Below are positions 1-64,000 of a stretch of DNA of 64,000 bases, piece after piece. The translations under genes and the position numbers were made by a program. The notes below the pieces were generated by a model. That model ran no database searches, was not told the DNA's origin, and was given only the letters and a program-made list of their open reading frames with translations. The DNA is taken from positions 1-64,000 of the forward strand of contig NZ_WOSX01000016.1 in the NCBI RefSeq assembly GCF_011516735.1. Direction: 5' to 3'. Every line of letters starts with the position of its first letter. Position 1 is the stretch's first letter. The stretch is from Acetobacter fallax (GTDB lineage Bacteria > Pseudomonadota > Alphaproteobacteria > Acetobacterales > Acetobacteraceae).

Positions 1-2
1 AC

Positions 3-95
3 GCAGTCAGTTCAACCATCGGCGAACTCCTGCGCAGCTACACTCCCAGCGAATGCGCCAACTACTTCACCAACTCAGGATATGGACCAACATAA
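3..95 (+). pseudogene. IS630-family transposase, C-terminal end (5' part outside the window)
   Basis: The frame opening at base 3 reads into a TAA at 93-95 and gives a 30-residue tail ending LLRSYTPSECANYFTNSGY. This is the characteristic C-terminus of IS630-family DDE transposases, in which a Ser-x-Glu-Cys-x-Asn-Tyr-Phe block precedes the stop. The rest of the gene lies left of the window, so it may be intact there. The 15 bases between the stop and the CRISPR repeat at 111 end in TA, the dinucleotide that IS630 elements duplicate on insertion. The element's right end is therefore probably at or next to base 110. Confidence 0.8.
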
Positions 96-110
96 AATCA
101 TCACGCTCTA

Positions 111-261
111 GTGTTCCCCGCCTGCGCGGGGATGAGCCGCCCGAGGGTCGGCCGTCCCACCATGCGTTTGGGTGTTCCCCGCCTGCGCGGGGATGAGCCG
201 GCTGTTGGTGATGCCCGTAGCGTCAATATAGAGTGTTCCCCGCCTGCGCGGGGATGAACCT
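111..261 (+). CRISPR. Short type I-E-like CRISPR array: 3 repeats, 2 spacers
   Basis: A 29-bp repeat beginning GTGTTCCCCGCCTGCGCGGG occurs at 111-139, 172-200 and 233-261. The two spacers, at 140-171 and 201-232, are both exactly 32 bp. Repeat and spacer sizes and the palindromic CCCCGC...GCGGGG core are typical of type I-E. The third repeat has diverged at its 3' end (GATGAACCT for GATGAGCCG), as expected for the leader-distal terminal repeat, so the leader should be to the left. No cas gene and no AT-rich leader lie in the window; an IS630 end occupies the place where the leader would be. The array is a remnant or has been cut off from its leader. Confidence 0.9.
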
Positions 262-479
262 GTGATCTTGCGGCAGGATGTCGGAATGAAGCAGCCTGCT
301 TTCTGAGCATTGGTGCGTCATTCCGTCGTCATTGGGGGGTGCAGGCTGTTTTTAGGGTGGGGATATCAAGAACTTCCAGTTCTCTGCTTCATCACCTGTA
401 GCACACCAGTCTTTTCAACGAGACAGCAATCACAAATCGAAACGACTGACCATTATAAAGACGATGAGCACATGGTCCC

Positions 480-735
480 AACGGATCCATGATCCCGCCC
501 TATCGGGTGCACCCGTGGCGACCTGTCCGCCTGCATCTGACGGCAGGCCAGGTCAGCGATGACAAGGGAGCCGAAGTGGCTTCCTGCTGATCTGCCCGGG
601 GAGACCACCGAACTCATCGGCGACTGCGGATATAACAGCAACAGGATCCGGAACTCCCTTGCTGATCAGGGTGTCGAACCCTGTATCCCCCTCCTCGCAA
701 AACAGAAAAGCCTCAGTCACAGGCGCCAGAAACAG
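480..735 (+). pseudogene. IS5-family transposase remnant (frameshifted)
   Basis: Two overlapping plus-strand frames together match the central part of an IS5-family (IS427-like) transposase. The first reads RPVRLHLTAGQVSDDKGAEVA and then stops. After a frame change the second continues with LPADLPGETTELIGDCGY, then NSNRIRNSLADQGVEPCIP. The N-terminal DDE region and the usual C-terminal end (KQRHRIENMF...) are missing. It is non-functional and marks an old insertion at the edge of the conserved operon that follows. Confidence 0.75.
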
Positions 736-795
736 CCTGACCATAACGGATACTTCGCCCCCCGGAATACACTCTCCGGGGAAAGTGAACCGCCC

Positions 796-1782
796 TTACC
801 GATCCGTCAGCCGGAACTCGATCCGACGGTTCCGGGCAAAATCCGCCACTGAAGTCCCGCTCGTCAGCGGCTGATAATCCGCAAACCCTGTCGCCGCGAG
901 ATGCTTCGGATCAACCCCCTCGGCAATCAGCAGCTTCACCACCGTAATCGCCCGCGCCGAAGACAGCTCCCAGTTGCTCGGAAACGCCGTATGAATCGGC
1001 TGCCGGTCCGCATGACCGTCCACCCGCAAAATCCACGGCACATCGACAGGAATCTGCGACGAGACCTGCCGGAACGTCTTCGCCAGCGTCCTGATCTCCG
1101 TCACGCCCTGCGGCGTAAGGTCCGCACTGCCCACAGGGAACAGAACCTCGCTCTGAAAGACAAAGCGGTCACCAACAATCTGAACGCCCTTCTGATCCTT
1201 CAGCACATCCCGCAGGCGACCAAAAAACTCAGACCGGTAACGCTTCAGCTGCTCCACCTTATCCGCCAGCGCGATGTTCAGCCGGTTGCCCAGATCGGCG
1301 ATTTTCGCATCCCGATCCATCATGTCCTTCTTCGAGACATCCAGCGCCTGCGCAATCGCGGTCAGCTGCGCATTCAGCGCCGAAAGCTGATCGTTCAGCG
1401 CCAGGACCTTCTGCTCAGCCGTCTGATCCAGCTCATTCGCATGCTGCGTCGCCACCTGCGCCTGCGAAAGCTGACTGCCCAGCGCCGCCGCAGCAGCCGT
1501 ATCCTTGTCATGCTGCGCCGTCAGCACCGCCAGATTGCCGCGCAGATCCTTCGTCAGCCCACGCTCCAGAGCCAGCATCCGCGTCAGCTCCGCCGCCTGC
1601 ACCTGCAGTCTGTCCAGCACATGCGTGCGCTTGTTCAGCGCCACGGACAGAAACGCCTGCCCGAGCACAAACACCAGCAGCACAAAAATCACCACCATCA
1701 GCAGGGTGGAGAGCGCATCGACATAGCCCGGCCAGGCATTCAGCCCGGCATGACTGGTCCGTCCCCGACGTCCCGGGCGCAT
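796..1782 (-). CDS. MotB-like inner-membrane protein with C-terminal OmpA-like peptidoglycan-binding domain
   Basis: The protein has 328 residues. One N-terminal membrane segment (about residues 19-47) carries an Asp at about position 22 (GYVDALSTLL), placed like the proton-binding Asp of MotB, ExbD and TolR. A long Ala/Gln/Leu-rich coiled coil (about 50-190) follows. The C-terminal OmpA/MotB domain contains VDGHADRQPI and ends in NRRIEFRLTD, the usual peptidoglycan-contact motifs. It begins 12 bp after the MotA-like gene at 1795-2850, so the two probably form a stator-like proton-channel pair anchored to the wall. No flagellar genes are nearby. In Alphaproteobacteria such pairs occur outside flagellar loci and their task is poorly defined; an envelope-energising role is inferred. 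Confidence 0.8.
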   Translation of the reverse strand: MRPGRRGRTSHAGLNAWPGYVDALSTLLMVVIFVLLVFVLGQAFLSVALNKRTHVLDRLQVQAAELTRMLALERGLTKDLRGNLAVLTAQHDKDTAAAAALGSQLSQAQVATQHANELDQTAEQKVLALNDQLSALNAQLTAIAQALDVSKKDMMDRDAKIADLGNRLNIALADKVEQLKRYRSEFFGRLRDVLKDQKGVQIVGDRFVFQSEVLFPVGSADLTPQGVTEIRTLAKTFRQVSSQIPVDVPWILRVDGHADRQPIHTAFPSNWELSSARAITVVKLLIAEGVDPKHLAATGFADYQPLTSGTSVADFARNRRIEFRLTDR

Positions 1783-1794
1783 CGCCGCCGCCTC

Positions 1795-2850
1795 CTAGCG
1801 CGGGTTCTGCTCGTTCGCCGCGGCAACCGTCCGGGCGACGAGACGAAGATCACTGCGAATGTCAGCCAGACTCTGCTGCCGCCCGCGCTCACTCTCAGAG
1901 ATCAGCTGTGTCAGAAGCGCTTCGATGTTCCGCATATGCGCCTGCGTCTGACGGGAGTCCTCGCTCTCATGTCCTCCGGTCAGCGTCCCGAGATGCGAGC
2001 TCAGCCGCGTCAGTACCTGCGTCTGCTGTGCCCGCTGTTCCTCGCTGGCCCGAAGCACGGTCTGCAATGTCTCAAGATTTTCCGCCGTCTGCTCAAGCAG
2101 CGCCTGCACATAGGCCGGAATGTTCCCGTCGCCCTCCGTGTTTCCCATCGTCGAGGAGAACCGCGTCAGACTGGCCAGCCATTCTTCCAGATCATTGAAA
2201 AACCGGTTCTGCGCCTGCCCCGCCATCAGATCGAGAAAGCCCAGAATCAGCGCGCTTGCCAGACCGAACAGAGAGCCTGAAAACGCCGTGCCCATGCCGT
2301 GCAGCGGTTTCGCCAGCCCGGCCTTGAGCTGATCGAACATCACAGCAATGTCGCCATCCCCGACCGACATGCCCGCAATCACATCAGCAATCGCGCCCAC
2401 CGTCAGCAACAGCCCGTAGAACGTGCCCAGAAGCCCGAGGAAGATCAGCAGGCTGGTCAGATAGCGCGAGACCTCGCGCCCCTCTTCAAGTCGCCCCGAA
2501 AGACTGTCCAGAAGCGACTGCATGGCCGGTGTCGACAGCGCAATCCGATTCCGGCCCGACTGGGCCGCCATCGCGGTCGCAACCGCCGTCAGCATCTTCG
2601 GGGGCTCGGGTTGCGCGAGAGTGTTGCGATTCTGGCGAACAGTCTCCACCCAGTTCACTTCTGGCCGGAGCCGCAGAACCAGACGGATGTTCCACGCGAT
2701 CCCGATGCCGAGAATCACCAGAATCAGCCCGTCCAGCGCGGGGTTGTTGAAGAAGGCAGCATAGAGCGGCTTCCACAGGAGGACCGCCACAACGGCGACG
2801 CATCCGAGGAACGCGACCATCCGCAGGAGATAGATCGTGGGTTTTGTCAT
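1795..2850 (-). CDS. MotA/TolQ/ExbB-type proton channel protein
   Basis: The protein has 351 residues. Two N-terminal hydrophobic segments (about residues 9-34 and 39-61) are followed by a cytoplasmic stretch and two more membrane helices. One reads SRYLTSLLIFLGLLGTFYGL, and the other is FSGSLFGLASALILGFLDLM; both are typical of the MotA/TolQ/ExbB channel domain. The C-terminal third is hydrophilic and predicted to be helical, with many Gln and Glu residues. It lies between the OmpA-like gene (33 bp upstream) and the MotB-like gene (12 bp downstream), so the three are probably one transcript. The expected function is the proton-conducting partner of the downstream MotB-like protein. What it energises cannot be read from the sequence. 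Confidence 0.8.
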   Translation of the reverse strand: MTKPTIYLLRMVAFLGCVAVVAVLLWKPLYAAFFNNPALDGLILVILGIGIAWNIRLVLRLRPEVNWVETVRQNRNTLAQPEPPKMLTAVATAMAAQSGRNRIALSTPAMQSLLDSLSGRLEEGREVSRYLTSLLIFLGLLGTFYGLLLTVGAIADVIAGMSVGDGDIAVMFDQLKAGLAKPLHGMGTAFSGSLFGLASALILGFLDLMAGQAQNRFFNDLEEWLASLTRFSSTMGNTEGDGNIPAYVQALLEQTAENLETLQTVLRASEEQRAQQTQVLTRLSSHLGTLTGGHESEDSRQTQAHMRNIEALLTQLISESERGRQQSLADIRSDLRLVARTVAAANEQNPR

Positions 2851-2883
2851 CGAATGCCTCAGGGCAGGAGAATCAGGAAACCG

Positions 2884-3726
2884 TTACGGTACCGCGTCAG
2901 ACCGCCTGATGTCCACACGATCCGCAGGAAGCTCAATGCCAGTCTTCGAGGGTGACCCGATGACGCGCACATAAATCCGCGTCGAAGGGATGCCTGCGTT
3001 CATCAGAACCGCCCGCACCACAAGACCACGACTGAGTGACATCCGCCTCGGTCGGGACGGATCATTCACAGGCCCGCTGGCCGTCGAATCCACAAGCGCC
3101 CGTGTCTCCGGCCGCTCTTTCAGTGCCTGAGCCACAGCCAGAATCGCGGCGCGTGTCTCGGTGTTCAGTTTGACGGAATCGGGCGCGAACGTAATCCGCA
3201 TCCCGCCTTCAACGGGCACAGCATTCCCGACAGCGTCTTTCTCCGCCGGCGGATCGGCGGGCATCGGAAAAGGATGCAGCTCAACCGGCACAGACGGTGG
3301 CGTCAGAACAGGCAGCGGCGGAGGCGCCAGGGGAATGGTTGCCGGAGGAGGCGGCTTTCCCGGGGCGGACTCCGATCGTGCGCCGGAAACCCTGCTCCCC
3401 TGCGCTGCGCCGGTTCCGCCAGCCGGCGCAGCAGTCTCTGCCTTCCTGGCTGAGGTGGCTGCGGGTTCCGGATGGCTATGACGGGTCGTCTCCGCCCCGC
3501 CATTGCCGTGCCGCCGTGTTGCCTCCCGGCTCTGGCTGCGCTCCGGAGCCGCCGGCTTTTTCACGGGCGCAATCGAATCAAGCGCGCTCGTATCCGTCGT
3601 GACCTGAGCCGTGGCCTCAGTGACAGAGAGCATGATCAGGAGCGCACCAGCGCCGGACAGACACGCTGCCAGCCGTATCCGGCGAGAAAATCTGCGGTCT
3701 GAGAAGGTCATGGATAACAACGACAT
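2884..3726 (-). CDS. Exported OmpA-like domain protein with Pro/Ala-rich linker
   Basis: The chosen ATG at 3726 has an AGGG about ten bases upstream and gives 280 residues; in-frame starts at 3762 and 3711 are also possible. A basic n-region (RRFSRRIR) and hydrophobic core ending near TEATAQ form a Sec signal peptide. The next 110 residues are low-complexity Pro/Ala/Ser/Arg. The C-terminal part (GMRITFAPDSVKLNTETRA) is a divergent OmpA-like fold with SRPRRMSLSRGLVVRAVLMN in the place of the usual peptidoglycan-binding motif. It is the first gene of the MotA/MotB-like set and probably a periplasmic or outer-envelope partner. The functional assignment is by context only. Confidence 0.65.
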   Translation of the reverse strand: MSLLSMTFSDRRFSRRIRLAACLSGAGALLIMLSVTEATAQVTTDTSALDSIAPVKKPAAPERSQSREATRRHGNGGAETTRHSHPEPAATSARKAETAAPAGGTGAAQGSRVSGARSESAPGKPPPPATIPLAPPPLPVLTPPSVPVELHPFPMPADPPAEKDAVGNAVPVEGGMRITFAPDSVKLNTETRAAILAVAQALKERPETRALVDSTASGPVNDPSRPRRMSLSRGLVVRAVLMNAGIPSTRIYVRVIGSPSKTGIELPADRVDIRRSDAVP

Positions 3727-3849
3727 GGATGCGAACCCTAAGGCAGATTGCACCGGCTGCAAAAAACTGGCCGCCGGACAGCCGGGACAACCTGCCCGCG
3801 ACAGTTCGGAATCGCACCGGAAAGCCGCGACCGGGCATAACCGAAAAGC

Positions 3850-4686
3850 TCAGGCCTTCGCAGTCAGACTGTCCGCGACGATCTCACGCAGCTTGCCGTG
3901 CAGATGCGTATTGCCCGCCACAATCATGACGTCGTCAGGAAGATCATTGAGATCCGTCCCGTCAGGCGCGGTGCAGTATCCACCAGCCTCACGAACCAGA
4001 AGAGCACCCGCTGCACAGTCCCAGGGGCGGATGCCAAATTCCCAGTAGCCCTCATACCGTCCGGCCGCCACCCAGGCGAGATCCAGCGCCGCCGCCCCAA
4101 ACCGGCGAATACCCGCCACCTGCGGCATCAGCGTGCCCATCGCGCGGGCGAAAGGGAGGCGCAGCCGGGCCGGGACTTTCGCAAAGGGAATCCCCGTCGC
4201 AAACAGCGATTCCAGCATCTCGCGCCGGGCCGAAACCCGCATCCGGCGGTCATTCAGAAACGCGCCCACGCCTTTCTCGGCCCAGAACATCTCTCCGCCG
4301 GCAGGGTTGTAAACCAGCCCCGCCACAATCTCGACGGAACCGTTCTCATGCCGGCGCTGAAGACCGATCGAGATCGCCCAGTGCGGCAGGCCATGCAGGA
4401 AGTTGGTCGTTCCATCCAGCGGATCGACAATCCAGCGCCACGTCCAGTTGTCGCCGCCGCTCTCGCCGGATTCCTCCATCAGAAACGCATAGCCCGGGCG
4501 CGCCCGTTCCAGTTCCTCGCGAATGGTCCGCTCAGCGCGAATATCCGCCTGAGAGACAAAATCGCCCGGTCCTTTGATGCTGACCTGAAGCTGCTCGACT
4601 TCATTGAAATCACGCAGAAGACGCCGCGCCGCCTTTTCAGCGGCAGCCTGCATCACGGTCATCACGGGAGAAAGGCGCATTGCCAC
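3850..4686 (-). CDS. suhB: Inositol-1-monophosphatase family protein
   Basis: The protein has 278 residues, normal for the family. It hydrolyses myo-inositol phosphates or related sugar phosphates; SuhB of enterobacteria also binds RNA polymerase to help rRNA synthesis. The Mg-binding motif WIVDPLDGTTNFLHG is at about residues 84-98, an upstream metal-ligand Glu lies in MEESGES, and the C-terminal ligand motif is PWDCAAGALLVREAGG. The start is a GTG with AGGAC nine bases upstream; an ATG lies two codons later. It lies 86 bp downstream of efp on the same strand, and this suhB-efp-MotAB-like grouping looks like conserved core synteny. Confidence 0.92.
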   Translation of the reverse strand: MAMRLSPVMTVMQAAAEKAARRLLRDFNEVEQLQVSIKGPGDFVSQADIRAERTIREELERARPGYAFLMEESGESGGDNWTWRWIVDPLDGTTNFLHGLPHWAISIGLQRRHENGSVEIVAGLVYNPAGGEMFWAEKGVGAFLNDRRMRVSARREMLESLFATGIPFAKVPARLRLPFARAMGTLMPQVAGIRRFGAAALDLAWVAAGRYEGYWEFGIRPWDCAAGALLVREAGGYCTAPDGTDLNDLPDDVMIVAGNTHLHGKLREIVADSLTAKA

Positions 4687-4772
4687 GGTGTTTTTGTCCT
4701 GAAATTAAGGTCTGGATCAGATGCAGCCGGGCTGATCGGCGCCCGGCAACATGCTCATGCGTCCCGTCCGGA

Positions 4773-5339
4773 TCAGGACTTCGCGCGCTCAACATAGCTG
4801 GCATCGTCCGTGCGAACGACAACACTCTCGCCCGCTTCAATGAACGGCGGAACCATCGTCTTGACGCCGTTCGAAAGAATGGCCGGCTTGTAGGACGAAC
4901 TCGCGGTCTGCCCCTTCACCACCGGATCAGCCTCGATGATTTCAAGCGTCACATGCGGCGGAAGCGTCACGGCAACCGGATCGCCTTCCACAAGATTGAC
5001 GTTCAGAACCATGTTGTCCTGCAGGAACGGTGCCTGATCGCCGAGCAGATCTACCGGGATCATGAACTGCTCAAACGTCTCCGGATCCATCAGCACAAGC
5101 GTTTCACCATCGGAATAGGAATAGTTGTATTCCTTGTCTTCCGTGATCAGCCGCTCAACCGTATCGGCCGTGCGCCACCGCTCGTTGGTCTTGTTGCCGG
5201 TCTTCAGATCACGCATCTCGACCTGAATGAACGCACCGCCCTTGCCCGGGGTGATGATCTGCTGCTTGAGGACCGTCCAGCGACGGCCATCATGTTCGAT
5301 GACCTGTCCGGCGCGGATCAGGTTCGCCTGTTGTTTCAT
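4773..5339 (-). CDS. efp: Translation elongation factor P
   Basis: The protein has 188 residues and three beta-barrel domains. EF-P binds ribosomes stalled at polyproline and stimulates peptide bond formation. Lys33 in the loop ITPGKGGAF is the residue that EpmA beta-lysylates in species with that pathway. The C-terminal domain contains the usual TAS/PAILSNGVKTMVPPFI block. An AGGGA lies eight bases before the ATG. EF-P is likely to matter in this genome because proteins such as the TonB encoded at 19 kb contain runs of up to twelve prolines. Confidence 0.96.
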   Translation of the reverse strand: MKQQANLIRAGQVIEHDGRRWTVLKQQIITPGKGGAFIQVEMRDLKTGNKTNERWRTADTVERLITEDKEYNYSYSDGETLVLMDPETFEQFMIPVDLLGDQAPFLQDNMVLNVNLVEGDPVAVTLPPHVTLEIIEADPVVKGQTASSSYKPAILSNGVKTMVPPFIEAGESVVVRTDDASYVERAKS

Positions 5340-5657
5340 AACGTGTCCCTGGAAGAGGAATGCTGGGGATCAGAGGCGGGCTTCTACCGCCCGAAGGCGC
5401 GAAGAGCAAGGCTGACCGGCAATCGATCGCGAAAGCAGCAGCAGAAACGACGCATGCGGGGACACCTGCAAACCACAGTAAAAGTGCCGGGCAGGGAGCA
5501 CGACACCCCCCTCATTTCTCCCTGCAAAACAATAAACCCGCCTCCATGCCCCGATCGGCCTTTGGCGCTGGCGCTCCGTTATGATAAGTCCCGCGCCTGT
5601 TTCACCGGCCTTCCACAGGTATGGCCACCTCTGGCCCGGAACAGGCCTCCGGAGTGC
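5340..5657. other. Intergenic region between divergent efp and hisG
   Basis: These 318 bases separate two divergent genes and must hold both promoters. An AGGGA Shine-Dalgarno for efp lies at its left edge and a GGAG for hisG at its right edge (5651-5654). I see no clear -35/-10 pair, riboswitch, histidine leader peptide or terminator. The frames open across it have no recognisable product. Confidence 0.5.
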
Positions 5658-6413
5658 ATGATGACCGCGGACCGCAATTCAGATCTGGCCCTGCGCGAAG
5701 CCGCTGACACGGCAGCATCGCCTCTGACGAGCGAAGCCCCCTCGCGTCATCACGGGATGGAGAGCCGGCCCCTGGTCCTCGCCCTCCCGAAGGGCCGTAT
5801 CCTCAAAGGCGCCGCACCGCTGCTGGCCCGTGCCGGGATTGTTCCCGATGCTGACTGCCTCGATGAAAGCAGCAGAAGACTGCGGTTCGGAACCAGCGAC
5901 CCGTTGCTGGACGTGGTCCGCGTCCGCTCCTTCGACGTCGCGACCTTCGTCGCCCAGGGGGGCGCCCAGCTCGGTATCTGCGGCGCCGACGTCATGATGG
6001 AGTTCGATTATCCTGAACTCTACGCACCGCTCGACCTCGGAATCGGCAGCTGCCGCGTCTCGGTCGCACGTCCGGTAAGTGATGATCCGAATGAAGACTG
6101 GCGGCGTTACTCGGCCTTGCGGGTGGCAACGAAATACCCGGCAATCACCCGCCGGCATTTCGCGACACGCGGCATCAACGCCGATATCGTCCATCTGCAC
6201 GGTGCGATGGAACTGGCCCCGATGCTCGGTCTGTCACGCCTGATCGTCGATCTCGTCGATACAGGATCGACCCTCCGCGCCAACGGCCTGCGGGAAGTCG
6301 AGACCATCGCCCATGTCACGAGTCGCCTCGTGGTGAATCGTACAGCACTGAAAACCCGGCCCGAGGCCATCTCAGGGCTGATCGCCCGCTTCCGAGCCGC
6401 TCTTGCGGGATGA
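5658..6413 (+). CDS. hisG: ATP phosphoribosyltransferase, short (HisZ-dependent) form
   Basis: HisG catalyses the first step of histidine synthesis, condensing ATP and PRPP. The catalytic core starts at about residue 34 with RPLVLALPKGRIL and contains GICGADVMMEF and the PRPP-loop region LIVDLVDTGSTLRANGL. There is no C-terminal ACT-like regulatory domain, so this is the short form that needs a HisZ subunit, not seen here. I chose the tandem ATG at 5658/5661 because GGAG lies just before it. A later ATG at 5757 would remove a poorly conserved 33-residue leader and give the usual length of about 218. hisD follows 48 bp later on the same strand. Confidence 0.93.
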   Translation: MMTADRNSDLALREAADTAASPLTSEAPSRHHGMESRPLVLALPKGRILKGAAPLLARAGIVPDADCLDESSRRLRFGTSDPLLDVVRVRSFDVATFVAQGGAQLGICGADVMMEFDYPELYAPLDLGIGSCRVSVARPVSDDPNEDWRRYSALRVATKYPAITRRHFATRGINADIVHLHGAMELAPMLGLSRLIVDLVDTGSTLRANGLREVETIAHVTSRLVVNRTALKTRPEAISGLIARFRAALAG

Positions 6414-6461
6414 GGGCCAGAGCCCTCCGGGGCGTCTGATCCGTGAGTGAGAACTGAAGTC

Positions 6462-7766
6462 ATGAAACGTCTGGACACCGGCTCTGCAGAATTTGAAGCC
6501 GAATTTTCCTCTCTTCTGAACACCCGCGAAACCGAAAGCGCCCGGGTTGACGCCCCCGTCAGCGCCATCCTCGCCGCCGTCCGGGAAAAAGGCGACGAAG
6601 CCGTCTGCGACTACACGGCCCGCTTTGACCGCCTCGAACTGACACCCGGCCACATGCGCATCACCGGCGAGGAAATCACCGCCGCCGTGGCAAAAGTGCC
6701 GGCGGAACAGCTCGAAGCCCTCAACTTCGCCGCCTCCCGGATCGAACGCTTCCATCGCGCCCAGCTTCCTCAGGATATGAGCTTCACCGACGAGGACGGG
6801 CTGACCCTTGGCCAGCGCTGGACCGCGCTCGATGCCGTCGGTCTCTACGTGCCAGGCGGTAAGGCCGCCTATCCGTCCTCCGTTCTGATGAATGCCCTTC
6901 CGGCCCGCGTGGCAGGCGTGCCGCGTCTCGCCATGTGCGTGCCAACCCCCGGCGGCGTCCTCAGTCCGCTCGTCCTCGCAGCAGCAGAACGGGCCGGAGT
7001 CGACGAAATCTACCGGATCGGTGGCGCTCAGGCCGTGGGCGCACTGGCATTCGGAACAAAGACAATCGCTCCCGTGGACCGCATCGTCGGTCCGGGGAAT
7101 GCCTATGTCGCGGAGGCAAAACGCCAGGTCTTTGGACATGTCGGAATCGACAGCATCGCCGGCCCCTCGGAAGTCGTGGTGGTCGCGGATGCAAAAAACG
7201 ATCCTCGCCTTGTGGCCCTCGATCTGCTGGCCCAGGCCGAACATGACGAACTTGCCCAGTCGATCCTGATCACAAATGATACGGGCTTCGCGGACCGTGT
7301 TGCCGCCGCCGTCGAACACGAACTGAAAACACTTTCAAGAGCCGCGATCGCCAGTGCCAGCTGGCGGGATTTCGGCGCGGTCATCGTGGTCGCCGGATGG
7401 TCCGAAGCCGCGAGTCTCATCAACCGCATCGCCCCCGAGCATCTCGAAATCATGCTGGATGACCCCGCCGCCCTGTTTGCGCAGGTCCGGCATGCCGGCG
7501 CCGCTTTCCTCGGCCGTTTCTGCCCCGAAGCCGTGGGCGATTACGTCGGCGGCCCCAACCATGTCCTGCCGACATCGCGCACGGCGCGGTTCGCCTCAGG
7601 CCTCTCTGTCTATGACTTTCTCAAGCGCACGACCTTCATCGAAGGCGACCGGAAAGCATTGCAGCGCGTCGGGCCAGCAGGCGTCGTCCTCGCAAAGGCG
7701 GAAGGTCTCGAAGCCCACGCTCTCAGCATCTCGGCCAGGCTCGAAACCGGTCACGATACCGAATAA
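6462..7766 (+). CDS. hisD: Histidinol dehydrogenase
   Basis: The protein has 434 residues. This NAD- and Zn-dependent enzyme oxidises L-histidinol to histidine in two steps. Recognisable blocks are the VGLYVPGGKAAYPSSVLMN segment, the NAD-binding region VDRIVGPGNAYVAEAKR, IAGPSEVVVVAD, and the catalytic NRIAPEHLEI with its Glu-His pair. Zn ligands are expected in the QAEHDE and later His motifs. I took the ATG at 6462 rather than an in-frame GTG at 6447 because MKRLDTG is a normal HisD start. It forms an operon with hisG. Confidence 0.96.
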   Translation: MKRLDTGSAEFEAEFSSLLNTRETESARVDAPVSAILAAVREKGDEAVCDYTARFDRLELTPGHMRITGEEITAAVAKVPAEQLEALNFAASRIERFHRAQLPQDMSFTDEDGLTLGQRWTALDAVGLYVPGGKAAYPSSVLMNALPARVAGVPRLAMCVPTPGGVLSPLVLAAAERAGVDEIYRIGGAQAVGALAFGTKTIAPVDRIVGPGNAYVAEAKRQVFGHVGIDSIAGPSEVVVVADAKNDPRLVALDLLAQAEHDELAQSILITNDTGFADRVAAAVEHELKTLSRAAIASASWRDFGAVIVVAGWSEAASLINRIAPEHLEIMLDDPAALFAQVRHAGAAFLGRFCPEAVGDYVGGPNHVLPTSRTARFASGLSVYDFLKRTTFIEGDRKALQRVGPAGVVLAKAEGLEAHALSISARLETGHDTE

Positions 7767-7789
7767 AACCGCGCTTCAGGGCTTAAACC

Positions 7790-7817
7790 TTGACCGTAGC
7801 CGCCCGCGCTCTACATA
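7790..7817 (+). promoter_or_regulatory. Candidate sigma-70-type promoter upstream of infA
   Basis: A TTGACC hexamer at 7790-7795 is followed after 16 bases by TACATA at 7812-7817, about 60 bases before the infA start. It sits in the 111-bp gap after hisD and would let infA-maf-RNase G-yacG be transcribed separately from the his genes. The prediction is from sequence only. Confidence 0.4.
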
Positions 7818-7877
7818 TCGCCGCAGTATTTGCCCTATCAATTGCACGGATGAAGCACAGAATGGATAAAGCTTACC

Positions 7878-8096
7878 ATGTCTAAGGAAGACATGATCGA
7901 ATTCAGCGGGACCGTCACGGAACTGCTTCCCAACGCCATGTTTCGCGTCAAGCTGGACAATGAGCACATGATTCTCGCCCACACGAGCGGGAAAATGCGC
8001 AAAAATCGCATCCGCGTCCTTGCAGGTGACCGGGTGAGCGTTGAAATGACGCCGTACGACCTGACCAAGGGTCGCATCACCTTCCGGTTCAAGTAA
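7878..8096 (+). CDS. infA: Translation initiation factor IF-1
   Basis: The protein has 72 residues, the standard length, and is a single OB-fold S1-like domain. IF-1 binds the 30S A site during initiation with IF-2 and IF-3. The sequence is canonical: [19 protein letters not shown] at the start, [15 protein letters not shown] in the middle and [13 protein letters not shown] at the end. maf starts 5 bp after the stop, so the two are probably cotranscribed, an arrangement common in Alphaproteobacteria. Confidence 0.97.
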
Positions 8097-8101
8097 GCCA
8101 C

Positions 8102-8749
8102 ATGCCGCGAACGGAAAAAGACCCGGCAGCCGATCCGGGTGCGGGTTCCGTTGCGCGTCCGGCTCTGGTGCTGGCGTCGGCTTCGCCCCGTCGCCTGGCC
8201 CTGCTTGAGCAGATCGGCCTGATCCCGGACCGGATCGATGTCCCCGATATCGACGAAACACCCGGTCGCGATGAACTCCCCCGCTCCTACGCAGAGCGGA
8301 TGGCCCGTGAAAAAGCCCGGATCGTCGCCGCACGCAGCAATGACGCGTCCCTGATCCTCGCCGCTGATACCGTGGTGACGCTCGGTCGTCGTATCCTCCC
8401 GAAGGCAGATGACCGTCAGACGGCACAGGATTGCCTGCGCCGCCTTTCAGGCCGCCGTCACACCGTCATCACAGCCGTGGCCGTCCAGCCAGGCCAGGAA
8501 TGGCCGGAAGGCCGGACCGGACTGAGAATCGTCGAAACGGCTGTCACGTTTTCGCGCCTGACCGAACAGCAGATCGAATCTCTTCTGGATGGCGGCGACT
8601 GGCAGGGTAAGGCCGGCGGCTATGCCCTTCAGGGACAGGCCGCCTCCTGCATCCGTTTCATCTCGGGAAGCGCCTCGGCCGTCATCGGCCTGCCCCTCTT
8701 CGAGACCGCTCAGCTCCTTCGGGGCCAGAAGGGCGGATGGTTGCCGTGA
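8102..8749 (+). CDS. maf: Maf-like nucleoside triphosphate pyrophosphatase
   Basis: The protein has 215 residues. Maf proteins hydrolyse non-canonical or modified NTPs (dTTP/UTP or m7GTP, depending on subtype) to monophosphates. The N-terminal signature LASASPRRLALLEQIGL and the DTVV block (ILAADTVVTLGRRILPK) are present, as is the C-terminal GKAGGYALQGQAASCIRFISGS. It overlaps the following RNase gene by 13 bp. The maf-RNase G-yacG order is a known alphaproteobacterial arrangement. The substrate subtype cannot be fixed with certainty. Confidence 0.93.
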   Translation: MPRTEKDPAADPGAGSVARPALVLASASPRRLALLEQIGLIPDRIDVPDIDETPGRDELPRSYAERMAREKARIVAARSNDASLILAADTVVTLGRRILPKADDRQTAQDCLRRLSGRRHTVITAVAVQPGQEWPEGRTGLRIVETAVTFSRLTEQQIESLLDGGDWQGKAGGYALQGQAASCIRFISGSASAVIGLPLFETAQLLRGQKGGWLP

Positions 8750-9861
8750 CAGCAACACTCCGTGTCGCCTGCTCTCCAGGTGAAGCGCGGATTGCCGTCA
8801 TGGAAAATGGAGAGCTTCAGGATTTCGCGATCTGGACTCCCGGCCACCCGGACGGTGTGGGAGACACCCACAGAGGCCGGATCACCAGCCGCGTTCCCGC
8901 TCTCGGCGGTGCTTTCGTCACACTTGGAAAAGGCGCTGACGGGTTTCTTTCAGACCGGGATGGCGCTGAAGGCACCTGCGAAGGCGAGTCCGTCATTGTC
9001 CGCGTCACCCGTGCCGCCATGGCAGGCAAAGGCCCCCGACTGCGCGCCGCGCCGGATGCCGCACCGGCCAAAGGCGACATAACACTCCTGAAGCGTGGCC
9101 CATCCCCGCTCGAAGAACTGGCCGCCCGCTGGCACGGCCCCATTCTGGTCGATCACCCGACATTCGCCGCCCGCATCCCGACCAGTTTAAGAGACCGTGT
9201 GAAGCGCGTCCCCTCCGCATGGGATGATGGCGTTCAGGATGCCGTCGACACCCTGACCACGCCCGAAATCGATCTGCCCGGCGGGATGCGCGCCACGATC
9301 ACGCCAACCCCCGCTCTGGTGGCGATCGACATGGACAGCGGCTCCGCTTCCGCCATCCTCCAGGCAAAACAGACCGCCCAGTTTGCCGCAAACCGGGCCG
9401 CCTTCCCGACACTTTTCAGGCAGATCCGGCTGCGAAACCTCTCAGGCGCCATCCTTATCGACCCGGCTGGCCTGAATGCACGCAAACGCCAGGCACTACG
9501 GGAACCCATCGAAGCTGAACTTCGCTCCGATCCGCTTCGCCCGCGCTGCCTCGGCATCACAGCGTTAGGGCTGGCTGAAATCGTGCGCACCCGCATCCAC
9601 CCCCCACTCCATGAACTTCTCTCAGGCGCCCATGGACAGGCCATGCAGGCCCTGCGTCATCTGGTCACCAGTCACCTGATCGCCAGCCAGGCGACGCACA
9701 GAGCGGGCCGACCGGTCCTGCGTGCCGGCCTCGGCGTCGCGCGGGCTCTTGAAGACGATTCGCTGGCCTGCGAGGATGTTGTGTCCTGGTGCGGATACCC
9801 GCTCACCCTGCGGGCCGATCCCTCAATGCCGTTTCTGTCATGGGTGACTGATGATGAGTAA
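8737..9861 (+). CDS. RNase E/G-like protein, short form
   Basis: The protein has 374 residues, shorter than enterobacterial RNase G (about 489). The N-terminal part looks like the S1-type RNA-binding module of RNase E/G: GVGDTHRGRITSRVPALGGA, then FVTLGKGADGFLSD. The middle retains the family order up to VAIDMDSGSAS, where the catalytic Asp of the RNase H-like domain is expected. The zinc-link Cys pair and the distal part of full-length RNase G are absent. Such truncated members sit between maf and yacG in many Acetobacteraceae and Rhodospirillales genomes. The start overlaps the maf end and the stop overlaps yacG by 11 bp, so translation is probably coupled. Whether it still cleaves RNA is uncertain. 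Confidence 0.8.
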   Translation: MVAVTATLRVACSPGEARIAVMENGELQDFAIWTPGHPDGVGDTHRGRITSRVPALGGAFVTLGKGADGFLSDRDGAEGTCEGESVIVRVTRAAMAGKGPRLRAAPDAAPAKGDITLLKRGPSPLEELAARWHGPILVDHPTFAARIPTSLRDRVKRVPSAWDDGVQDAVDTLTTPEIDLPGGMRATITPTPALVAIDMDSGSASAILQAKQTAQFAANRAAFPTLFRQIRLRNLSGAILIDPAGLNARKRQALREPIEAELRSDPLRPRCLGITALGLAEIVRTRIHPPLHELLSGAHGQAMQALRHLVTSHLIASQATHRAGRPVLRAGLGVARALEDDSLACEDVVSWCGYPLTLRADPSMPFLSWVTDDE

Positions 9862-10063
9862 GAACCAGACCTGTCCCATCTGCCACAAACCCACAATGGC
9901 CGAATTCCGGCCCTTCTGCTCCCGTCGCTGCGCCGATATCGACCTCGGACGGTGGTTTTCCCAGGATTACCGCGTGCCAGGCCCGTTCATCGATGAAGAA
10001 CCTGAGACCGGTTCAGAAGAGAATGAGCAGACACGGGTTGATCTTGGATCGAGACCGGGTTAA
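9851..10063 (+). CDS. yacG: Zinc-binding protein YacG (DNA gyrase inhibitor family)
   Basis: The protein has 70 residues. Four cysteines in two pairs, CPICHKP and CSRRCADIDLGRW, form the YacG zinc site. YacG of E. coli binds GyrB and inhibits gyrase. The C-terminal tail is acidic and disordered (EEPETGSEENEQ). The ATG overlaps the last codons of the RNase-like gene, completing the infA-maf-RNase-yacG unit. Confidence 0.92.
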   Translation: MMSKNQTCPICHKPTMAEFRPFCSRRCADIDLGRWFSQDYRVPGPFIDEEPETGSEENEQTRVDLGSRPG

Positions 10064-10104
10064 ACGCTCGCCATCGCGCGATGGTCCAGTCCCATCCGCC
10101 CGGT

Positions 10105-10180
10105 GCCCAAGTAGCTCAGTTGGTAGAGCATGCGACTGAAAATCGCAGTGTCGGTGGTTCGATTCCGCCCTTGGGCACCA
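10105..10180 (+). tRNA. tRNA-Phe (GAA)
   Basis: This is a 76-nt cloverleaf with the CCA end encoded. The acceptor stem pairs GCCCAAG with CTTGGGC, the D-arm is AGCTCAGTTGGTAGAGC, the anticodon loop is CTGAAAA giving GAA, and the T-arm is GGTGGTTCGATTCCGCC. It lies 41 bp after yacG. The DNA downstream holds an IS5 remnant and a repeat rather than another gene. Confidence 0.97.
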
Positions 10181-10344
10181 TCTTCATAAAAAACTCCTGT
10201 AATATCACTATTGATGCTCTTCCATGCAGCGATGCTGCCCGTGGTTGCGCCCGCGACAGAAAAATCCGGACGGTTCGAAAAATCCTGGCACTGACGTTTA
10301 AGCTTTGATTCCATTCTCTCGCGAGGTTTTCGGGAGGGATCGAG

Positions 10345-10620
10345 ATGAAGCAGCCCAGTTTCTTCGATGTTGAGGATCGTCTGCGCGCCTGAGCGGGTTG
10401 GGCGACCAGCCTGATGCCCCCTTTTCCCGGACTATGGATTTTGAAGGCTTCCGACGTGACCAGGATCAGGCTCTGGCATATTCGGATGGGCGCAAGGGGG
10501 CAGGCCGCCGTTCGATCCTGTGCTGATGTTCAGGATTCCGGTGATCCGGACGATCAGCACCCTGTCCGATGAACGGGCCGAATATCTCTCCCGATCTCAT
10601 CTGAAATTTCAGGCGTTTGC
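10345..10620 (+). pseudogene. IS5-family transposase, decayed N-terminal part
   Basis: The ATG at 10345 opens MKQPSFFDVEDRLRA and stops at once. The match to the IS5 N-terminus continues in another frame with SGLGDQPDAPFSRTMDFEGF, and then as ALAYSDGRKGAGRR. A third frame carries the TLSDERAEYLS block. At least two frameshifts and a stop are present and the catalytic domain is missing. An upstream GGGAGGGA ribosome site survives. This belongs to a different IS5 subgroup from the fragments at 0.5 kb and 27.7 kb. Confidence 0.75.
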
Positions 10621-10699
10621 TGTAACTCACCCGCATCCAGGTCGCACAAAGCAAAACAGAACCGGCTGTTCGCGGTACGTGCTGATCTGTGATTTTTTA

Positions 10700-10950
10700 G
10701 AGGATGAGTGGAGACCGGGCTCTGCCCGAACCCGGCAGGGACCGCAGGCTCCTGCACCCCGATCTGTTTACAATAAAATGGTTTCCAAAGGTCTGTGACC
10801 TTTGGTGGATTCCAGGGCAAAGCCCTGAGAAAACACCCGCATTGACCGCAAACAGAGCCTTTCCAGACCGTTTTGATAAACAAGCCGGAATGCAGGGGCC
10901 TGTGGTCCCTGCCGGGTCCAGGCGGAGCCCGGTCTTCTGCCAACCCTTTG
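10700..10950. repeat. Imperfect ~250-bp palindrome built from two inverted copies of a dispersed repeat
   Basis: The left arm (about 10708-10797) runs GACCGGGCTCTGCCCGAACC through ...AAATGGTTTCCAAAGGTC. The reverse complement of the right arm (about 10855-10945) reads GACCGGGCTCCGCCTGGACC through ...AAACGGTCTGGAAAGG, matching along its length. Between the arms lies CAAAGGTCTGTGACCTTTGG, itself a small palindrome, and CCAGGGCAAAGCCCTG. The same core occurs once more at 30897-31030. The structure could fold into a long hairpin in RNA or DNA. No coding frame in it is credible. It may act in termination, or be a mobile repeat that landed twice in opposite directions. Confidence 0.75.
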
Positions 10951-10996
10951 AAACAGGATCTTACAAAATTTCACTTAAATAAAACACCGGCCGCCA

Positions 10997-11689
10997 TCAG
11001 TCCGGACAGTGCGAACTCTCAAAGCTCTGCTTCGCCGGACCGAGAATCCGGAACCGGTAACGGGCCGTCTCCGCCGAAAGCCGCGCTCCGCTCGTCCGGG
11101 TGGAGAGATGCAGCTCAACCCCGCGGCCATTCTGCAGCGCCATCGTTCCGATCCCGCTGCCCGCCGTCGCCTCGGCCCCGACCGACCAGAAAGTGCTGTC
11201 GAAATCATCAACCGAACCAAGATTATCCACCGATCCCTCAGCGCAGGAATGGGAATACCCGATCGCCGGTCCACCTCCACCCGTGACCCGTACGGCGTAG
11301 TCCCGGCCTTTATAATGCAGCACCCCGTCACCCCAGCCATAACCTGGCCCAAGACTGGCCTCCCGCAACCGGAATACAAGACGATCCGTCGTGGTCACAG
11401 CACTGCCAGCGGCACTTTGCGATGAAGCCGAAGATGACCCCTCTGACTGAACAGCCGCGAAAACAGGGGAAGAAATCGTCACGAGCCCCGAAACCGTCAG
11501 TGCAAACGTCACAGCCAGGGTCTGTCGGGCCACGCGCGCGCTCCTTCTGAAATTGATCTGGTAAAGCCCGCCAGCGTAATCATGAAGGGGCTGCATGGAT
11601 GGCAACGGCATGAAAGGCACAATCTCCCGGCCCGAACGGCGTGCTTCGGGGCGCCGCTGACAGCCACAATAAACCCCCGGCCGCGTCAA
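10997..11689 (-). CDS. Exported hypothetical protein
   Basis: The open frame has 230 residues but the true start is probably internal. A signal peptide is visible at about residues 48-79, with RRSARVARQTLAV followed by a hydrophobic core and cleavage near SPVFA. The mature part is Gly/Ser-rich: DRLVFRLREASLGPGYGWGD, then YAVRVTGGGGPAIGYSHSCAEG, and a C-terminal beta-rich stretch ending SSHCPD. Two cysteines could form a disulfide. I do not recognise a named family; secreted YSC84-like or glycine-rich envelope proteins are only loosely similar in style. It stands alone between the palindromic repeat and the nucleoside transporter. No function is assigned. Confidence 0.55.
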   Translation of the reverse strand: MTRPGVYCGCQRRPEARRSGREIVPFMPLPSMQPLHDYAGGLYQINFRRSARVARQTLAVTFALTVSGLVTISSPVFAAVQSEGSSSASSQSAAGSAVTTTDRLVFRLREASLGPGYGWGDGVLHYKGRDYAVRVTGGGGPAIGYSHSCAEGSVDNLGSVDDFDSTFWSVGAEATAGSGIGTMALQNGRGVELHLSTRTSGARLSAETARYRFRILGPAKQSFESSHCPD

Positions 11690-11908
11690 TGGTTCCCCAT
11701 CAGGTCTGACTCCGCGGCAGCATCCGCAGTCGTAACAGCGTCAGCGCGATTGTAAAATACGCCTGTACCGTCCTGCTTCAATCCACGGTGGCACCGGCAG
11801 GCAGCGTGGCATATTTTTTCCGCGCCCGCCATGGCGTGATGGCCGGCGAAACAGACGGAAACCTGGTCAGAAAATTTCAGAGCAGAAACAGGCCACACCA
11901 GAAACAGA

Positions 11909-13192
11909 TCAGCCCAGAAACAGACCGGCAATCGCGGCACTGGTCAGATTTGAAAGCGATCCCGCCAGCACCGCCCGCGCCCCCATCCGCGCCACAAAAC
12001 CGCGCCGCGCCGGAATCACACTGCCAAAAGCACCGATCAGAATCCCGATCGAGGACAGGTTCGAAAACCCGCACAGCGCAAAAGACGCAATGGCGATGCT
12101 GTGCTCATCCAGCGTTGCGGCATGAATGTGCGGAGACAGACTCACATAAGCAACAAACTCGTTAAAGGCGAGTTTCTGCCCGATAATGCCGCCAATCGTG
12201 CCAGCCTCATCCCATGGCACGCCAAGAAGCCAGGCCAGCGGCGCAAAAGCATGCCCGAGCAGACCAGCCAGCGACACCATGCCGAATCCAGACGCATGAC
12301 CCGCAGCCCCCAGCAGACGATCCGTCAGCGCGATCAGTCCGATAAAAGCGATCAGAATCGCCGCCACCGCCACAGCCACCTGCGTCCCGGCCGAAGCCCC
12401 CGTCGCAATCGCCTCAAAAACATTCGCGGAGCCGTGCGGCTTCCTGTCCGGCCCGTCCGGAATGCCCATATCCGCCGGCTCACGAAGATCACGCATATCC
12501 GTGATCATCGACGGCTCAGTCGCAGGCATCAGCAAACGCGCGAACAGCAGACCGCCCGGTATCGCCATGAAAGACGCCGCGATCAGATAATCCATCGGAA
12601 CGCCCAGCGCCGCATAGCCCGCCAGAACCGATCCCGTCACCGACGCCGTGCCGCTGCACATCACCGCGAACATCTCCGCATCCGTCATGCGCGGCAGATA
12701 AGGCGCGATGGCAACCGGCATCTCACTCTGGCCGACAAAAATCGTGATGACCGCGGAAAACGATTCGACAACCGACGTGCCGAGAAGGCGCTTCACCAGC
12801 GACCCGACCACTTCCGCTACCCACTGCATGATCCCGAAATGATACAGAACCGCAATCAGCGCGCTGACATAAATGATCTCCGTCAGTACCTGAAAAGCAA
12901 AAATAAACGCCCCGCCCGGAAACACATGCTGCATCTCCGGCCCCACAAGCGGCCCGAACAGAAACGCCGCGCCCTCAGCCCCGCAGGCCAGAACCTCGCC
13001 CACCAGAGCCGATACCGCATGCAGCGCCGCACGCCCCGGCGGCACAAACAGCACCACGGCCCCGATCGTAATCTGCGCGGCAAGCGCCGCCAGCACGACC
13101 CGGGGCCGGATCGCCCGGCGGTTGGTGGAAAAGGCAATCCCGACTGCCACCAGAAACAGGATTGCAGCAAGGCCGCGCAGAACAGTCATCAA
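11909..13192 (-). CDS. Concentrative nucleoside transporter (CNT/NupC family)
   Basis: The protein has 427 residues and many membrane helices. CNT proteins import nucleosides with protons or sodium. Conserved pieces are the re-entrant-loop motif ITIFVGQSEMPVAIAPYLPR, the CSGTASVTGSVLAGYAALGV segment that forms the substrate site, and the C-terminal CGFSNLSSIGILIGAFGSVIP block. The start at 13192 (MMTVLRG) follows a plausible purine-rich region. Neighbours are unrelated, so it is probably monocistronic. Substrate preference between purine and pyrimidine nucleosides is not predictable here. Confidence 0.92.
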   Translation of the reverse strand: MMTVLRGLAAILFLVAVGIAFSTNRRAIRPRVVLAALAAQITIGAVVLFVPPGRAALHAVSALVGEVLACGAEGAAFLFGPLVGPEMQHVFPGGAFIFAFQVLTEIIYVSALIAVLYHFGIMQWVAEVVGSLVKRLLGTSVVESFSAVITIFVGQSEMPVAIAPYLPRMTDAEMFAVMCSGTASVTGSVLAGYAALGVPMDYLIAASFMAIPGGLLFARLLMPATEPSMITDMRDLREPADMGIPDGPDRKPHGSANVFEAIATGASAGTQVAVAVAAILIAFIGLIALTDRLLGAAGHASGFGMVSLAGLLGHAFAPLAWLLGVPWDEAGTIGGIIGQKLAFNEFVAYVSLSPHIHAATLDEHSIAIASFALCGFSNLSSIGILIGAFGSVIPARRGFVARMGARAVLAGSLSNLTSAAIAGLFLG

Positions 13193-13385
13193 TCCGGGTC
13201 CGAATCAAAATTCCGGGCAACTCTCCGCGCCGCATGTCACTCTGTCCAGTCCGCATCGCACGCTTTCCACCCCCAACTCTCGACAAAAACCGCCCGGACT
13301 GGCACCTGGACACAAACGGAAAAAACACTCGCAAAAAGACATCCGCGCGAAGAACTCGCCCGAAGAACTTAAAGAGGAAGCCGTC

Positions 13386-13868
13386 ATGCCATGCGCCTAT
13401 GATTTCAGCCTGCCAGGCCTCGCAGGCGGAACGATCGATCTGGGAGCCTGGCGCGGCAAACCGATGCTGATCGTCAACACCGCCTCGAAATGCGGCTTTA
13501 CCCCGCAATATGAAGGCCTCCAGGCCCTGTGGTCGGAAACCGATCACGAACTGGGCGTGATCGGCGTCCCCAGCAACGATTTCGGCAAACAGGAACCCGG
13601 CGACGCCTCGGAAATCGCCACCTTCTGCTCCCGCAATTACGGCGTCAGCTTCCCGATGACCGCGAAATGTCACGTCAAAGGCGCCGAAACCACGCCTCTC
13701 TTCCGCTGGCTCGCCACACAGGGCGGCCTGCTCGCTCATCCACGCTGGAATTTCTTCAAATACATCATCGACCGCGAGGGTCGGCTCTCCACCTGGTTTT
13801 CCAGCCTCACCTCGCCCGACTCCCGCCGTGTGCGTGATGCCGTCAGTCGCGTTATCCTCAATGGCTGA
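13386..13868 (+). CDS. Glutathione peroxidase / thiol peroxidase
   Basis: The protein has 160 residues and a thioredoxin fold. It reduces hydroperoxides, probably using thioredoxin or glutathione. The peroxidatic Cys is in NTASKCGFTPQY; the Gln is in FGKQEPG and the Trp-Asn pair in HPRWNFFKYI, which completes the catalytic tetrad. The segment before the Gln is PSNDFGKQEPG instead of PCNQFG, so the usual resolving Cys is replaced by Ser, a variant seen in alphaproteobacterial members. GAGGAAG lies six bases before the ATG, which argues for this start over upstream in-frame ones. Confidence 0.93.
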   Translation: MPCAYDFSLPGLAGGTIDLGAWRGKPMLIVNTASKCGFTPQYEGLQALWSETDHELGVIGVPSNDFGKQEPGDASEIATFCSRNYGVSFPMTAKCHVKGAETTPLFRWLATQGGLLAHPRWNFFKYIIDREGRLSTWFSSLTSPDSRRVRDAVSRVILNG

Positions 13869-14106
13869 CGGGGGAGGGGTGACGGGAATGACTGACCGCG
13901 CTGTCTGACCGGGACCAGCCCCGAAAATACACCGGAGCCGCCGACCATAAAACTGCCACAGCCAGATTCCAGAGTGTAAGCGTTATAACCTGATATCAGT
14001 CTCCGATATCGCCGCTCCGGCAGCGCCTGGGCGAAGAACCGGATCCCGTCGAATTCCCGTGGCTCCGGGGGGCGACGACCGTTTGCGAGGGTGCTAGAGA
14101 GCCGCC

Positions 14107-17043
14107 ATGATGTTCCGCCTGTTCCCCGCCTCCCTGCCTGTCCCCGCACTGAGTGCAGGTCACGGTGGCTCTGCGCCCGCCGGTCATCGCTTCCCCTGGT
14201 CACTCCCCCCGCGCCTGTTCGCGTCCGAAAGCCATGACGATGAATGGCGCGTCACCAGCGAAGACCGTCTGGGTGCCCCGACCGGCACCTCCACTGGCAC
14301 CTCCATTGGCACCACGCCCCGTGACACCGGAAACGGCGGCAACGGTTCAGGCGGTGGTCCGGGCGGCGGCAACAGCGGCGGCCCGTTCGGCGGCCTCCCC
14401 CCACGCCGTCCCCGCTTCCGCATGTGGCGCAAATTCCTCGGCTCGTCCCTGGCCATCCTCCTCCTGGGCACCTGCGTCGCCGGCCTCGCCGCCTGGCGCC
14501 AGTATTCCGGTATCGTCGCCGGCCTGCCAACCGTGGACGGCCTGCGCTCCTACCAGCCGCCCGTCATGAGCCGCCTCTACTCCGGCGATGACCGCCTGAT
14601 CGCCGAACTCGCCGCCGAACGCCGCGTATTCGTGCCCTACAGCGCCATCCCGGACCGCGTGAAAAACGCCTTCATCGCCGCCGAAGACCATAAATTCTGG
14701 AACCATGCCGGCGTCGATCCGCTGGCCATCATCCGTGCCGGCCTGACAGATCTGACTCGCGGCAAAGGCCACAGGCCGATGGGCGCCTCAACCATCACCC
14801 AGCAGGTCGCCCGCGTCATGCTCATCGGCTCCAACGCCGTGTCGTTCCAGCGCAAAGCCCGCGAAGCCCTGCTCGCCATGCGCATCGAACAGGTGCTGCC
14901 GAAAGAGAAGATCCTCGAAATCTATCTCAATGAAATCTACCTCGGTGACGGCGCCTACGGCATCGGCGCCGCCTCACAGGCCTATTTCGCCAAACCACTC
15001 GATCAGCTCGATGACGCCGAAGCCGCCGTCCTCGCCGCCCTTCCCAAATCCCCGACCAACTATAACCCGCTCCGCTATCCGGACGTCGCCCGGATGCGCC
15101 GCAACCTGGTCCTGGGCGAAATGGTGACAACCGGCGCGATTTCGCGTGAAGCCGCAACGGCGGCCCAGGCCGAGCCCCTCATCGCGAAAAACTTCCACCG
15201 CCCCGGTCCCATCCCCGGCTCCGAATGGTTCGGCGAGGAAGTCCGTCGGGAACTGATCGAACGCTACGGCACCCAGCAAACCATGCAGGGCGGCCTCAAC
15301 GTCCACACCAGCCTCGACCCGGCCCTGCAATCGCTGGCGACAGACGCATTGCGTGATGGTCTCACCGGCTATGACCGCTCCCACGGCGGCTGGCGTGGTG
15401 CCGTCACCCACCTGGACGGCGTGAAAACGTCTCAGAGTGACGAAGAGTGGATGCCCCTCCTGACCGCCACCGCCCGCCCCTCCGGAATGCTTGATCGCTG
15501 GCGCCTCGCCGTCGTGCTCGATTCCGGTCGCGGCAGCGTTGGCTGGGCCGAAGGCGGCACGCCCCGCCACGGCACGCTTCTGGCGCGGGATCTCGGCTGG
15601 ATGCGCGTCTTCCGCGCCCTTCGCCCCGGTGATGTCCTCATGGTCGAGCCCCAGGCTGAAGACAGCCACGTCGCCATCCGCCAGATCCCCCGGATCGAGG
15701 GCGCCGCCGTGACAATGGACGTCCGCACCGGCCGCGTTCTCGCCATGGTCGGCGGCTGGTCCTTCGAAGCCTCGCAGTTCAACCGCGCCACCCAGGCCCT
15801 GCGTCAGCCCGGCTCCTCGTTCAAACCGTTCGTCTATCTCGCCGCGATGGAACAGGGCATCTCCCCGTCGCAGAAATTTGCGGATTCCGCCGTCTCCTAC
15901 GGAAGCTGGCATCCCAGCAACTATGAAAAGGATTTCTGGGGCGCGACGACCCTGCACGACGCATTGCGTGAGTCCCGCAACCTGGTGACCATCCGCCTTG
16001 CCGCCCATATCGGCATGAAAAGCGTGGCTAAAATCGCCACCGATATCGGCCTCGTCCAGACAATGCCGCACGTGCTGCCCGCCGCCCTCGGTGCTGTCGA
16101 AACCACCGTCCTGCGTGAAGCCGGCGCCTACGCCACCATCGCCAATAACGGCCAGAAAGTTACGCCGACCCTGATCGATGACGTGCAGGATCGCGATGGA
16201 CACGTCGTCTGGCGCCCCGAAGGTCTCGTCCTCACCAGCACACCATCAGGCGCCGTACCCGCGCCCGCCTCCCCGGACGCAGCTATCTTTCCCGCCGCCG
16301 ATCAGGGCGGCGCCGAAGGCCCGGCCACAACACCTGCCACACCACCGACCCCCGGCCAGCCGGCAATGGCGCCAGGCACAGCGCCCGTCATCGTAGCCCC
16401 TGGTCAGGACAGTAACCCCGTCCTGGCCGACCTTCGCGCACCCGTCGCCAGCCCCGACAGTGCCTTTCAGATCACAACCATGCTCCAGGACGTCATCCGT
16501 CGCGGCACCGGCATCCAGGCCGGGAAGGGGATCGATCACCCGATTGCCGGCAAGACCGGCACCAGTCAGGACTTCAATGACGCCTGGTTCGCCGGATACT
16601 CCGCCGACCTCGTGACCGTCGTCTGGATCGGCTTCGACACCCCGCAATCCATCGGTAAGAACGAAACCGGCGGCGCCATCGCCGGGCCGATCTGGAACCG
16701 CATCATGAAAACAGCGCTCGCAAGCCGTCCTAGCCTGGAGTTCCGCGTGCCGGAGGGCGTCACCCTGGTCCGGTACGATACCGGACGCGGTATCACCGTC
16801 GATGCGTTCAAACAGGATCAGACACCAGGCGAAAGCGCCAATTTCAGCGGCACGGCCGGAACCGGCGAGCTGACCGCCGCCGATACCGGCGCGGAAAATC
16901 TGGCGGATTCGGAAAACGATATGGTCTCCAGCGCCGGACCGCAGCCGGCAGGCGACGCAAAACCCGGAGCCCCCGGTGCGCCGGCCGCGGCACAGCCAAA
17001 CCAGCCCGCCGGGGGTGACATCGGTATGGGCGGCCTGTATTGA
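14107..17043 (+). CDS. mrcA: Penicillin-binding protein 1A (bifunctional transglycosylase/transpeptidase)
   Basis: The protein has 978 residues, longer than usual (about 800-850). Residues 1-100 are a hydrophilic Thr/Gly-rich cytoplasmic extension with GNGGNGSGGGPGGG. One membrane helix follows at about 109-130. The GT51 domain carries AAEDHKFWNHAG, with the catalytic Glu at about residue 193, then GASTITQQVAR. The transpeptidase domain has the active Ser570 in PGSSFKPF and the KTGTS box at 816. A Pro/Ala/Thr-rich insertion (about 715-765) and a Gly/Pro-rich tail are further low-complexity additions. It polymerises and cross-links peptidoglycan at the inner membrane. prfB lies 36 bp downstream, the usual alphaproteobacterial order. 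The exact start is uncertain because the extension is poorly conserved. Confidence 0.93.
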   Translation: MMFRLFPASLPVPALSAGHGGSAPAGHRFPWSLPPRLFASESHDDEWRVTSEDRLGAPTGTSTGTSIGTTPRDTGNGGNGSGGGPGGGNSGGPFGGLPPRRPRFRMWRKFLGSSLAILLLGTCVAGLAAWRQYSGIVAGLPTVDGLRSYQPPVMSRLYSGDDRLIAELAAERRVFVPYSAIPDRVKNAFIAAEDHKFWNHAGVDPLAIIRAGLTDLTRGKGHRPMGASTITQQVARVMLIGSNAVSFQRKAREALLAMRIEQVLPKEKILEIYLNEIYLGDGAYGIGAASQAYFAKPLDQLDDAEAAVLAALPKSPTNYNPLRYPDVARMRRNLVLGEMVTTGAISREAATAAQAEPLIAKNFHRPGPIPGSEWFGEEVRRELIERYGTQQTMQGGLNVHTSLDPALQSLATDALRDGLTGYDRSHGGWRGAVTHLDGVKTSQSDEEWMPLLTATARPSGMLDRWRLAVVLDSGRGSVGWAEGGTPRHGTLLARDLGWMRVFRALRPGDVLMVEPQAEDSHVAIRQIPRIEGAAVTMDVRTGRVLAMVGGWSFEASQFNRATQALRQPGSSFKPFVYLAAMEQGISPSQKFADSAVSYGSWHPSNYEKDFWGATTLHDALRESRNLVTIRLAAHIGMKSVAKIATDIGLVQTMPHVLPAALGAVETTVLREAGAYATIANNGQKVTPTLIDDVQDRDGHVVWRPEGLVLTSTPSGAVPAPASPDAAIFPAADQGGAEGPATTPATPPTPGQPAMAPGTAPVIVAPGQDSNPVLADLRAPVASPDSAFQITTMLQDVIRRGTGIQAGKGIDHPIAGKTGTSQDFNDAWFAGYSADLVTVVWIGFDTPQSIGKNETGGAIAGPIWNRIMKTALASRPSLEFRVPEGVTLVRYDTGRGITVDAFKQDQTPGESANFSGTAGTGELTAADTGAENLADSENDMVSSAGPQPAGDAKPGAPGAPAAAQPNQPAGGDIGMGGLY

Positions 17044-17079
17044 GGCCGGTCTCACAACCCCGAAATGGAGTGCGGTCGC

Positions 17080-18211
17080 ATGTCCGCCGAGACAGAAGCG
17101 CTCAACGAACAGATTAAGCAGTCGGTCGCGCTGCTGAGGAGGCATCTTTGACTGGGATGTCGCACAGGGCAGACTTGCCGAACTGAACAACCGGGTCGAA
17201 GATCCCGACCTCTGGAACGATGCCGAAGCCGCGCAGAAGCTGATGCGGGAACGCACGCTGCTCGCCAATCAGATCGAAGGTGTGCAAAGCCTCGAAACCG
17301 ACGTGGCGGACAGCATAGAACTGGTCGCCATGGCCGAGGAGGAAGGGGACGCGGCCATGGCCGCCGAAGCGACAAAAACGCTTCGTAAGCTCGCTGAGGA
17401 AGCCCGTCGCCGCGAGACGGAGAGCCTGCTCTCGGGCGAGGCCGATTCCAACGACTGCTACCTCGAAGTCAACGCCGGAGCCGGCGGAACTGAAGCCCAG
17501 GACTGGGCCGAAATGCTGCTGCGGATGTACACCCGCTGGGCCGAAGCCCACGGCTATAAAACAACCCTGATCGAATGCTCCGAAGGCGAACAGGCCGGAA
17601 TCAAATCCGTCACCGTCCAGGTCTCAGGTCCGAATGCCTATGGCTGGCTGAAAACCGAAGCCGGCGTGCATCGCCTCGTGCGCATCTCGCCCTTCGACGC
17701 CGCCGCCCGCCGTCAGACCTCCTTCGCCTCCGTCTGGGTCTTTCCGGTCGTCGACGATACAATCGAGATCGACATCAACGAAGCCGATCTCAGGGTCGAT
17801 ACCTTCCGCGCCTCCGGCGCCGGCGGACAGCACGTCAACAAGACCGAATCCGCCATCCGTATCACCCATATCCCCACAGGTATCGTCGTCGCCTGTCAGA
17901 CCGACCGGTCACAGCACCGCAACCGCGCAACAGCCATGGATATGCTGCGCGCCCGGATGTACGAAGCTGAACTGCAAAGGCGCGAGGCCGCCGCCGCCCA
18001 GACGGAAGCCGCCAAAACGGATATCGGCTGGGGTCACCAGATCCGCTCCTACGTCCTCGCGCCCTACCAGATGGTCAAGGACCTCCGCACCAACGTTGAG
18101 AAAGGCAATCCCGACGCCGTGCTCGACGGCGATCTGGATGACTTCATGGCCGCGTCTCTCGCCGCCCGCGTCGGCGCGACACGCTCGGAAGCGAGCGCCT
18201 CCGCACAGTAA
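17080..18211 (+). CDS. prfB: Peptide chain release factor 2, with programmed +1 frameshift
   Basis: RF2 recognises UGA and UAA. The ATG at 17080 reads 23 codons ([20 protein letters not shown] then RHL) to an in-frame TGA at 17149-17151. A +1 slip at CTT TGA C puts the ribosome into the frame from 17150 ([16 protein letters not shown]) to the stop at 18211, giving 376 residues. AGGAGG lies three bases before the CTT, the internal Shine-Dalgarno that stimulates this frameshift. The UGA-recognition tripeptide SPF is in [12 protein letters not shown], and the GGQ loop in [16 protein letters not shown]. High UGA-decoding activity lowers its own synthesis through this site. It is not a broken gene. 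Confidence 0.97.
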
Positions 18212-18237
18212 GGCGCTGTTACGAATCGCAAACAAAT

Positions 18238-18278
18238 CCGGGCCGGCCTGGTCTGACCAGGCCGGCCCGTTTTTTTTG
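18238..18278 (+). terminator. Rho-independent terminator after prfB
   Basis: A perfect GC-rich hairpin with arms GGGCCGGCCTGG and CCAGGCCGGCCC around a TCTGA loop is followed by G and eight T residues. It lies 27 bp after the prfB stop and ends the mrcA-prfB unit. Confidence 0.93.
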
Positions 18279-19044
18279 CTTTAGAAACAGGCTGTTTCTT
18301 CATTTTCCCGTCAGGTTTCACACATTCACAAAAGAATTATGCCCTGTCATGACGCTGGCATGCCCGATCAGAGACCATTTCTGATCTGTTATATTCAAAA
18401 AAAACATAATTAAATTTCGTATTTTAATTTAATCTGATGAGGAACCATTCGCCCGACAGTCGCGTTTCATCGCGGTAACGGAATAAATCCCTCTGTGACG
18501 CGCCGCATGCCTCCCCGAAGCGACCTCATTCCCGTCCGTAATGTCATTTCCATACCCCGGATCAGGACAGATCACGCTGATGATCGTATCACGGCGACTT
18601 CCGCCGTCCTCATGGCCACAAAACTGACCCGCAGGCTCACTTTCGTCGTGCCTGCGGCGTTAAGCCCCCGGAATGCGTATAAAAAATGGAGCCTGTTTAG
18701 CAGGCAGTTTTCTGACCACCCGTAGTCGTCAGCGCAGCCATCTGGCTGTCGTCCGCCGTTCTTACACAGAAATGAAACCTGCGTAATTTTTAGGCTTCCT
18801 GCCCCCGGCGCGAACGTTTTCATTTCGGTTAATATCTTTCTTGACATCATCGGCCGTCGATAGCCCAATCGAGAGGCCAGAGGCTCGATCCGTCCTGCCT
18901 GTCGCCCTTGTCCAGACGGCAGGAGGGGCGGGGGAGTGTCACAGGGCTGCATGGCCAGCGGTTCAGGAGAGTCCGGCTGTGCGTCCGTGAGTTCACAAAA
19001 CTCACTGGCGAAGTCAGGTGACAGAAGTCGAGGAGGTTTCCAGT
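18279..19044. other. Long intergenic region upstream of tonB
   Basis: About 765 bases have no convincing gene. The first third is AT-rich, with an imperfect inverted repeat AATTAAATTT...ATTTTAATT around 18408-18430. Short frames across the rest have no family resemblance. A TTGACA hexamer at about 18842 could be a -35 element for the tonB operon, but a good -10 partner is not evident. I looked for a Fur box (GATAATGATAATCATTATC-like) and did not find one. The size leaves room for an unrecognised small RNA or decayed gene. Confidence 0.4.
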
Positions 19045-19707
19045 ATGATGGACTACGCGCAACAGCAACGAAATCCGATGCAAAAGGCCATCGGTATCGG
19101 AGGTGTTGCCTTTCTGGCCGTGCTCATGGGCGTGATCTACTACACGTGGGTCGATAAACAGCCGAAATCCGAGACGCACGCGCCGATCAAGACCGAGGTG
19201 ATCAAGGAGGTGAAGCCACCGCCGCCACCACCGCCACCGCCACCACCTCCGCAGATGACCACGCCACCGCCGCCGTATATTCCGCCGCCGAAGATTCAGG
19301 TGCAGCCGCCGCCGCAGCAGGTCATCCAGCACGTGACCCACACGCCGCCGCCGAAGGCCATGCCACCGGCAACGGTGCAGTCGCCGCCATCTCCGGCAGC
19401 TCCGGTCGGCCCGCCGGTCCCGGATCATCTCGCCGGATCGCGTCCGATCAACCATGTTGAGCTCGAGTATCCCTCGGAAGCTCAGGATGAAGGCCGCGAA
19501 GGTAAGGCAACAGTGGTCTGCGACGTCGAGCCAAGCGGCCAGACAAGCAACTGTAAGGTCACGAGCGTCTCCGGCGGTCAGGATTTTGCCCGGGCGGCTC
19601 TCGATTATGTCCGGAAGGCCAGATACCAGCCGGCAACAGCGAATGGCGTTCCGATCAAAGAGTTCCACCACGCCTACACGATCACCTTCAGCCTGAGTGA
19701 CGAGTAA
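19045..19707 (+). CDS. tonB: TonB energy-transducing protein
   Basis: The protein has 220 residues. TonB carries proton-motive energy from ExbB-ExbD across the periplasm to outer-membrane receptors for siderophores, heme or vitamin B12. AGGAGG eight bases upstream fixes the ATG at 19045. One membrane anchor (about residues 18-35, IGIGGVAFLAVLMGVIYY) is followed by a Pro-rich spacer with an uninterrupted run of twelve prolines. The C-terminal TonB domain begins near SRPINHVELEYPSEAQDEGR and contains GKATVVCDVEPSG and ARYQPATANGVPI. The two Cys residues in that domain could pair. It heads a five-gene operon with exbB, two exbD genes and a TPR gene. Confidence 0.93.
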   Translation: MMDYAQQQRNPMQKAIGIGGVAFLAVLMGVIYYTWVDKQPKSETHAPIKTEVIKEVKPPPPPPPPPPPPQMTTPPPPYIPPPKIQVQPPPQQVIQHVTHTPPPKAMPPATVQSPPSPAAPVGPPVPDHLAGSRPINHVELEYPSEAQDEGREGKATVVCDVEPSGQTSNCKVTSVSGGQDFARAALDYVRKARYQPATANGVPIKEFHHAYTITFSLSDE

Positions 19708-19772
19708 TCGTCACAAGCCAGCGTAGTAACGATCTCACCAGCAGCTGCCATACAGAATCACGGCAGCTGCTC

Positions 19773-20828
19773 ATGACGAGGACCAGAATTACAATGACAA
19801 GACTGCTTCGCCGCTTTTCGCTCCCCGGTATGGCCGTTCCCGCGCTGGCGGTTCTGCTGAGTTCGGCCGCTCCGGTTGTCGCGTTCGCTCAGGACACGCA
19901 GCCACCGGCGACCGATGCCCCCGCTCCCGCAGCAGCTCCCGCGCCCGATGCCGCTCCGGCACCCGACGCATCCGCTCCTGCGGCAGCCCCGGCCGGCGAC
20001 GCCGCAGCCCCTGCTCCCGCAGCAGACGCGCCTGCTCCCGCCACCGATGCGCCAGCCCCGGCTCCGATCGAAGCCGCAGCCCCGCCAGCCCCGGCCGGTA
20101 ACCCGTACGGCCTCGGCGCTCTCTGGGCCAACGGCGACATCATCGCCCGTGGCGTGCTCGTCATCATGGTCATCATGTCGGTCGGCACATGGTACATCAT
20201 GATCACGAAGTTCTTCGAGCAGGCCAAACTGTTCGGTGCCGCCAAGGAAGCCGCGAAAAACTTCTGGTCAAAGCCCTCCCTCCAGGAAGGCGCTTCTTCC
20301 CTGAAGAGCTCCTCGCCGTTCCGCTACATCGCCGATACCGGCATCGTCTCCGCCGAACACCACGAAGGCACGATGCAGGAATCCATCGACCTCAGCGACT
20401 GGACATCCTCGCAGATCCAGCGCGCGGTTGACTCCGTGCAGAGCAACCTCCAGGGCGGCCTCGCCTTCCTCGGAACCGTCGGCTCGACCTCACCGTTCGT
20501 CGGTCTGTTCGGAACCGTCTGGGGTATCTATCACGCCCTGACAGCCATCGGCATCGCAGGCCAGGCCTCGATCGACAAAGTCGCCGGCCCTGTCGGTGAA
20601 TCGCTGATCATGACAGCCATCGGTCTCGGAACCGCCGTCCCGGCCGTGCTCGGTTACAACCTCCTCGTCCGTCGCAACAAAGGCGCCATGGATAAGGTCC
20701 GTAACTTCGCGTCCGATCTTCAGTCCATCCTCATCGGTGGCTTCCGTCATGGCGCGGCTCATGAGACAATCGTCGTCCGCTCAGACAACTCGCCGACCAC
20801 GTCAACCGTCTCCAACCGGGTGGCCTGA
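19773..20828 (+). CDS. exbB: ExbB proton-channel subunit with Pro/Ala-rich N-terminal export region
   Basis: The protein has 351 residues, about 100 more than E. coli ExbB. A signal peptide (cleavage near VVAFAQ) precedes about 75 residues of Ala/Pro/Asp repeats, so the mature N-terminus is periplasmic. The channel domain follows: helix GVLVIMVIMSVGTWYIMITKFFEQ, then GLAFLGTVGSTSPFVGLFGT VWG and the third helix IGLGTAVPAVLGYNLLVRR. It forms the pentameric channel that, with ExbD, drives TonB. In-frame ATG codons at 19773 and 19794 are both possible starts. Extended ExbB proteins of this kind are common in Acetobacteraceae. Confidence 0.93.
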   Translation: MTRTRITMTRLLRRFSLPGMAVPALAVLLSSAAPVVAFAQDTQPPATDAPAPAAAPAPDAAPAPDASAPAAAPAGDAAAPAPAADAPAPATDAPAPAPIEAAAPPAPAGNPYGLGALWANGDIIARGVLVIMVIMSVGTWYIMITKFFEQAKLFGAAKEAAKNFWSKPSLQEGASSLKSSSPFRYIADTGIVSAEHHEGTMQESIDLSDWTSSQIQRAVDSVQSNLQGGLAFLGTVGSTSPFVGLFGTVWGIYHALTAIGIAGQASIDKVAGPVGESLIMTAIGLGTAVPAVLGYNLLVRRNKGAMDKVRNFASDLQSILIGGFRHGAAHETIVVRSDNSPTTSTVSNRVA

Positions 20829-20831
20829 ACC

Positions 20832-21254
20832 ATGGGAATGTCCGTCGGAGGCGGTGGTGACGAAGACGAGGTCGTATCCGCGATTAACACGACGCCCCTC
20901 GTCGACGTCATGCTGGTGCTGCTCATCATCTTCCTGATCACCATTCCGGTGGCGACCCATTCGGTGAAGGTGCAGCTGCCAAAGGACGCCGATACCCCAA
21001 GCAAGATCAAGCCAAACAATATTACTCTGGCGGTGACTGCGGACGGGACGGCATACTGGAACGAAACCCCCATCAAGGGCCATGCCGATCTTCTGGCGCG
21101 GCTCGAGAAGGTGGCCGTACTGAAGCCTCAGCCACAGATCATGATCCGTGGCGATGCGGCAGCAAAGTATGAAGCCGTCGGTAAGCTGGTCGCGATCTGT
21201 CAGGAAGCGGGCATCTACCACATCGACTTCATCACCGAGCAGCCCCACTCGTAA
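20832..21254 (+). CDS. exbD: ExbD subunit 1
   Basis: The protein has 140 residues: a short cytoplasmic N-terminus, one membrane helix and a periplasmic domain. The helix begins INTTPLVDVMLVLLIIFLIT, and its Asp is the proton-carrying residue of the ExbD/TolR family. The ATG follows the exbB stop by 3 bp, so the two are translationally close. It pairs with ExbB and TonB in iron-complex uptake. Confidence 0.94.
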   Translation: MGMSVGGGGDEDEVVSAINTTPLVDVMLVLLIIFLITIPVATHSVKVQLPKDADTPSKIKPNNITLAVTADGTAYWNETPIKGHADLLARLEKVAVLKPQPQIMIRGDAAAKYEAVGKLVAICQEAGIYHIDFITEQPHS

Positions 21255-21382
21255 GTGATGAGAACCGTGTCCGCCACGCAACGTGGCGGGCACGTCAGCC
21301 CAAACCAGGTCCCGCAGGCGTCTCAGCAGTTTCAGGACCGTGACGTGACGCCGCGGGATCAATGTGAGAGAGTGATGCCACT

Positions 21383-21820
21383 ATGGGCATGAATGTCGGA
21401 TCCGATAGCACGACGGAAGACGAAGGCATTGTCGATATCAACACCACGCCGTTGATCGACGTGATGCTGGTGTTGCTGATCATGCTCATCATCACCATTC
21501 CGCTCCAGACCCATTCTGTTTCAATGGATCTGCCACAGGGTAACCCGCCGCCGTCGTCCGCTCCGGACCCGAAGGTGGTGACTGTCGCGATCGATTTCGA
21601 TAACAGCGTCTCCTGGAACGGAACCCCCATAACCAGCGAAGCTGATCTCCAGTCGCGGTTCATGCAGGCTGCTTCGACACCGGACCAGCCGGAGATGCAT
21701 ATCCATCCAAACCGCCTGGCTGATTACAGGACCGTCGCCCACGTCCTTGCCGATGCCCAGAGACTTGGCATCACAAAGATGGGGATCGTCGGTCAGGATC
21801 AGTTCATGGAAGGACAATGA
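21383..21820 (+). CDS. exbD: ExbD subunit 2
   Basis: The protein has 145 residues and is a paralogue of the preceding ExbD. The motif DINTTPLIDVMLVLLIMLII carries the same essential Asp, and the N-terminal MGMNVGSDS mirrors MGMSVGGGG of copy 1. The periplasmic part has diverged and has a Pro-rich linker (GNPPPSSAPDP). A 128-bp gap separates it from copy 1. Two-ExbD operons are known in Xanthomonas, where the second copy is needed only for some functions; whether that holds here is unknown. Confidence 0.93.
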   Translation: MGMNVGSDSTTEDEGIVDINTTPLIDVMLVLLIMLIITIPLQTHSVSMDLPQGNPPPSSAPDPKVVTVAIDFDNSVSWNGTPITSEADLQSRFMQAASTPDQPEMHIHPNRLADYRTVAHVLADAQRLGITKMGIVGQDQFMEGQ

Positions 21821-21824
21821 CCTG

Positions 21825-23066
21825 ATGTCGTTTCGTCTATCGCGCATGGCGCTTCTCGCCAGCGCTATGTTTTGTCTGCCACTGTCAGTTTCCGGCGCCT
21901 CGTCCGCGCAGGCCGCCGACACTCTGAGTCCTGCGGTCGGAAAGCCCCTGCAGGCCGCTCAGTCGGCACTCGCCGGACATAATTACAGCAAGGCCATGGC
22001 CGCGGTGAACGAAGCCGACGCGGTCAAAGGAAAGAACGACTACGAGTCCTACACAATCGAGCAGATGCGCGCCGCCGTCGCCGCTCAGTCCGGTGACGTC
22101 GCCGCCGCAACCTCGGCTTACGACAAACTGATCGCCTCATCGCGCACGCCCAAAGACGCCAAAGCCCAGATGCTGATGGCCGAAGCGACAATGGCCTACA
22201 CGGCGAAGGACTACGCGCACGCCGTCCCCGCCATCGAACGCTACCTGAAACAGGTCGGCCCGAACGCGCAGATGGAAACCCTGCTCGTTCAGTCCTACTA
22301 CCTTCAGAACGACTTCAAAAACGCCGCCCGCGTCCAGCAGACGATGATCGACGAGACCCTGAAGGCGAAAAAGGTCCCGACCGAAAACCAGCTCCAGCTT
22401 CTCGCCACCTGCCAGTCGCAGATGAAAGACACAGGTGCGATGACGCACACCTATGTCCTCCTCGCGACCTATTACCCGAAGCCGGAATACTGGGCCCTGC
22501 TCCTGCACGGACTGGTCACCAACCCGAAGCTGCCTCCGGCGCTCCAGCTTGACGTCTATCGTATCCGCCTCGCAGCCGGAAATCTGACGGCAACAGGCGA
22601 TTTCATGGATGCGACAGAAATCGCCATGCAGATGGGGCTGCCACAGATCGCCCTGAACATCATGAACCAGGGTTACGCCACCGGCGCCCTCGGCAAGGAT
22701 GCAGGCGCAGCCCGTGAAGCGAAGCTGAAAGCCCTCGTCGTCAAAACCGTCGAAACCAAAAAGGCCTCTGCGGACGCGGATACAGCCGAGGCAGCCAAAG
22801 CCCCGAGCGGTAACGCCCTGATCACCGCCGGCTACAACTACGTCACCTTCGGTCAGGTCGATAAAGGCCTCGACGTGATCAGACAGGGCATCGCCAAAGG
22901 CCCGTTCGACATCAACGTCGCCAAACTCCGTCTCGGTGAAGCCCAGATGGATGCCGGCCGCACCGCCGACGCCATCGCCACCTTCGACACCGTCGATGGC
23001 GATAACGGCGCCAAAGACATCGCGGAACTCTGGGCTCTGAAGCTCAAATCCGCCGCGAAAAAATAA
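21825..23066 (+). CDS. Exported TPR-repeat protein of the tonB operon
   Basis: The protein has 413 residues. A Sec signal peptide (cleavage near SSAQAAD) is followed by helical repeats of TPR type: ALAGHNYSKAMAAVNEADAV, AYTAKDYAHAVPAIERYLKQ and, near the C-terminus, LRLGEAQMDAGRTADAIATF. It starts 4 bp after exbD2 with GGAAGGACA upstream and a terminator follows its stop, so it is the last gene of the TonB operon. TPR proteins in this place probably help assemble or couple the TonB complex in the periplasm. That role is inferred from position, not from a motif. Confidence 0.8.
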   Translation: MSFRLSRMALLASAMFCLPLSVSGASSAQAADTLSPAVGKPLQAAQSALAGHNYSKAMAAVNEADAVKGKNDYESYTIEQMRAAVAAQSGDVAAATSAYDKLIASSRTPKDAKAQMLMAEATMAYTAKDYAHAVPAIERYLKQVGPNAQMETLLVQSYYLQNDFKNAARVQQTMIDETLKAKKVPTENQLQLLATCQSQMKDTGAMTHTYVLLATYYPKPEYWALLLHGLVTNPKLPPALQLDVYRIRLAAGNLTATGDFMDATEIAMQMGLPQIALNIMNQGYATGALGKDAGAAREAKLKALVVKTVETKKASADADTAEAAKAPSGNALITAGYNYVTFGQVDKGLDVIRQGIAKGPFDINVAKLRLGEAQMDAGRTADAIATFDTVDGDNGAKDIAELWALKLKSAAKK

Positions 23067-23094
23067 AACATAGCGCCATCACCAGTGCGTCGTG

Positions 23095-23129
23095 CAGGCC
23101 GGGGTCGAAAGATCCTGGCCTTTTTTTAT
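23095..23129 (+). terminator. Rho-independent terminator of the tonB operon
   Basis: The hairpin CAGGCCGGGGTC-GAAA-GATCCTGGCCT is followed by a T-rich run (TTTTTTTATT), 29 bp after the TPR-protein stop. It also marks where the high-GC core sequence gives way to the AT-richer island. Confidence 0.85.
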
Positions 23130-23304
23130 TATGAACAGCACCCGCAAGGCTCGGCCCTTCACCTCATTAATCCAGCGATCACAGACTTTGCCAATATGTC
23201 GGCTTACGCCCTCATGTCAGTCATTCAGCAGTTCGTTTGCGTTTCCCGAAAGCAGACACTTCATATCTTGAAAGAGAACATCTACTCGCATTGACTGGGT
23301 TTTC

Positions 23305-23700
23305 TCATTGGAGTGCCCCCAGCACCTGATCGCTGCCACTACCTTCCAGAACGTGCGTCAGTTCATCCACTAGACAGATGCGCTCTTTCCGAAACTGATA
23401 AAAAGCCACGACCTTGATCCGGCTTTGCTCGCCAGAGAGACGTCTTGCGTGCGCCACGTGAACGGTGGCTGCTTTATCGCCTTCACATACGACATGCTGA
23501 ATATCTATTTCCAACGAACCAAGAGTGTTACGTAAGGCATGCGTGTGGGCTTGGAAGTCGCCCAATGTCATTTCACGTCCATCGACGAATTGCCGATAGT
23601 CCGGCGTCATGAAATCAAGCAACCTGTCCGGAGTTGAAGCAAAGTCCGTGAATGTGGCGAACATTTCCCGGATGAGCTGCTCAAGGCGTGTGGAGGACAT
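23305..23700 (-). CDS. SnoaL-like / NTF2-fold protein
   Basis: The protein has 131 residues. The pattern of an N-terminal helix, DRLLDFMTPDYRQFVDGREM and then strands with KVVAFYQFRKERICLVDELTH is that of the SnoaL-like NTF2-fold superfamily, whose members include small cyclases, isomerases and proteins with no known activity. The gene is divergent from the AraC-type regulator at 23794 with 93 bp between them, so that regulator probably controls it. No catalytic residues can be assigned. Confidence 0.7.
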   Translation of the reverse strand: MSSTRLEQLIREMFATFTDFASTPDRLLDFMTPDYRQFVDGREMTLGDFQAHTHALRNTLGSLEIDIQHVVCEGDKAATVHVAHARRLSGEQSRIKVVAFYQFRKERICLVDELTHVLEGSGSDQVLGALQ

Positions 23701-23793
23701 GAAACCCCTTTTGATCTTGTGGATTGAGTGGATCGGAAGATTTTAAAGGAGAACCTGTTGGCATTCTTCCGACAGTAGGCCACAATTCGACTC

Positions 23794-24606
23794 ATGTACG
23801 CCAAATCGTTTTGTTTTTTATCAGAAGATGTTGCCTCATCTCGTAGCACTCTCTGGCTATTTGGAAGTCCCGTAAGACAGACGGATCGGCGGACTACTGA
23901 CCCGCATGTTCACGAAAGGGGGCAGATATTCGTCGTGGAAAGCGGTGTTATGGCCGTGATAACCCAAAGTTCTTACTGGCTAATCGTGCCAGGACAGCTT
24001 CTCTGGTTGCCTCCTGGCTTTGTTCATGAGGCACGCTCCCACGGCGCTATCGCAGGCTGGAGCCTGTATATTACTGCTGAAAGGTGTTCTTCGGTTGCGC
24101 ACGATCCTTTTGTATCAGACTGCACGCGATTACTGTTGGCTCAGGTTGAACGTCTGTCGAAAAATGCAAAAGAAGCAGCATGTCAGGCAAGTTTTACAAG
24201 GCTGTCTGAAAGTTTCTGGGATGAATTTCTGTCCATACCGCGTCATTCTGTCTCACTGCCTTTTCCTGAAGACGCTCGGCTAAAGCGGGTAACAGAAGCT
24301 CTGAGTGCCATTCCTGCTGATCCGCGAAGCCAGCAGGAATGGGCAGATATGGCAGGCATGTCTTTGCGGTCGTTCATTCGGCATTTTACCGCCGAGATGG
24401 GAATGCCGTTTTCAGTTTGGCGGCAGCGTCTGCGTATTCTTAATGCGCAGGAGAGGCTGGCGCGACGTGAGCGTGTGACGGATGTCGCCGCCGCAGTCGG
24501 TTACGAAAGTCTGGGCGCATTTACTGCGGCCTTTAGAAAAGCCACTGGATGTAGCCCTAGCGCCCATGCGCAACGCTGCCGTAATGGAGCAACTTACCAA
24601 ATGTGA
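23794..24606 (+). CDS. AraC-family transcriptional regulator
   Basis: The protein has 270 residues. The N-terminal cupin-type sensor has HVHERGQIFVVESGVMAVIT and PPGFVHEARSHG, as in AraC/RmlC-fold ligand-binding domains. The C-terminal double helix-turn-helix runs from about 175, with QQEWADMAGMSLRSFIRHF and VTDVAAAVGYESLGAFTAAF followed by RKATGCSPSAHAQR. It is divergent from the SnoaL-like gene, its likely target. Base composition is lower in GC than the flanking core genes, in keeping with the surrounding accessory segment. Confidence 0.9.
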   Translation: MYAKSFCFLSEDVASSRSTLWLFGSPVRQTDRRTTDPHVHERGQIFVVESGVMAVITQSSYWLIVPGQLLWLPPGFVHEARSHGAIAGWSLYITAERCSSVAHDPFVSDCTRLLLAQVERLSKNAKEAACQASFTRLSESFWDEFLSIPRHSVSLPFPEDARLKRVTEALSAIPADPRSQQEWADMAGMSLRSFIRHFTAEMGMPFSVWRQRLRILNAQERLARRERVTDVAAAVGYESLGAFTAAFRKATGCSPSAHAQRCRNGATYQM

Positions 24607-24734
24607 ATATGAAACTGGCAATCTTTGCCGTTGATGAGCGTTCACTAAATAGCCTGCTGTCGCCTACTTGCCGGTCGTTCAGGCTGCGGTGTTGCATTTC
24701 GCATAGCGGACATGATTGATTCAAAATCCTTTTA

Positions 24735-24930
24735 TCTGGATTTCACGTCGAGATCATCCGCAGCAAAAACGGAGGAAAGGGTTTCGAGGCGCTTCCGCGA
24801 CGCTGGATGATCGAAAAGGACTTTGGGCTGGATGATCCGTTGGTGGCGGCTCGTGCGGTGGCTACGAGCACCGCGTCGACATGTCACAGGCCATGACCTT
24901 CGTCGCCATAGGCACCAAATCTCAGGCGCA
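24735..24930 (+). pseudogene. IS5-family (IS1031-like) transposase, C-terminal fragment
   Basis: The frame from about 24737 reads FHVEIIRSKNGGKGFEALPR, then RWMIEKDFG. This is the conserved C-terminal block (E-I-I...GFE-LPRRW-ER) of IS1031-type IS5 transposases. After a frameshift the tail continues as RWWRLVRWLREHRVDMSQAM. Everything upstream in the gene is missing. It marks the left edge of the GNAT/ImmA segment. Confidence 0.7.
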
Positions 24931-24988
24931 GGAATGCTCACTCGTGATTTTCCAAATAGGCGTTAAGGGATTGAAAATATTTTGTGAA

Positions 24989-24994
24989 TATACT
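24989..24994 (+). promoter_or_regulatory. Candidate -10 element upstream of the GNAT-like gene
   Basis: A TATACT hexamer lies 14 bases before the ATG at 25009 in a strongly AT-rich stretch. If used, transcription would start about 7-8 bases before the start codon, so the mRNA would be leaderless or nearly so. No Shine-Dalgarno is visible before that ATG, which fits. No good -35 hexamer is at the right distance. Confidence 0.35.
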
Positions 24995-25008
24995 AGCAAA
25001 ATAGCATA

Positions 25009-25632
25009 ATGATACCTCTTTCCCTTCCCCGTCGTCGCTTTCAGTTAGATGGTTGCAATGGCCCTGTGGTATTGCAGGTTAATGATGAAATCTCAGAAGA
25101 AGCACTTCAGCAGTGGGAAAGAGAATGGAAGCCTATACTAGATAATAACAAAGAAAAATGTGAAGACCATCATTGGCCGTGGAGAGACATACAAAAAACT
25201 ATCGATAACAAGATTACTTTGGGGTTTTCTTTATTCGACGGTCAAGAATGCCAAGCTATGATGGTCATCAAAGCTGACGAGATCATGCGCAGTGCCCGTG
25301 AAGGTGGAAGAAAATGTGTCTACCTTGAATTTATTGCTGTAGCTCCATGGCATCGACATTGCCTTCGCGACCAATTCCCAACGCGTTACAAACCTGTGGG
25401 ACGATGTCTAGTTTATCGAGCTATAGAAGTTAGTAATGTGTTGGGCTATGATGGGCGCATAGCGTGGCATTCTTTGCCCGGTGCGGTGAGTGCCTACAAA
25501 GCAATGTTTTCTCCGCTGGATACAATGGGCATGGATGAAGACTATGGGTTAGAGTGGTATGAGGCGGGGCGGGTTGCGGCCTCACGTTTTAGTGAATTTA
25601 TGATGCCACTAATTGTGGGGACGGTTAAGTAG
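25009..25632 (+). CDS. GNAT-like acetyltransferase paired with an ImmA/IrrE peptidase gene
   Basis: The protein has 207 residues. The middle and C-terminal parts resemble the GNAT fold: the strand VYLEFIAVAPWHR, a helix with PVGRCLVYRAIEVSNVLGYD, then the strand RIAWHSLPGAVSAYKAMF. The usual Gln/Arg-x-x-Gly-x-Gly/Ala acetyl-CoA loop is not clean: RDQFPTRYKPVGR replaces it, so activity is uncertain. Codon use and GC are much lower than in the core genes. The ImmA/IrrE gene follows on the same strand after about 40 bp. Small GNAT proteins act as toxins in some two-gene modules; that role here is an inference from pairing. Confidence 0.6.
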   Translation: MIPLSLPRRRFQLDGCNGPVVLQVNDEISEEALQQWEREWKPILDNNKEKCEDHHWPWRDIQKTIDNKITLGFSLFDGQECQAMMVIKADEIMRSAREGGRKCVYLEFIAVAPWHRHCLRDQFPTRYKPVGRCLVYRAIEVSNVLGYDGRIAWHSLPGAVSAYKAMFSPLDTMGMDEDYGLEWYEAGRVAASRFSEFMMPLIVGTVK

Positions 25633-25669
25633 TTTGGTTGAGGTAATTGCAGTGGAAAGGTCTGAAGCG

Positions 25670-27142
25670 ATGTCCGATTTTGATCTTCCGATAGGGCATC
25701 TCCAAAGCAGGGATAGCGACGGAGCAGTCGTGAACGGCGGCTCAGTTTCGGGTCTCAGCTTTGCGATTCTATGGGATATCCATAGGTCTACGGGAGAAGC
25801 TTATGGGCATCTTACAGTAAAACTCGCCAACGAAATTGTATGGAGGGTTCTAGCTGAGGAATCTTCCATCGATCTCATGCCATTTCTTGCCTTTTTAAGT
25901 GCCAAATGGGATGCGCTCGTTTTTAATCAGGGTTATCCAGGTGGAAAATCCTTAATAAAACCATCCGCCATCCTACAAACCCGTTCCTTTTTTTCTTTGG
26001 ATGAGGAAGCGGCCGAGGAAGATGATGATAATAACGATGTATTCTTGAGCGTACATGATTTATCCCATGGATTCCGTGATGTTGCGGACTGGCCTTCTCT
26101 GTGGTTTGTTAAAGAAGATAGCTTAGCCGTTCTTGAAGCAAATCAATCCGTAGTTCGTTGGCCATTTTATGATGTAATCAGGACTCTAGAACGTTTGGGT
26201 ACATTGATATCTAATCGCATCAAAGAAATTGATGCGAATCATGATTTGGTTGTTCAATGGGAAAAGCGAAACAATTTAAGTATAGATGAAATTCTTCCCA
26301 TTTCGCTGGGTCTTCCGAAAGGGGAAGTGGAAACACTCATCAGAACAAATGTGATTGAACGTCCGGGTTCGCGGTCTGAATTGGTTCGAGACTTCGATGA
26401 GACACGAGCTGCGGCTCGAATGCTTGGTTCCGTTGTTGATCTCGATGACCTTGTTTTAACAATCTCTGCACTTAGGGAAATACCAAAAACATCGACACCT
26501 GAACTCGACGCTTTGTCTCTGGAAGCCGAGGATGCATTAGCTCAATTTACACTTAAAGAACCATTTCACCAAGGGCGATATCTTGCTACTTGGCTTCGTG
26601 AAAAAATTGGACTGGATTCAGAAGGGTCTTGTGTTGAACTGGAACATTTACTGAAGCAGTGGGGCGTATTTTTCGGAAAATTTGAAACCGCATCTAATGT
26701 CGAAGCGATTAGCGTTTGGGGAGATAAATATGGCCCAGGTGTTCTCATAAACTCAGTTGGCACGAGATCTCGTGACACTACAAACAACGGCGCGCAAAAT
26801 TTCGGTGCCCGCGCAACGATGGCACATGAAATATGCCACCTCCTAATCGACAGAGGTACAACCTTAAGCGTTCTTGAAGTCTACGGAGGGGCAACACCTA
26901 AAATTGTAGAGCAGAGGGCCAATGCCTTTGCTGCAGAGTTTCTGTTGCCTATGGATTGGGCCATAAGACTTTATCGCAATTCTCCAGATGTCTCTTCAGC
27001 CTTAAATATAGCTAAGGAACAATATCAAACTACTCGTACATTGTCGGCAGCTCAAATGTTAAATTATGATAGAAAAAATCCGGGATCTCTGCATTTCTTT
27101 GATAAAAAACACTTATCTCACATTGCATCTACTTGGAGATGA
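25670..27142 (+). CDS. ImmA/IrrE-family metallopeptidase
   Basis: With the ATG at 25670 (AAGG nine bases upstream) the protein has 490 residues; a GTG at 25652 is an alternative. The C-terminal domain contains the zinc motif H386-E-I-C-H390 in ATMAHEICHLLID. The downstream VEQRANAFAAEFLLP helix supplies the likely third ligand. The segment EAISVWGDKYGPGVLINSVG just before it is also typical of this family. The N-terminal 300 residues are helical and include an acidic run (EEAAEEDDDNND); no clear DNA-binding domain is visible. ImmA/IrrE peptidases cleave repressors on mobile elements or respond to DNA damage. The AT-rich composition indicates horizontal transfer. Confidence 0.8.
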   Translation: MSDFDLPIGHLQSRDSDGAVVNGGSVSGLSFAILWDIHRSTGEAYGHLTVKLANEIVWRVLAEESSIDLMPFLAFLSAKWDALVFNQGYPGGKSLIKPSAILQTRSFFSLDEEAAEEDDDNNDVFLSVHDLSHGFRDVADWPSLWFVKEDSLAVLEANQSVVRWPFYDVIRTLERLGTLISNRIKEIDANHDLVVQWEKRNNLSIDEILPISLGLPKGEVETLIRTNVIERPGSRSELVRDFDETRAAARMLGSVVDLDDLVLTISALREIPKTSTPELDALSLEAEDALAQFTLKEPFHQGRYLATWLREKIGLDSEGSCVELEHLLKQWGVFFGKFETASNVEAISVWGDKYGPGVLINSVGTRSRDTTNNGAQNFGARATMAHEICHLLIDRGTTLSVLEVYGGATPKIVEQRANAFAAEFLLPMDWAIRLYRNSPDVSSALNIAKEQYQTTRTLSAAQMLNYDRKNPGSLHFFDKKHLSHIASTWR

Positions 27143-27188
27143 TAATTTTTCAGATGAAGATCTTATTAAGCATACAAGAGCGGATCTT

Positions 27189-27497
27189 TTAATAATTTAA
27201 GCTTTCAAAATCGATTTGGATGTTGAGATAGGTTGCCAGATACAATACAAACCATCTTACGGATTCGTTTTTATAAACTTTCGTGTCTAGCGGGCATACT
27301 ATCTCTTGTGTGACAGCTTTCTGGTCTATATTTTCGATCTTCAGAAATACGACCAGATCTACTAGCAATATCGCCTCCAGTAATTGGCCGGGCACAGGAG
27401 GATATCTTGGATCGCTGCTTGAGTATTTAAAGCCACATGGCCATAGATCAGGATCTCGGTCTTTTTCCATGCGTGGATTAATGTCTGATTGTGTCAT
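27189..27497 (-). CDS. Small hypothetical protein
   Basis: The open frame has 102 residues and ends 46 bp from the convergent ImmA/IrrE stop. The C-terminal half is hydrophobic and aromatic (LLEAILLVDLVVFLKIENID, then VRWFVLYLATYLNIQIDF). The first residues are charged (RMEKDRDPDLWPCGF). No family is recognised and no good ribosome site precedes the ATG. The IS5 fragment begins just upstream, so the frame may be a truncated or fused product. It is kept because it is AT-rich like the neighbouring module genes and fills the space between them and the IS. Confidence 0.35.
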   Translation of the reverse strand: MTQSDINPRMEKDRDPDLWPCGFKYSSSDPRYPPVPGQLLEAILLVDLVVFLKIENIDQKAVTQEIVCPLDTKVYKNESVRWFVLYLATYLNIQIDFESLNY

Positions 27498-27544
27498 TTA
27501 CTGATCGGATAGCCGACATTCCGCTCTCCCCCCACAACCGCCTG

Positions 27545-27830
27545 TCTGCTAAGTGTGATGAAGCGGACAGGTGATGATCCCTCCCGGTCGCCACCCCTCC
27601 ATCATCCGGGCGAAAACACCATGGCGCCCCAACGCTTCCAGCGATTGTACAGCGCCTTGCAGGGATCGCAGTCTTTCGGCGCGTCCCGCCAGCGCAATCC
27701 ACTGTAACTGACGAAAATGATCCCGCTCAGCACACGGCAGTCATCACCCCGCGATTTGCCGTGACCCTTCGGAAAACAGAGCCGAAGCCGGGCCATCTGC
27801 TCGTCTTCATTCCTCTCGCGGAGTCTGAAT
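27545..27830 (-). pseudogene. IS5-family (IS427-like) transposase, N-terminal fragment
   Basis: On the minus strand the frame reads MARLRLCFPKGHGKSRGDDC, then RVLSGIIFVSYSGLRWRDAP, and ends in LYNRWKRWGAMVF. This is the typical N-terminal domain of IS5/IS427-type transposases before the first catalytic Asp. It then stops, and the rest of the gene is absent. With the C-terminal fragment at 24.7 kb it brackets the GNAT/ImmA module, but the two fragments come from different IS5 subgroups. Confidence 0.72.
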
Positions 27831-28002
27831 CAAAGCTTCAACAATAAATCAATGCACCGCAGAGGTAAGGGGATATTATTGGTCCCCGGAATGAAAAATA
27901 AAACAAAATACGCTAACAGAACAAGCTTAATACATATTGGGGCGTTGTTATAATGAGCACCTCATCAACCTGGGGTGTTGCAATAGGAAAGGATTACTTC
28001 CA

Positions 28003-28203
28003 ATGGCTAAAACATCCCATACTGAAGCTGCCGAGCACCACGAGAACGCAGCAAAGGCACATCGGACGGCCGCCGGGCATCACGATAAGGGTGAGCACGA
28101 AAAGGCCCACGCGCATTCGACAACAGCGCATTCCCACTCAACGAAAGCGCACACTGCTTCCCAGGCCGCTCACGAAAAAAGCAGCAGTTCTCCGAAAAAG
28201 TAA
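28003..28203 (+). CDS. Small His/Ala/Lys-rich protein
   Basis: The protein has 66 residues, with AGGAAAGGA ten bases before the ATG. The sequence is almost entirely Ala, His, Lys, Ser, Thr and Glu in a heptad-like helical pattern (HTEAAEHHENAAKAHRTAAG, then KAHAHSTTAHSHSTKAHTAS) and ends with a Lys-rich tail. Similar short His/Lys/Ala-rich proteins occur in Acetobacteraceae and rhizobia, without known function. High His content suggests metal or nucleic-acid binding, but that is speculation. A TATAAT at 27949-27954 could be its -10 element. Confidence 0.7.
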   Translation: MAKTSHTEAAEHHENAAKAHRTAAGHHDKGEHEKAHAHSTTAHSHSTKAHTASQAAHEKSSSSPKK

Positions 28204-28214
28204 ACAACGCTAAC

Positions 28215-28240
28215 GGCCCGGCGGCATTTGTCGCCGGGCC
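28215..28240 (+). terminator. Stem-loop after the His-rich protein
   Basis: A perfect 9-bp GC stem (GGCCCGGCG / CGCCGGGCC) with an 8-base loop lies 11 bp after the stop. No T run follows, so it may be a weak or Rho-assisted terminator or a 3' stabilising structure. Confidence 0.5.
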
Positions 28241-28299
28241 AGTATGCCAGATGCCTCTTCAGCGCAGCCCCGCAGTGGATCGTCCGCTTTTACCCCATT

Positions 28300-28385
28300 T
28301 TGTTAAAGTAAATCGGGACCAAAGGAACTGAGTCCCTTTGCGGGCAAGGGGCAGAGCCCCGATAAACACGCTCCCCGCATAACGT
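28300..28385. repeat. Possible diverged copy of the CCAAAGG...CCTTTGG dispersed repeat
   Basis: The sequence GTTAAAGTAAATCGGGACCA, then AAGGAACTGAGTCCCTTTGC and GGGGCAGAGCCCCG, has the same order of elements as the repeats at 10.7 and 30.9 kb: an AT-rich lead, a small palindrome around AAAGG, then a GGG-CCC hairpin. Identity is much lower. It lies in the 270-bp gap before the M20 peptidase gene. Confidence 0.35.
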
Positions 28386-28474
28386 CTTCCCACGGCCCCC
28401 CGTTCCACCCAACGCCCCCCGGTGCCATGATGCCCCCCACATACGGACCACACGACCACCAGGGAGCATCACCC

Positions 28475-29863
28475 ATGACAACACCCCACGCAGCCCTCAC
28501 CCAGGCCGACAAAAACCTCGACGACAGCCTCGAACGCCTCTTCGCGCTGCTCCGTATCCCCAGCATCTCTACCAAAGCAGCGCACACCAAAGACTGCCGC
28601 GCCGCCGCCGAATGGCTGCAAAAAGAACTCACCGATCTCGGCTTCACCGCCGCCATCCGCGAAACCCCTGGCCACCCCATCGTCACCGGCCACCGCAAAG
28701 GCCCCGAAGGCAAACCTCACGTCCTGTTCTACGGCCATTACGACGTCCAGCCCGTTGATCCGCTCGACCTCTGGACCGTTCCCCCCTTCGAACCCCGCCT
28801 CGTGGACTCCCCGTCCGGCGCAACCGAAATCACCGCCCGCGGCGCCGCCGACGATAAAGGTCAGGTCATGACCTTCCTCGAAGCCTGCCGCGCCCTCCGC
28901 GACGCCGAAGGCCAGTTCCCCGTCGGCGTCACAATCGTCATCGAAGGCGAGGAAGAATCTGGCGGCGTCAACCTCCTGCCGTTCCTCAAAGCCAACGCCG
29001 CGGAACTGAAAGCCGACCTCGCCCTCATCTGCGATACCGGCATGCTCGACGAGAAAACCCCCGCCATCACCACCATGCTGCGCGGTATGGTTGGTGAAGA
29101 AGTCACCATTACCGCCGCCGCCTGTGACCTCCACTCCGGCATGTTCGGCAACGCCGCCCGCAACCCCATCCAGGTCCTCTGCGACATCATCTCAGACCTC
29201 CGCGACGGCGCCACCGGCCGCGTCACCCTGCCAGGCTTCTACGACGGCGTCCCCGAACTCCCCGAAACCACCCGTGAACAGTGGCGCAAAATCGGCCCCA
29301 CCGACGAACAGGGGCTCGGCAGCGTCGGCCTCCGCTGGCCCGCAGGCGAACAGGGCTACACCGCCCTCGAACAGACCTGGTGCCGCCCAAGTTGCGAAAT
29401 CAACGGCATCTCCGGCGGCTACGAGGAAGACGGTTTCAAAACCGTCCTCCCCGCCAAAGCTTCCGCCAAAATCTCCTTCCGCCTCGTCGGCAAGCAGGAC
29501 CCGGAAAAGATCCGCGCCGCCTTCCGCGAACACGTCCGAGCCCGCCTCCCCAAAGACTGCAAAGTCGAGTTCAGATCTCACGGCGGCTCCCGCGCCAGCG
29601 TCGTCCCGTCCGACATGCCCGCCCTCAGATCCGCCCTCACAGCCCTCTCCGAAGAATGGAATGTCCCCGCCACAGTCATCGGCTGCGGCGGCTCCATCCC
29701 CGTCGTCGGCGAAGTCAAGGAAGCCCTCGGTCTCGACTCTCTCCTGATCGGCTTCGGCCTCGGTGACGATCGCATCCACTCACCAAACGAAAAATACAAT
29801 CTGACGTCCTTCCACAAAGGCATACGCTCCTGGGTCCGCGTCCTCTCGGCTCTTACAAAATGA
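28475..29863 (+). CDS. M20-family metallopeptidase (dipeptidase)
   Basis: The ATG at 28475 has AGGGAG about ten bases upstream and gives 462 residues; an upstream in-frame ATG at 28427 has no such site. Di-zinc ligands are in [31 protein letters not shown] and the CDTGML segment. The inserted dimerisation domain starts near [13 protein letters not shown]20 dipeptidases of this length (CNDP-like) hydrolyse dipeptides in the cytoplasm. The stop overlaps the pdxA start by 4 bp (ATGA), so the two are translationally coupled, although their pathways are unrelated. Confidence 0.93.
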
Positions 29864-30879
29864 TAAACACCCCGAATCACAAACCTCTCGTCCTCACCAT
29901 GGGAGATCCCGCCGGGATCGGTCCGGAAATCACCGTCGGTGCCTGGAAAGCCCTGCGTGAAACCGGCCCCGTCTTCGCCTGGATCGGCGATCCCGCCTGC
30001 CTTCCATCCGGCACATCGTATGAGGAAGTCATAACACTCACAGAAGCTGCCAGAGTTTTTCAGAAATCACTCCCGGTCCTGCCTCTCTCCCTCCAGGCCC
30101 CGGTCACACCCGGCAAACCCGACATCCTCAACGCCGGCCTCGTCGTCGACAGTATCCTCCGCGCCGTCGGCCTCACCCGCGCCGAAGATGCCGGCGCCGT
30201 CGTCACCAACCCAATCAGTAAAGCTGTCCTCCGCAGAGCCGGTTTTCCACATCCCGGCCACACCGAATTTCTCGCCGAACTTTGCGAAGTCCCCGGTCAG
30301 GAAGTCATGATGCTCGCCAGTCCCATGCTGCGTGTCGTCCCCGTCACAGTCCACGTCTCTCTTCGCGAAGCCCTGGACACTCTCACCACCGACCTCATCG
30401 TCAAAGTCGCCCGCACAACAGCCCATGCTCTGAAACGTGTTTTCGGAATCGCAACCCCCCGCCTCGCCATTGCTGGCCTCAACCCGCACGCAGGGGAGGG
30501 AGGCCATATGGGCCGCGAGGAAATCGACATCATCCTCCCTGCCATCAAACAACTCCGCGCCGAAGGACTGAGCCTCCACGGCCCCATGCCTCCCGACACC
30601 ATGTTCACAGACTCAGCCCGCGAAAACTATGATGTTGCCCTCTGCATGTATCACGACCAGGCCCTAATCCCGATCAAAACCCTCGACATGGAAAACGGCG
30701 TCAACACCACCCTCGGCCTCCCCATTGTCCGGACCTCCCCCGACCACGGCACCGCTTTCGACATCGCTGGAAAAAACCTCGCAAAACCCGAAAGCCTCAT
30801 TGCCGCCCTCCGCCTCGCCAGCCAGCTCGCCACTCACCGCGCCGCCAACCCGGAACCTCCCGAAAAACGCTTCACCTGA
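29860..30879 (+). CDS. pdxA: 4-hydroxythreonine-4-phosphate dehydrogenase
   Basis: The protein has 339 residues, the normal length. PdxA oxidises 4-phosphohydroxy-L-threonine with NAD in the DXP-dependent pyridoxal phosphate pathway. The N-terminal [15 protein letters not shown], the metal-ligand His in [14 protein letters not shown], and [15 protein letters not shown] are all typical, as is [14 protein letters not shown]. The C-terminal [14 protein letters not shown] completes the active site. The start overlaps the preceding peptidase stop. A dispersed repeat begins about 20 bp after its stop. Confidence 0.96.
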
Positions 30880-30896
30880 CAGGCCGCACCGCAATC

Positions 30897-31030
30897 ACAG
30901 GGGCTCCGCCCCTGCACCCCGATTGGTTAATCATAAAATGGTTTCCAAAGGTCTGTGACCTTTGGTGGGTTCCAGGGCAAAGCCCTGGGAAGAAGCCAAC
31001 ACTTAATGACAACAGAGCCTTTGGAAACCA
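30897..31030. repeat. Dispersed intergenic repeat, second copy
   Basis: The stretch CAGGGGCTCCGCCCCTGCAC, then AAAATGGTTTCCAAAGGTCT and GTGACCTTTGGTGGGTTCCA, closing with GGGCAAAGCCCTGGGAAGAA, repeats the left arm and centre of the palindrome at 10.7 kb nearly base for base over about 90 bases. An inverted AGCCTTTGGAAACCA at its right end pairs with TGGTTTCCAAAGG at its left, so this copy is also palindromic. It starts 17 bp after pdxA and could serve as its transcription end. Confidence 0.8.
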
Positions 31031-31129
31031 TGTGATTCCCGCAATTATCTGGCCCACGGATGAGTCCCCTGCGCTCTCATCCCGGTCGTTCCGAAAGGTG
31101 TGTTCGGTTCCCGAAAGCGGAATGTCCGA

Positions 31130-31290
31130 TCAGTCCCCCCGACACAATCCGTCCAGCAGCACGTCCAGCGCGGCCTGAACCGGCTCGTTGCCGACCTTTT
31201 CTTCAGAAAGCTGCATGTGCAGGGCCAGCATCGCCAGCCCATGCACCTGTGCCCGGCATGCCGCAGCCTGCGCGCTGACGGGTACGGAAC
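31130..31290 (-). pseudogene. TetR-family regulator, C-terminal stump
   Basis: Reading leftward, one frame gives ACRAQVHGLAMLALHMQLSE, then EPVQAALDVLLDGLCRGD and a stop at 31130-31132. This matches the last helices of TetR/AcrR-type ligand-binding domains (W-x-x-VHGL-x-x-L...LLDGL). No start codon or helix-turn-helix is in frame with it; upstream frames are disrupted. It is a decayed gene end. Confidence 0.5.
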
Positions 31291-31509
31291 GGAAACTGCC
31301 GCTCCGCTGTCTTATCAGGCGATTCTATCGCCATGCTGAAAACGCAACCATCATTTCTGATGAAAGGATACCGAACGAAGAGAGAGCCCAATCAAAAAGA
31401 GCGCCCGGAATCGGAGACGCCTAACACTTCCTGTGCGGCTTTACCGCCGAGATAGCGAACAGGACGGGTAAATGATCAGAAATAACGAAGGCGGGCATCC
31501 CGCCAGAGC

Positions 31510-32214
31510 ATGCCGATGACATGCTGTTGTAATCAGAGCAGGGCCGACAGAATCGCCGCGCTCGCAGCTAAAGGGCTGGCGAAAGCCGCATCCGCTGCCG
31601 GACAGACGGTGACGCTATACAGGCCAACAGTGGCAATGTTGCCTCTGGAACAGCCACCGACCGGAACTCTTTCCGTTCTGTTCGACCAAACTGCCGCCCT
31701 GCCGGGAATATCGCCTGCGGTATGGGGCCACCCGTTAGCATATGCGGCCTGTGATATTACCCGGATCATGCCAGGTGATTACATGCTCACGGCAGCTTCT
31801 GCCGTGCTGCCTGGCGCGGTGGCAGACACATATTTTGTATCACGGGTTGATCTGAACAGGCCCGCGCTGGTGGTCCGCACTAATGCGGTCATGACTGTTT
31901 TGGAATCGGACCCGACAGCAGACGATAAAACCTTCGGGCTTCGGCCTGCGGAGGGTCCGGCTGCGAGTAAAGACGTGAAAATTGCCGATGGCTGGCCGGT
32001 GTCGCTGATCGCGCATGGTGGGACTAATCCACCCACGAGACTCGGCACTGATGTGCGTGCTGGCATGTTTTCGGTTCTCATGCCTGCAATCCCCGGCCAG
32101 CGGGTCTATGCGGGCCTCCGGCTTCGGGATGCGCTCGGCCATGATTACCACACCAGCGCTGTTGAGGTTTCAGACTTCGGCGTCAGGCTGACTCTGACAG
32201 AGGACCGGGTGTGA
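31510..32214 (+). CDS. Hypothetical protein, possibly of phage or mobile origin
   Basis: The protein has 234 residues. The first residues contain a CCC run (MPMTCCCNQSRADRIAALAA). The rest is beta-rich with no recognised family: VTLYRPTVAMLPLEQPPTGT, DLNRPALVVRTNAVMTVLES and a C-terminal SDFGVRLTLTEDRV. There is no signal peptide or membrane helix. It stands alone between the TetR stump and a lytic transglycosylase. Proteins of this style occur in prophage structural regions, but nothing here proves that. Function unknown. Confidence 0.5.
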   Translation: MPMTCCCNQSRADRIAALAAKGLAKAASAAGQTVTLYRPTVAMLPLEQPPTGTLSVLFDQTAALPGISPAVWGHPLAYAACDITRIMPGDYMLTAASAVLPGAVADTYFVSRVDLNRPALVVRTNAVMTVLESDPTADDKTFGLRPAEGPAASKDVKIADGWPVSLIAHGGTNPPTRLGTDVRAGMFSVLMPAIPGQRVYAGLRLRDALGHDYHTSAVEVSDFGVRLTLTEDRV

Positions 32215-32456
32215 CGTTCATCCAGACTGGACCGGCAACGCTACCAGAGGCCGGTGCAGCGGTTCCGCCTCCGCCAACAGCAAAAACATAAACAGGGGAC
32301 AGGAATTTTTATCAGAAAAAAATGCAATATCATGCTGTTATTTGTTGATATGATTCCACCCTCTCCGCCGGAAAATCAAGAAATCTACAATAAAGTCATA
32401 TATTCATGGAGAAGACGCTGAGATATCCGGCACAAAACCGTCACAGGTCCGGTGAA

Positions 32457-32876
32457 TTACTGGTTTTCTGTGCTCTCCGCAAATAACCGCGTGGCTTCGC
32501 TCATGACTTTCTTCTGATAAGCATCGTTCAGACGGGGCGTGTGGGAATGATAGTCCCCGATGGCCTTCATGAGATCGCCATGAGATTCAGTAATATAACT
32601 CCGGAGAACCACGGCAGAAGCCGCAATGTTGAAACATCCGTCGGAAACAAGCCGTGCTGCCGTCTGGACCGCCGGCATGCGTGACAGTTTCGAAAGTGGT
32701 TGTATCCACTGTGTGTTGATTTGCATGAGGCCCAGATCGGATGATCCATCCCGGTTGCGGTGAACAAGACCAATAGCACCTCGTTCGACCTGCCAGATAC
32801 TTGGAAGGACGCGTGGTGGAATATCATATCGGATTGCGGCAGCAAGCATACAGGCAAGCAAGGGAGCGGGCATCAC
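32457..32876 (-). CDS. Soluble lytic transglycosylase-like protein (SLT domain)
   Basis: The protein has 139 residues. The domain spans nearly the whole length: LPSIWQVERGAIGLVHRN carries the catalytic-type Glu, and DGSSDLGLMQINTQWIQPLS matches the conserved G-L-M-Q-I-N core. The N-terminus is hydrophobic (MMPAPLLACMLAAAIRY) and could be a short or uncleaved signal. Such small transglycosylases open peptidoglycan for secretion machines or conjugation. It lies divergently beside gspG, so a role in placing the type II secretion apparatus in the wall is plausible but inferred. Confidence 0.75.
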   Translation of the reverse strand: MMPAPLLACMLAAAIRYDIPPRVLPSIWQVERGAIGLVHRNRDGSSDLGLMQINTQWIQPLSKLSRMPAVQTAARLVSDGCFNIAASAVVLRSYITESHGDLMKAIGDYHSHTPRLNDAYQKKVMSEATRLFAESTENQ

Positions 32877-33015
32877 TGTCCTGTCGTTAGTCGTGTTTAA
32901 AAATCCGTGAAGTTTTTATGAATGTAATTCATTTTTAACAGTCATAATCTGTCCACAGCATTTTCGAACGTTTACTAACGCAACTGTTCTCTGTTCAGAA
33001 AGACAGTTCATAAAA

Positions 33016-33462
33016 ATGTCACTTCCGGAAGAAAATCATTCCAGAAATCCCTCCGACACGGAGGCCGGATTCACCCTTCTGGAAATTCTCGTCGTGCTGG
33101 CCATTCTTGGCCTTCTCGTCGGGCTCGTTGCGCCGGCAGCCCTGCGGCAACTGGGCGGAGCCCGGCTTTCGGTAGCAAAACAGTCACTCGCGCGGATTGG
33201 TACCGTCCTTGATATGTACAAACTGGATACCGGAACCTATCCATCCACTGATGAGGGGCTGGAAGCGCTGATTCAGCGTCCGTCCTCGGTGGAAAACTGG
33301 AGCGGCCCATACCTGAAAAATTCGGCACTTCCGCTGGACCCGTGGAATCATCCCTATGTCTATCGTTTTCCTTCGGATCAGGAAGGAAAGGAATATGACC
33401 TGTGTTCGAATGGTCCGACCGGAAAAAGTGATGCCGGATCAGGCCAGATCTGCAATTCCTGA
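33016..33462 (+). CDS. gspG: Type II secretion major pseudopilin GspG
   Basis: The protein has 148 residues. The prepilin peptidase site is AG/FTLLEILVVLAILGLLVGL, with the Glu at +5, so about 18 residues are removed. The periplasmic part has the GspG calcium-site region (DLCSNGPTGKSD) and TYPSTDEGLEALIQRP. GspG builds the periplasmic pseudopilus. It stands apart from the other pseudopilin genes. Its stop at 33462 directly abuts the stop of the convergent gspK, with no base between them. Confidence 0.95.
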   Translation: MSLPEENHSRNPSDTEAGFTLLEILVVLAILGLLVGLVAPAALRQLGGARLSVAKQSLARIGTVLDMYKLDTGTYPSTDEGLEALIQRPSSVENWSGPYLKNSALPLDPWNHPYVYRFPSDQEGKEYDLCSNGPTGKSDAGSGQICNS

Positions 33463-34293
33463 TCAGTCCTCATGGCGTGTTGTGGTCTCCCATCGCACAA
33501 CACGCCATGGCACCGGCCGCGCATCCGGCAAAAGAACAACTTCCGCATGCCTGTTCATGCGATACGCCCCCCGGGTCGCAACAGCATCAACCCCGATCAG
33601 CGTCTCCTCCTCCGGTTGTTCGTTATCGGGCTTCTGATCAGGACTGTTTGAAATGCCCGATCTGGTGAGCGCTTGCCGGACAGCCGGATCTGTGCTGCTC
33701 AGATCCGGAAGCTGAATCTGAGAAAAAGACAGATGTGGTTTAAGAATATTAAGGACAGACGGTGTCATCCCCGGTAATGCGGAGAGATCGTCGAATGTAT
33801 GAAACGGCGCGCCGGTCGGAGTGCATGTTTTCTGACCACCGATGGAACCGGTTGCCCCCGAGGCCGCGACATCCGGCATGTGCCAGGAAAAAATAGCTGC
33901 CGAAAGCGCCTGAGACTGATCCGTCGGCAACCCGGAAGCGGAAAAGAGCGCAGCCAGAAGAGTCTGCCCGGCGAAATTGGGATTGACACGGTTCCTGTCA
34001 GCCTGACTCCTGACAACAATACGGGTGCTTTCTTCCTCCGGCGCGCCATGCCATTGCGGGGCGGGCCGGGCAGCCCCTGTGCTCAGACCGAAAAGCTCGC
34101 TGGTAATTGCGGCATCGGCCAGGGTTTCAAGCTGAACACGCTGAAGAGTTCTGTCCCCAAGCCGAACGGCTGAACGACCGGTCGCAAGCGTCTGGGCGCC
34201 AATCAGCGCAAGAAAACCAAGAGTCCAGAGCACAAGAAGAAGTGCAAATCCCTCGTCCTGGAACGTGCGCGTTCCCTGTGGCTTTTCAGTCAT
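33463..34293 (-). CDS. gspK: Type II secretion minor pseudopilin GspK
   Basis: With the ATG at 34293, which overlaps the gspD stop by 8 bp, the protein has 276 residues. The N-terminal signature EG/FALLLVLWTLGFLALIGA lacks the Glu at +5, as expected for GspK at the pseudopilus tip. A large periplasmic region follows with the helical motif FDDLSALPGMTPSVLNILKP, found in GspK proteins. The C-terminus contains TRGAYRMNRHAEVVL. It is last in the minus-strand gspL-M-D-K series. Confidence 0.9.
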   Translation of the reverse strand: MTEKPQGTRTFQDEGFALLLVLWTLGFLALIGAQTLATGRSAVRLGDRTLQRVQLETLADAAITSELFGLSTGAARPAPQWHGAPEEESTRIVVRSQADRNRVNPNFAGQTLLAALFSASGLPTDQSQALSAAIFSWHMPDVAASGATGSIGGQKTCTPTGAPFHTFDDLSALPGMTPSVLNILKPHLSFSQIQLPDLSSTDPAVRQALTRSGISNSPDQKPDNEQPEEETLIGVDAVATRGAYRMNRHAEVVLLPDARPVPWRVVRWETTTRHED

Positions 34294-36628
34294 GCAGCCC
34301 GACAGCATTGAGGATGCGTTTCTGAGGATCCGCCGAACCCGTCGCGGGCATGGTGGCCATCTCATGGGGCAGTACCGCCGCATGCGGCAGTTGCTCACGC
34401 AGATCCTCGGTCAGCGCATATGCCTCGCCCTGGCTGTGAATCACATGCGGCGTGATGAGAATCAGAAGCTCCGTCCTGTCGCGGGTATTGGTCTGCGTTG
34501 CTCCCAGCATTCCGATCACCGGAATGTCCTTCAGCCAGGGAAGGCCCGCATTGGCACGATTGGCCTTGTCTGAAATCAGCCCTGCCAGCCCAACGGTCTG
34601 TCCGTCCGCGATCACGACGCGGGATGTCACCTGGCGCTGTGAAAAGGTCGGGCTGTTGATCGACCCGCTGCCTGTGGACGTCGTGGTGGACGCGACCGAA
34701 CTCACTTTTTGCGAAATGTCGAGTGTTACCGTGCCACCATTGCTGACATGCGGAGTGACCTGAAGAATGACACCGGTTGGCTGATAATTGATGGAATTCG
34801 TGATCGTCGAATTGGATGTCAGCACACCCGTCGTCGATCCGGTGAGATAGGGAACCATATCACCAACCATCAGCGATGCAGGCTGGTTGTCGACCACCAG
34901 GAGTTCAGGAGAAGACAACACTTTCACAGATGTCACGGATTGCAGGGCATTGATGACAAACGGTGCTCCTCCCTGGCCGGACCCGCCAAGCACAAAACCA
35001 GGAAAGCTGCTCGAAAGCTGGGATGAAACGAGATTCGAAGCGCCAAGAGACTGCGTGGCATTGCTGAGAATACCGTTGATGCCGCCGGACTTGAAGAAAA
35101 ACTGCGTGCCGTAATTGAGCGCGTCGTTCAGCGTGACCTCCGCAACCGTGGCATCGACCCTTACCTGAAGCGGCATGATGTCCACTTTGCGTAACATGGA
35201 TGCAACCGTCTCGTTCTCAATCAGAGTGCCATAAACCAGAAGAGCATTGTTCTGCGTGTCCGGAATGATGCGGATCTGGCCACCTTCCGATTTGTTGCTG
35301 TCCGAACTGTTGCCAAGGCCGCCCAGCAACGGATTATTTGAAATGCCATCCTCAGACTGCGCGGACTGACTGTTTCCCTGCGTGCCACCTGTCGTGGAAC
35401 CGGTCTGGCCCTGATCCGCGGATAAACCGTTCTGAGACGAGGACAGGCCATTGCTATCCTGCGATCCCCCTATGCCAGTGCTGCTGCCCGATGATCCGGA
35501 TGAGCCGGACCCCGACATGCTATTCTGTAAACTCCCAGATTGTGTCGACATTTTCGATGTCGGAACGGCCGTGACATGACCGGGCGTGAAGGCCTGCTGA
35601 AGAATATAGGCAACGTCATTCGCACGCCCGTTCTGAATATAATAGACGTTCCAGTGCCGGATCGTCTTGCGACGCTCAGCTTCGATCACTGCAAAAGCCC
35701 GCCGCGCATCCTCAAGCAGACGTGGCTGGGATGTGATGATCATCACCGATTCAATGCGCGGCATGGCAATGACCTGAATCCGGTCAGCCAGAGCCTGCCC
35801 CTTTTTGCTCGCCAGAGCCGACTGGAGCGCCTGAGTCAGCTCCTGCGCGTTCCCGCTGGTCGCCGGAAACAGCGCATAGGACTGACCGGCCAGAACATCG
35901 GAATCGAATGTACGCACCAGTTCATCGAGTGAAGCGCGGGTCGCCGGATCACCGGAAACAACAACCGCGTTTCCTGATGGAGCCGCAACAATATGACCCC
36001 CATTGCGCAGCACCGGCTGGAGCGCTTTCACAAGACTTTCCGCGGACGTGTAGCGAAGAGGGATAATCGAACTGCCCGCCGCATCCCCGCCGCCGCCTGG
36101 CCCGCCCTGTGCCGTCGAAGAGGTCACCCGATACACCCCGTTTTCAACGATCAGAGCCGCGCCCGCGCCGGAAAGCGCCGTGCGAAAGACCGCCAGAAGC
36201 TCATCCTGCCGAAGCGGACGGGATGTCCTGAGTGTGATCGTGCCATGAACATTGGAGTCGACCAGATAATTGGCTTTCAGAAGGCGCCCCAGAACCTCGT
36301 CCGTCGCCGACCGGATGTCCGTATCGGAAAAATTCAGTGTGATGTCACCACCACCGGAAGACGATGTCGCGCGTCCTGGCAGTGAGCGCACACGCCCATA
36401 ACTCAGCGTGCCACCACGTGTCGCGTCCGTGCTGCCCAGATCCCCGTCTATGCGGGGTGTCGCGATCTGGCCGCTCATATTGCCCGAAACAGGAAGGGGG
36501 GTGACATGCGGCGGTATGTCGGAACAGCTGGCAAGAAGGGCCAGCACAGGCAGAGAGGCCAGAGACAGTCGCAGTCTGAGAGATCTGAGCGGGGAAAAAT
36601 GCATGGAGGAAGCTGTACCGTATCTCAC
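34286..36628 (-). CDS. gspD: Type II secretion secretin GspD (lipoprotein)
   Basis: A GTG at 36628, just after the gspM stop, gives 780 residues; an ATG at 36604 would give a more compact signal peptide. The lipobox is LALLASC, so it may reach the outer membrane as a lipoprotein without a separate pilotin. The N0-N3 domains run to about residue 480. One holds an insertion of about 90 Ser/Gly/Gln-rich residues (GSGSSGSSGSSTGIGG). The secretin barrel contains VPYLTGSTTGV and the C-terminal LPWLKDIPVIGMLGATQTNT block. It forms the outer-membrane channel for folded exoproteins. Confidence 0.95.
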   Translation of the reverse strand: MRYGTASSMHFSPLRSLRLRLSLASLPVLALLASCSDIPPHVTPLPVSGNMSGQIATPRIDGDLGSTDATRGGTLSYGRVRSLPGRATSSSGGGDITLNFSDTDIRSATDEVLGRLLKANYLVDSNVHGTITLRTSRPLRQDELLAVFRTALSGAGAALIVENGVYRVTSSTAQGGPGGGGDAAGSSIIPLRYTSAESLVKALQPVLRNGGHIVAAPSGNAVVVSGDPATRASLDELVRTFDSDVLAGQSYALFPATSGNAQELTQALQSALASKKGQALADRIQVIAMPRIESVMIITSQPRLLEDARRAFAVIEAERRKTIRHWNVYYIQNGRANDVAYILQQAFTPGHVTAVPTSKMSTQSGSLQNSMSGSGSSGSSGSSTGIGGSQDSNGLSSSQNGLSADQGQTGSTTGGTQGNSQSAQSEDGISNNPLLGGLGNSSDSNKSEGGQIRIIPDTQNNALLVYGTLIENETVASMLRKVDIMPLQVRVDATVAEVTLNDALNYGTQFFFKSGGINGILSNATQSLGASNLVSSQLSSSFPGFVLGGSGQGGAPFVINALQSVTSVKVLSSPELLVVDNQPASLMVGDMVPYLTGSTTGVLTSNSTITNSINYQPTGVILQVTPHVSNGGTVTLDISQKVSSVASTTTSTGSGSINSPTFSQRQVTSRVVIADGQTVGLAGLISDKANRANAGLPWLKDIPVIGMLGATQTNTRDRTELLILITPHVIHSQGEAYALTEDLREQLPHAAVLPHEMATMPATGSADPQKRILNAVGLHD

Positions 36629-36634
36629 ACTGCG

Positions 36635-37315
36635 TCACCGAAAGGAGGAAGAAGAGGAAGTTGGGAGAGTATTGCGGGCAACGCGTTTTAGCGGAGCATC
36701 CCGCAGGGCAAGGATTGTCACTGCGGCATCGATCATCCGCCCCTTCATGGCCTCCTCCTCAAGGCGTGCGCTGCCGGCAACCTGCAACTGAAGATCATCG
36801 ACCAGAAGTCGGGGGGATGTGCTTCCGTCGAGAACATCAAGCAGATGCACAAGATCCGGCCAGGAGGTCGTCAGGGAAATACGTACGCCGAGACGCTCGA
36901 AACTTCCGCTGCGCACAACAGGCAAAGGCTCCTGACTGGTCAGAACCGCCTGCACACTGTCCGCCGCATCGTGCACGCTCTCCTGAAGTCGGGCCAGCGC
37001 CGTCTCGTCCGAGGTCTCGGTGATGAGCAGAGTGCTGCCAGAAGCCGTCTGCGTCGCCGTTTCATACTTCGCCCGAAGAGCGGGAATGCTCTCCGCAAGT
37101 GCCTCGGTACGGGACAGAATCAGATGCTTGTTTTCAATGTCCGATTTGCCATCCTGATAGAAAGCCACAAGCGATGACACCAGAATCCACATCAGAACGG
37201 CAAACATGACCGTTATCCCGATCGCAAGGATGCGTCCCGGACGACCTTCCGGCAATTTCAGCTCGTGCTGCGAAGGTGAGGATGACACGGCGATATCAGT
37301 CCGGAGCGTTGGCAT
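36635..37315 (-). CDS. gspM: Type II secretion protein GspM
   Basis: The ATG at 37315 overlaps the gspL end by 20 bp and gives 226 residues; an upstream in-frame start adds ten. One membrane helix (RILAIGITVMFAVLMWILVS) follows a short cytoplasmic N-terminus, then a coiled region and a ferredoxin-like periplasmic domain. The latter includes SFERLGVRISLTTSWPDLVH and HLLDVLDGSTSPRLLVDDLQ, the pattern of the GspM C-terminal domain. It partners GspL in the inner-membrane platform. The C-terminal tail (TSSSSSFR) is low complexity. Confidence 0.85.
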   Translation of the reverse strand: MPTLRTDIAVSSSPSQHELKLPEGRPGRILAIGITVMFAVLMWILVSSLVAFYQDGKSDIENKHLILSRTEALAESIPALRAKYETATQTASGSTLLITETSDETALARLQESVHDAADSVQAVLTSQEPLPVVRSGSFERLGVRISLTTSWPDLVHLLDVLDGSTSPRLLVDDLQLQVAGSARLEEEAMKGRMIDAAVTILALRDAPLKRVARNTLPTSSSSSFR

Positions 37316-38300
37316 TAATGGTGAACACGTCCTGACTCTTGTCATCGGAGCGTGTTACCGGACCGGAAAAAGAGGCATCCGTGAAGGCTGCATCATGCTC
37401 AAGAATGCCAATCAGCTGGGTCGCCTGCTTCGACTGACCTTCCATGGTGACATGATGCTCATGAATACGCAGCGCCGTCAGAAATGTACCATCCGGAAGC
37501 GTGTCCGTCAGAGTCCGGAGCGTCGCCAGAGATGACCCTGTCCGGCGTTCCTCTTTTCCGATTTCAGCCGGACCAGCCGTAAATGCCGCAATCTCCCGGC
37601 GAAGATTCTCAGCCTGCTCACGTCTGTCAGACAGAGCCCTGATCTCGCGATTCAACCGGAAAACCTGAATCTCCTGTAAACAGAAAGGAACAATCGCCAC
37701 ACCCAGAGCCAGAACGGGGAGAGCATAGAGAAAAGGATGTTTCTTCGGCTTCACGACATGAAACGGAATGGCATCCATCCCGCCCGCCGGCGTTTCCATG
37801 CACAGGCGCGTCGGAGAAATACCGGCGCCACGCAACATGTCGAGCGCCGGTTCAAACAGGAAGCGTGGCGCGACAAGCAGTCGGAAAACAGCTCCGGCCT
37901 GTCTGCCCGCTTCACGATCCCGGGTGACCGTCCATATGACATCCTCCGCCCGAAAAGGTGTCAGGCGATCAAGATCATAACCAATGGCCAGCATGGCATT
38001 TCGCGCCGCCGCCAGTGGAAGAGAAACATTCCGGGACAGAATGCCACCGTGCGGCAGCATAAGCGAAATCTCCGGCATATGGCGGAGCAGGGACCGACGC
38101 TGACGTGCGCCCGCAAGGGCCGTCCGGCAGGCCTGAATGTCATTTTCATGAACCGTTCCGTCAGCGCGGATCATAAGCCGGATGTCCCGCCTGTTATCTC
38201 CCGTGAGCGCACGGGGAAGCATCTCCGTCATCCGGTCGAACCACCAGCGTCCGAACGTATGAACAAAAAGGCTGACGGATGCTTGTCTAATGGTCATCAC
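37296..38300 (-). CDS. gspL: Type II secretion protein GspL (PilM/PilN-like)
   Basis: The protein has 334 residues. The first 180 residues are the cytoplasmic actin-like domain that in other systems binds GspE, with MPEISLMLPHGGILSRNVSL and FRAEDVIWTVTRDREAGRQ. A membrane helix follows at about 193-212 (FLYALPVLALGVAIVPFC), then a coiled PilN-like segment (LNREIRALSDRREQAENLRR). The periplasmic domain ends with SQDVFTINANAPD. It is first in the minus-strand gspL-M-D-K transcript. Confidence 0.88.
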   Translation of the reverse strand: MMTIRQASVSLFVHTFGRWWFDRMTEMLPRALTGDNRRDIRLMIRADGTVHENDIQACRTALAGARQRRSLLRHMPEISLMLPHGGILSRNVSLPLAAARNAMLAIGYDLDRLTPFRAEDVIWTVTRDREAGRQAGAVFRLLVAPRFLFEPALDMLRGAGISPTRLCMETPAGGMDAIPFHVVKPKKHPFLYALPVLALGVAIVPFCLQEIQVFRLNREIRALSDRREQAENLRREIAAFTAGPAEIGKEERRTGSSLATLRTLTDTLPDGTFLTALRIHEHHVTMEGQSKQATQLIGILEHDAAFTDASFSGPVTRSDDKSQDVFTINANAPD

Positions 38301-38518
38301 GCAGCGCTTCGAATGATCCGGTTTTCAGAGAGTATCTGATGAAAAAATCCTGTTCCATTGACCACCGGCGGGAGACAGGCGCACTCGATAACACCGCCCC
38401 CCGTCAGGTGACAGGACCGACGTGTTATATATTTATGACACGTTAACGTTCGCTCTGGTTTCAGACGCTCCCGTCTTTTAAGCCGGGTTCCTGCCATCAG
38501 GCAGAGACGTCGGAGATC
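38301..38518. other. Intergenic region between gspO and gspL
   Basis: This gap separates two minus-strand genes and should contain the promoter of gspL-M-D-K. An AT-rich island GTTATATATTTATGACACGTTAAC (about 38420-38445) contains a TATA-type -10 candidate on the minus strand. A direct terminator for gspL-M-D-K is not needed here, and none is seen. Confidence 0.35.
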
Positions 38519-39310
38519 TCACTCCGCCGTCAGCGTCAGGCGCGCAATCCAGATGGCACCAGCCAGACAGGGACCAAAAGGAACGACAAGTGTCATGCTG
38601 AAGCGTCCCGTTCGAAAGATGGTTGTCGCGGCAGTCATGATTCCGAGAACGGATGACAGAAGCACGACAGAAGGCAGCGGAGCGATACCAACCCATGCGC
38701 CTCCCAGCGCCAGAAGCTTTACATCGCCACCACCAAGACCAGTACGTTTCCTCAGGCGGCGATATCCCCAGGCGACAGACGCAAAAAGTATCCAGCCGGC
38801 AGCACATCCCATGACCCGGTCATACACCCCGTCCCAGCCCTCCAGGACGACACTCTCAAGAAGCCCGGTAAGCAGAAGCGGGAGCGTGATGGTGTCCGGA
38901 AGCCGCAGACAGATCAGATCAATCCAGGAAAGCACGAGAAGCCCCCAGCCGAGAACGCAATCGGCGAAAAAGACAGGCAGATCGGAAACAGCATCATCAT
39001 ACGGCACACCATGCAATTGACACCCGATCAGTCTGGACAGCACCGCACAGGCAGGAATCAGCAGCGCTGCCAGTTCCACTTTCAGATGCAGAGGGTCGAT
39101 CGAAGCACCGCAATGCCGGCAGCGTCCTTTCTGCACAAGATACGAAAAAATCGGGACCATCTCGAAAGCCGAAAGATGGGTGTGGCAACTTTCGCAATAA
39201 GATCGACCGGACACAAAAGTCTCGTCACGCGGAATGCGACGGATGAGCACACCAAGGAAGCTGCCGATAAAAGGTGCGAGAAAAAACGGGATGAGGACAA
39301 AAGGCGTCAT
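38519..39310 (-). CDS. gspO: Prepilin peptidase / N-methyltransferase GspO
   Basis: The ATG at 39310 gives 263 residues; upstream in-frame codons extend into the divergent gspE leader. The cytoplasmic zinc-binding loop has two Cys pairs, CESCHTH and CRHCGASI. The active-site Asp residues are in LSWIDLICLRLPD and GLGGGDVKLLALGG. Many membrane helices surround them. It cleaves and methylates GspG, H, I, J and K pseudopilins. The gene is divergent from gspE with 53 bp between the starts. Confidence 0.95.
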   Translation of the reverse strand: MTPFVLIPFFLAPFIGSFLGVLIRRIPRDETFVSGRSYCESCHTHLSAFEMVPIFSYLVQKGRCRHCGASIDPLHLKVELAALLIPACAVLSRLIGCQLHGVPYDDAVSDLPVFFADCVLGWGLLVLSWIDLICLRLPDTITLPLLLTGLLESVVLEGWDGVYDRVMGCAAGWILFASVAWGYRRLRKRTGLGGGDVKLLALGGAWVGIAPLPSVVLLSSVLGIMTAATTIFRTGRFSMTLVVPFGPCLAGAIWIARLTLTAE

Positions 39311-39363
39311 GGCGCGGCCGACAGTGAAGGATTGTTCCCTGCCCGGCAAGCGGGGAATGCAGC

Positions 39364-41088
39364 ATGACTGAGCTTGCGCCGTCCACATCGCCGGACATCA
39401 TGCCGCTTAACGTAATGAGTCTGGAAAACGCCATACTGGAACGGGGTGTCTGTGAATCGCGTGCCCTTGACCGCGCCCGCAATGTCGTCACGGAAACAGG
39501 CCAGCCCCTGGCCCTCGTCCTGTTGCAACTGGGGCTCGTCAGCGAAACGGATCTCGCCCGTACCTACGCCGCGCTGCTCGGAAAAGATGTCATCGACGCC
39601 CCGCGCCTGGCCGAAATCATCGATCCGGTGATGCCGGACCGTCTGGGAGCGCGCTTTCTGCACCATGCCCGTGCAGTTCCCATCAAACATACCAGCGGAC
39701 TCATCCATCTCGCCATGGCGGACCCTCTGGACGACTACACCTGCGCTGCGGCAAAACTGGCGACAGGCTGCCATGTGGTGCGCGAAGTCGCACGCCCAGC
39801 CGATCTGGAGGTCGCTCTTACCCGCCTCTATCCTGAAAACGACGATGAGAATGAAGACGGCGCTCCGCTGCTCACCGATGACGATCCGGCAGAGGAAGAT
39901 ACCGACCGGCTGAAAGACCTGGCCAGCGAGGCGCCGGTCATCCGCCTGGTGAATCAGCTCATTTTTCGGGCCGTCGAGACACGCGCTTCAGATATCCATA
40001 TCGAGCCGTTCGAGGATCGCCTGATCGTCCGGTATCGCTACGACGGCGTCCTGCACGAAGTCGACAGCCAGAGTCCCCGCATGACATCCGCCCTGATCTC
40101 CCGCATCAAGATCATGGCCAGACTCGATATCGCTGAAAGACGATTACCGCAGGACGGCCGGATCAAACTCGCCGTGCGCGGGCACGAGGTCGATTTCCGT
40201 GTCTCCACCGTGCCATCCCTGCACGGGGAAATCGCCGTTCTCCGCGTGCTCGACCGGACCACCGTCAGCTTCGATTACGCCCGCCTCGGCCTGGCGCCGG
40301 GCATCATCAGCGCCTTCAGGACAGCACTGGAACTCCCGAACGGCATCGTGCTCGTTACCGGCCCGACCGGAAGCGGTAAAACCACCACGCTCTATACCGG
40401 TCTTGCCGGAATAAACTCCCGCGAACGCAACGTGATGACGGTCGAAGACCCGATCGAATACCAGCTCGCCGGGATCAATCAGATCCAGACACGCCCCGTC
40501 ATCGGACTGACCTTCGCAAGCCTGCTGCGCGCTATCCTCCGGCAGGATCCCGATGTCATCATGGTCGGTGAAATCCGTGATCTCGAAACCGCGCAGATCG
40601 CCGTTCAGGCCGCGCTGACCGGCCATCTGGTTCTCTCGACGCTCCACACCAATTCCGCCGCCGCCGCCGTGACGCGTCTGCGCGACATGGGACTGGAAGA
40701 CTATCTCATCACCGCGGTCCTGCGCGGCATTCTCGCGCAGAGACTGGTGAGAAAGCTTTGTGAAAGCTGCAAAAGACCCGAGCCGGTCCTGCCCGAACTC
40801 GCACAGCGCCTCGGGCTTGATCCGGCCGGACAGCACACACTCTGGCATGCCGTCGGTTGCCCCCACTGCCGCCAGACAGGATATCGCGGGCGGAGCGCCG
40901 TCGCGGAATTTCTCCAGCCGTCCCGGGAGGTCACGCGTCTCATCCTCGCCGGCGCCGATCACACTGAAATCGAGCGCGCCGCCATCGCCGAAGGGATGGA
41001 AACGATGTTTCACGCCGGCCTGCGCGTGGCGCTCGCCGGCGAGACGACGCTTGAGGAAGTCAGCCGTATCATCGGACAGGACGGATGA
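39364..41088 (+). CDS. gspE: Type II secretion ATPase GspE
   Basis: The protein has 574 residues. The N-terminal domain (about 1-180) ends in an acidic linker (ENDDENEDGAPLLTDDDPAE). The ATPase core has SDIHIEPFEDRLIVRYRYDG, Walker A GPTGSGKTTTLY at about residue 333, the Asp box MTVEDPIEYQL, Walker B DVIMVGEIRDLETA and the His box TLHTNSA. The zinc module has CESC and CPHC. It powers pseudopilus assembly from the cytoplasm. The stop overlaps gspF by 4 bp (ATGA). Confidence 0.97.
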   Translation: MTELAPSTSPDIMPLNVMSLENAILERGVCESRALDRARNVVTETGQPLALVLLQLGLVSETDLARTYAALLGKDVIDAPRLAEIIDPVMPDRLGARFLHHARAVPIKHTSGLIHLAMADPLDDYTCAAAKLATGCHVVREVARPADLEVALTRLYPENDDENEDGAPLLTDDDPAEEDTDRLKDLASEAPVIRLVNQLIFRAVETRASDIHIEPFEDRLIVRYRYDGVLHEVDSQSPRMTSALISRIKIMARLDIAERRLPQDGRIKLAVRGHEVDFRVSTVPSLHGEIAVLRVLDRTTVSFDYARLGLAPGIISAFRTALELPNGIVLVTGPTGSGKTTTLYTGLAGINSRERNVMTVEDPIEYQLAGINQIQTRPVIGLTFASLLRAILRQDPDVIMVGEIRDLETAQIAVQAALTGHLVLSTLHTNSAAAAVTRLRDMGLEDYLITAVLRGILAQRLVRKLCESCKRPEPVLPELAQRLGLDPAGQHTLWHAVGCPHCRQTGYRGRSAVAEFLQPSREVTRLILAGADHTEIERAAIAEGMETMFHAGLRVALAGETTLEEVSRIIGQDG

Positions 41089-42350
41089 ACGCGGCCGCTC
41101 AGACAGATCCGGGAAACAGCCAGACGAACTGGCGCTATCAGGCCGTCTCACCCGATGGAACCGTCAGCCACGGAGAGATGACAGCCGCCACCGAAGCGCA
41201 GGTCGTCGCCCGTCTGCGCCGCCAGAAACTCATGGCCGTTCAGGTCACGCCCGCAACCCGCGGAGGCGCTCTGCGCAGCGAACTGTTTTCCCTGCTCGGA
41301 CGCGGCAACGAAGCGCGTCTCCGTGGTCGCGAACTCGCGGATTTCACGCGCAAACTCGCCACGATGCTGGGCGCCGGCCTGGATCTCGACCGCGCCCTGC
41401 GATTTCTCGGTGAAACGGCGCTTAACCCACGCAGTGCCAGAGTCATCGATACACTGAGAGATCGCGTACGAGACGGTGACTCCTTCGCCAGCGCGCTGGA
41501 AGCCTCCTCTTCGACATTCTCGAAACTCTATATCGGCCTGATCAGGGCCGGTGAAGCCGGAGGCGCTCTCGCCGACGCCCTGCTGCATCTCGCCGATCTT
41601 CTGGAACGCGAACGCAGGATGAAGACAACCGTTCAGTCCGCCATGATCTACCCGGCCGTGCTGGTGGTCGCCTCTGTCTTCTCGATCGTCCTGCTCCTTA
41701 CACACGTCCTCCCCCAGTTCGTGCCCCTGTTCGAGGAAAATGGCGCGTCATTACCGACAGCCACGAAAATTGTGATTGCGGCAGGTGATTTTCTCACGAC
41801 ATGGGGCATCTTCCTGCTCGGTGGCAGCGTGCTCGGCATCGCACTGGGGAGGATCGCCCTGCGGAAGCCGGATCTGCGCTACATGTCCGACCGCCTGCTG
41901 CTGCGTATTCCCGTGCTCGGAACCCTTCTTCGGGAAGTCATGGCGGCACAGTTCACGCGCACCCTCGGCACCCTCATGCGCAATGGCGTGCCTCTCGTGG
42001 GCGCCTTGCGGATCACCGAAGGCGTCATCAACAATTCCGCCGGCGCCGGCGCGGTCAGTGAGGCCACCCGTGTCGTCCGGGAAGGCGGAAGCCTCGCTTC
42101 CTCGCTCGAACATTCCAGGTTTTTCCCCGAAACCATGACGCACTTCCTGAAGGTCGGAGAAGAAACGGCGCAACTCTCCGCCATTGCCCTCAAATCCGCC
42201 GACATCCACGAAGACGCCAGCCGCGTCACTATCCAGCGGCTCCTTGCCATTCTTGTGCCCGCCATCACGATCATCATGGGTGTCATCGTCGCCGGGATCG
42301 TCTCCGCCCTCCTGCTGGCGATGCTGAGCCTCAATGATCTCGCACACTGA
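41085..42350 (+). CDS. gspF: Type II secretion inner-membrane platform protein GspF
   Basis: The protein has 421 residues. Two homologous cytoplasmic helical domains flank the membrane segments: FTRKLATMLGAGLDLDRALR in the first and FTRTLGTLMRNGVPLVGALR in the second. Membrane helices include YPAVLVVASVFSIVLLLTHV and the C-terminal TIIMGVIVAGIVSALLLAML. It binds GspE and GspL. It overlaps gspE by 4 bp and gspH by 17 bp, so the whole plus-strand set is translationally linked. Confidence 0.96.
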   Translation: MNAAAQTDPGNSQTNWRYQAVSPDGTVSHGEMTAATEAQVVARLRRQKLMAVQVTPATRGGALRSELFSLLGRGNEARLRGRELADFTRKLATMLGAGLDLDRALRFLGETALNPRSARVIDTLRDRVRDGDSFASALEASSSTFSKLYIGLIRAGEAGGALADALLHLADLLERERRMKTTVQSAMIYPAVLVVASVFSIVLLLTHVLPQFVPLFEENGASLPTATKIVIAAGDFLTTWGIFLLGGSVLGIALGRIALRKPDLRYMSDRLLLRIPVLGTLLREVMAAQFTRTLGTLMRNGVPLVGALRITEGVINNSAGAGAVSEATRVVREGGSLASSLEHSRFFPETMTHFLKVGEETAQLSAIALKSADIHEDASRVTIQRLLAILVPAITIIMGVIVAGIVSALLLAMLSLNDLAH

Positions 42351-42804
42351 AACCGGCGAAGATCCGTCCCAGGCTGGTTTCACCCTGCCTGAGATCATCG
42401 TCGTTCTCGTGATCGCAGGCCTCCTCATGGGCGTGGCCCTGGAGCGCGGGCCGCTCCGGAGCGACGCCACCGCGTTTTCAGCCGCCCGCTCCCGTGTTCT
42501 GGGTATTTTCCATGATGCACAGACCTTGTCCGAAACCAGTGGTGATGGTGTCTCACTCGAAGTCAGTGCCGCCACGGGCCATCTCATTACACGCCACGGA
42601 CGCAGTGTGTCCGATCAGAAACTGACAGGAGCAACCCGCCTGCTTCTGCCTTTGCTCAATGGTCATTCCGCTCCCGTCGCATTCTACCGTTTTACCGCCG
42701 ACGGAGGGGCGTCGGGGCCGCCCGTGGTCCTCACACTCGGTAATCATGCCTGCATCATCAGCCTCAGCCCCGTCACAGGCCGGATCAGTGCCAGTGAGAG
42801 CTGA
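42334..42804 (+). CDS. gspH: Type II secretion minor pseudopilin GspH
   Basis: The protein has 156 residues. The processing site is AG/FTLPEIIVVLVIAGLLMGV, with Glu at +5, after a 14-residue leader. The rest is a GspH-type beta domain with SAATGHLITRHGRSVSDQKL. The start lies within the end of gspF. It is one of the minor pseudopilins that prime pseudopilus assembly with GspI, J and K. Confidence 0.88.
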   Translation: MISHTETGEDPSQAGFTLPEIIVVLVIAGLLMGVALERGPLRSDATAFSAARSRVLGIFHDAQTLSETSGDGVSLEVSAATGHLITRHGRSVSDQKLTGATRLLLPLLNGHSAPVAFYRFTADGGASGPPVVLTLGNHACIISLSPVTGRISASES

Positions 42805-43213
42805 TCAGTCCCCGTCCGCGGCAGAGCCTGAACGCGGCTTCACATTGCTCGAAGTCATCATCGCGCTGATGATTGCCGGTTTCGCGCTTGCCGCAATGTT
42901 CGCCTCCCTCGAAACAGGGCTGGCCGGTGGCGGCAGGGCGGATCACAGTCTGCGCGCCATCTCCATTGCGCGCTCCGAGCTTGCGGCCGCCATTGCAACG
43001 CCCGTGCTCCGCCCCGGAACACAGGAGTATGTTATCGAGCGCTACTATCATTCGACAGTCGACATCAGGCAGGTCGCAACCGGTTCCGCAACACGGGGCA
43101 GCAGCGAAAGACCCGGGTTGTTCTCCGTGTCAGTGACCGTGACCCGGGACGGATCAGCCCGTGCCGTTAATCTGACAGGGAGGGCAGTCCGCATCGCTGT
43201 CACACAGGAATGA
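42788..43213 (+). CDS. gspI: Type II secretion minor pseudopilin GspI
   Basis: The likely start is a GTG at 42788, within the last codons of gspH, giving 141 residues; a second GTG lies at 42794. Upstream in-frame sequence is gspH in another frame. The cleavage site is RG/FTLLEVIIALMIAGFALAA. The remainder (AISIARSELAAAIATPVLRP, then FSVSVTVTRDGSARAV) fits GspI. The stop overlaps the gspJ start by 4 bp. Confidence 0.87.
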   Translation: MPVRADQSPSAAEPERGFTLLEVIIALMIAGFALAAMFASLETGLAGGGRADHSLRAISIARSELAAAIATPVLRPGTQEYVIERYYHSTVDIRQVATGSATRGSSERPGLFSVSVTVTRDGSARAVNLTGRAVRIAVTQE

Positions 43214-43803
43214 GACAGGATGACGCTGGTTTCACGCTGCTCGAAATTCTTGTTGTCACCATCGTGTTTGGTCTGCTCTCCGTCGCTCTGTGGGAAGGCG
43301 TCGGCATCGGCACCAGAGGGTGGGCCCTTGAGGAGCATCGTTACGGACGCGAGCTCGAATTTCAGGGGCTTGAGGACAGCCTGCATCGCCTGATCGAACG
43401 TGCTGAACTCTCCGATCCGGGAAATCCAGGCGCTTTCTCAGGACAGGCCGACCTCTTGCGACTGATCTCATGGCTCCCCGAAGGCAACGGCTTCGATCAT
43501 GAGATTGAAGCGGGTCTCGGCGTCAGCGGCCGCCATGAACTTGTGCTGCGATGGCGACACTACCGCCGGGCAAAATGCCCTGGTGACGACGCATCGTTTC
43601 ATGAAGAGGTTCTCGCACACGGTGTCAGGGCCGCCAGTTTTTCCTATTACGGCATGCAGAATGGCCGGCACGTCTGGCAGTCGGTCTGGTCAGGGCAGTA
43701 TTTGCCGCTTCTGGTCAAAATAAAAATCGATTTTACAGCATCACGGGATGAATGGCCGGAAATGCTGATCAGACCGCTGAGAAGTGGCGCGGACGGATCG
43801 TAG
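43210..43803 (+). CDS. gspJ: Type II secretion minor pseudopilin GspJ
   Basis: The protein has 197 residues. The processing site is AG/FTLLEILVVTIVFGLLSVA. The globular part resembles GspJ, with GLEDSLHRLIERAELSDPGN and the C-terminal RAASFSYYGMQNGRHVWQSV. It is the last gene of the overlapping gspE-F-H-I-J set. No gspC follows; a GspN/C-like gene sits 9 kb further on. Confidence 0.88.
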   Translation: MRQDDAGFTLLEILVVTIVFGLLSVALWEGVGIGTRGWALEEHRYGRELEFQGLEDSLHRLIERAELSDPGNPGAFSGQADLLRLISWLPEGNGFDHEIEAGLGVSGRHELVLRWRHYRRAKCPGDDASFHEEVLAHGVRAASFSYYGMQNGRHVWQSVWSGQYLPLLVKIKIDFTASRDEWPEMLIRPLRSGADGS

Positions 43804-43837
43804 AAGAAACTAAAAAAATCAAAAAGTATCACGGCGT

Positions 43838-43844
43838 CTGTCAT
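43838..43844 (+). promoter_or_regulatory. Possible Pho-box half-site upstream of the phosphoesterase gene
   Basis: CTGTCAT matches one half of the PhoB consensus. The expected second half 11 bases further on (CCTTAAT) fits poorly. A second weak candidate, TTGTGAC-GAAA-TTTTAAC, lies about 30 bases downstream with the right spacing. The 231-bp AT-rich gap clearly holds the promoter of the phosphoesterase gene. Phosphate control would suit the product but is only a suggestion. Confidence 0.25.
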
Positions 43845-44034
43845 CTAACCTTAATGATTTCTTCATTTTCATTGTGACGAAATTTTAACTAAGTGTTGCA
43901 CGAACGGAAAGAGAAAGAGAATCAGTTTCTGGTAATAAATCTGTAAAAGTTTCTTTTTTTACTGAGTTTTTCTCTTTTGTTTTTGTTCGCAGGTTCCGAA
44001 AATCTGAAATTGCGGTAATACGGAAGGTATAAAA

Positions 44035-46200
44035 ATGTCTGCTCCGGTGTGGAAGCGCCTGAGAAAGCCGCTGACGCGTTCAGTGGCTCATCTCACTGCG
44101 GCGTCAATGGCCGTGTCGCCAGTTGTGGCAACGGCTCCCGCTTTCGCGAAATCGTCGGTCGTCACAACTGCGACGCCGATTGAGCATATCGTTCTCATCA
44201 TCGGTGAAAATCATACCTTTGATAATCTCTACGGAACGTACATTCCGAAAAATGGAGAAAAAGTCGACAACATTCTCTCCAGAAAGATCGTCAACGCCGA
44301 CGGCACGCCAGGAGCGAACTTTGCTCAGGCCGCGCAGATGCAGGCAACCGGTGCCAGCACGTACGCAATCGCACCGGCCGGAAAAACATCCTACACCAAA
44401 TTGCCGGCTCCGGCCCTTTCCGGGACGCCTGCCAAGGCTTCAGACACGGATCCTGCTCCGTTCGCGACGCTTGCCGCAGTGGAAGCATTCGAGACACTCG
44501 TTGGCAACGACGGCCTGAATCGTTCCGACTGGGCAAAGCTGACAACCGGCGCCAGTGGCCTCGGCTCAAGCGGCGTCGATACCCGGATCACCAACGCAAA
44601 CAATCTTCCCAACGGACCATTCCAGTTTACCGGTGCCTCACTTCCATATGATTCCTATGTCGGAAGCCCGGTCCACCGCTTTTTCCAGATGTGGCAGCAG
44701 ACGGACTGCTCCGTTTCTCATGCCACCACGAAAAATCCGTCAGGCTGTCTGAACGATCTGTTCCCATGGGTCGAAATCCAGAGTGGAACGGGTGGAAACG
44801 GCGCGGCACAGGCAGCGAATTTCGGCGAGCTCACCACAGGTGAAGGCTCGGTCTCGATGGGCTTCTACAATATGGCCATGGGTGATGTGCCATATTTCAA
44901 GTCCCTGTCAGATAAATATACGACAAGCGATAACTTTCACCAGTCTGTCATGGGCGGCACCGGCGCGAACCATATCGCCCTCGGCACCGGTCTCGGCATC
45001 TATTATACCGACGGAAACGGCAATATCGCCACGCCGCCGGCCAGCCAGATCGAAAATCCGAATCGTCAGAGCGGCACAACCAACTGGTTTACCCAGGACG
45101 GCTATTCCGGCGGCTCCTACGTCAAATGTGCGGACGATTCCGAGCCTGGCGTCAAGGCGGTCTCTGATTACCTGAAAGCACTTCCAGGTAAACATCCGAA
45201 GAATTGTAAGGCCGGCGCCTATTATATCGTCAATAACTACAGCCCGGGCTACTTCGGTGACGGCACTGTCAACACCGGTACCTTCGTCATTCCGCCATCA
45301 GGCGTCCCGACAATAGCCGATCGCCTGAACGATAAGAAAGTGACATGGCGCTACTACGGCGCGGGCTGGAACAACTACGTCAAGGATCCAACCAGCCAGG
45401 TTGGCGGCGTCTACTGTGATATCTGTAATCCGTTCCAGTATGAAACCAAAATTATGGCCGACGCACGTCAGCGTCAGGAACATATAAAGGATATCACAGA
45501 CCTTGAAGCCGACCTGTCTCTGGGTAACCTGCCGGCCGTCTCCATCGTCAAGCCGGACACCCTGCTCGATGGTCACCCGGCCTCCTCCAAGCCTTCCCTT
45601 TTCGAAGCCTTCGCCAAACACGTCATCGAAAAGATCAAAGCTAACCCTGAAGTCTGGAAAAAGACTGCTATTCTCGTCACGTTTGATGAAGGTGGCGGTT
45701 CCTGGGATTCGGGCTACATCCAGCCGCTTGACTTCTTCGGCGACGGAACCCGTATCCCCGCGATCATGGTTTCACCATACTCTAAGGGTGGTCACATCAA
45801 CCACACCTATTCAGATCATGTGTCTTTCCTGAAGTTCGTTGAGAAAAACTGGGGTCTGAATGTTATCTCGTCCACAGGACGCGACAATCTGCCAAACCCG
45901 GTGACGTCCGGCAGTAACCCGTATGCGCCGACCAACAGCCCGGCCATTGGTGATCTGATGGACATGTTCGACTTCTCTTCGGCATCTGGTAAGACGGGCA
46001 GCGACAGTTCGACAGGCGGCGGCAGCCAGTCCGGAAGCTCTTCCTCCGGGTCGTCCGGTTCCGGTTCAGCGTCAGGCTCCGGTTCCTCTTCCACCTCGGG
46101 CTCCACGTCCCAGACGGGCCTGATCCAGCAGATGCTGCAGCAGATCGAAACCGCGCTGCAGAACCTCTGGTCCTCGATAACGTCTGTCCTCTTCGGATAA
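44035..46200 (+). CDS. Exported phosphoesterase (acid phosphatase / phospholipase C-like)
   Basis: The protein has 721 residues. A Sec signal peptide (cleavage near APAFAKS) is followed by the phosphoesterase domain, which opens with IEHIVLIIGENHTFDNLYGT, the metal-binding signature of the acid phosphatase/phospholipase C family. Further conserved parts are FHQSVMGGTGANHIALGTGL, LVTFDEGGGSWD, and the later HINHTYSDHVSFLKFVEKNW. After about residue 645 comes a tract of about 45 residues of Ser/Gly, then a short amphipathic C-terminal helix (LIQQMLQQIETALQNLWSSI). GGAAGG before the ATG is a good ribosome site. Its place right after gspJ suggests export by the type II system. The exact substrate is unknown. 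Confidence 0.88.
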   Translation: MSAPVWKRLRKPLTRSVAHLTAASMAVSPVVATAPAFAKSSVVTTATPIEHIVLIIGENHTFDNLYGTYIPKNGEKVDNILSRKIVNADGTPGANFAQAAQMQATGASTYAIAPAGKTSYTKLPAPALSGTPAKASDTDPAPFATLAAVEAFETLVGNDGLNRSDWAKLTTGASGLGSSGVDTRITNANNLPNGPFQFTGASLPYDSYVGSPVHRFFQMWQQTDCSVSHATTKNPSGCLNDLFPWVEIQSGTGGNGAAQAANFGELTTGEGSVSMGFYNMAMGDVPYFKSLSDKYTTSDNFHQSVMGGTGANHIALGTGLGIYYTDGNGNIATPPASQIENPNRQSGTTNWFTQDGYSGGSYVKCADDSEPGVKAVSDYLKALPGKHPKNCKAGAYYIVNNYSPGYFGDGTVNTGTFVIPPSGVPTIADRLNDKKVTWRYYGAGWNNYVKDPTSQVGGVYCDICNPFQYETKIMADARQRQEHIKDITDLEADLSLGNLPAVSIVKPDTLLDGHPASSKPSLFEAFAKHVIEKIKANPEVWKKTAILVTFDEGGGSWDSGYIQPLDFFGDGTRIPAIMVSPYSKGGHINHTYSDHVSFLKFVEKNWGLNVISSTGRDNLPNPVTSGSNPYAPTNSPAIGDLMDMFDFSSASGKTGSDSSTGGGSQSGSSSSGSSGSGSASGSGSSSTSGSTSQTGLIQQMLQQIETALQNLWSSITSVLFG

Positions 46201-46246
46201 GACATCACGAACGGGTCGTCCGGGCCGCGCGCCCGGATGGCCAGCC

Positions 46247-46300
46247 CATGACAACCGCCATCGCTCCTTCCGTAAGGGGTGGTGGCGGTTTCGTGTCATG
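46247..46300 (+). terminator. Long stem-loop after the phosphoesterase gene
   Basis: The arms CATGACAACCGCCA and TGGCGGTTTCGTGTCATG pair almost completely around a loop that includes CTCCTTCCGTAAGG. It lies 47 bp after the stop and is followed by ATTGTTTGTC rather than a clean T run. It is probably a transcription end between the phosphoesterase and the dioxygenase genes. Confidence 0.55.
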
Positions 46301-46330
46301 ATTGTTTGTCATCATCGTAAGGAGTCACCG

Positions 46331-47017
46331 ATGCCTGTGCATATCCAGAACGTCCTCACCCCGGATGAACTCATGGAATGTCGGGCTCTGCTTGATGCCG
46401 GCCAATGGGTCGACGGTCGGGACACCGCTGGCGCACAGGCAATACACGTCAAAAAAAATCAGCAGCTCAACACGAAATGTGAAGAATCCACCGCGGCCCG
46501 GCAGATCATTGCCGGAGCTCTGTCGCGCAATCTCCTCCTGCGAAGCGTCGCCCTGCCAAGGATGATCTTCCCGCCGATGTTCAATCGCTATGAGGGCGGA
46601 ATGACATACGGCGCGCATGTCGATAACTCTGTGCAGGTCATCCCGGACGTCCCCGGCCAGATGATGCGGGCCGATCTTTCCGCCACGCTGTTCCTCACGG
46701 ACCCCGATGATTACGAAGGTGGCGATCTCACGCTGGAAACAAATGCAGGCACGGAAGTCATCCGTCTGCCCGCAGGCGACATGATCGTCTATCCGACGAC
46801 CATGATTCACGCCGTGACACCCGTCACCCGCGGCTGTCGCATCGCCTCATTTTTCTGGATTCAGTCCCTGGTTCCAGACCCGTCGTGCCGGACGCTCCTG
46901 TTTGATCTCGACCGCGCTATCATCGACCTTTCATCGCGTACGGAAGCAGGAGATCCGGCTGTGCTCTCACTCACCGGCACGTATCACAACCTCCTGCGTA
47001 AATGGTGTCTGATCTGA
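46331..47017 (+). CDS. PKHD-type Fe(II)/2-oxoglutarate-dependent hydroxylase (PiuC/YbiX family)
   Basis: AAGGAG seven bases before the ATG at 46331 fixes the start; the protein has 228 residues. The iron triad is in TYGAHVDNSV (His, Asp) and TMIHAVTPVTRGCR (His, with the 2-oxoglutarate Arg). The N-terminal MPVHIQNVLTPDELMECR and LFLTDPDDYEGGDLTLE are typical of the family. Its members often lie beside TonB-dependent siderophore receptor genes and respond to iron; no receptor gene is adjacent here. The substrate is unknown. Confidence 0.92.
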   Translation: MPVHIQNVLTPDELMECRALLDAGQWVDGRDTAGAQAIHVKKNQQLNTKCEESTAARQIIAGALSRNLLLRSVALPRMIFPPMFNRYEGGMTYGAHVDNSVQVIPDVPGQMMRADLSATLFLTDPDDYEGGDLTLETNAGTEVIRLPAGDMIVYPTTMIHAVTPVTRGCRIASFFWIQSLVPDPSCRTLLFDLDRAIIDLSSRTEAGDPAVLSLTGTYHNLLRKWCLI

Positions 47018-47110
47018 CGGGTAGTTTCATAATATTTTAACAAACAGGCCGCGTTCAGTCCGTATAACGCAGAGGATTTTTTAAGGCAGGGCAGGGGAAA
47101 AACGGTCATC

Positions 47111-48985
47111 GTGGCAGAATATCAAAGCCAGGGACCAGATGTGGCATTTTCCCCGCAGGCACAAAGTTGCAGCCACGACATGCAGGCAATCCGGCGCGCA
47201 CTCATTACGATCTGCGCCGTTTCCACCACCGCTCTGGCGCTTGTCTGGGTCATTGTCTCGGTCGCGCGAAAACCCTCTGTAAATCAAAGCAGTTTCGCCG
47301 CTCTCATCACAAAAACGCCACTTTCCGGACTCCTGATTGCTAATCTCTCCCTTGTCACAGCAGGAACTCTCGCAACACTGATCGTCATGCGATCCCGGCA
47401 AAAAGCCGACCTGAACACCCCGTCGCCATCCGGGTGGCTCGTGGCGTTCTCCATACTGCCCCTGTCGCTGATGGCACTCGTCGCTGCACAGAAATCGTCA
47501 GGGCGCGTTACGGATCTGGCGCCGTTCAGCCACACCGCACTCAGCCTGGCATCAGCCCTGACATTTGTGCTCGCTTTCATTTTTCTGCTTCTGGAACGCT
47601 CGCTTGCGACAGGACGCCATTCCGGTATCCTGGAGGCCGGCGGTCTGGCCGCCCTGCTCCGCGCCGTCATTGTCAGCCTTGCACTCTCAGGTTTTCTGGC
47701 CGGCTGCGGCGCAAGCGATATCAGTCTGTTAACCTGGCCGTGGCTTATCCCGATATGCCTGACACTCGCCGCCGCCTGCGAAACCATCATCAGAGTCATC
47801 GTCCGGCTGTTCTCTCCTCCTGCAACCGTGGCTACCACGTCCGCCTGCATCGGAAATATCCTTTTCGACAGCCCGCTGGCACTGCACCCCGCGCGCGTCG
47901 CAATGGTCATGAAGACCAGTTTCGGCATTGATTTCGAGCAGAGCTGGGCACTCAGTTTCGTATGGCGTGCCATGCTCCCGGTCACTGGCGCCATGATCCT
48001 CCTCGCCTGGACCTTCAGCGGTGTCGTGAAAATAGACCAGAATCAGAGAGGAATTTACGAACGCTTCGGAATTCCGCAGGCTGTTCTGGGGCCGGGACTG
48101 CACATCGTGCTGCCGCGCCCTTTCGGTTATGTCAGACTGACCGAGTTCGGAACGATCCGTTCCACAGTCATCACTGATCATGCCGATGCGGCAAAGGCTG
48201 CGGCCGATGTCTCCGGAGCCGAAGGCGAGGCACCGGAAAGCGCAAACCGGTTATGGGAGGACTCCCCCGAGGATGCCTCCTATCTCGTCGCCCGCAGCGC
48301 CGACGGCCGGGCCGGATTTGAAATGCTCACTGTTAATCTGCGTATTCTTTACCGCGTGCGCCTTTCCGATCAGGGCGCAATGGACGCGCTCTACAACGTT
48401 TCGTCCCCCGATGAACTGCTGCGTTCCCTTGCGCGCAGCGATCTGGTCATGTTCTTTGCCTCTGAAACGCTCGAAGGTGTCATGGCGACACGGCGCGATA
48501 AGGTCGCGGAAATCATCTCCGCAGATCTGCAGGCCAGCCTCGATCAGAGACATTCGGGCATCGAAGTCGTCGCCGTTCTCATCGACTCGATTCAGCCACC
48601 GGCCGCTGCCGCCCGGTCATGGCGCGCTGTGCAGGCCGCCGAGGTCAGGGTGCAGATGAGCGTGGCCGAAGAACGCACTCGTGCCGCAGGGACCGCCGCT
48701 CTCGCGCGCCGGGATGCCTACACCTTGCAATCATCGGCCCAGGCGCAGGCGGAAACCATCCGAAAGGCGGCGCGCGCCGACGCCACGCGGATGACCGGCG
48801 ATGACAGGGCATGGCACGAAAGCGGACAGGCTTTCCTGCTCGAATATTATCTCGCGGCTCTGAAAACCGCCCTGAACGGCGCGGCCATAACAGTCGTGGA
48901 CAGCCGTATCCCACGCAGCGTTCTGGATCTGCGCGACATGCCATTCAGCCTTCTTCCTCCTGCAGACAGCGCGGCCTCAAAATGA
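47111..48985 (+). CDS. SPFH-domain membrane protein 1 (HflK-like, multi-helix N-terminus)
   Basis: The GTG at 47111 gives 624 residues; an in-frame ATG at 47180 is an alternative. The first 300 residues hold about six hydrophobic segments, unlike HflK, which has one. The SPFH domain follows from KIDQNQRGIYERFGIPQAVL and GPGLHIVLPRPFGYVRLTEF. A basic/Ala-rich helical region near the end (AEVRVQMSVAEERTRAAGTA) resembles the HflK/flotillin coiled coil. SPFH proteins oligomerise into membrane scaffolds and can modulate FtsH protease. The stop overlaps the next gene by 4 bp (ATGA). Confidence 0.82.
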   Translation: MAEYQSQGPDVAFSPQAQSCSHDMQAIRRALITICAVSTTALALVWVIVSVARKPSVNQSSFAALITKTPLSGLLIANLSLVTAGTLATLIVMRSRQKADLNTPSPSGWLVAFSILPLSLMALVAAQKSSGRVTDLAPFSHTALSLASALTFVLAFIFLLLERSLATGRHSGILEAGGLAALLRAVIVSLALSGFLAGCGASDISLLTWPWLIPICLTLAAACETIIRVIVRLFSPPATVATTSACIGNILFDSPLALHPARVAMVMKTSFGIDFEQSWALSFVWRAMLPVTGAMILLAWTFSGVVKIDQNQRGIYERFGIPQAVLGPGLHIVLPRPFGYVRLTEFGTIRSTVITDHADAAKAAADVSGAEGEAPESANRLWEDSPEDASYLVARSADGRAGFEMLTVNLRILYRVRLSDQGAMDALYNVSSPDELLRSLARSDLVMFFASETLEGVMATRRDKVAEIISADLQASLDQRHSGIEVVAVLIDSIQPPAAAARSWRAVQAAEVRVQMSVAEERTRAAGTAALARRDAYTLQSSAQAQAETIRKAARADATRMTGDDRAWHESGQAFLLEYYLAALKTALNGAAITVVDSRIPRSVLDLRDMPFSLLPPADSAASK

Positions 48986-50052
48986 ACGGACCGGTAAACG
49001 GAATGCTCCCGGAAACGGGAAACAGGCAGTCAGCCCTCGCCCTTCCCGAAGGCATAAGCCCATCAAAGCGAAAAGGACTGCCTGGCCTCGTTTCACGTTT
49101 TGCCATCGCCGGGCTGGTTTTCTGCGCAGCCCTGTCCACGGCCACATCCTTCACGGTCGAAACCGGCAAGGCCGTCGTGGTCACACGCTTCGGCGCACCG
49201 GTTCGCGTCCGCACCGAACCTGGCCTGCTCTGGAAACTTCCCGCCCCGCTCGAAGTCGGACAGGTTGTCGACCTGCAAACGCGCACAACCTCAGGCGGCC
49301 TTCAGGATGTCGGAACACGTGACGGACTGCGCGTGCTGGTGCAGGCCTATCTGGCATGGTCGGTCTCCGGAGATCCCGAACACATCCGGCATTTCCTCCG
49401 CGCCACGGGAAATGATCCGGACGAGGCCGCCCGCCAGCTCAGATCCCTGCTCGGCTCGACGCTCCAGATTGTGGCAAGCGATTTCCCTCTCCGAAACCTC
49501 GTCAACACAGACGCACGGGAGGTCAGAATTCCCGAATTCGAGAAAAAGCTGCTGGCCGCTCTCCAGCCGCAGGTCGAAGCCATATACGGCATCCATATTG
49601 ATCAGGTCGGCATGGAGCGCCTGAGCCTTCCGGCCGAAACGCTGAGCGCGACAGTCGCACGCATGAGAGCCGAGCGTGAAACCGTTGCCGCCGCCCGAAC
49701 CGCTGAAGGGCTGCGTCAGGCGGCCGCCATCAAATCCGACGCCCAACGGGATGCCCGTATCATCGTCGCTCAGGCAAAAGCGGACGCCGCAATAACGGAA
49801 GCAAAGGCGCGCGAAGACGCCGCCCGGATCTACGCTGACAGCTACACGAAAAATCCTGACCTCTACACAACCCTTCGCACACTCGATACGCTGAACAGCA
49901 TTGTCGGCCGAAGCACGCGACTGGTCATGCGCACCGATGCGCCCCCCTTCAACGCCCTGACCGGTCTCCGGGAAGCAGGGCAGGGGACTCCGGCCACACT
50001 CCCTCCGCACAGAACCGATGACCATCAGACAAAAGCCAGGACCGCGCGGTGA
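48982..50052 (+). CDS. SPFH-domain membrane protein 2 (HflC-like)
   Basis: The ATG at 48982 overlaps the preceding stop and gives 356 residues. One membrane helix (about 35-58) precedes the SPFH domain: FTVETGKAVVVTRFGAPVRV, then TEPGLLWKLPAPLEVGQVVD. The later part has IHIDQVGMERLSLPAETLSA and a long Ala/Arg/Glu coiled coil (AIKSDAQRDARIIVAQAKAD), as in HflC. The order HflK-like, HflC-like, HflK-like with full overlap suggests one mixed complex. No ftsH gene is nearby. Confidence 0.87.
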   Translation: MNGPVNGMLPETGNRQSALALPEGISPSKRKGLPGLVSRFAIAGLVFCAALSTATSFTVETGKAVVVTRFGAPVRVRTEPGLLWKLPAPLEVGQVVDLQTRTTSGGLQDVGTRDGLRVLVQAYLAWSVSGDPEHIRHFLRATGNDPDEAARQLRSLLGSTLQIVASDFPLRNLVNTDAREVRIPEFEKKLLAALQPQVEAIYGIHIDQVGMERLSLPAETLSATVARMRAERETVAAARTAEGLRQAAAIKSDAQRDARIIVAQAKADAAITEAKAREDAARIYADSYTKNPDLYTTLRTLDTLNSIVGRSTRLVMRTDAPPFNALTGLREAGQGTPATLPPHRTDDHQTKARTAR

Positions 50053-51188
50053 CGCCGGAAATCAGCGTGGTCGGGGAACCGGGACCGCCCGTCGACGGCG
50101 CGCTGGAACAGTCCGTCCGTCTCGCTTTCATGGTGCTGAGCGGCGTGACCATCCTGCTCGGACTGGTCTGGCTCACCGGCAACATCCGTTCCGTTCCTCC
50201 CGACAGCAACGCAATCGTGGTGCGTTACGGAAAGATCATGTCCGTCCGGCACTCCGGACTTGTTGTCGCCCTGCCAGGGCCATTTGAAAACGTTTATTTC
50301 CTGCCCTCGCAGGATAAGCAGCTCTCCCTGCACGTCACGCGTGACAACACTGATTACAGCAGTGACGAAACGGATCTCGAACTTCAGGAATCCGATGATT
50401 TCTATCACATGGAAAAAAGCCGGGATGCCGCGAATTCAAGCTACCTCCTGACCGGCGACGGCAACGTCGTTCGTCTGGACGCCAACCTGTTCTATCGTAT
50501 CGTCCGCCCGGTTTCCTACGTGCAGGCCCGCCCGCACGTCCCGGCCGCCCTGAGACGGCTCTTTTACGCCGCGGCAACGGATGTCGCGGCGTCCCACCCT
50601 GTCGGGGACTTTCTCGTCGTCCGGTCCTCATTCGATACAGCCGCGGGAGACGATGCGCTCCCGGCGCGTCGCGCAGCCCTCCGCAGCGAACTTCTCGCTG
50701 CCGTGAATGCCCGTCTGGCAGCTCTGCGTGGCCACAACACCGATCCCGGGATCGAAGTGGCCCGCATCGACCTCATGGTCGTCCTGCCGCCGCGTGCAAA
50801 GCAGGCCTTCGATCAGGTGCTCACAGCGGAACAGTCCGCCGCACAGGGTATCGCAGCCGCCCGCACGGAAGCGGAACATATCCTTCAGGAGGCCGGTCGC
50901 GAACGTGATCGTCTGGGCGCGGATGCCGCCGCCGCCGCCGTCGAGTCCGTCCATCAGGCTTCCGGGGAAACCGCCGCCATCTCTGCCGTCGAAAATGCGG
51001 CGCGCGCTCCATCGGCCGATACGCGCCACGCCGTCGAACTCCAGGCATGGCGCGAAAAAACGACCGCCATCTTCGCAAAGGCCGGGCGTGTTACCGGGAT
51101 CGCCCCGGAGACCGGGCAGATTCTCCTCCCCGGTCCCATGCCTGAACAGCCATCCGAAGCCGGGCAGGGCGAAGGAAATATCCCATGA
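50049..51188 (+). CDS. SPFH-domain membrane protein 3 (HflK-like)
   Basis: The GTG at 50049 overlaps the previous stop (GTGA) and gives 379 residues. One membrane helix (LAFMVLSGVTILLGLVWLTG) is followed by the SPFH domain: SVPPDSNAIVVRYGKIMSVR, then HSGLVVALPGPFENVYFLPS. A middle segment rich in Asp and Glu (DYSSDETDLELQESDDF) precedes a strand NVVRLDANLFYRIVRPVSYV typical of HflK. The C-terminal coiled coil (LTAEQSAAQGIAAARTEAEH) ends in a Pro/Gly-rich tail. The stop overlaps the P-type ATPase start by 4 bp. Confidence 0.85.
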   Translation: MTPEISVVGEPGPPVDGALEQSVRLAFMVLSGVTILLGLVWLTGNIRSVPPDSNAIVVRYGKIMSVRHSGLVVALPGPFENVYFLPSQDKQLSLHVTRDNTDYSSDETDLELQESDDFYHMEKSRDAANSSYLLTGDGNVVRLDANLFYRIVRPVSYVQARPHVPAALRRLFYAAATDVAASHPVGDFLVVRSSFDTAAGDDALPARRAALRSELLAAVNARLAALRGHNTDPGIEVARIDLMVVLPPRAKQAFDQVLTAEQSAAQGIAAARTEAEHILQEAGRERDRLGADAAAAAVESVHQASGETAAISAVENAARAPSADTRHAVELQAWREKTTAIFAKAGRVTGIAPETGQILLPGPMPEQPSEAGQGEGNIP

Positions 51189-53170
51189 GCGCGACCAGCT
51201 TCTCCTCAGCGCCTGATGCCGGACGCGGGCTCGGTCATCACGCACAGCAGGTGACAACCGCCGCGGGGCCTGGCGCCCTGATGACCTACGCCGGGAAATG
51301 GGCGCTGGGAAGCCGTCTCGTGCTCGCTATGATTGCCTGCTGGCTGCTGGTGATCGCCCTGGTCTGGAAATATCTGGTCTCCGCCAACAGCGCCGTGCCC
51401 GACCTCGCCGCCACCGGTGCCGCGCTGCTGGTTGCCGCCCCCGTCCTGAGCGCGGCACTCGCCAGCCTGCGCCATCCGTCGCTGCATGGCCTCACAGACC
51501 AGCTCGTCGCCGTGGCCATGCTCGCCTCATGGGCGGCGGGCGATCTGCTCACGGCTGCGCTGCTGCCCATCGTCATGATCGTCGGACATGTGCTCGAAGA
51601 GCGTTCCCTGCTCGGATCTCAGGAAGCCATCCGCGCGCTGGAACGCCTCGTCGACACCACAACCCTGCGCCTGAACCCGGACGGCACAACAGAGGCCGTC
51701 ACCGCTTCACAGCTCGCCACGGGAGACCGCCTCGAACTTCGCGCCGGCGACCGCGTTCTCGCCGACGGAATTGTCCTCACGGGCCAGTCCTCGCTGGATA
51801 TGGCCTCCCTCACAGGCGAGTCAGTCCCCGTCGAAGTCGGACCCGGTGACCGCGTCCTTGCCGGAACGATCAATCTCTCCGGCGTGCTGACCACGGAAAT
51901 CACCCGCATCGGTGGTGAAACGGCACTCGGGCAGATCATCGCCCTCATGGAAGTGGCGGAAGAAGCCAAACCACCCCTCACACGCCTGCTGGAGCGTTAC
52001 GCCGGCCGATACATGGCGCTCATCATGACCATCTCCGCCGCCGTGTGGTTCGCGTCCGGCTCCACCTCCGCCATGCTTGCCGTCCTCGTCGCGTCCTGCC
52101 CCTGCGCCGTCGTCCTCGCCGCCCCGGCTGCGTCCATCGCCGCCATCGCCGTTGCCGCCCGCCACGGAATCCTGATCAAGGGCACCGCCTTTCTCGAACA
52201 TCTCGCCGACGTGACATCCCTTGTCATCGACAAGACAGGAACCCTCACAACCGGCCGCCTCGCCCTCGACCGCACACTCGCCCGACCCGGCACTACGGAG
52301 GAGCAGCTCCTGTCCCTCGGCGCCGCGCTGGGCAGCCTCAGCACCCACCCGGTGAGCCGCGCGCTGGCCCGCACCACAACCACCCACCCGTCCTTCTCAT
52401 TCAGCGACGTGCAGGAACAGCATGGACTCGGCCTGCGCGCCGTGGCGGAGGACGGCACCATATTTCTCATGGGACGACCTGCCCTGCTGGCAGGGGAGGG
52501 GATCGATCCCGGCCCCGTTCCCGACCATGACGGACCAATGGTCTGTCTGAGCCGGAACGGTACCCTGCTGGGCTGGCTGCTCCTGTCCGACTGCCCGCGT
52601 CCCGAAGCCGCCGGGGCTATGCAGGATCTGCGTGACCTCGGCCTCTCCCGCCAGATCCTCCTCACCGGAGATCGCCGCGCTGTCGCGCAGCGGATCGGAG
52701 CTGAAGTTGGCATCACGGTCATTCAGGCCGAAGTGCTCCCGGCCGAAAAAATGAACTGTGTTCTGACTGAAATCGATCATGGTCAGCGTCCTCTGGTCGT
52801 GGGAGACGGAATCAACGACGCCCTTGCCCTGCGCGCGGGCGCTGTCGGAATCGCCATGGGAGCGGAGGGCACCGACGTCGCACTCAGTTCCGCCGATCTG
52901 GTCCTGATGCAGTCAGACCTCCGGCGTCTCGGCACAGCCATCCGACTCAGCCGCCGCTGCCGGCGCACTATCCAGGTCAACGTGGGCATGGGCGTTGGCT
53001 GGACCGGTATCCTCATCACCTGCGCCGCGTTCAACCTGCTCGGCGCGCAGGGCGCCGTCATGGCCGCCGTGCTCCACAACGCCTCAACGCTCGCCGGCCT
53101 CGCCAATGCCGGCCGCCTGCTCCGGTTTGATGAAACACGCCGGACTTTACAAACGAGAACGTCATCATGA
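51185..53170 (+). CDS. P1B-type heavy-metal-translocating ATPase without N-terminal metal-binding domain
   Basis: The protein has 661 residues. The actuator motif SLTGESVPVE, the membrane metal site C305-P-C307 in VASCPCAVVLAAPAAS, the phosphorylated Asp349 in IDKTGTLTTG and the hinge GDGIND (540-545) are all present. The start (MSATSFSSAPDAG) leads straight to membrane helices, so the usual HMA or His-rich N-terminal domain is missing. The last helices contain AAVLHNASTLAGLANAGRLL, unlike the Cu (NxxxYN/MxxSS) or classic Zn patterns, so the metal is not assigned. It is fused by overlaps into the three-gene SPFH operon, an unusual context for a metal pump. Confidence 0.9.
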   Translation: MSATSFSSAPDAGRGLGHHAQQVTTAAGPGALMTYAGKWALGSRLVLAMIACWLLVIALVWKYLVSANSAVPDLAATGAALLVAAPVLSAALASLRHPSLHGLTDQLVAVAMLASWAAGDLLTAALLPIVMIVGHVLEERSLLGSQEAIRALERLVDTTTLRLNPDGTTEAVTASQLATGDRLELRAGDRVLADGIVLTGQSSLDMASLTGESVPVEVGPGDRVLAGTINLSGVLTTEITRIGGETALGQIIALMEVAEEAKPPLTRLLERYAGRYMALIMTISAAVWFASGSTSAMLAVLVASCPCAVVLAAPAASIAAIAVAARHGILIKGTAFLEHLADVTSLVIDKTGTLTTGRLALDRTLARPGTTEEQLLSLGAALGSLSTHPVSRALARTTTTHPSFSFSDVQEQHGLGLRAVAEDGTIFLMGRPALLAGEGIDPGPVPDHDGPMVCLSRNGTLLGWLLLSDCPRPEAAGAMQDLRDLGLSRQILLTGDRRAVAQRIGAEVGITVIQAEVLPAEKMNCVLTEIDHGQRPLVVGDGINDALALRAGAVGIAMGAEGTDVALSSADLVLMQSDLRRLGTAIRLSRRCRRTIQVNVGMGVGWTGILITCAAFNLLGAQGAVMAAVLHNASTLAGLANAGRLLRFDETRRTLQTRTSS

Positions 53171-53652
53171 AATCCGGTGGTCTGCTCATCCGATCCGTTC
53201 TCCGCATTTGCATCCTGGCCGGCATGACCATCACCTGTGCTCACGCAGAGCCACCGCCGCCGGTCCAGGCAGGTGAGCCGAACGACAGAGTCAGTGCCAT
53301 TCTCCTTCGTCCGCTTTTCGAGCCGGATCGTCGCCCGAAAGGCGTTGCGAGATCGGATGAAGGCAGTTTCGACATTTCAGGAATCGTGGGAAAAGACCGA
53401 AACTGGCGAGCGATTTTCAAACCGGAGAAGGAGGAGGCGAAAAGCCGTGTCGTGACAGTCGGAGAGCAGGTTGATGGATGGACCGTCACGGCAATTGCTC
53501 CGGAAGCCGTCACGCTTTCAAAAGGATCGGAAACAAAAAGAATGTCTCCGGTTTTTTCAAAGTTTTTCATGCCTGAAGTGTCGGAAAAAGATAAACTCGC
53601 TGGCGTTAAAATCATGAGTCAAAAACGGAAAGATCCCCACCTCGCCTGGTGA
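53167..53652 (+). CDS. GspN/GspC-like periplasmic protein
   Basis: The protein has 161 residues, with a start overlapping the ATPase stop (ATGA). A signal peptide (LRICILAGMTITCAHAEP) is followed by ILLRPLFEPDRRPKGVA, the R-P-L-F-x-P-x-R-R motif seen at the start of the homology region of GspC/GspN-type secretion proteins. The rest, ISGIVGKDRNWRAIFK and VGEQVDGWTVTAIAPEAVTL, is the small beta domain of that family. The gsp locus at 33-44 kb has neither gspC nor gspN, so this may supply the missing part. Its residence in the SPFH/ATPase operon is odd. Confidence 0.7.
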   Translation: MKSGGLLIRSVLRICILAGMTITCAHAEPPPPVQAGEPNDRVSAILLRPLFEPDRRPKGVARSDEGSFDISGIVGKDRNWRAIFKPEKEEAKSRVVTVGEQVDGWTVTAIAPEAVTLSKGSETKRMSPVFSKFFMPEVSEKDKLAGVKIMSQKRKDPHLAW

Positions 53653-53778
53653 CAGGCCATTTCTGTCACGTGAATGTCATGCAACGATCACATCGCAAAA
53701 TCAAAGTCATTCATAAAATGACGTCAGGAAATCATACGTAATATTCGTCATGATCAGCTTTTCCCTGACAAGGCTCCG

Positions 53779-55926
53779 ATGTCTCCGCGATCATTTTTTC
53801 TGACAGGTCCGCTTCCTGGTCTGATCTTCCTGTTCTCCCCGTTACAGGCACACCAGTTCTCATCGGAAGAAGCGAATCAGGTTCTTTCCGACAGCACGCA
53901 CAGTTACAGGGAGCCCGCTCATCCCTCTTACTGGTCGTCCCGCCTCCCGGAAGCACAATCCACCTGCGGTGCCGGTTCCGTCCGGCGCTCCGGCTCGACG
54001 GTGACGGCAAATCTTGATCTTGCCTACTCACGAAACAGGATATGGAATCCGGCAGAAAACCGGAATGATACTGTCAGGCTCAGATCTTATAACGGATGCC
54101 TTGCCGCACCGACCATCGTTGTGTCGCCCGGTGACGATCTGCATATCAATCTTACGAACAACCTGCCCGACGAGCCGACGGATAACTGCCCGAAGACCAT
54201 AAATACGCCATCCTGTTTTAACCACCAGAACCTGCATCTTCACGGCATGCATGTTTCTCCGCAGGGACACAGCGACAACGTCATGCACGCCATCCTGCCG
54301 CAGGGCGGGCGCTGGAATTATCGTTACGCCATCCCGTCCGATCATCCGGCCGGAACATTCTGGTACCATGCGCACGAACATGGAGCGACATCCATCGGCG
54401 TGGCCAGCGGGGAAGAGGGTGTTCTGATCGTCGGCGGAAAACGGCGATACACGGACAGGAAAAATCATGGCGGCGTCGCGGATCTCGACACGATCCTGCA
54501 TGACAGTTCCGGCGAACCGATCCCGGAACGAATCATGCTCTTCGAACAGATCCCTTACGGATGTTTCACCGACAAAACATATAAAACCCTGATGCAGGAC
54601 GAAACCACCGGCATATGGCAATGCCCGAAAAATGCTGACGGCGTCGTCGAAAACTTCCACAGTCAGTTCATCGGCAGCCGAACCGACCCGGATGGCACCA
54701 GCCGTGACGCCTGGCAGCTCTCCCGGCGCTACACACTCGTCAACGGCGAGACACAGCCGGTTCTCAATACCCGTGTCGGACGGGTGGAACGCTGGCGCAT
54801 GATTGCAGGCGGCGTCCACGACACACTGAACATATCAATCATCGGGACACGCCGGAGCACTGCGGGAGGAGGCCCGCATCCGCCGTCTTACGCAGGAAAC
54901 GATGCGCAGGCCATGACCTGCGACGGGGAGACAGTCGCCCAGTATGAAATCGCCGAAGATGGACTGACCCGGCAATCAGTCTCCCGAAAAGACATCAATT
55001 ATCTCTTTCCCGGTCAGCGCAGTGACGCTCTGGTCACGTTCCGCAAGCCCGGCCTTTACTGTGTCGTCGATCAGGGCGGCAGCACTCTGAACACGGTCAT
55101 CCCGCTCAGATCGCGTCCGGAAGGAAAATCACCCGCGCTGATTGCCGTGGTGTCCGTCGCGCCGGAAGACGGAAACAGCATGGCGCAGCAGCCCGAAAGT
55201 GAGGCGCGAATCCGGAAACTGTTCGAGCAGGGATCGGAAGGTCTCCCCTCCTTTGTGCGCGCCCGTCTCGCGCTGTTCGATCTCTCCGACTTCGCCTATT
55301 TTCCACCGGGAGGAGAGCCCGGGAGTGATCTCTCGATGGCCACTGTCACGCACAGACCAACCGCATTCTTCGGCTCGCTGAGCATGCCTCTTGCCGCCGG
55401 AGCTTCTCTGCCGGCGGATCAGCCAATGCCCGACACAAGCATTAACGGGATGATCGGCCTCGTCGAAAATGATCTGGTGAAAATCAACGGAGTCAGCGCA
55501 TTGCCCTTCAGTATGGACCCGACGCACTCCTATCACGTCAGGCTGGGAGATGTGGACGAATGGCGCATCGGAACCCACACCATGGGAACGGGCACCAGCG
55601 CCGGGCAGCATGTGTTCCACATTCACGTCAATCCCGTCGAAATCATGGATATCGTTGACGAGACCACGGGAGAGTCGATTTTTACGGCCGGCGGGCAGTG
55701 CAGGCTGCAATATCGTCTCAACGCTTCCGGAAATACGAACGATGCGTCTTACAGTCCTGAATACTGCGACCAGCGCCATGTCTTCCGGGACAGCCTGTTC
55801 GTGAAACCGGGCTTCCAGACCGTTGTTCGCACCCGATACGATGATTTCCCGGGTGACGTCATGCTGCATTGTCACATTCTGGATCACGAAGACCAGGGAA
55901 TGATGACCTATGTGACGGTAGAATAA
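53779..55926 (+). CDS. Exported multicopper oxidase
   Basis: The protein has 715 residues. The first 24 residues are hydrophobic with a likely signal cleavage near LQAHQ. All four copper motifs are present: HLHGMH (153-158), HAHEHG (197-202), HVFHIH (611-616) and HCHILDHEDQGMM (697-709), the last containing the type 1 Cys and the axial Met. So type 1 and trinuclear copper sites should be intact. The family includes laccases and copper-resistance oxidases. It is preceded by its own gap of 126 bp and closed by a terminator, so it is probably separate from the ATPase operon. Cu handling beside a P1B ATPase is suggestive. Confidence 0.93.
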   Translation: MSPRSFFLTGPLPGLIFLFSPLQAHQFSSEEANQVLSDSTHSYREPAHPSYWSSRLPEAQSTCGAGSVRRSGSTVTANLDLAYSRNRIWNPAENRNDTVRLRSYNGCLAAPTIVVSPGDDLHINLTNNLPDEPTDNCPKTINTPSCFNHQNLHLHGMHVSPQGHSDNVMHAILPQGGRWNYRYAIPSDHPAGTFWYHAHEHGATSIGVASGEEGVLIVGGKRRYTDRKNHGGVADLDTILHDSSGEPIPERIMLFEQIPYGCFTDKTYKTLMQDETTGIWQCPKNADGVVENFHSQFIGSRTDPDGTSRDAWQLSRRYTLVNGETQPVLNTRVGRVERWRMIAGGVHDTLNISIIGTRRSTAGGGPHPPSYAGNDAQAMTCDGETVAQYEIAEDGLTRQSVSRKDINYLFPGQRSDALVTFRKPGLYCVVDQGGSTLNTVIPLRSRPEGKSPALIAVVSVAPEDGNSMAQQPESEARIRKLFEQGSEGLPSFVRARLALFDLSDFAYFPPGGEPGSDLSMATVTHRPTAFFGSLSMPLAAGASLPADQPMPDTSINGMIGLVENDLVKINGVSALPFSMDPTHSYHVRLGDVDEWRIGTHTMGTGTSAGQHVFHIHVNPVEIMDIVDETTGESIFTAGGQCRLQYRLNASGNTNDASYSPEYCDQRHVFRDSLFVKPGFQTVVRTRYDDFPGDVMLHCHILDHEDQGMMTYVTVE

Positions 55927-55969
55927 CCGCCCTCCCGACTCTCTCCAAAATAAAACCCTGCACCATTCC

Positions 55970-56010
55970 GGCGTTTTCGGACTTCAGAAAACAGGAAGCG
56001 CCATTTTTTT
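55970..56010 (+). terminator. Rho-independent terminator after the multicopper oxidase gene
   Basis: Nested pairs GGCG...CGCC and GTTTTC...GAAAAC form an imperfect hairpin over 33 bases, followed by A and seven T residues. It lies 43 bp after the oxidase stop. Confidence 0.8.
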
Positions 56011-56065
56011 AACATGCCGGACCATGTTTTCCAGGCTCTGAGCAGGTGCTGAAGCGCTGTAACAA

Positions 56066-56082
56066 ATGTTTCGCGGAAACAT
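56066..56082. promoter_or_regulatory. Perfect inverted repeat, candidate operator
   Basis: ATGTTTC-GCG-GAAACAT is a perfect dyad of 7-bp arms with a 3-bp spacer, about 290 bases before the giant open reading frame and after the upstream terminator. The form suits a dimeric repressor or activator. Which protein binds it cannot be told. Confidence 0.4.
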
Positions 56083-56130
56083 AACTTTCTATGTCTGAGC
56101 CAGGCACCTAGTTAATAATCAGTTAACAAA

Positions 56131-56210
56131 AGACGGCATGGTGACAGGTCGGCGCAACACGCTGCCGTCTTCCGTGCGACGTCTGAACTGAAAGCGTCGT
56201 CATGCCGTCT
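56131..56210 (+). promoter_or_regulatory. Long-range stem in the leader of the giant gene
   Basis: AGACGGCATG at 56131-56140 and its exact reverse complement CATGCCGTCT at 56201-56210 bracket 60 bases with further small inverted repeats. If the region is transcribed it would form a long hairpin in the 5' leader, about 160 bases before the start codon. It may control expression; this is a structural observation only. Confidence 0.35.
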
Positions 56211-56367
56211 GTGTTTCGGAAAAAAGGGATGCCTCCGCTCCATACCTGGAAAGCCGGACCTGCCGCCCCGTCACTCACGTAAGACGCTCCCTGCATATCC
56301 CCGATTCTTCCGCCGAACGAACAGGCCGGTCCTCCGGATGACCATGCCTGCTGGAGATTTTTCATTC

Positions 56368-59300
56368 ATGACAGCCTCATCGCTTTCCGGAACTGCTTCT
56401 TCAGTCACCGTTGCATCGGGCAATACGCTCACGCTCAGCAGCGGTGCTCAGGTCTCCGGACTCGATATCGAGTCCGGAGGGATCGTGAAGATTCTTGCCG
56501 GGGCTTCCGTCATGGATGGCTCCGTCGAAACCGGTGGTGTTCTCTCCGTGTCAGCGGGCGGCACGGCCGAAAACCTCGACATCGCCGTCTCCGGTCGGGT
56601 CAACATCTCCTCCGGCGGCATCGTCACCGGTGCCAGTCTTGACGCAGGTGCGCTGCTCTATGTCTATTCCGGTGGCGTCAGCAGCGACAGTATCGGTGGG
56701 ATTCAGGTCAGTTCGGGTGGCCTCTCCGTTGACGGAACAGCGACATCCGGCGCTGCTTTCTACATCTTCAAAGGCGCTGAGGCCTCCGGAACAGTCGTTA
56801 CAAGCTCCGGAATCATCCGTCTTTCAGCAGGCGGAACCGCAACGGATACAACGGTGAAATCCGGCGGCTACCTCTGGGTCTCCTCGGGCGGCGTGGCAAG
56901 CGGCGCGGATATCGTCACCAGCGGCGGTTACATCGGCGTCAGTTCCGGCGGCAGCGCGACCGATGTGACGATCAACGGCGGATCAGGGCGAATTTCCGGG
57001 ATCGGAACGGATTATACCCTGACCAGCGGCGCCTATCTCTGGATCTCGGCCGGTGGTGTACTCTCCGGGGCCACGTTCGACACCTCCGCTTACGCGATGA
57101 TGAGCAGCGGCGCCCTCACTGAAGAGGTGACAGTCGAAAACGGTGCGACCCTGTATGTTTCGGCAGGCGCGAAAACCGTCAGCACCACCGTCCTCTCCGG
57201 CGGTTCGCAACAGGTCGCCGGCGAGACTGACAACGCCGTGATCTCCTCCGGTGGAATCGACATCCTTGCAAGCGGCGCCATCGGAAGCGGCGACACAATC
57301 GCCAGCGGCGGTGTCGGGATCGTCTCCTCCGGTGCCAGCGTCACAGGGGAGACCGTGCTCACAGGCGGCCAGCTGGTCCTCATCCCGGGCGCCACTGCCA
57401 CCGGTCTCATCAACGAAGGCGGGGATATCATTTCCGCCGCCGCCCTGCTCACCTCTTCCGGCCAGTTCGTCAGCGCCTTTTCCGCCGACGATCTGGCAAA
57501 AGACAGTCTTCCCGTCGATAGCGGCCTGACACTGGATGTCTATGCCGGGGCGAATCTGACCTCCGCTCAGGAACAGGGAACGGTCCTGATCGAAACCGGC
57601 GCGACAGCAACAGGCGATGTCCTGTCCGCAGGTGCCGGGCAGGATGTGTTCGGGCAGGCTTCCGGCACCGTCGTGCAGTCCGGAAGCACCGAAATCGTCG
57701 AAACCGGCGGCCTTTCTGTCAGCGGCACGGTGCAGTCAGGCGGTATTGAGCAGGTCAGTGGTCAGGTCAGCGGTTTTTCAGTCCTGTCCGGTGCATCGCT
57801 GAACGTCAGTGCGGATGGTATCGCACAGAATGATATCATCAGCTCCGGTGCCATCGAAATCATCTGTTCCGGCGGTTCAGCCGTTTCCGAAACCATCGCT
57901 TCCGGTGCAACACTGGTGGTCATGGACGGCGCGTCAGTGTCCGGTCTTCTGCCGGAATCCGGCTCGCAAATCATCTCCGGAACGGTTGTCCTCACGTCGA
58001 ACGGGGGAGCGCTCAGCGCCGCCGCGGACGTAATGTCGGACCCGTCTGTCGGCAGCGGAGCGACTGTCACCGTCTATGACGGAGGCGAAACCCTCAGTGC
58101 CTCGCTCGATCTGAATGGCAGCGAAACCGTCCTGTCCGGTGGCATCGCTTCCGCCACACAGGGCGGCAACATCACCGTGCTCTCGGGAGGCCTGCTCACA
58201 GGCGGAACACAGCTCTCCGAAACATATGACTACATCTCCGCCGGTGGCGACATCAGCGGCGTGACGATCGGTGATTCCGCAACACTGCGCATCTGGTCCG
58301 GCGGCCAGGGTGAGGATCTCACTGCCGTCAATGGCGGGCTGATCTGGCAACATTCCGGCATCGTCTCCGGCGTTCTGCTGGAATCCGGCGGTTATCTCGG
58401 CGTCAGCGCAGGCGCGATCGCAATCGATGTCGATATCGAAGGCGGCTCCGGACGCATCTCCGGTCTCGGTTCGGACTACACGCTCAACAGCGGAGGCTAC
58501 GTCTGGGTGTCCGCTGCCGGCATCCTCGAAACAGCGACATTCGAAGGCGCGGCCTCCGCCTTCATCAGTAGCGGCGGCCTCATCGACAGCGCATCCGTCA
58601 CCGACGGCAGCGTGCTCTACGTCTCGGCAGGCGCCACAACCTCTGACACGGATGTCGGCTCCGGCGGCGTGCAGCAGATCGGCGGCACGACCGTCAATGC
58701 CCTGATCGGGGACGGTGGAACCGATTTCCTCACCGCGGGCGCACTCGCCAGCGGTAACACAGTGCAGTCCGGCGGCATCGAGGTCGCTTCCTCCGGCGCC
58801 ACCGTGATCAGCGAAACCGTCGGCTCCGGTGGCACGCTGCTCGTCCTCGACGGCGCAAAAGTCAGCGGAACCGTGAACGCCGGCGGCAATGTCGTCTCGG
58901 CCGGCGTCTACGTAACGTCCGGCACGGCAGTCGTCTCCGTCACACCCGGAACGCTTTCCGGTCTGACCATCGACAATGTTTACGAAAGCGCGGCTGTTCT
59001 CCCCGGAGGTGAAGTCGATGACGCCACAATCACGGCGGGCGCCGTCCTCCAGGTCCTGTCCGGCAGCCTCGCCAGCGGCACAGTGGACGGGAGCGTGGTC
59101 ACAGTCGCCGCCGGAGGGCAGGCCACCGCAACAACCGTCGAAGGCCGATACGCCACACAGACCGTCTCCGGCACGGCAACAGGAACAGTCATCGGCAGCG
59201 GTGGCGCCGAACTGACAGTCCAGGGCGCCACCACCTCCGGCGCCATCGTGCAGGCCGGCGGCACGGAACAGGTCACCGGCACGGCACAGGGCGTCACCAC

Positions 59301-61700
59301 CTCCGCGGGCGGCCTCACGGAAATCCTCTCAGGCGGCGCAGGACAGAACGACCTCATTGCCTCGGGAGGCTTTGAAATCGTCTCCGCAGGCGGAGCCGTC
59401 ACCAGCGAAACCATCGCATCGGGTGGCACCCTCGTCCTCGAAAGCGGCGCGTCCGCCACGGATCTGACACTGGAAGATGGTGGACAGATCGTCAGCGCGG
59501 GCGTGCTCGTCGTCGAGAACGAACGCGTGACCTCTGCCATCGCCGGCACGGCTTCCGGCCTGACTCTCGACGATTACAACGCAGACGGTGAAATCCTCTC
59601 CGGCGGCGCCACAGATGCCGCCGTGATCGGCGAATACGCCATGCTCAGCGTCTCCGCAGGCGGCGTGGCCCACCAGACACAGGATAGCGGTGACGTTGAG
59701 GTGCTCTCCGGCGGCCTGACCGACGGCACCGTGGTGAGCAGCCTGGCCACGGAAACCATCCGCTCCGGCGGCCTCGCTTCCGGCACACAGATTCTCGCGG
59801 ATGGCGAGCAATATATCTCCGCGGGCGGCACCGCCATCGGCACGCAGGTGGCCTCCGGCGCCACACAGACCATCTTCGGCACAGCCAGCGCCACCACCGT
59901 CGGGGCCGGTGGCACGGCAGACGTTCACGGTGCCATCCTCAGCGCCACAATCACCTCCGGCGCACGACTGACGGTGGCCTCCGGCGCCACAGCAACCGGC
60001 GATACTCTCCTCTCCGGCGCGATTGAAGTGGTCTCCTCCGGCGCACAGGTCTCAGGCGAAATCGTTGCTTCCGGCGCAACACTTATCGTTCTTGACGGAG
60101 GTGAGGCCGACAGTATCGGCTCGCAGGGCGGAACCGTCGTCACCTCCGGTGTCATCATCTCCTCAGGCGGCGTCATCCTGTCCGGCATTGCCGGCACCGC
60201 TTCCGGCCTCGTCCTCGACGGCACCAACGGTGACGCCATCGTCCAGCAGGGGGGCGAAGCCGACGACACCATCATCTCCGGGGCGTCCACTCTGTTCATC
60301 GAAGACGGTTCGCTGACCTCCGGCAGCATCGTCTCGGGCTCGGAAGTCGTTGATGTCGGCGGAACCGCTCAGGCCAGCCAGATCGAAGGCGGACTCCAGA
60401 CCGTCAGCGGAACAGCCCTTGACGCGGTCGTAGGGCAGTCCGGCCAGCAGGCCATCGATACGACGGGTGCCGCAACCGGAACCACCGTGCAGTCCGGTGG
60501 CACAGTTCTCGACTCAGGCACCCTGTCGGATGCGGACGAACAGACAGGTGGCGTCGTGATGGTGCTCTCAGGCGCCTCTGCTTCCGGCAACGTCATCGGC
60601 GACGGTGCCATTGAGGTCGTATCCGCCGGAGGCACCGCAACCGGTGAAGAACTGGACGAAGGCGGCACGCTGATCGTCATGCCCGGCGCCAATGTGACCG
60701 ACACCACTCTCGCCGGTGGCCTCGTCGTCTCGTCCGGCGAAGTGTTCTATGACGATACAACGCCGGTCAGCGCCACCACAGCTCCCATTGATGGCGCAGT
60801 GCTGTCCGCAGGCATCTCGGCCATCGTTCTCTCCGGCGGCGCCACCATCACAACCCTGATCGAAGACGGAGCGACCCTCTCCGTCCTCGGCGGTGGCCTT
60901 GCCGCCGACACCACCGTCAGCGGTGACCTCAACCTCGCCAGCGGCGCCGGCGCGGCCGCCACCCTGCTGCTCAGTGGCGGCACGGAAACACTCGCCTCCG
61001 GCGCCACAGACTCTGCTACAATCCTGAATTCCGGCAGCTTCCAGGATGTGCGCCAGGGCGGCGTCACCGTCAGTGCCCAGGTCTGGTCCGGCGCCAGCCA
61101 GTCAGTCTACGGTGTAGCGGAAAACACGGCCGTTATCGGCGGCGAGCAGTATGTTTATGGTACCGCCGACGAAACCATCCTCCTCGCGGGCGCCGTGCAA
61201 TACATTGCTCCCGGCTCCACCAGCGCCACGCTCTCCAGCGCCAATAGCGGCCTGACCGCAACAGGCGGCGGCGGCGCGGGCAGCCCCGGCTATGCCGAAC
61301 GGGTCGATATCGAATCCGGCGCATCGCAGTTCGTCGGCGGCGCGGCCTCCACCGTTATCGTCGAAGCCGGCGGCGTGCAGACCATCGGGAGTGTCGGACT
61401 CGTCAGGGGAGACCTCATCGCGGGCACGGCAACCGTCTCCTCAGGCGGAACGCTGGACGGTGCCATCATCGCCAGTGGCGGGACGCTCGTGCTCAGCAGC
61501 GGAGCCGCCGCGGAAGACGTGCTCCTCCGGTCCGGCAGCACCATCGATCTCGTTGACATGGACTACACCTCGGCCACAGCACTCCAGCTCTCCGGCGGCT
61601 TCGAACTGACCATCAGCGCCGCCGGCCAGACCATGACCATCGACCTCGACGGCACATACGACGCCGCCTCCTTCGCTCTCTCGGGCGACACCGGCAGCGG
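56368..61700 (+). repeat. Coding tandem repeats (AIDA-like passenger)
   Basis: The DNA repeats degenerate units of roughly 57-60 bases, giving about 19-20 residues per turn with a conserved SGG at each turn. A higher-order duplication is visible: the stretch around 56980-57300 (GGSGRISGIGTDYTLTSGAY ...) recurs about 1.46 kb later around 58440-58750 (GGSGRISGLGSDYTLNSGGY ...), with neighbouring units in the same order. This is coding sequence that probably folds as a long parallel beta-helix. Confidence 0.8.
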
Positions 61701-64000
61701 CACGCTGCTCAGCGTGGTGCAGGATGGCACGCCCTGTTATTGCCGCGGCACGCTGATCACGACGGAACACGGGGAAATCCCCGTCGAACAGCTCAGCATC
61801 GGTGACCACGTCATCACCGCCGAAAACGGACCTCGCCCCATCCGCTGGATCGGCCGCCGCTCCTATTCCGGCCAGTTCGCACGGGGCAACCGGGACATCC
61901 TGCCCGTCGTCTTCCGCAAAGGATCGCTCGGAAACAACCTGCCCACAACCGACCTGTCCGTCTCCCCGCTCCACGCCATGTTCCTGGATGGTGTGCTGGT
62001 CCCGGCCGTCACGCTGGTCAACGGCACGAGCATCGTCCAGGCCGAATGCATGGACGAAGTGGCTTACTTCCATATCGAACTCGACAGCCACGACCTCGTC
62101 CTCGCCAACGGGGCACCCTCCGAAACCTTCATCGACGATGGCTCACGCGGCATGTTCCATAACGCCGCTGAATACGCGACGCTTTACCCGGACGCCTCCA
62201 CGCAGCCCGCGACATACTGCGCCCCGCGTGTGGAACACGGAGCCGGGATCGAACGGATACGCAGCCGCCTGAACGCGCCTGCTGCGGATGGCAGCGAAAA
62301 TCGTCCCGAAGACGCACCGCTGCTCGGCTATCTCGATCTCGTCAGCCGGACACGCATCGAAGGCTGGGCCCGCACGGAGGGCGCCAGTCAGCCGGTGCGC
62401 CTGCACATCACGGACAGAGGTGTCGTGCTGGGTGAGGTCATTGCGGACCAGCCACGCCCCGATGCCGGTGGCGCATACGGATTCACCTTCCTGATTCCCG
62501 GCGGCCTGTCCCCCTTCCGGCGGCATGTCATCGAGGTCCGCCGCGTCAGCGACAGGGCAGCCCTGAAAAACACCCCGTGGATGCTCGACCAGACAGCCTC
62601 CGGCCCGACGCGGATCGCCGTGCCGGTCACTCCGTCCGAAACCGCGCTGGAAGGATATGTCGATTTCGTAACGCGCGACCGGATCGGCGGCTGGGCATGG
62701 ACCCCGGAAACCCCTGACGAGCCCGTCGCTCTCCAGATCCTCGACAACGGAAACCTCATCGCCGCCGTCGTCGCGAATGGCATCCGTCAGGACGTGTCCG
62801 GAACGGGCCGGGGTCTGCGCTGCGGGTTCGATGTCCTGCTCCCCGAAGGTCTTCCGCCCTTCACCCGCCATGTCATCGAAGTGCGCCGCGAAAACGATGG
62901 TGCATTGCTGGGCGCCCCGGTCACGCTTGAGCCGGTCAACGCCTTCGATCAGGACGCAGAAGACGCCATCCGTCGCGTCGTGACCTCCGCCGCCAGTCTG
63001 GAAGGGCAGGATCGTGTGCTCTCCTTCCTGCTCGGCCAGGTCGATCAGCTCACCCGCATCCGCGTCCGGACAGCCAGCGGTGAAACCGCCCGCGCCCTGA
63101 CCAGCGCCCGCCGCCGCCGTGGCCTTCCTGCCGGAACACCGGCTCCTCGCCGTCATGCTCTGATCATCGACGGCATGCACCCGGACATAAACCGCGACGC
63201 AGGCTCCTGCGCAGTGCTCGCACACGCACGTGCCCTCATCACGCTGGGTTATGAGGTGTCCTTCGTGGCCGCCGACCAGATGAGCGGCGGCAGTCCCTCC
63301 ACGCAGATCGCCGGCATCACCATGCTGACAGCACCGCTTTACAGCAGCGTGGAAGATGTGCTCGCCAAACACGCCGACATCTTCGACGTGGTCTATCTGC
63401 ACCGGCAGGACATCGCGACCCGCTACATGGCGCTCGTCCGGCGCTACCAGCGCTCAGCCCGCGTCCTCTACAACGTGGCCGACCTGCACCACGTCAGAAC
63501 CCTGCGCCAGGCCGGTGTCCAGAAGCGCCCGGAACTCATTGCCCGCGCCCGCTCCGTGAAACACGCTGAATACACAGCCGCGCTTCAGGCCGACGCGGTT
63601 CTGGTCCACTCCCCCGAGGAAGCAAAGCAAATGCAGGTCGCGCTGCCTCAGGCCACCATTCACGTCGTGCCCTGGAGCGTGTCCGTGCGGCCAGAGCCGA
63701 AAACGCCCATGGAACGGAACGGCCTCGTCTTCCTCGGAAATTACAGCCACGAACCAAACGTGGACGCTGCTTTCTGGCTGGTCCGCGATATCATGCCGCT
63801 CGTCTGGAAACAGGAGCCTTCCATTCGCTGCCTGCTGGCCGGAGCAGATATGTCAGAGTCCATCAGGGCTCTTGAAAGACACGGTGTCGGGATCGTCGGC
63901 CACGCACCCGACCTCGATACAATGTTCTCAGAAGTGCGCCTGAGTGTTTCCCCATTACGCTTCGGCGCCGGCATCAAGGGAAAGGTGCTGGAAAGCTTCG
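56368..64000 (+). CDS. Giant AIDA-repeat / Hint / glycosyltransferase-like protein (3' end outside the window)
   Basis: One frame runs from the ATG at 56368 (GGAG upstream) to the window edge without a stop, 2,544 codons. Residues about 1-1780 are Ser/Gly/Ala/Thr/Val-rich repeats of AIDA-autotransporter type (SSGG-x-A...V-x-SGG). Residues about 1788-1930 are a Hint_2 domain: PCYCRGTLITTEHGEIPVEQ with Cys1790/1792, and LSVSPLHAMFLDG with His1869. Two copies of a module of about 95 residues follow (LLGYLDLVSRTRIEGWA and LEGYVDFVTRDRIGGWA, each ending in RHVIEVRR). From about 2260 there is a GT4-like glycosyltransferase region: RRHALIIDGMHPDINRDAGS, then PRY-rich linkers, and FLGNYSHEPNVDA ... 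PLRFGAGIKGKVLESF at the edge. There is no N-terminal signal peptide; any beta-barrel would lie beyond the window. Function is unknown. Confidence 0.85.
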   Translation, partial: MTASSLSGTASSVTVASGNTLTLSSGAQVSGLDIESGGIVKILAGASVMDGSVETGGVLSVSAGGTAENLDIAVSGRVNISSGGIVTGASLDAGALLYVYSGGVSSDSIGGIQVSSGGLSVDGTATSGAAFYIFKGAEASGTVVTSSGIIRLSAGGTATDTTVKSGGYLWVSSGGVASGADIVTSGGYIGVSSGGSATDVTINGGSGRISGIGTDYTLTSGAYLWISAGGVLSGATFDTSAYAMMSSGALTEEVTVENGATLYVSAGAKTVSTTVLSGGSQQVAGETDNAVISSGGIDILASGAIGSGDTIASGGVGIVSSGASVTGETVLTGGQLVLIPGATATGLINEGGDIISAAALLTSSGQFVSAFSADDLAKDSLPVDSGLTLDVYAGANLTSAQEQGTVLIETGATATGDVLSAGAGQDVFGQASGTVVQSGSTEIVETGGLSVSGTVQSGGIEQVSGQVSGFSVLSGASLNVSADGIAQNDIISSGAIEIICSGGSAVSETIASGATLVVMDGASVSGLLPESGSQIISGTVVLTSNGGALSAAADVMSDPSVGSGATVTVYDGGETLSASLDLNGSETVLSGGIASATQGGNITVLSGGLLTGGTQLSETYDYISAGGDISGVTIGDSATLRIWSGGQGEDLTAVNGGLIWQHSGIVSGVLLESGGYLGVSAGAIAIDVDIEGGSGRISGLGSDYTLNSGGYVWVSAAGILETATFEGAASAFISSGGLIDSASVTDGSVLYVSAGATTSDTDVGSGGVQQIGGTTVNALIGDGGTDFLTAGALASGNTVQSGGIEVASSGATVISETVGSGGTLLVLDGAKVSGTVNAGGNVVSAGVYVTSGTAVVSVTPGTLSGLTIDNVYESAAVLPGGEVDDATITAGAVLQVLSGSLASGTVDGSVVTVAAGGQATATTVEGRYATQTVSGTATGTVIGSGGAELTVQGATTSGAIVQAGGTEQVTGTAQGVTTSAGGLTEILSGGAGQNDLIASGGFEIVSAGGAVTSETIASGGTLVLESGASATDLTLEDGGQIVSAGVLVVENERVTSAIAGTASGLTLDDYNADGEILSGGATDAAVIGEYAMLSVSAGGVAHQTQDSGDVEVLSGGLTDGTVVSSLATETIRSGGLASGTQILADGEQYISAGGTAIGTQVASGATQTIFGTASATTVGAGGTADVHGAILSATITSGARLTVASGATATGDTLLSGAIEVVSSGAQVSGEIVASGATLIVLDGGEADSIGSQGGTVVTSGVIISSGGVILSGIAGTASGLVLDGTNGDAIVQQGGEADDTIISGASTLFIEDGSLTSGSIVSGSEVVDVGGTAQASQIEGGLQTVSGTALDAVVGQSGQQAIDTTGAATGTTVQSGGTVLDSGTLSDADEQTGGVVMVLSGASASGNVIGDGAIEVVSAGGTATGEELDEGGTLIVMPGANVTDTTLAGGLVVSSGEVFYDDTTPVSATTAPIDGAVLSAGISAIVLSGGATITTLIEDGATLSVLGGGLAADTTVSGDLNLASGAGAAATLLLSGGTETLASGATDSATILNSGSFQDVRQGGVTVSAQVWSGASQSVYGVAENTAVIGGEQYVYGTADETILLAGAVQYIAPGSTSATLSSANSGLTATGGGGAGSPGYAERVDIESGASQFVGGAASTVIVEAGGVQTIGSVGLVRGDLIAGTATVSSGGTLDGAIIASGGTLVLSSGAAAEDVLLRSGSTIDLVDMDYTSATALQLSGGFELTISAAGQTMTIDLDGTYDAASFALSGDTGSGTLLSVVQDGTPCYCRGTLITTEHGEIPVEQLSIGDHVITAENGPRPIRWIGRRSYSGQFARGNRDILPVVFRKGSLGNNLPTTDLSVSPLHAMFLDGVLVPAVTLVNGTSIVQAECMDEVAYFHIELDSHDLVLANGAPSETFIDDGSRGMFHNAAEYATLYPDASTQPATYCAPRVEHGAGIERIRSRLNAPAADGSENRPEDAPLLGYLDLVSRTRIEGWARTEGASQPVRLHITDRGVVLGEVIADQPRPDAGGAYGFTFLIPGGLSPFRRHVIEVRRVSDRAALKNTPWMLDQTASGPTRIAVPVTPSETALEGYVDFVTRDRIGGWAWTPETPDEPVALQILDNGNLIAAVVANGIRQDVSGTGRGLRCGFDVLLPEGLPPFTRHVIEVRRENDGALLGAPVTLEPVNAFDQDAEDAIRRVVTSAASLEGQDRVLSFLLGQVDQLTRIRVRTASGETARALTSARRRRGLPAGTPAPRRHALIIDGMHPDINRDAGSCAVLAHARALITLGYEVSFVAADQMSGGSPSTQIAGITMLTAPLYSSVEDVLAKHADIFDVVYLHRQDIATRYMALVRRYQRSARVLYNVADLHHVRTLRQAGVQKRPELIARARSVKHAEYTAALQADAVLVHSPEEAKQMQVALPQATIHVVPWSVSVRPEPKTPMERNGLVFLGNYSHEPNVDAAFWLVRDIMPLVWKQEPSIRCLLAGADMSESIRALERHGVGIVGHAPDLDTMFSEVRLSVSPLRFGAGIKGKVLESF

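Follow-up and report, generated by a model that had tools for sequence, protein, structure and literature searches.

The last part of the stretch of DNA analysed here (the window, which covers positions 1-64000 of a contig of 78,140 bp) encodes most of a giant Acetobacter protein in which a repeat-built passenger is followed by a self-processing Hint domain, two modules (MOD) and a GT4-type glycosyltransferase (GT), and next to it lies a gene of the TibC family. Each of these parts is of a known kind; what is new is that Hint and GT are tied into one cassette and that this cassette has a TibC setting, and the keeping of the Hint-GT pairing in many relatives suggests that surface proteins are finished in a manner so far undescribed. 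Our best explanation, which taken whole we judge about equally likely to be right or wrong, is that the protein is a barrel-free giant adhesin, finished by TibC heptosylation and by a Hint-MOD-MOD-GT4 processing unit. Literature searches, which covered result listings and the beginnings of abstracts and may miss subscription papers, returned no description of such a tied cassette, and none of five papers with both "Hint domain" and "glycosyltransferase" was, by its title or the beginning of its abstract, about a fusion of this sort. The tie, by fusion or gene order, between a self-processing domain and one type of GT across the Acetobacteraceae and Methylobacterium offers a testable route to new protein-finishing chemistry; the acetic acid bacteria among these hosts are important for food and cellulose.

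The giant frame is free of stops from 56338 to 64257 (2639 aa, or 2629 aa from the ATG at 56368), and the start at 56368 agrees with a 2629-aa database copy and with three relatives. That database copy represents two member sequences on two contigs, so that the frame is read in more than a single assembly. The earlier note had read a single frame with AIDA repeats, a Hint_2 domain, two modules and a GT4 domain in that order, and had left its end and the fold of its enzyme to be checked: profiles and structure prediction confirmed the order, no stop or frame break was met between the repeats and the glycosyltransferase or from there to 64257, and a GT-B fold was predicted for the fused enzyme, which was assigned to a GT4-type sequence family. 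The features are as follows.

56338..64000, + strand: giant ORF within the window; likelier start ATG 56368, running on to contig position 64257
56368..61707, + strand: passenger built of strand-loop-strand (AIDA/TIGR04415) repeats, some 1780 residues long, by profile matches
61732..62139, + strand: Hint_2 autoprocessing domain, aa 1799-1934; PF13403 above cut-off, Hint fold predicted
61732..61743, + strand: predicted scissile junction Pro1799/Cys1800 and CxC motif (Cys1800, Cys1802), by residue conservation
61963..61974, + strand: block B motif Ser1876-x-x-His1879, by residue conservation
62122..62127, + strand: Glu1929-Thr1930, where the terminal His-Asn of an intein would be, the Asn being absent; by conservation and alignment to intein 2imz
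62140..62292, + strand: conserved tail behind the Hint
62323..62583, + strand: MOD 1, Ig/FnIII-like beta-sandwich (weak match)
62650..62925, + strand: MOD 2, Ig/FnIII-like beta-sandwich (weak match)
62950..63117, + strand: helical linker, by structure prediction
63154..64000, + strand: GT4 glycosyltransferase, GT-B fold; domain end at about 64212, outside the window

The structure model of the whole cassette had a pTM of 0.55, so that the placement of the GT relative to the Hint is uncertain. The best-scoring NCBIfam model for the GT was TIGR03087 (stp1; a PEP-CTERM/XrtA-system glycosyltransferase; E 3e-29), at 102 bits and thus under its cut-off of 317. In Staphylococcus, SdgB glycosylates SD-repeat adhesins; the fused enzyme resembles it in its GT4-type fold, and SdgB acts on repeat adhesins, but the match is a structural one only, at about 13% identity, and SdgB has no Hint.

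Hint_2 domains are common in the family (188 of 249 genomes drawn from it), and this genome has seven Hint_2 genes, five of them GT-linked, either by fusion (C16, C4 and C5) or with the GT in the next gene (C51 and C23), while those of C10 and C14 are not. A MOD-MOD-GT query that contained no Hint sequence matched 34 of 49 genus genomes at E up to 1e-10, 29 strongly and five weakly. The fetched regions, which take in the query matches above 200 bits, contained 72 MOD-GT genes, near-identical species copies included, of which 42 are fused behind a Hint, 29 lie just downstream of a same-strand Hint gene and one lies 4.3 kb from its Hint gene, a near-obligate linkage (71/72, counted without correction for relatedness), and the fused order that the earlier note had wanted sought in relatives is hence present in them. 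The sole exception (L332:9449-19119) came with the last 12 regions, before which 60/60 had been linked; its GT matches in several pieces, and the gene may be broken. At L174 the Hint is truncated and there is a gap of 969 bases; the L008 row, being part of the giant gene of the window itself, was left out. Split partners mostly carry MOD on both proteins (Hint-MOD, then MOD-GT). Distant GT matches that lack MOD (L276-L278 and L283-L286) had no Hint nearby, and L282 encodes a MOD-MOD protein with neither Hint nor GT.

Named genomes gave 356 relatives, and the 80 loci kept, which were selected by Hint patterns, were fused in 49 cases, split in 29 and neighbouring otherwise in two. They came from Acetobacter, Gluconobacter, Asaia, Brytella, Neokomagataea, Acidiphilium, Acidisphaera, Acidisoma, Acidocella, Methylobacterium and unplaced metagenome bins, among which one is labelled Pseudomonadaceae. 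A protein-database search, in which the 7999 candidates with most shared words were scored, found 132 proteins matching the region, and 94 of the 120 listed have both PF13403 and PF13692, preceded by passengers as different as AIDA repeats, PF03372 nuclease, PF00082 subtilisin, PF00353 RTX, PF12951, PF07676 and others. One locus (L009:5942-11191) encodes a nuclease-type protein fused to Hint-MOD-MOD-GT; similar fusions occur in Gluconobacter, one of them under the source name "putative extracellular nuclease/glycosyltransferase involved in cell wall biosynthesis". On a GT tree of all 60 earlier MOD-GT rows, the fused and split states required two changes (2-3 in bootstraps), of which well-supported branches force only one, and for 55 of those rows Hint and GT distances co-varied, with a rho of 0.83 for 34 fused and 0.66 for 21 split loci (Mantel p 0.001).

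The earlier note had also described the Hint Cys and His as intact, and so they proved: Cys1800, His1879, His1918 and Glu1929 are invariant in the 68 Hint domains compared, those of split loci included, and both position 1876 and position 1930, the place of the terminal Asn, are Ser or Thr in all 68. The alignment range with intein 2imz stops at Thr1930 and at intein residue 440, which we take to be its last Asn. Position -1 is Pro or Ala in 104/105 GT-linked Hints and C-x-C occurs in 93/105, versus 4/25 and 2/25 among GT-free Hints, a contrast that may come largely from common ancestry; these counts, of 68 and 130 Hints, include some species as duplicate copies, and two Hints did not fit the pattern. 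These residues form the pattern of a type B BIL, one that is also compatible with Hedgehog-like chemistry. BIL types are told apart by the C-terminal His-Asn, which type A has, and type B cleaves without splicing (PMC4031507). The Hint fold, the N-terminal Cys, the block B motif and the missing C-terminal His-Asn are all as in type B; unlike type B, the Hint here is followed by a MOD-GT4 half, and the P/A-C-[YF]-C active site goes with GT linkage. A further 21 Hint proteins without MOD (e.g., L054:7963-10782, L128 and L137) have a C-terminal tail, mostly 166-175 residues long but 152 in a single case, and in none of the 21 was kinship of this tail to MOD detectable.

A gene of the TibC family lies 70 bases 3' of the giant ORF's stop (ATG at contig position 64328, end at 65668), with a TIGR04414 score of 611 bits (cut-off 200) and a product that aligns to TibC (4rap) at E 9e-124. 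It retains TibC D110 (catalytic base), K230, R286 and W305 (sugar-binding), has Ser in place of T226, and has Cys aligned to all four iron-finger Cys (339, 342, 358 and 370), which are kept in 39 or 40 of the 40 copies compared; the roles of these residues are those given in PMC4358343. Judging from family membership and kept residues, the neighbouring enzyme would O-heptosylate the strand-loop-strand repeats, and rfaE/hldE domain I, which is above cut-off in the genome, makes a supply of ADP-heptose plausible. All 35 TIGR04415 matches genome-wide (E up to 0.001) come from four proteins (C16, C51 and C23, plus C5 with a single match below cut-off), and each of the four is fused or adjacent to a GT cassette. 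The PF03797 barrel had no match in the pieces scanned or in the whole genome, in which control searches did match. TibC-type heptosylation would in this way be taken outside the autotransporter world, the only target-type repeats found here sitting in barrel-free Hint proteins. Among known systems, the closest in this respect is TibC/Aah with TibA/AIDA-I (BAHT family; PMC4358343), with which this locus shares a passenger carrying TIGR04415 target repeats and, next door, a TIGR04414 enzyme that has the catalytic and iron-finger residues; unlike TibA and AIDA-I, the passenger here is without a beta-barrel or clear Sec signal and ends in Hint-MOD-MOD-GT.

In 37 genus genomes, with sets compiled by hand, cassette and autotransporter thresholds picked after the lists had been viewed, five genomes with only weak MOD-MOD-GT matches not counted as having the cassette, and relatedness ignored, the cassette was present in 21/24 genomes with TibC versus 0/13 without (Fisher p 1.6e-7), and a strong autotransporter match in 7/24 versus 10/13 (p 0.0075). 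Within 500 bp of a Hint gene lie 11 of 44 TibC genes or pieces, three of which adjoin GT-fused giants (downstream here, head-to-head in G013 and G033), and further TibC neighbours were found in Gluconobacter sphaericus, Acidisphaera and an Acetobacteraceae strain. TibC also adjoins Hint proteins without a GT, and so the GT is not required for the TibC-Hint pairing. The second TibC gene of this genome has no Hint or repeat gene within the 19 kb fetched around it.

We envisage that, beside heptosylation of the repeats, the C-terminal Hint-MOD-MOD-GT cassette would act as a reusable processing unit. On the strength of its conserved residues and fold, the Hint would form a thioester at Pro1799/Cys1800, and hydrolysis or a nucleophilic attack would separate the passenger from the MOD-GT half. 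The GT4, kept at the Hint through fusion or perhaps via the paired MOD domains, might attach a sugar to the passenger itself, the newly made C-terminus or whichever group resolves the thioester; this final step is a guess. Against this best explanation count the Pro at -1, the TibC genes beside GT-free Hint proteins, the isolated second TibC gene, the 11/44 proportion of TibC near a Hint, the L332 exception and the seven TibC genomes with a strong autotransporter match. A Pro at -1 hinders the N-terminal cleavage of inteins, and here it speaks against easy hydrolysis.

It would be simpler to suppose, as the earlier note had in part, that Hint hydrolysis merely parts the adhesin from an ordinary cytoplasmic GT that extends the repeat sugars or makes a polymer, an account that we consider unlikely though still deserving of weight. 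The note's interpretation is supported in part, but with release as the sole purpose the split loci would be odd: in 29 of the 72 a neighbouring gene of its own already encodes the GT, and catalytic residues are nevertheless retained by the Hints of fused and split loci alike, which argues that the Hint is not merely there to free the GT. As for the note's companion suggestion, that the fused GT could glycosylate the adhesin, the enzyme most clearly suited to glycosylating the repeats is the TibC-family neighbour, which the note had missed, and the fused GT does not look specific for AIDA repeats because the same type follows nuclease, subtilisin and RTX passengers. This variety argues for a GT whose role lies with the Hint junction or some general feature of the passenger more than with the repeats. 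Together, the split loci and the passenger variety leave two leading ideas, namely a tethered, dedicated GT that sugars the passenger or a coupling of the Hedgehog kind.

In such a coupling, the thioester would be resolved by a sugar hydroxyl or glycolipid bound or built by the MOD-GT half, leaving the passenger joined C-terminally to a glycan and anchored, and we rate this as rather improbable. It is favoured by the near-obligate Hint-GT linkage, by the special P/A-C-x-C active site and absent terminal Asn, and by the fact that it would provide anchoring without a barrel; moreover, the MOD-GT half occupies the place of the Hedgehog sterol recognition region, which is needed for cholesterol ligation (PMC7906309). 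As in Hedgehog, the Hint is C-terminal to the passenger, lacks the terminal Asn and is followed by a second region that could present a nucleophile; unlike Hedgehog, the system is bacterial and its second region consists of Ig-like modules and a GT4 enzyme. Against it stand the Pro at -1, the purely hypothetical adduct and the 50 listed structural matches, none of which was a Hedgehog Hint, although this excludes nothing. The full form of the idea, a bacterial counterpart of Hedgehog in which unrelated passengers (adhesin, nuclease, protease) would be cut and glycan-joined C-terminally in one step, with barrel-free anchoring, has in our estimation only a small likelihood. That the Hint is a structural relic and the uncut chain works, e.g., as a cytoplasmic or surface-displayed enzyme-adhesin, is very improbable given the retention of Cys1800, S/T1876, His1879 and His1918 in 68/68 Hints. 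A chance gene fusion without shared function has nothing past its prior odds to recommend it, and with 71/72 linkage and, among named loci chosen by Hint patterns, 78/80 fused or split-adjacent (the other two neighbouring otherwise), it is already disfavoured and scarcely credible.

Export of the passenger likewise counts against the best explanation. No clear Sec signal peptide was seen on the passenger in a hydropathy list judged by eye, and no exporter was seen beside the Hint-GT loci by a weak scan, which had overlooked a known ABC exporter as well. Elsewhere, a Hint-only protein (L053:7532-13603) adjoins HlyD and a C39-peptidase ABC exporter, a neighbourhood hinting that Hint_2 proteins may be exported by a type I-like route. 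PF04185 phosphoesterases adjoin two paralogous Hint-GT loci here (L008:2829-4757, at contig positions of about 65828-67756, and L011:25-1947), and the family recurs at five fetched Hint-GT loci. The split loci of the C23 type (L012, L187-L190, L192, L194, L290 and L293) have a GT2-like gene nearby, and eight also have an ArnT-like membrane protein, both as read from sequence, which may be plain synteny. Upstream of the giant ORF, at 48811-55926 of the window, lie genes for Band 7, E1-E2 ATPase and multicopper oxidase proteins by Pfam, and the gene at 48811 has the appearance of a second Band 7 protein.
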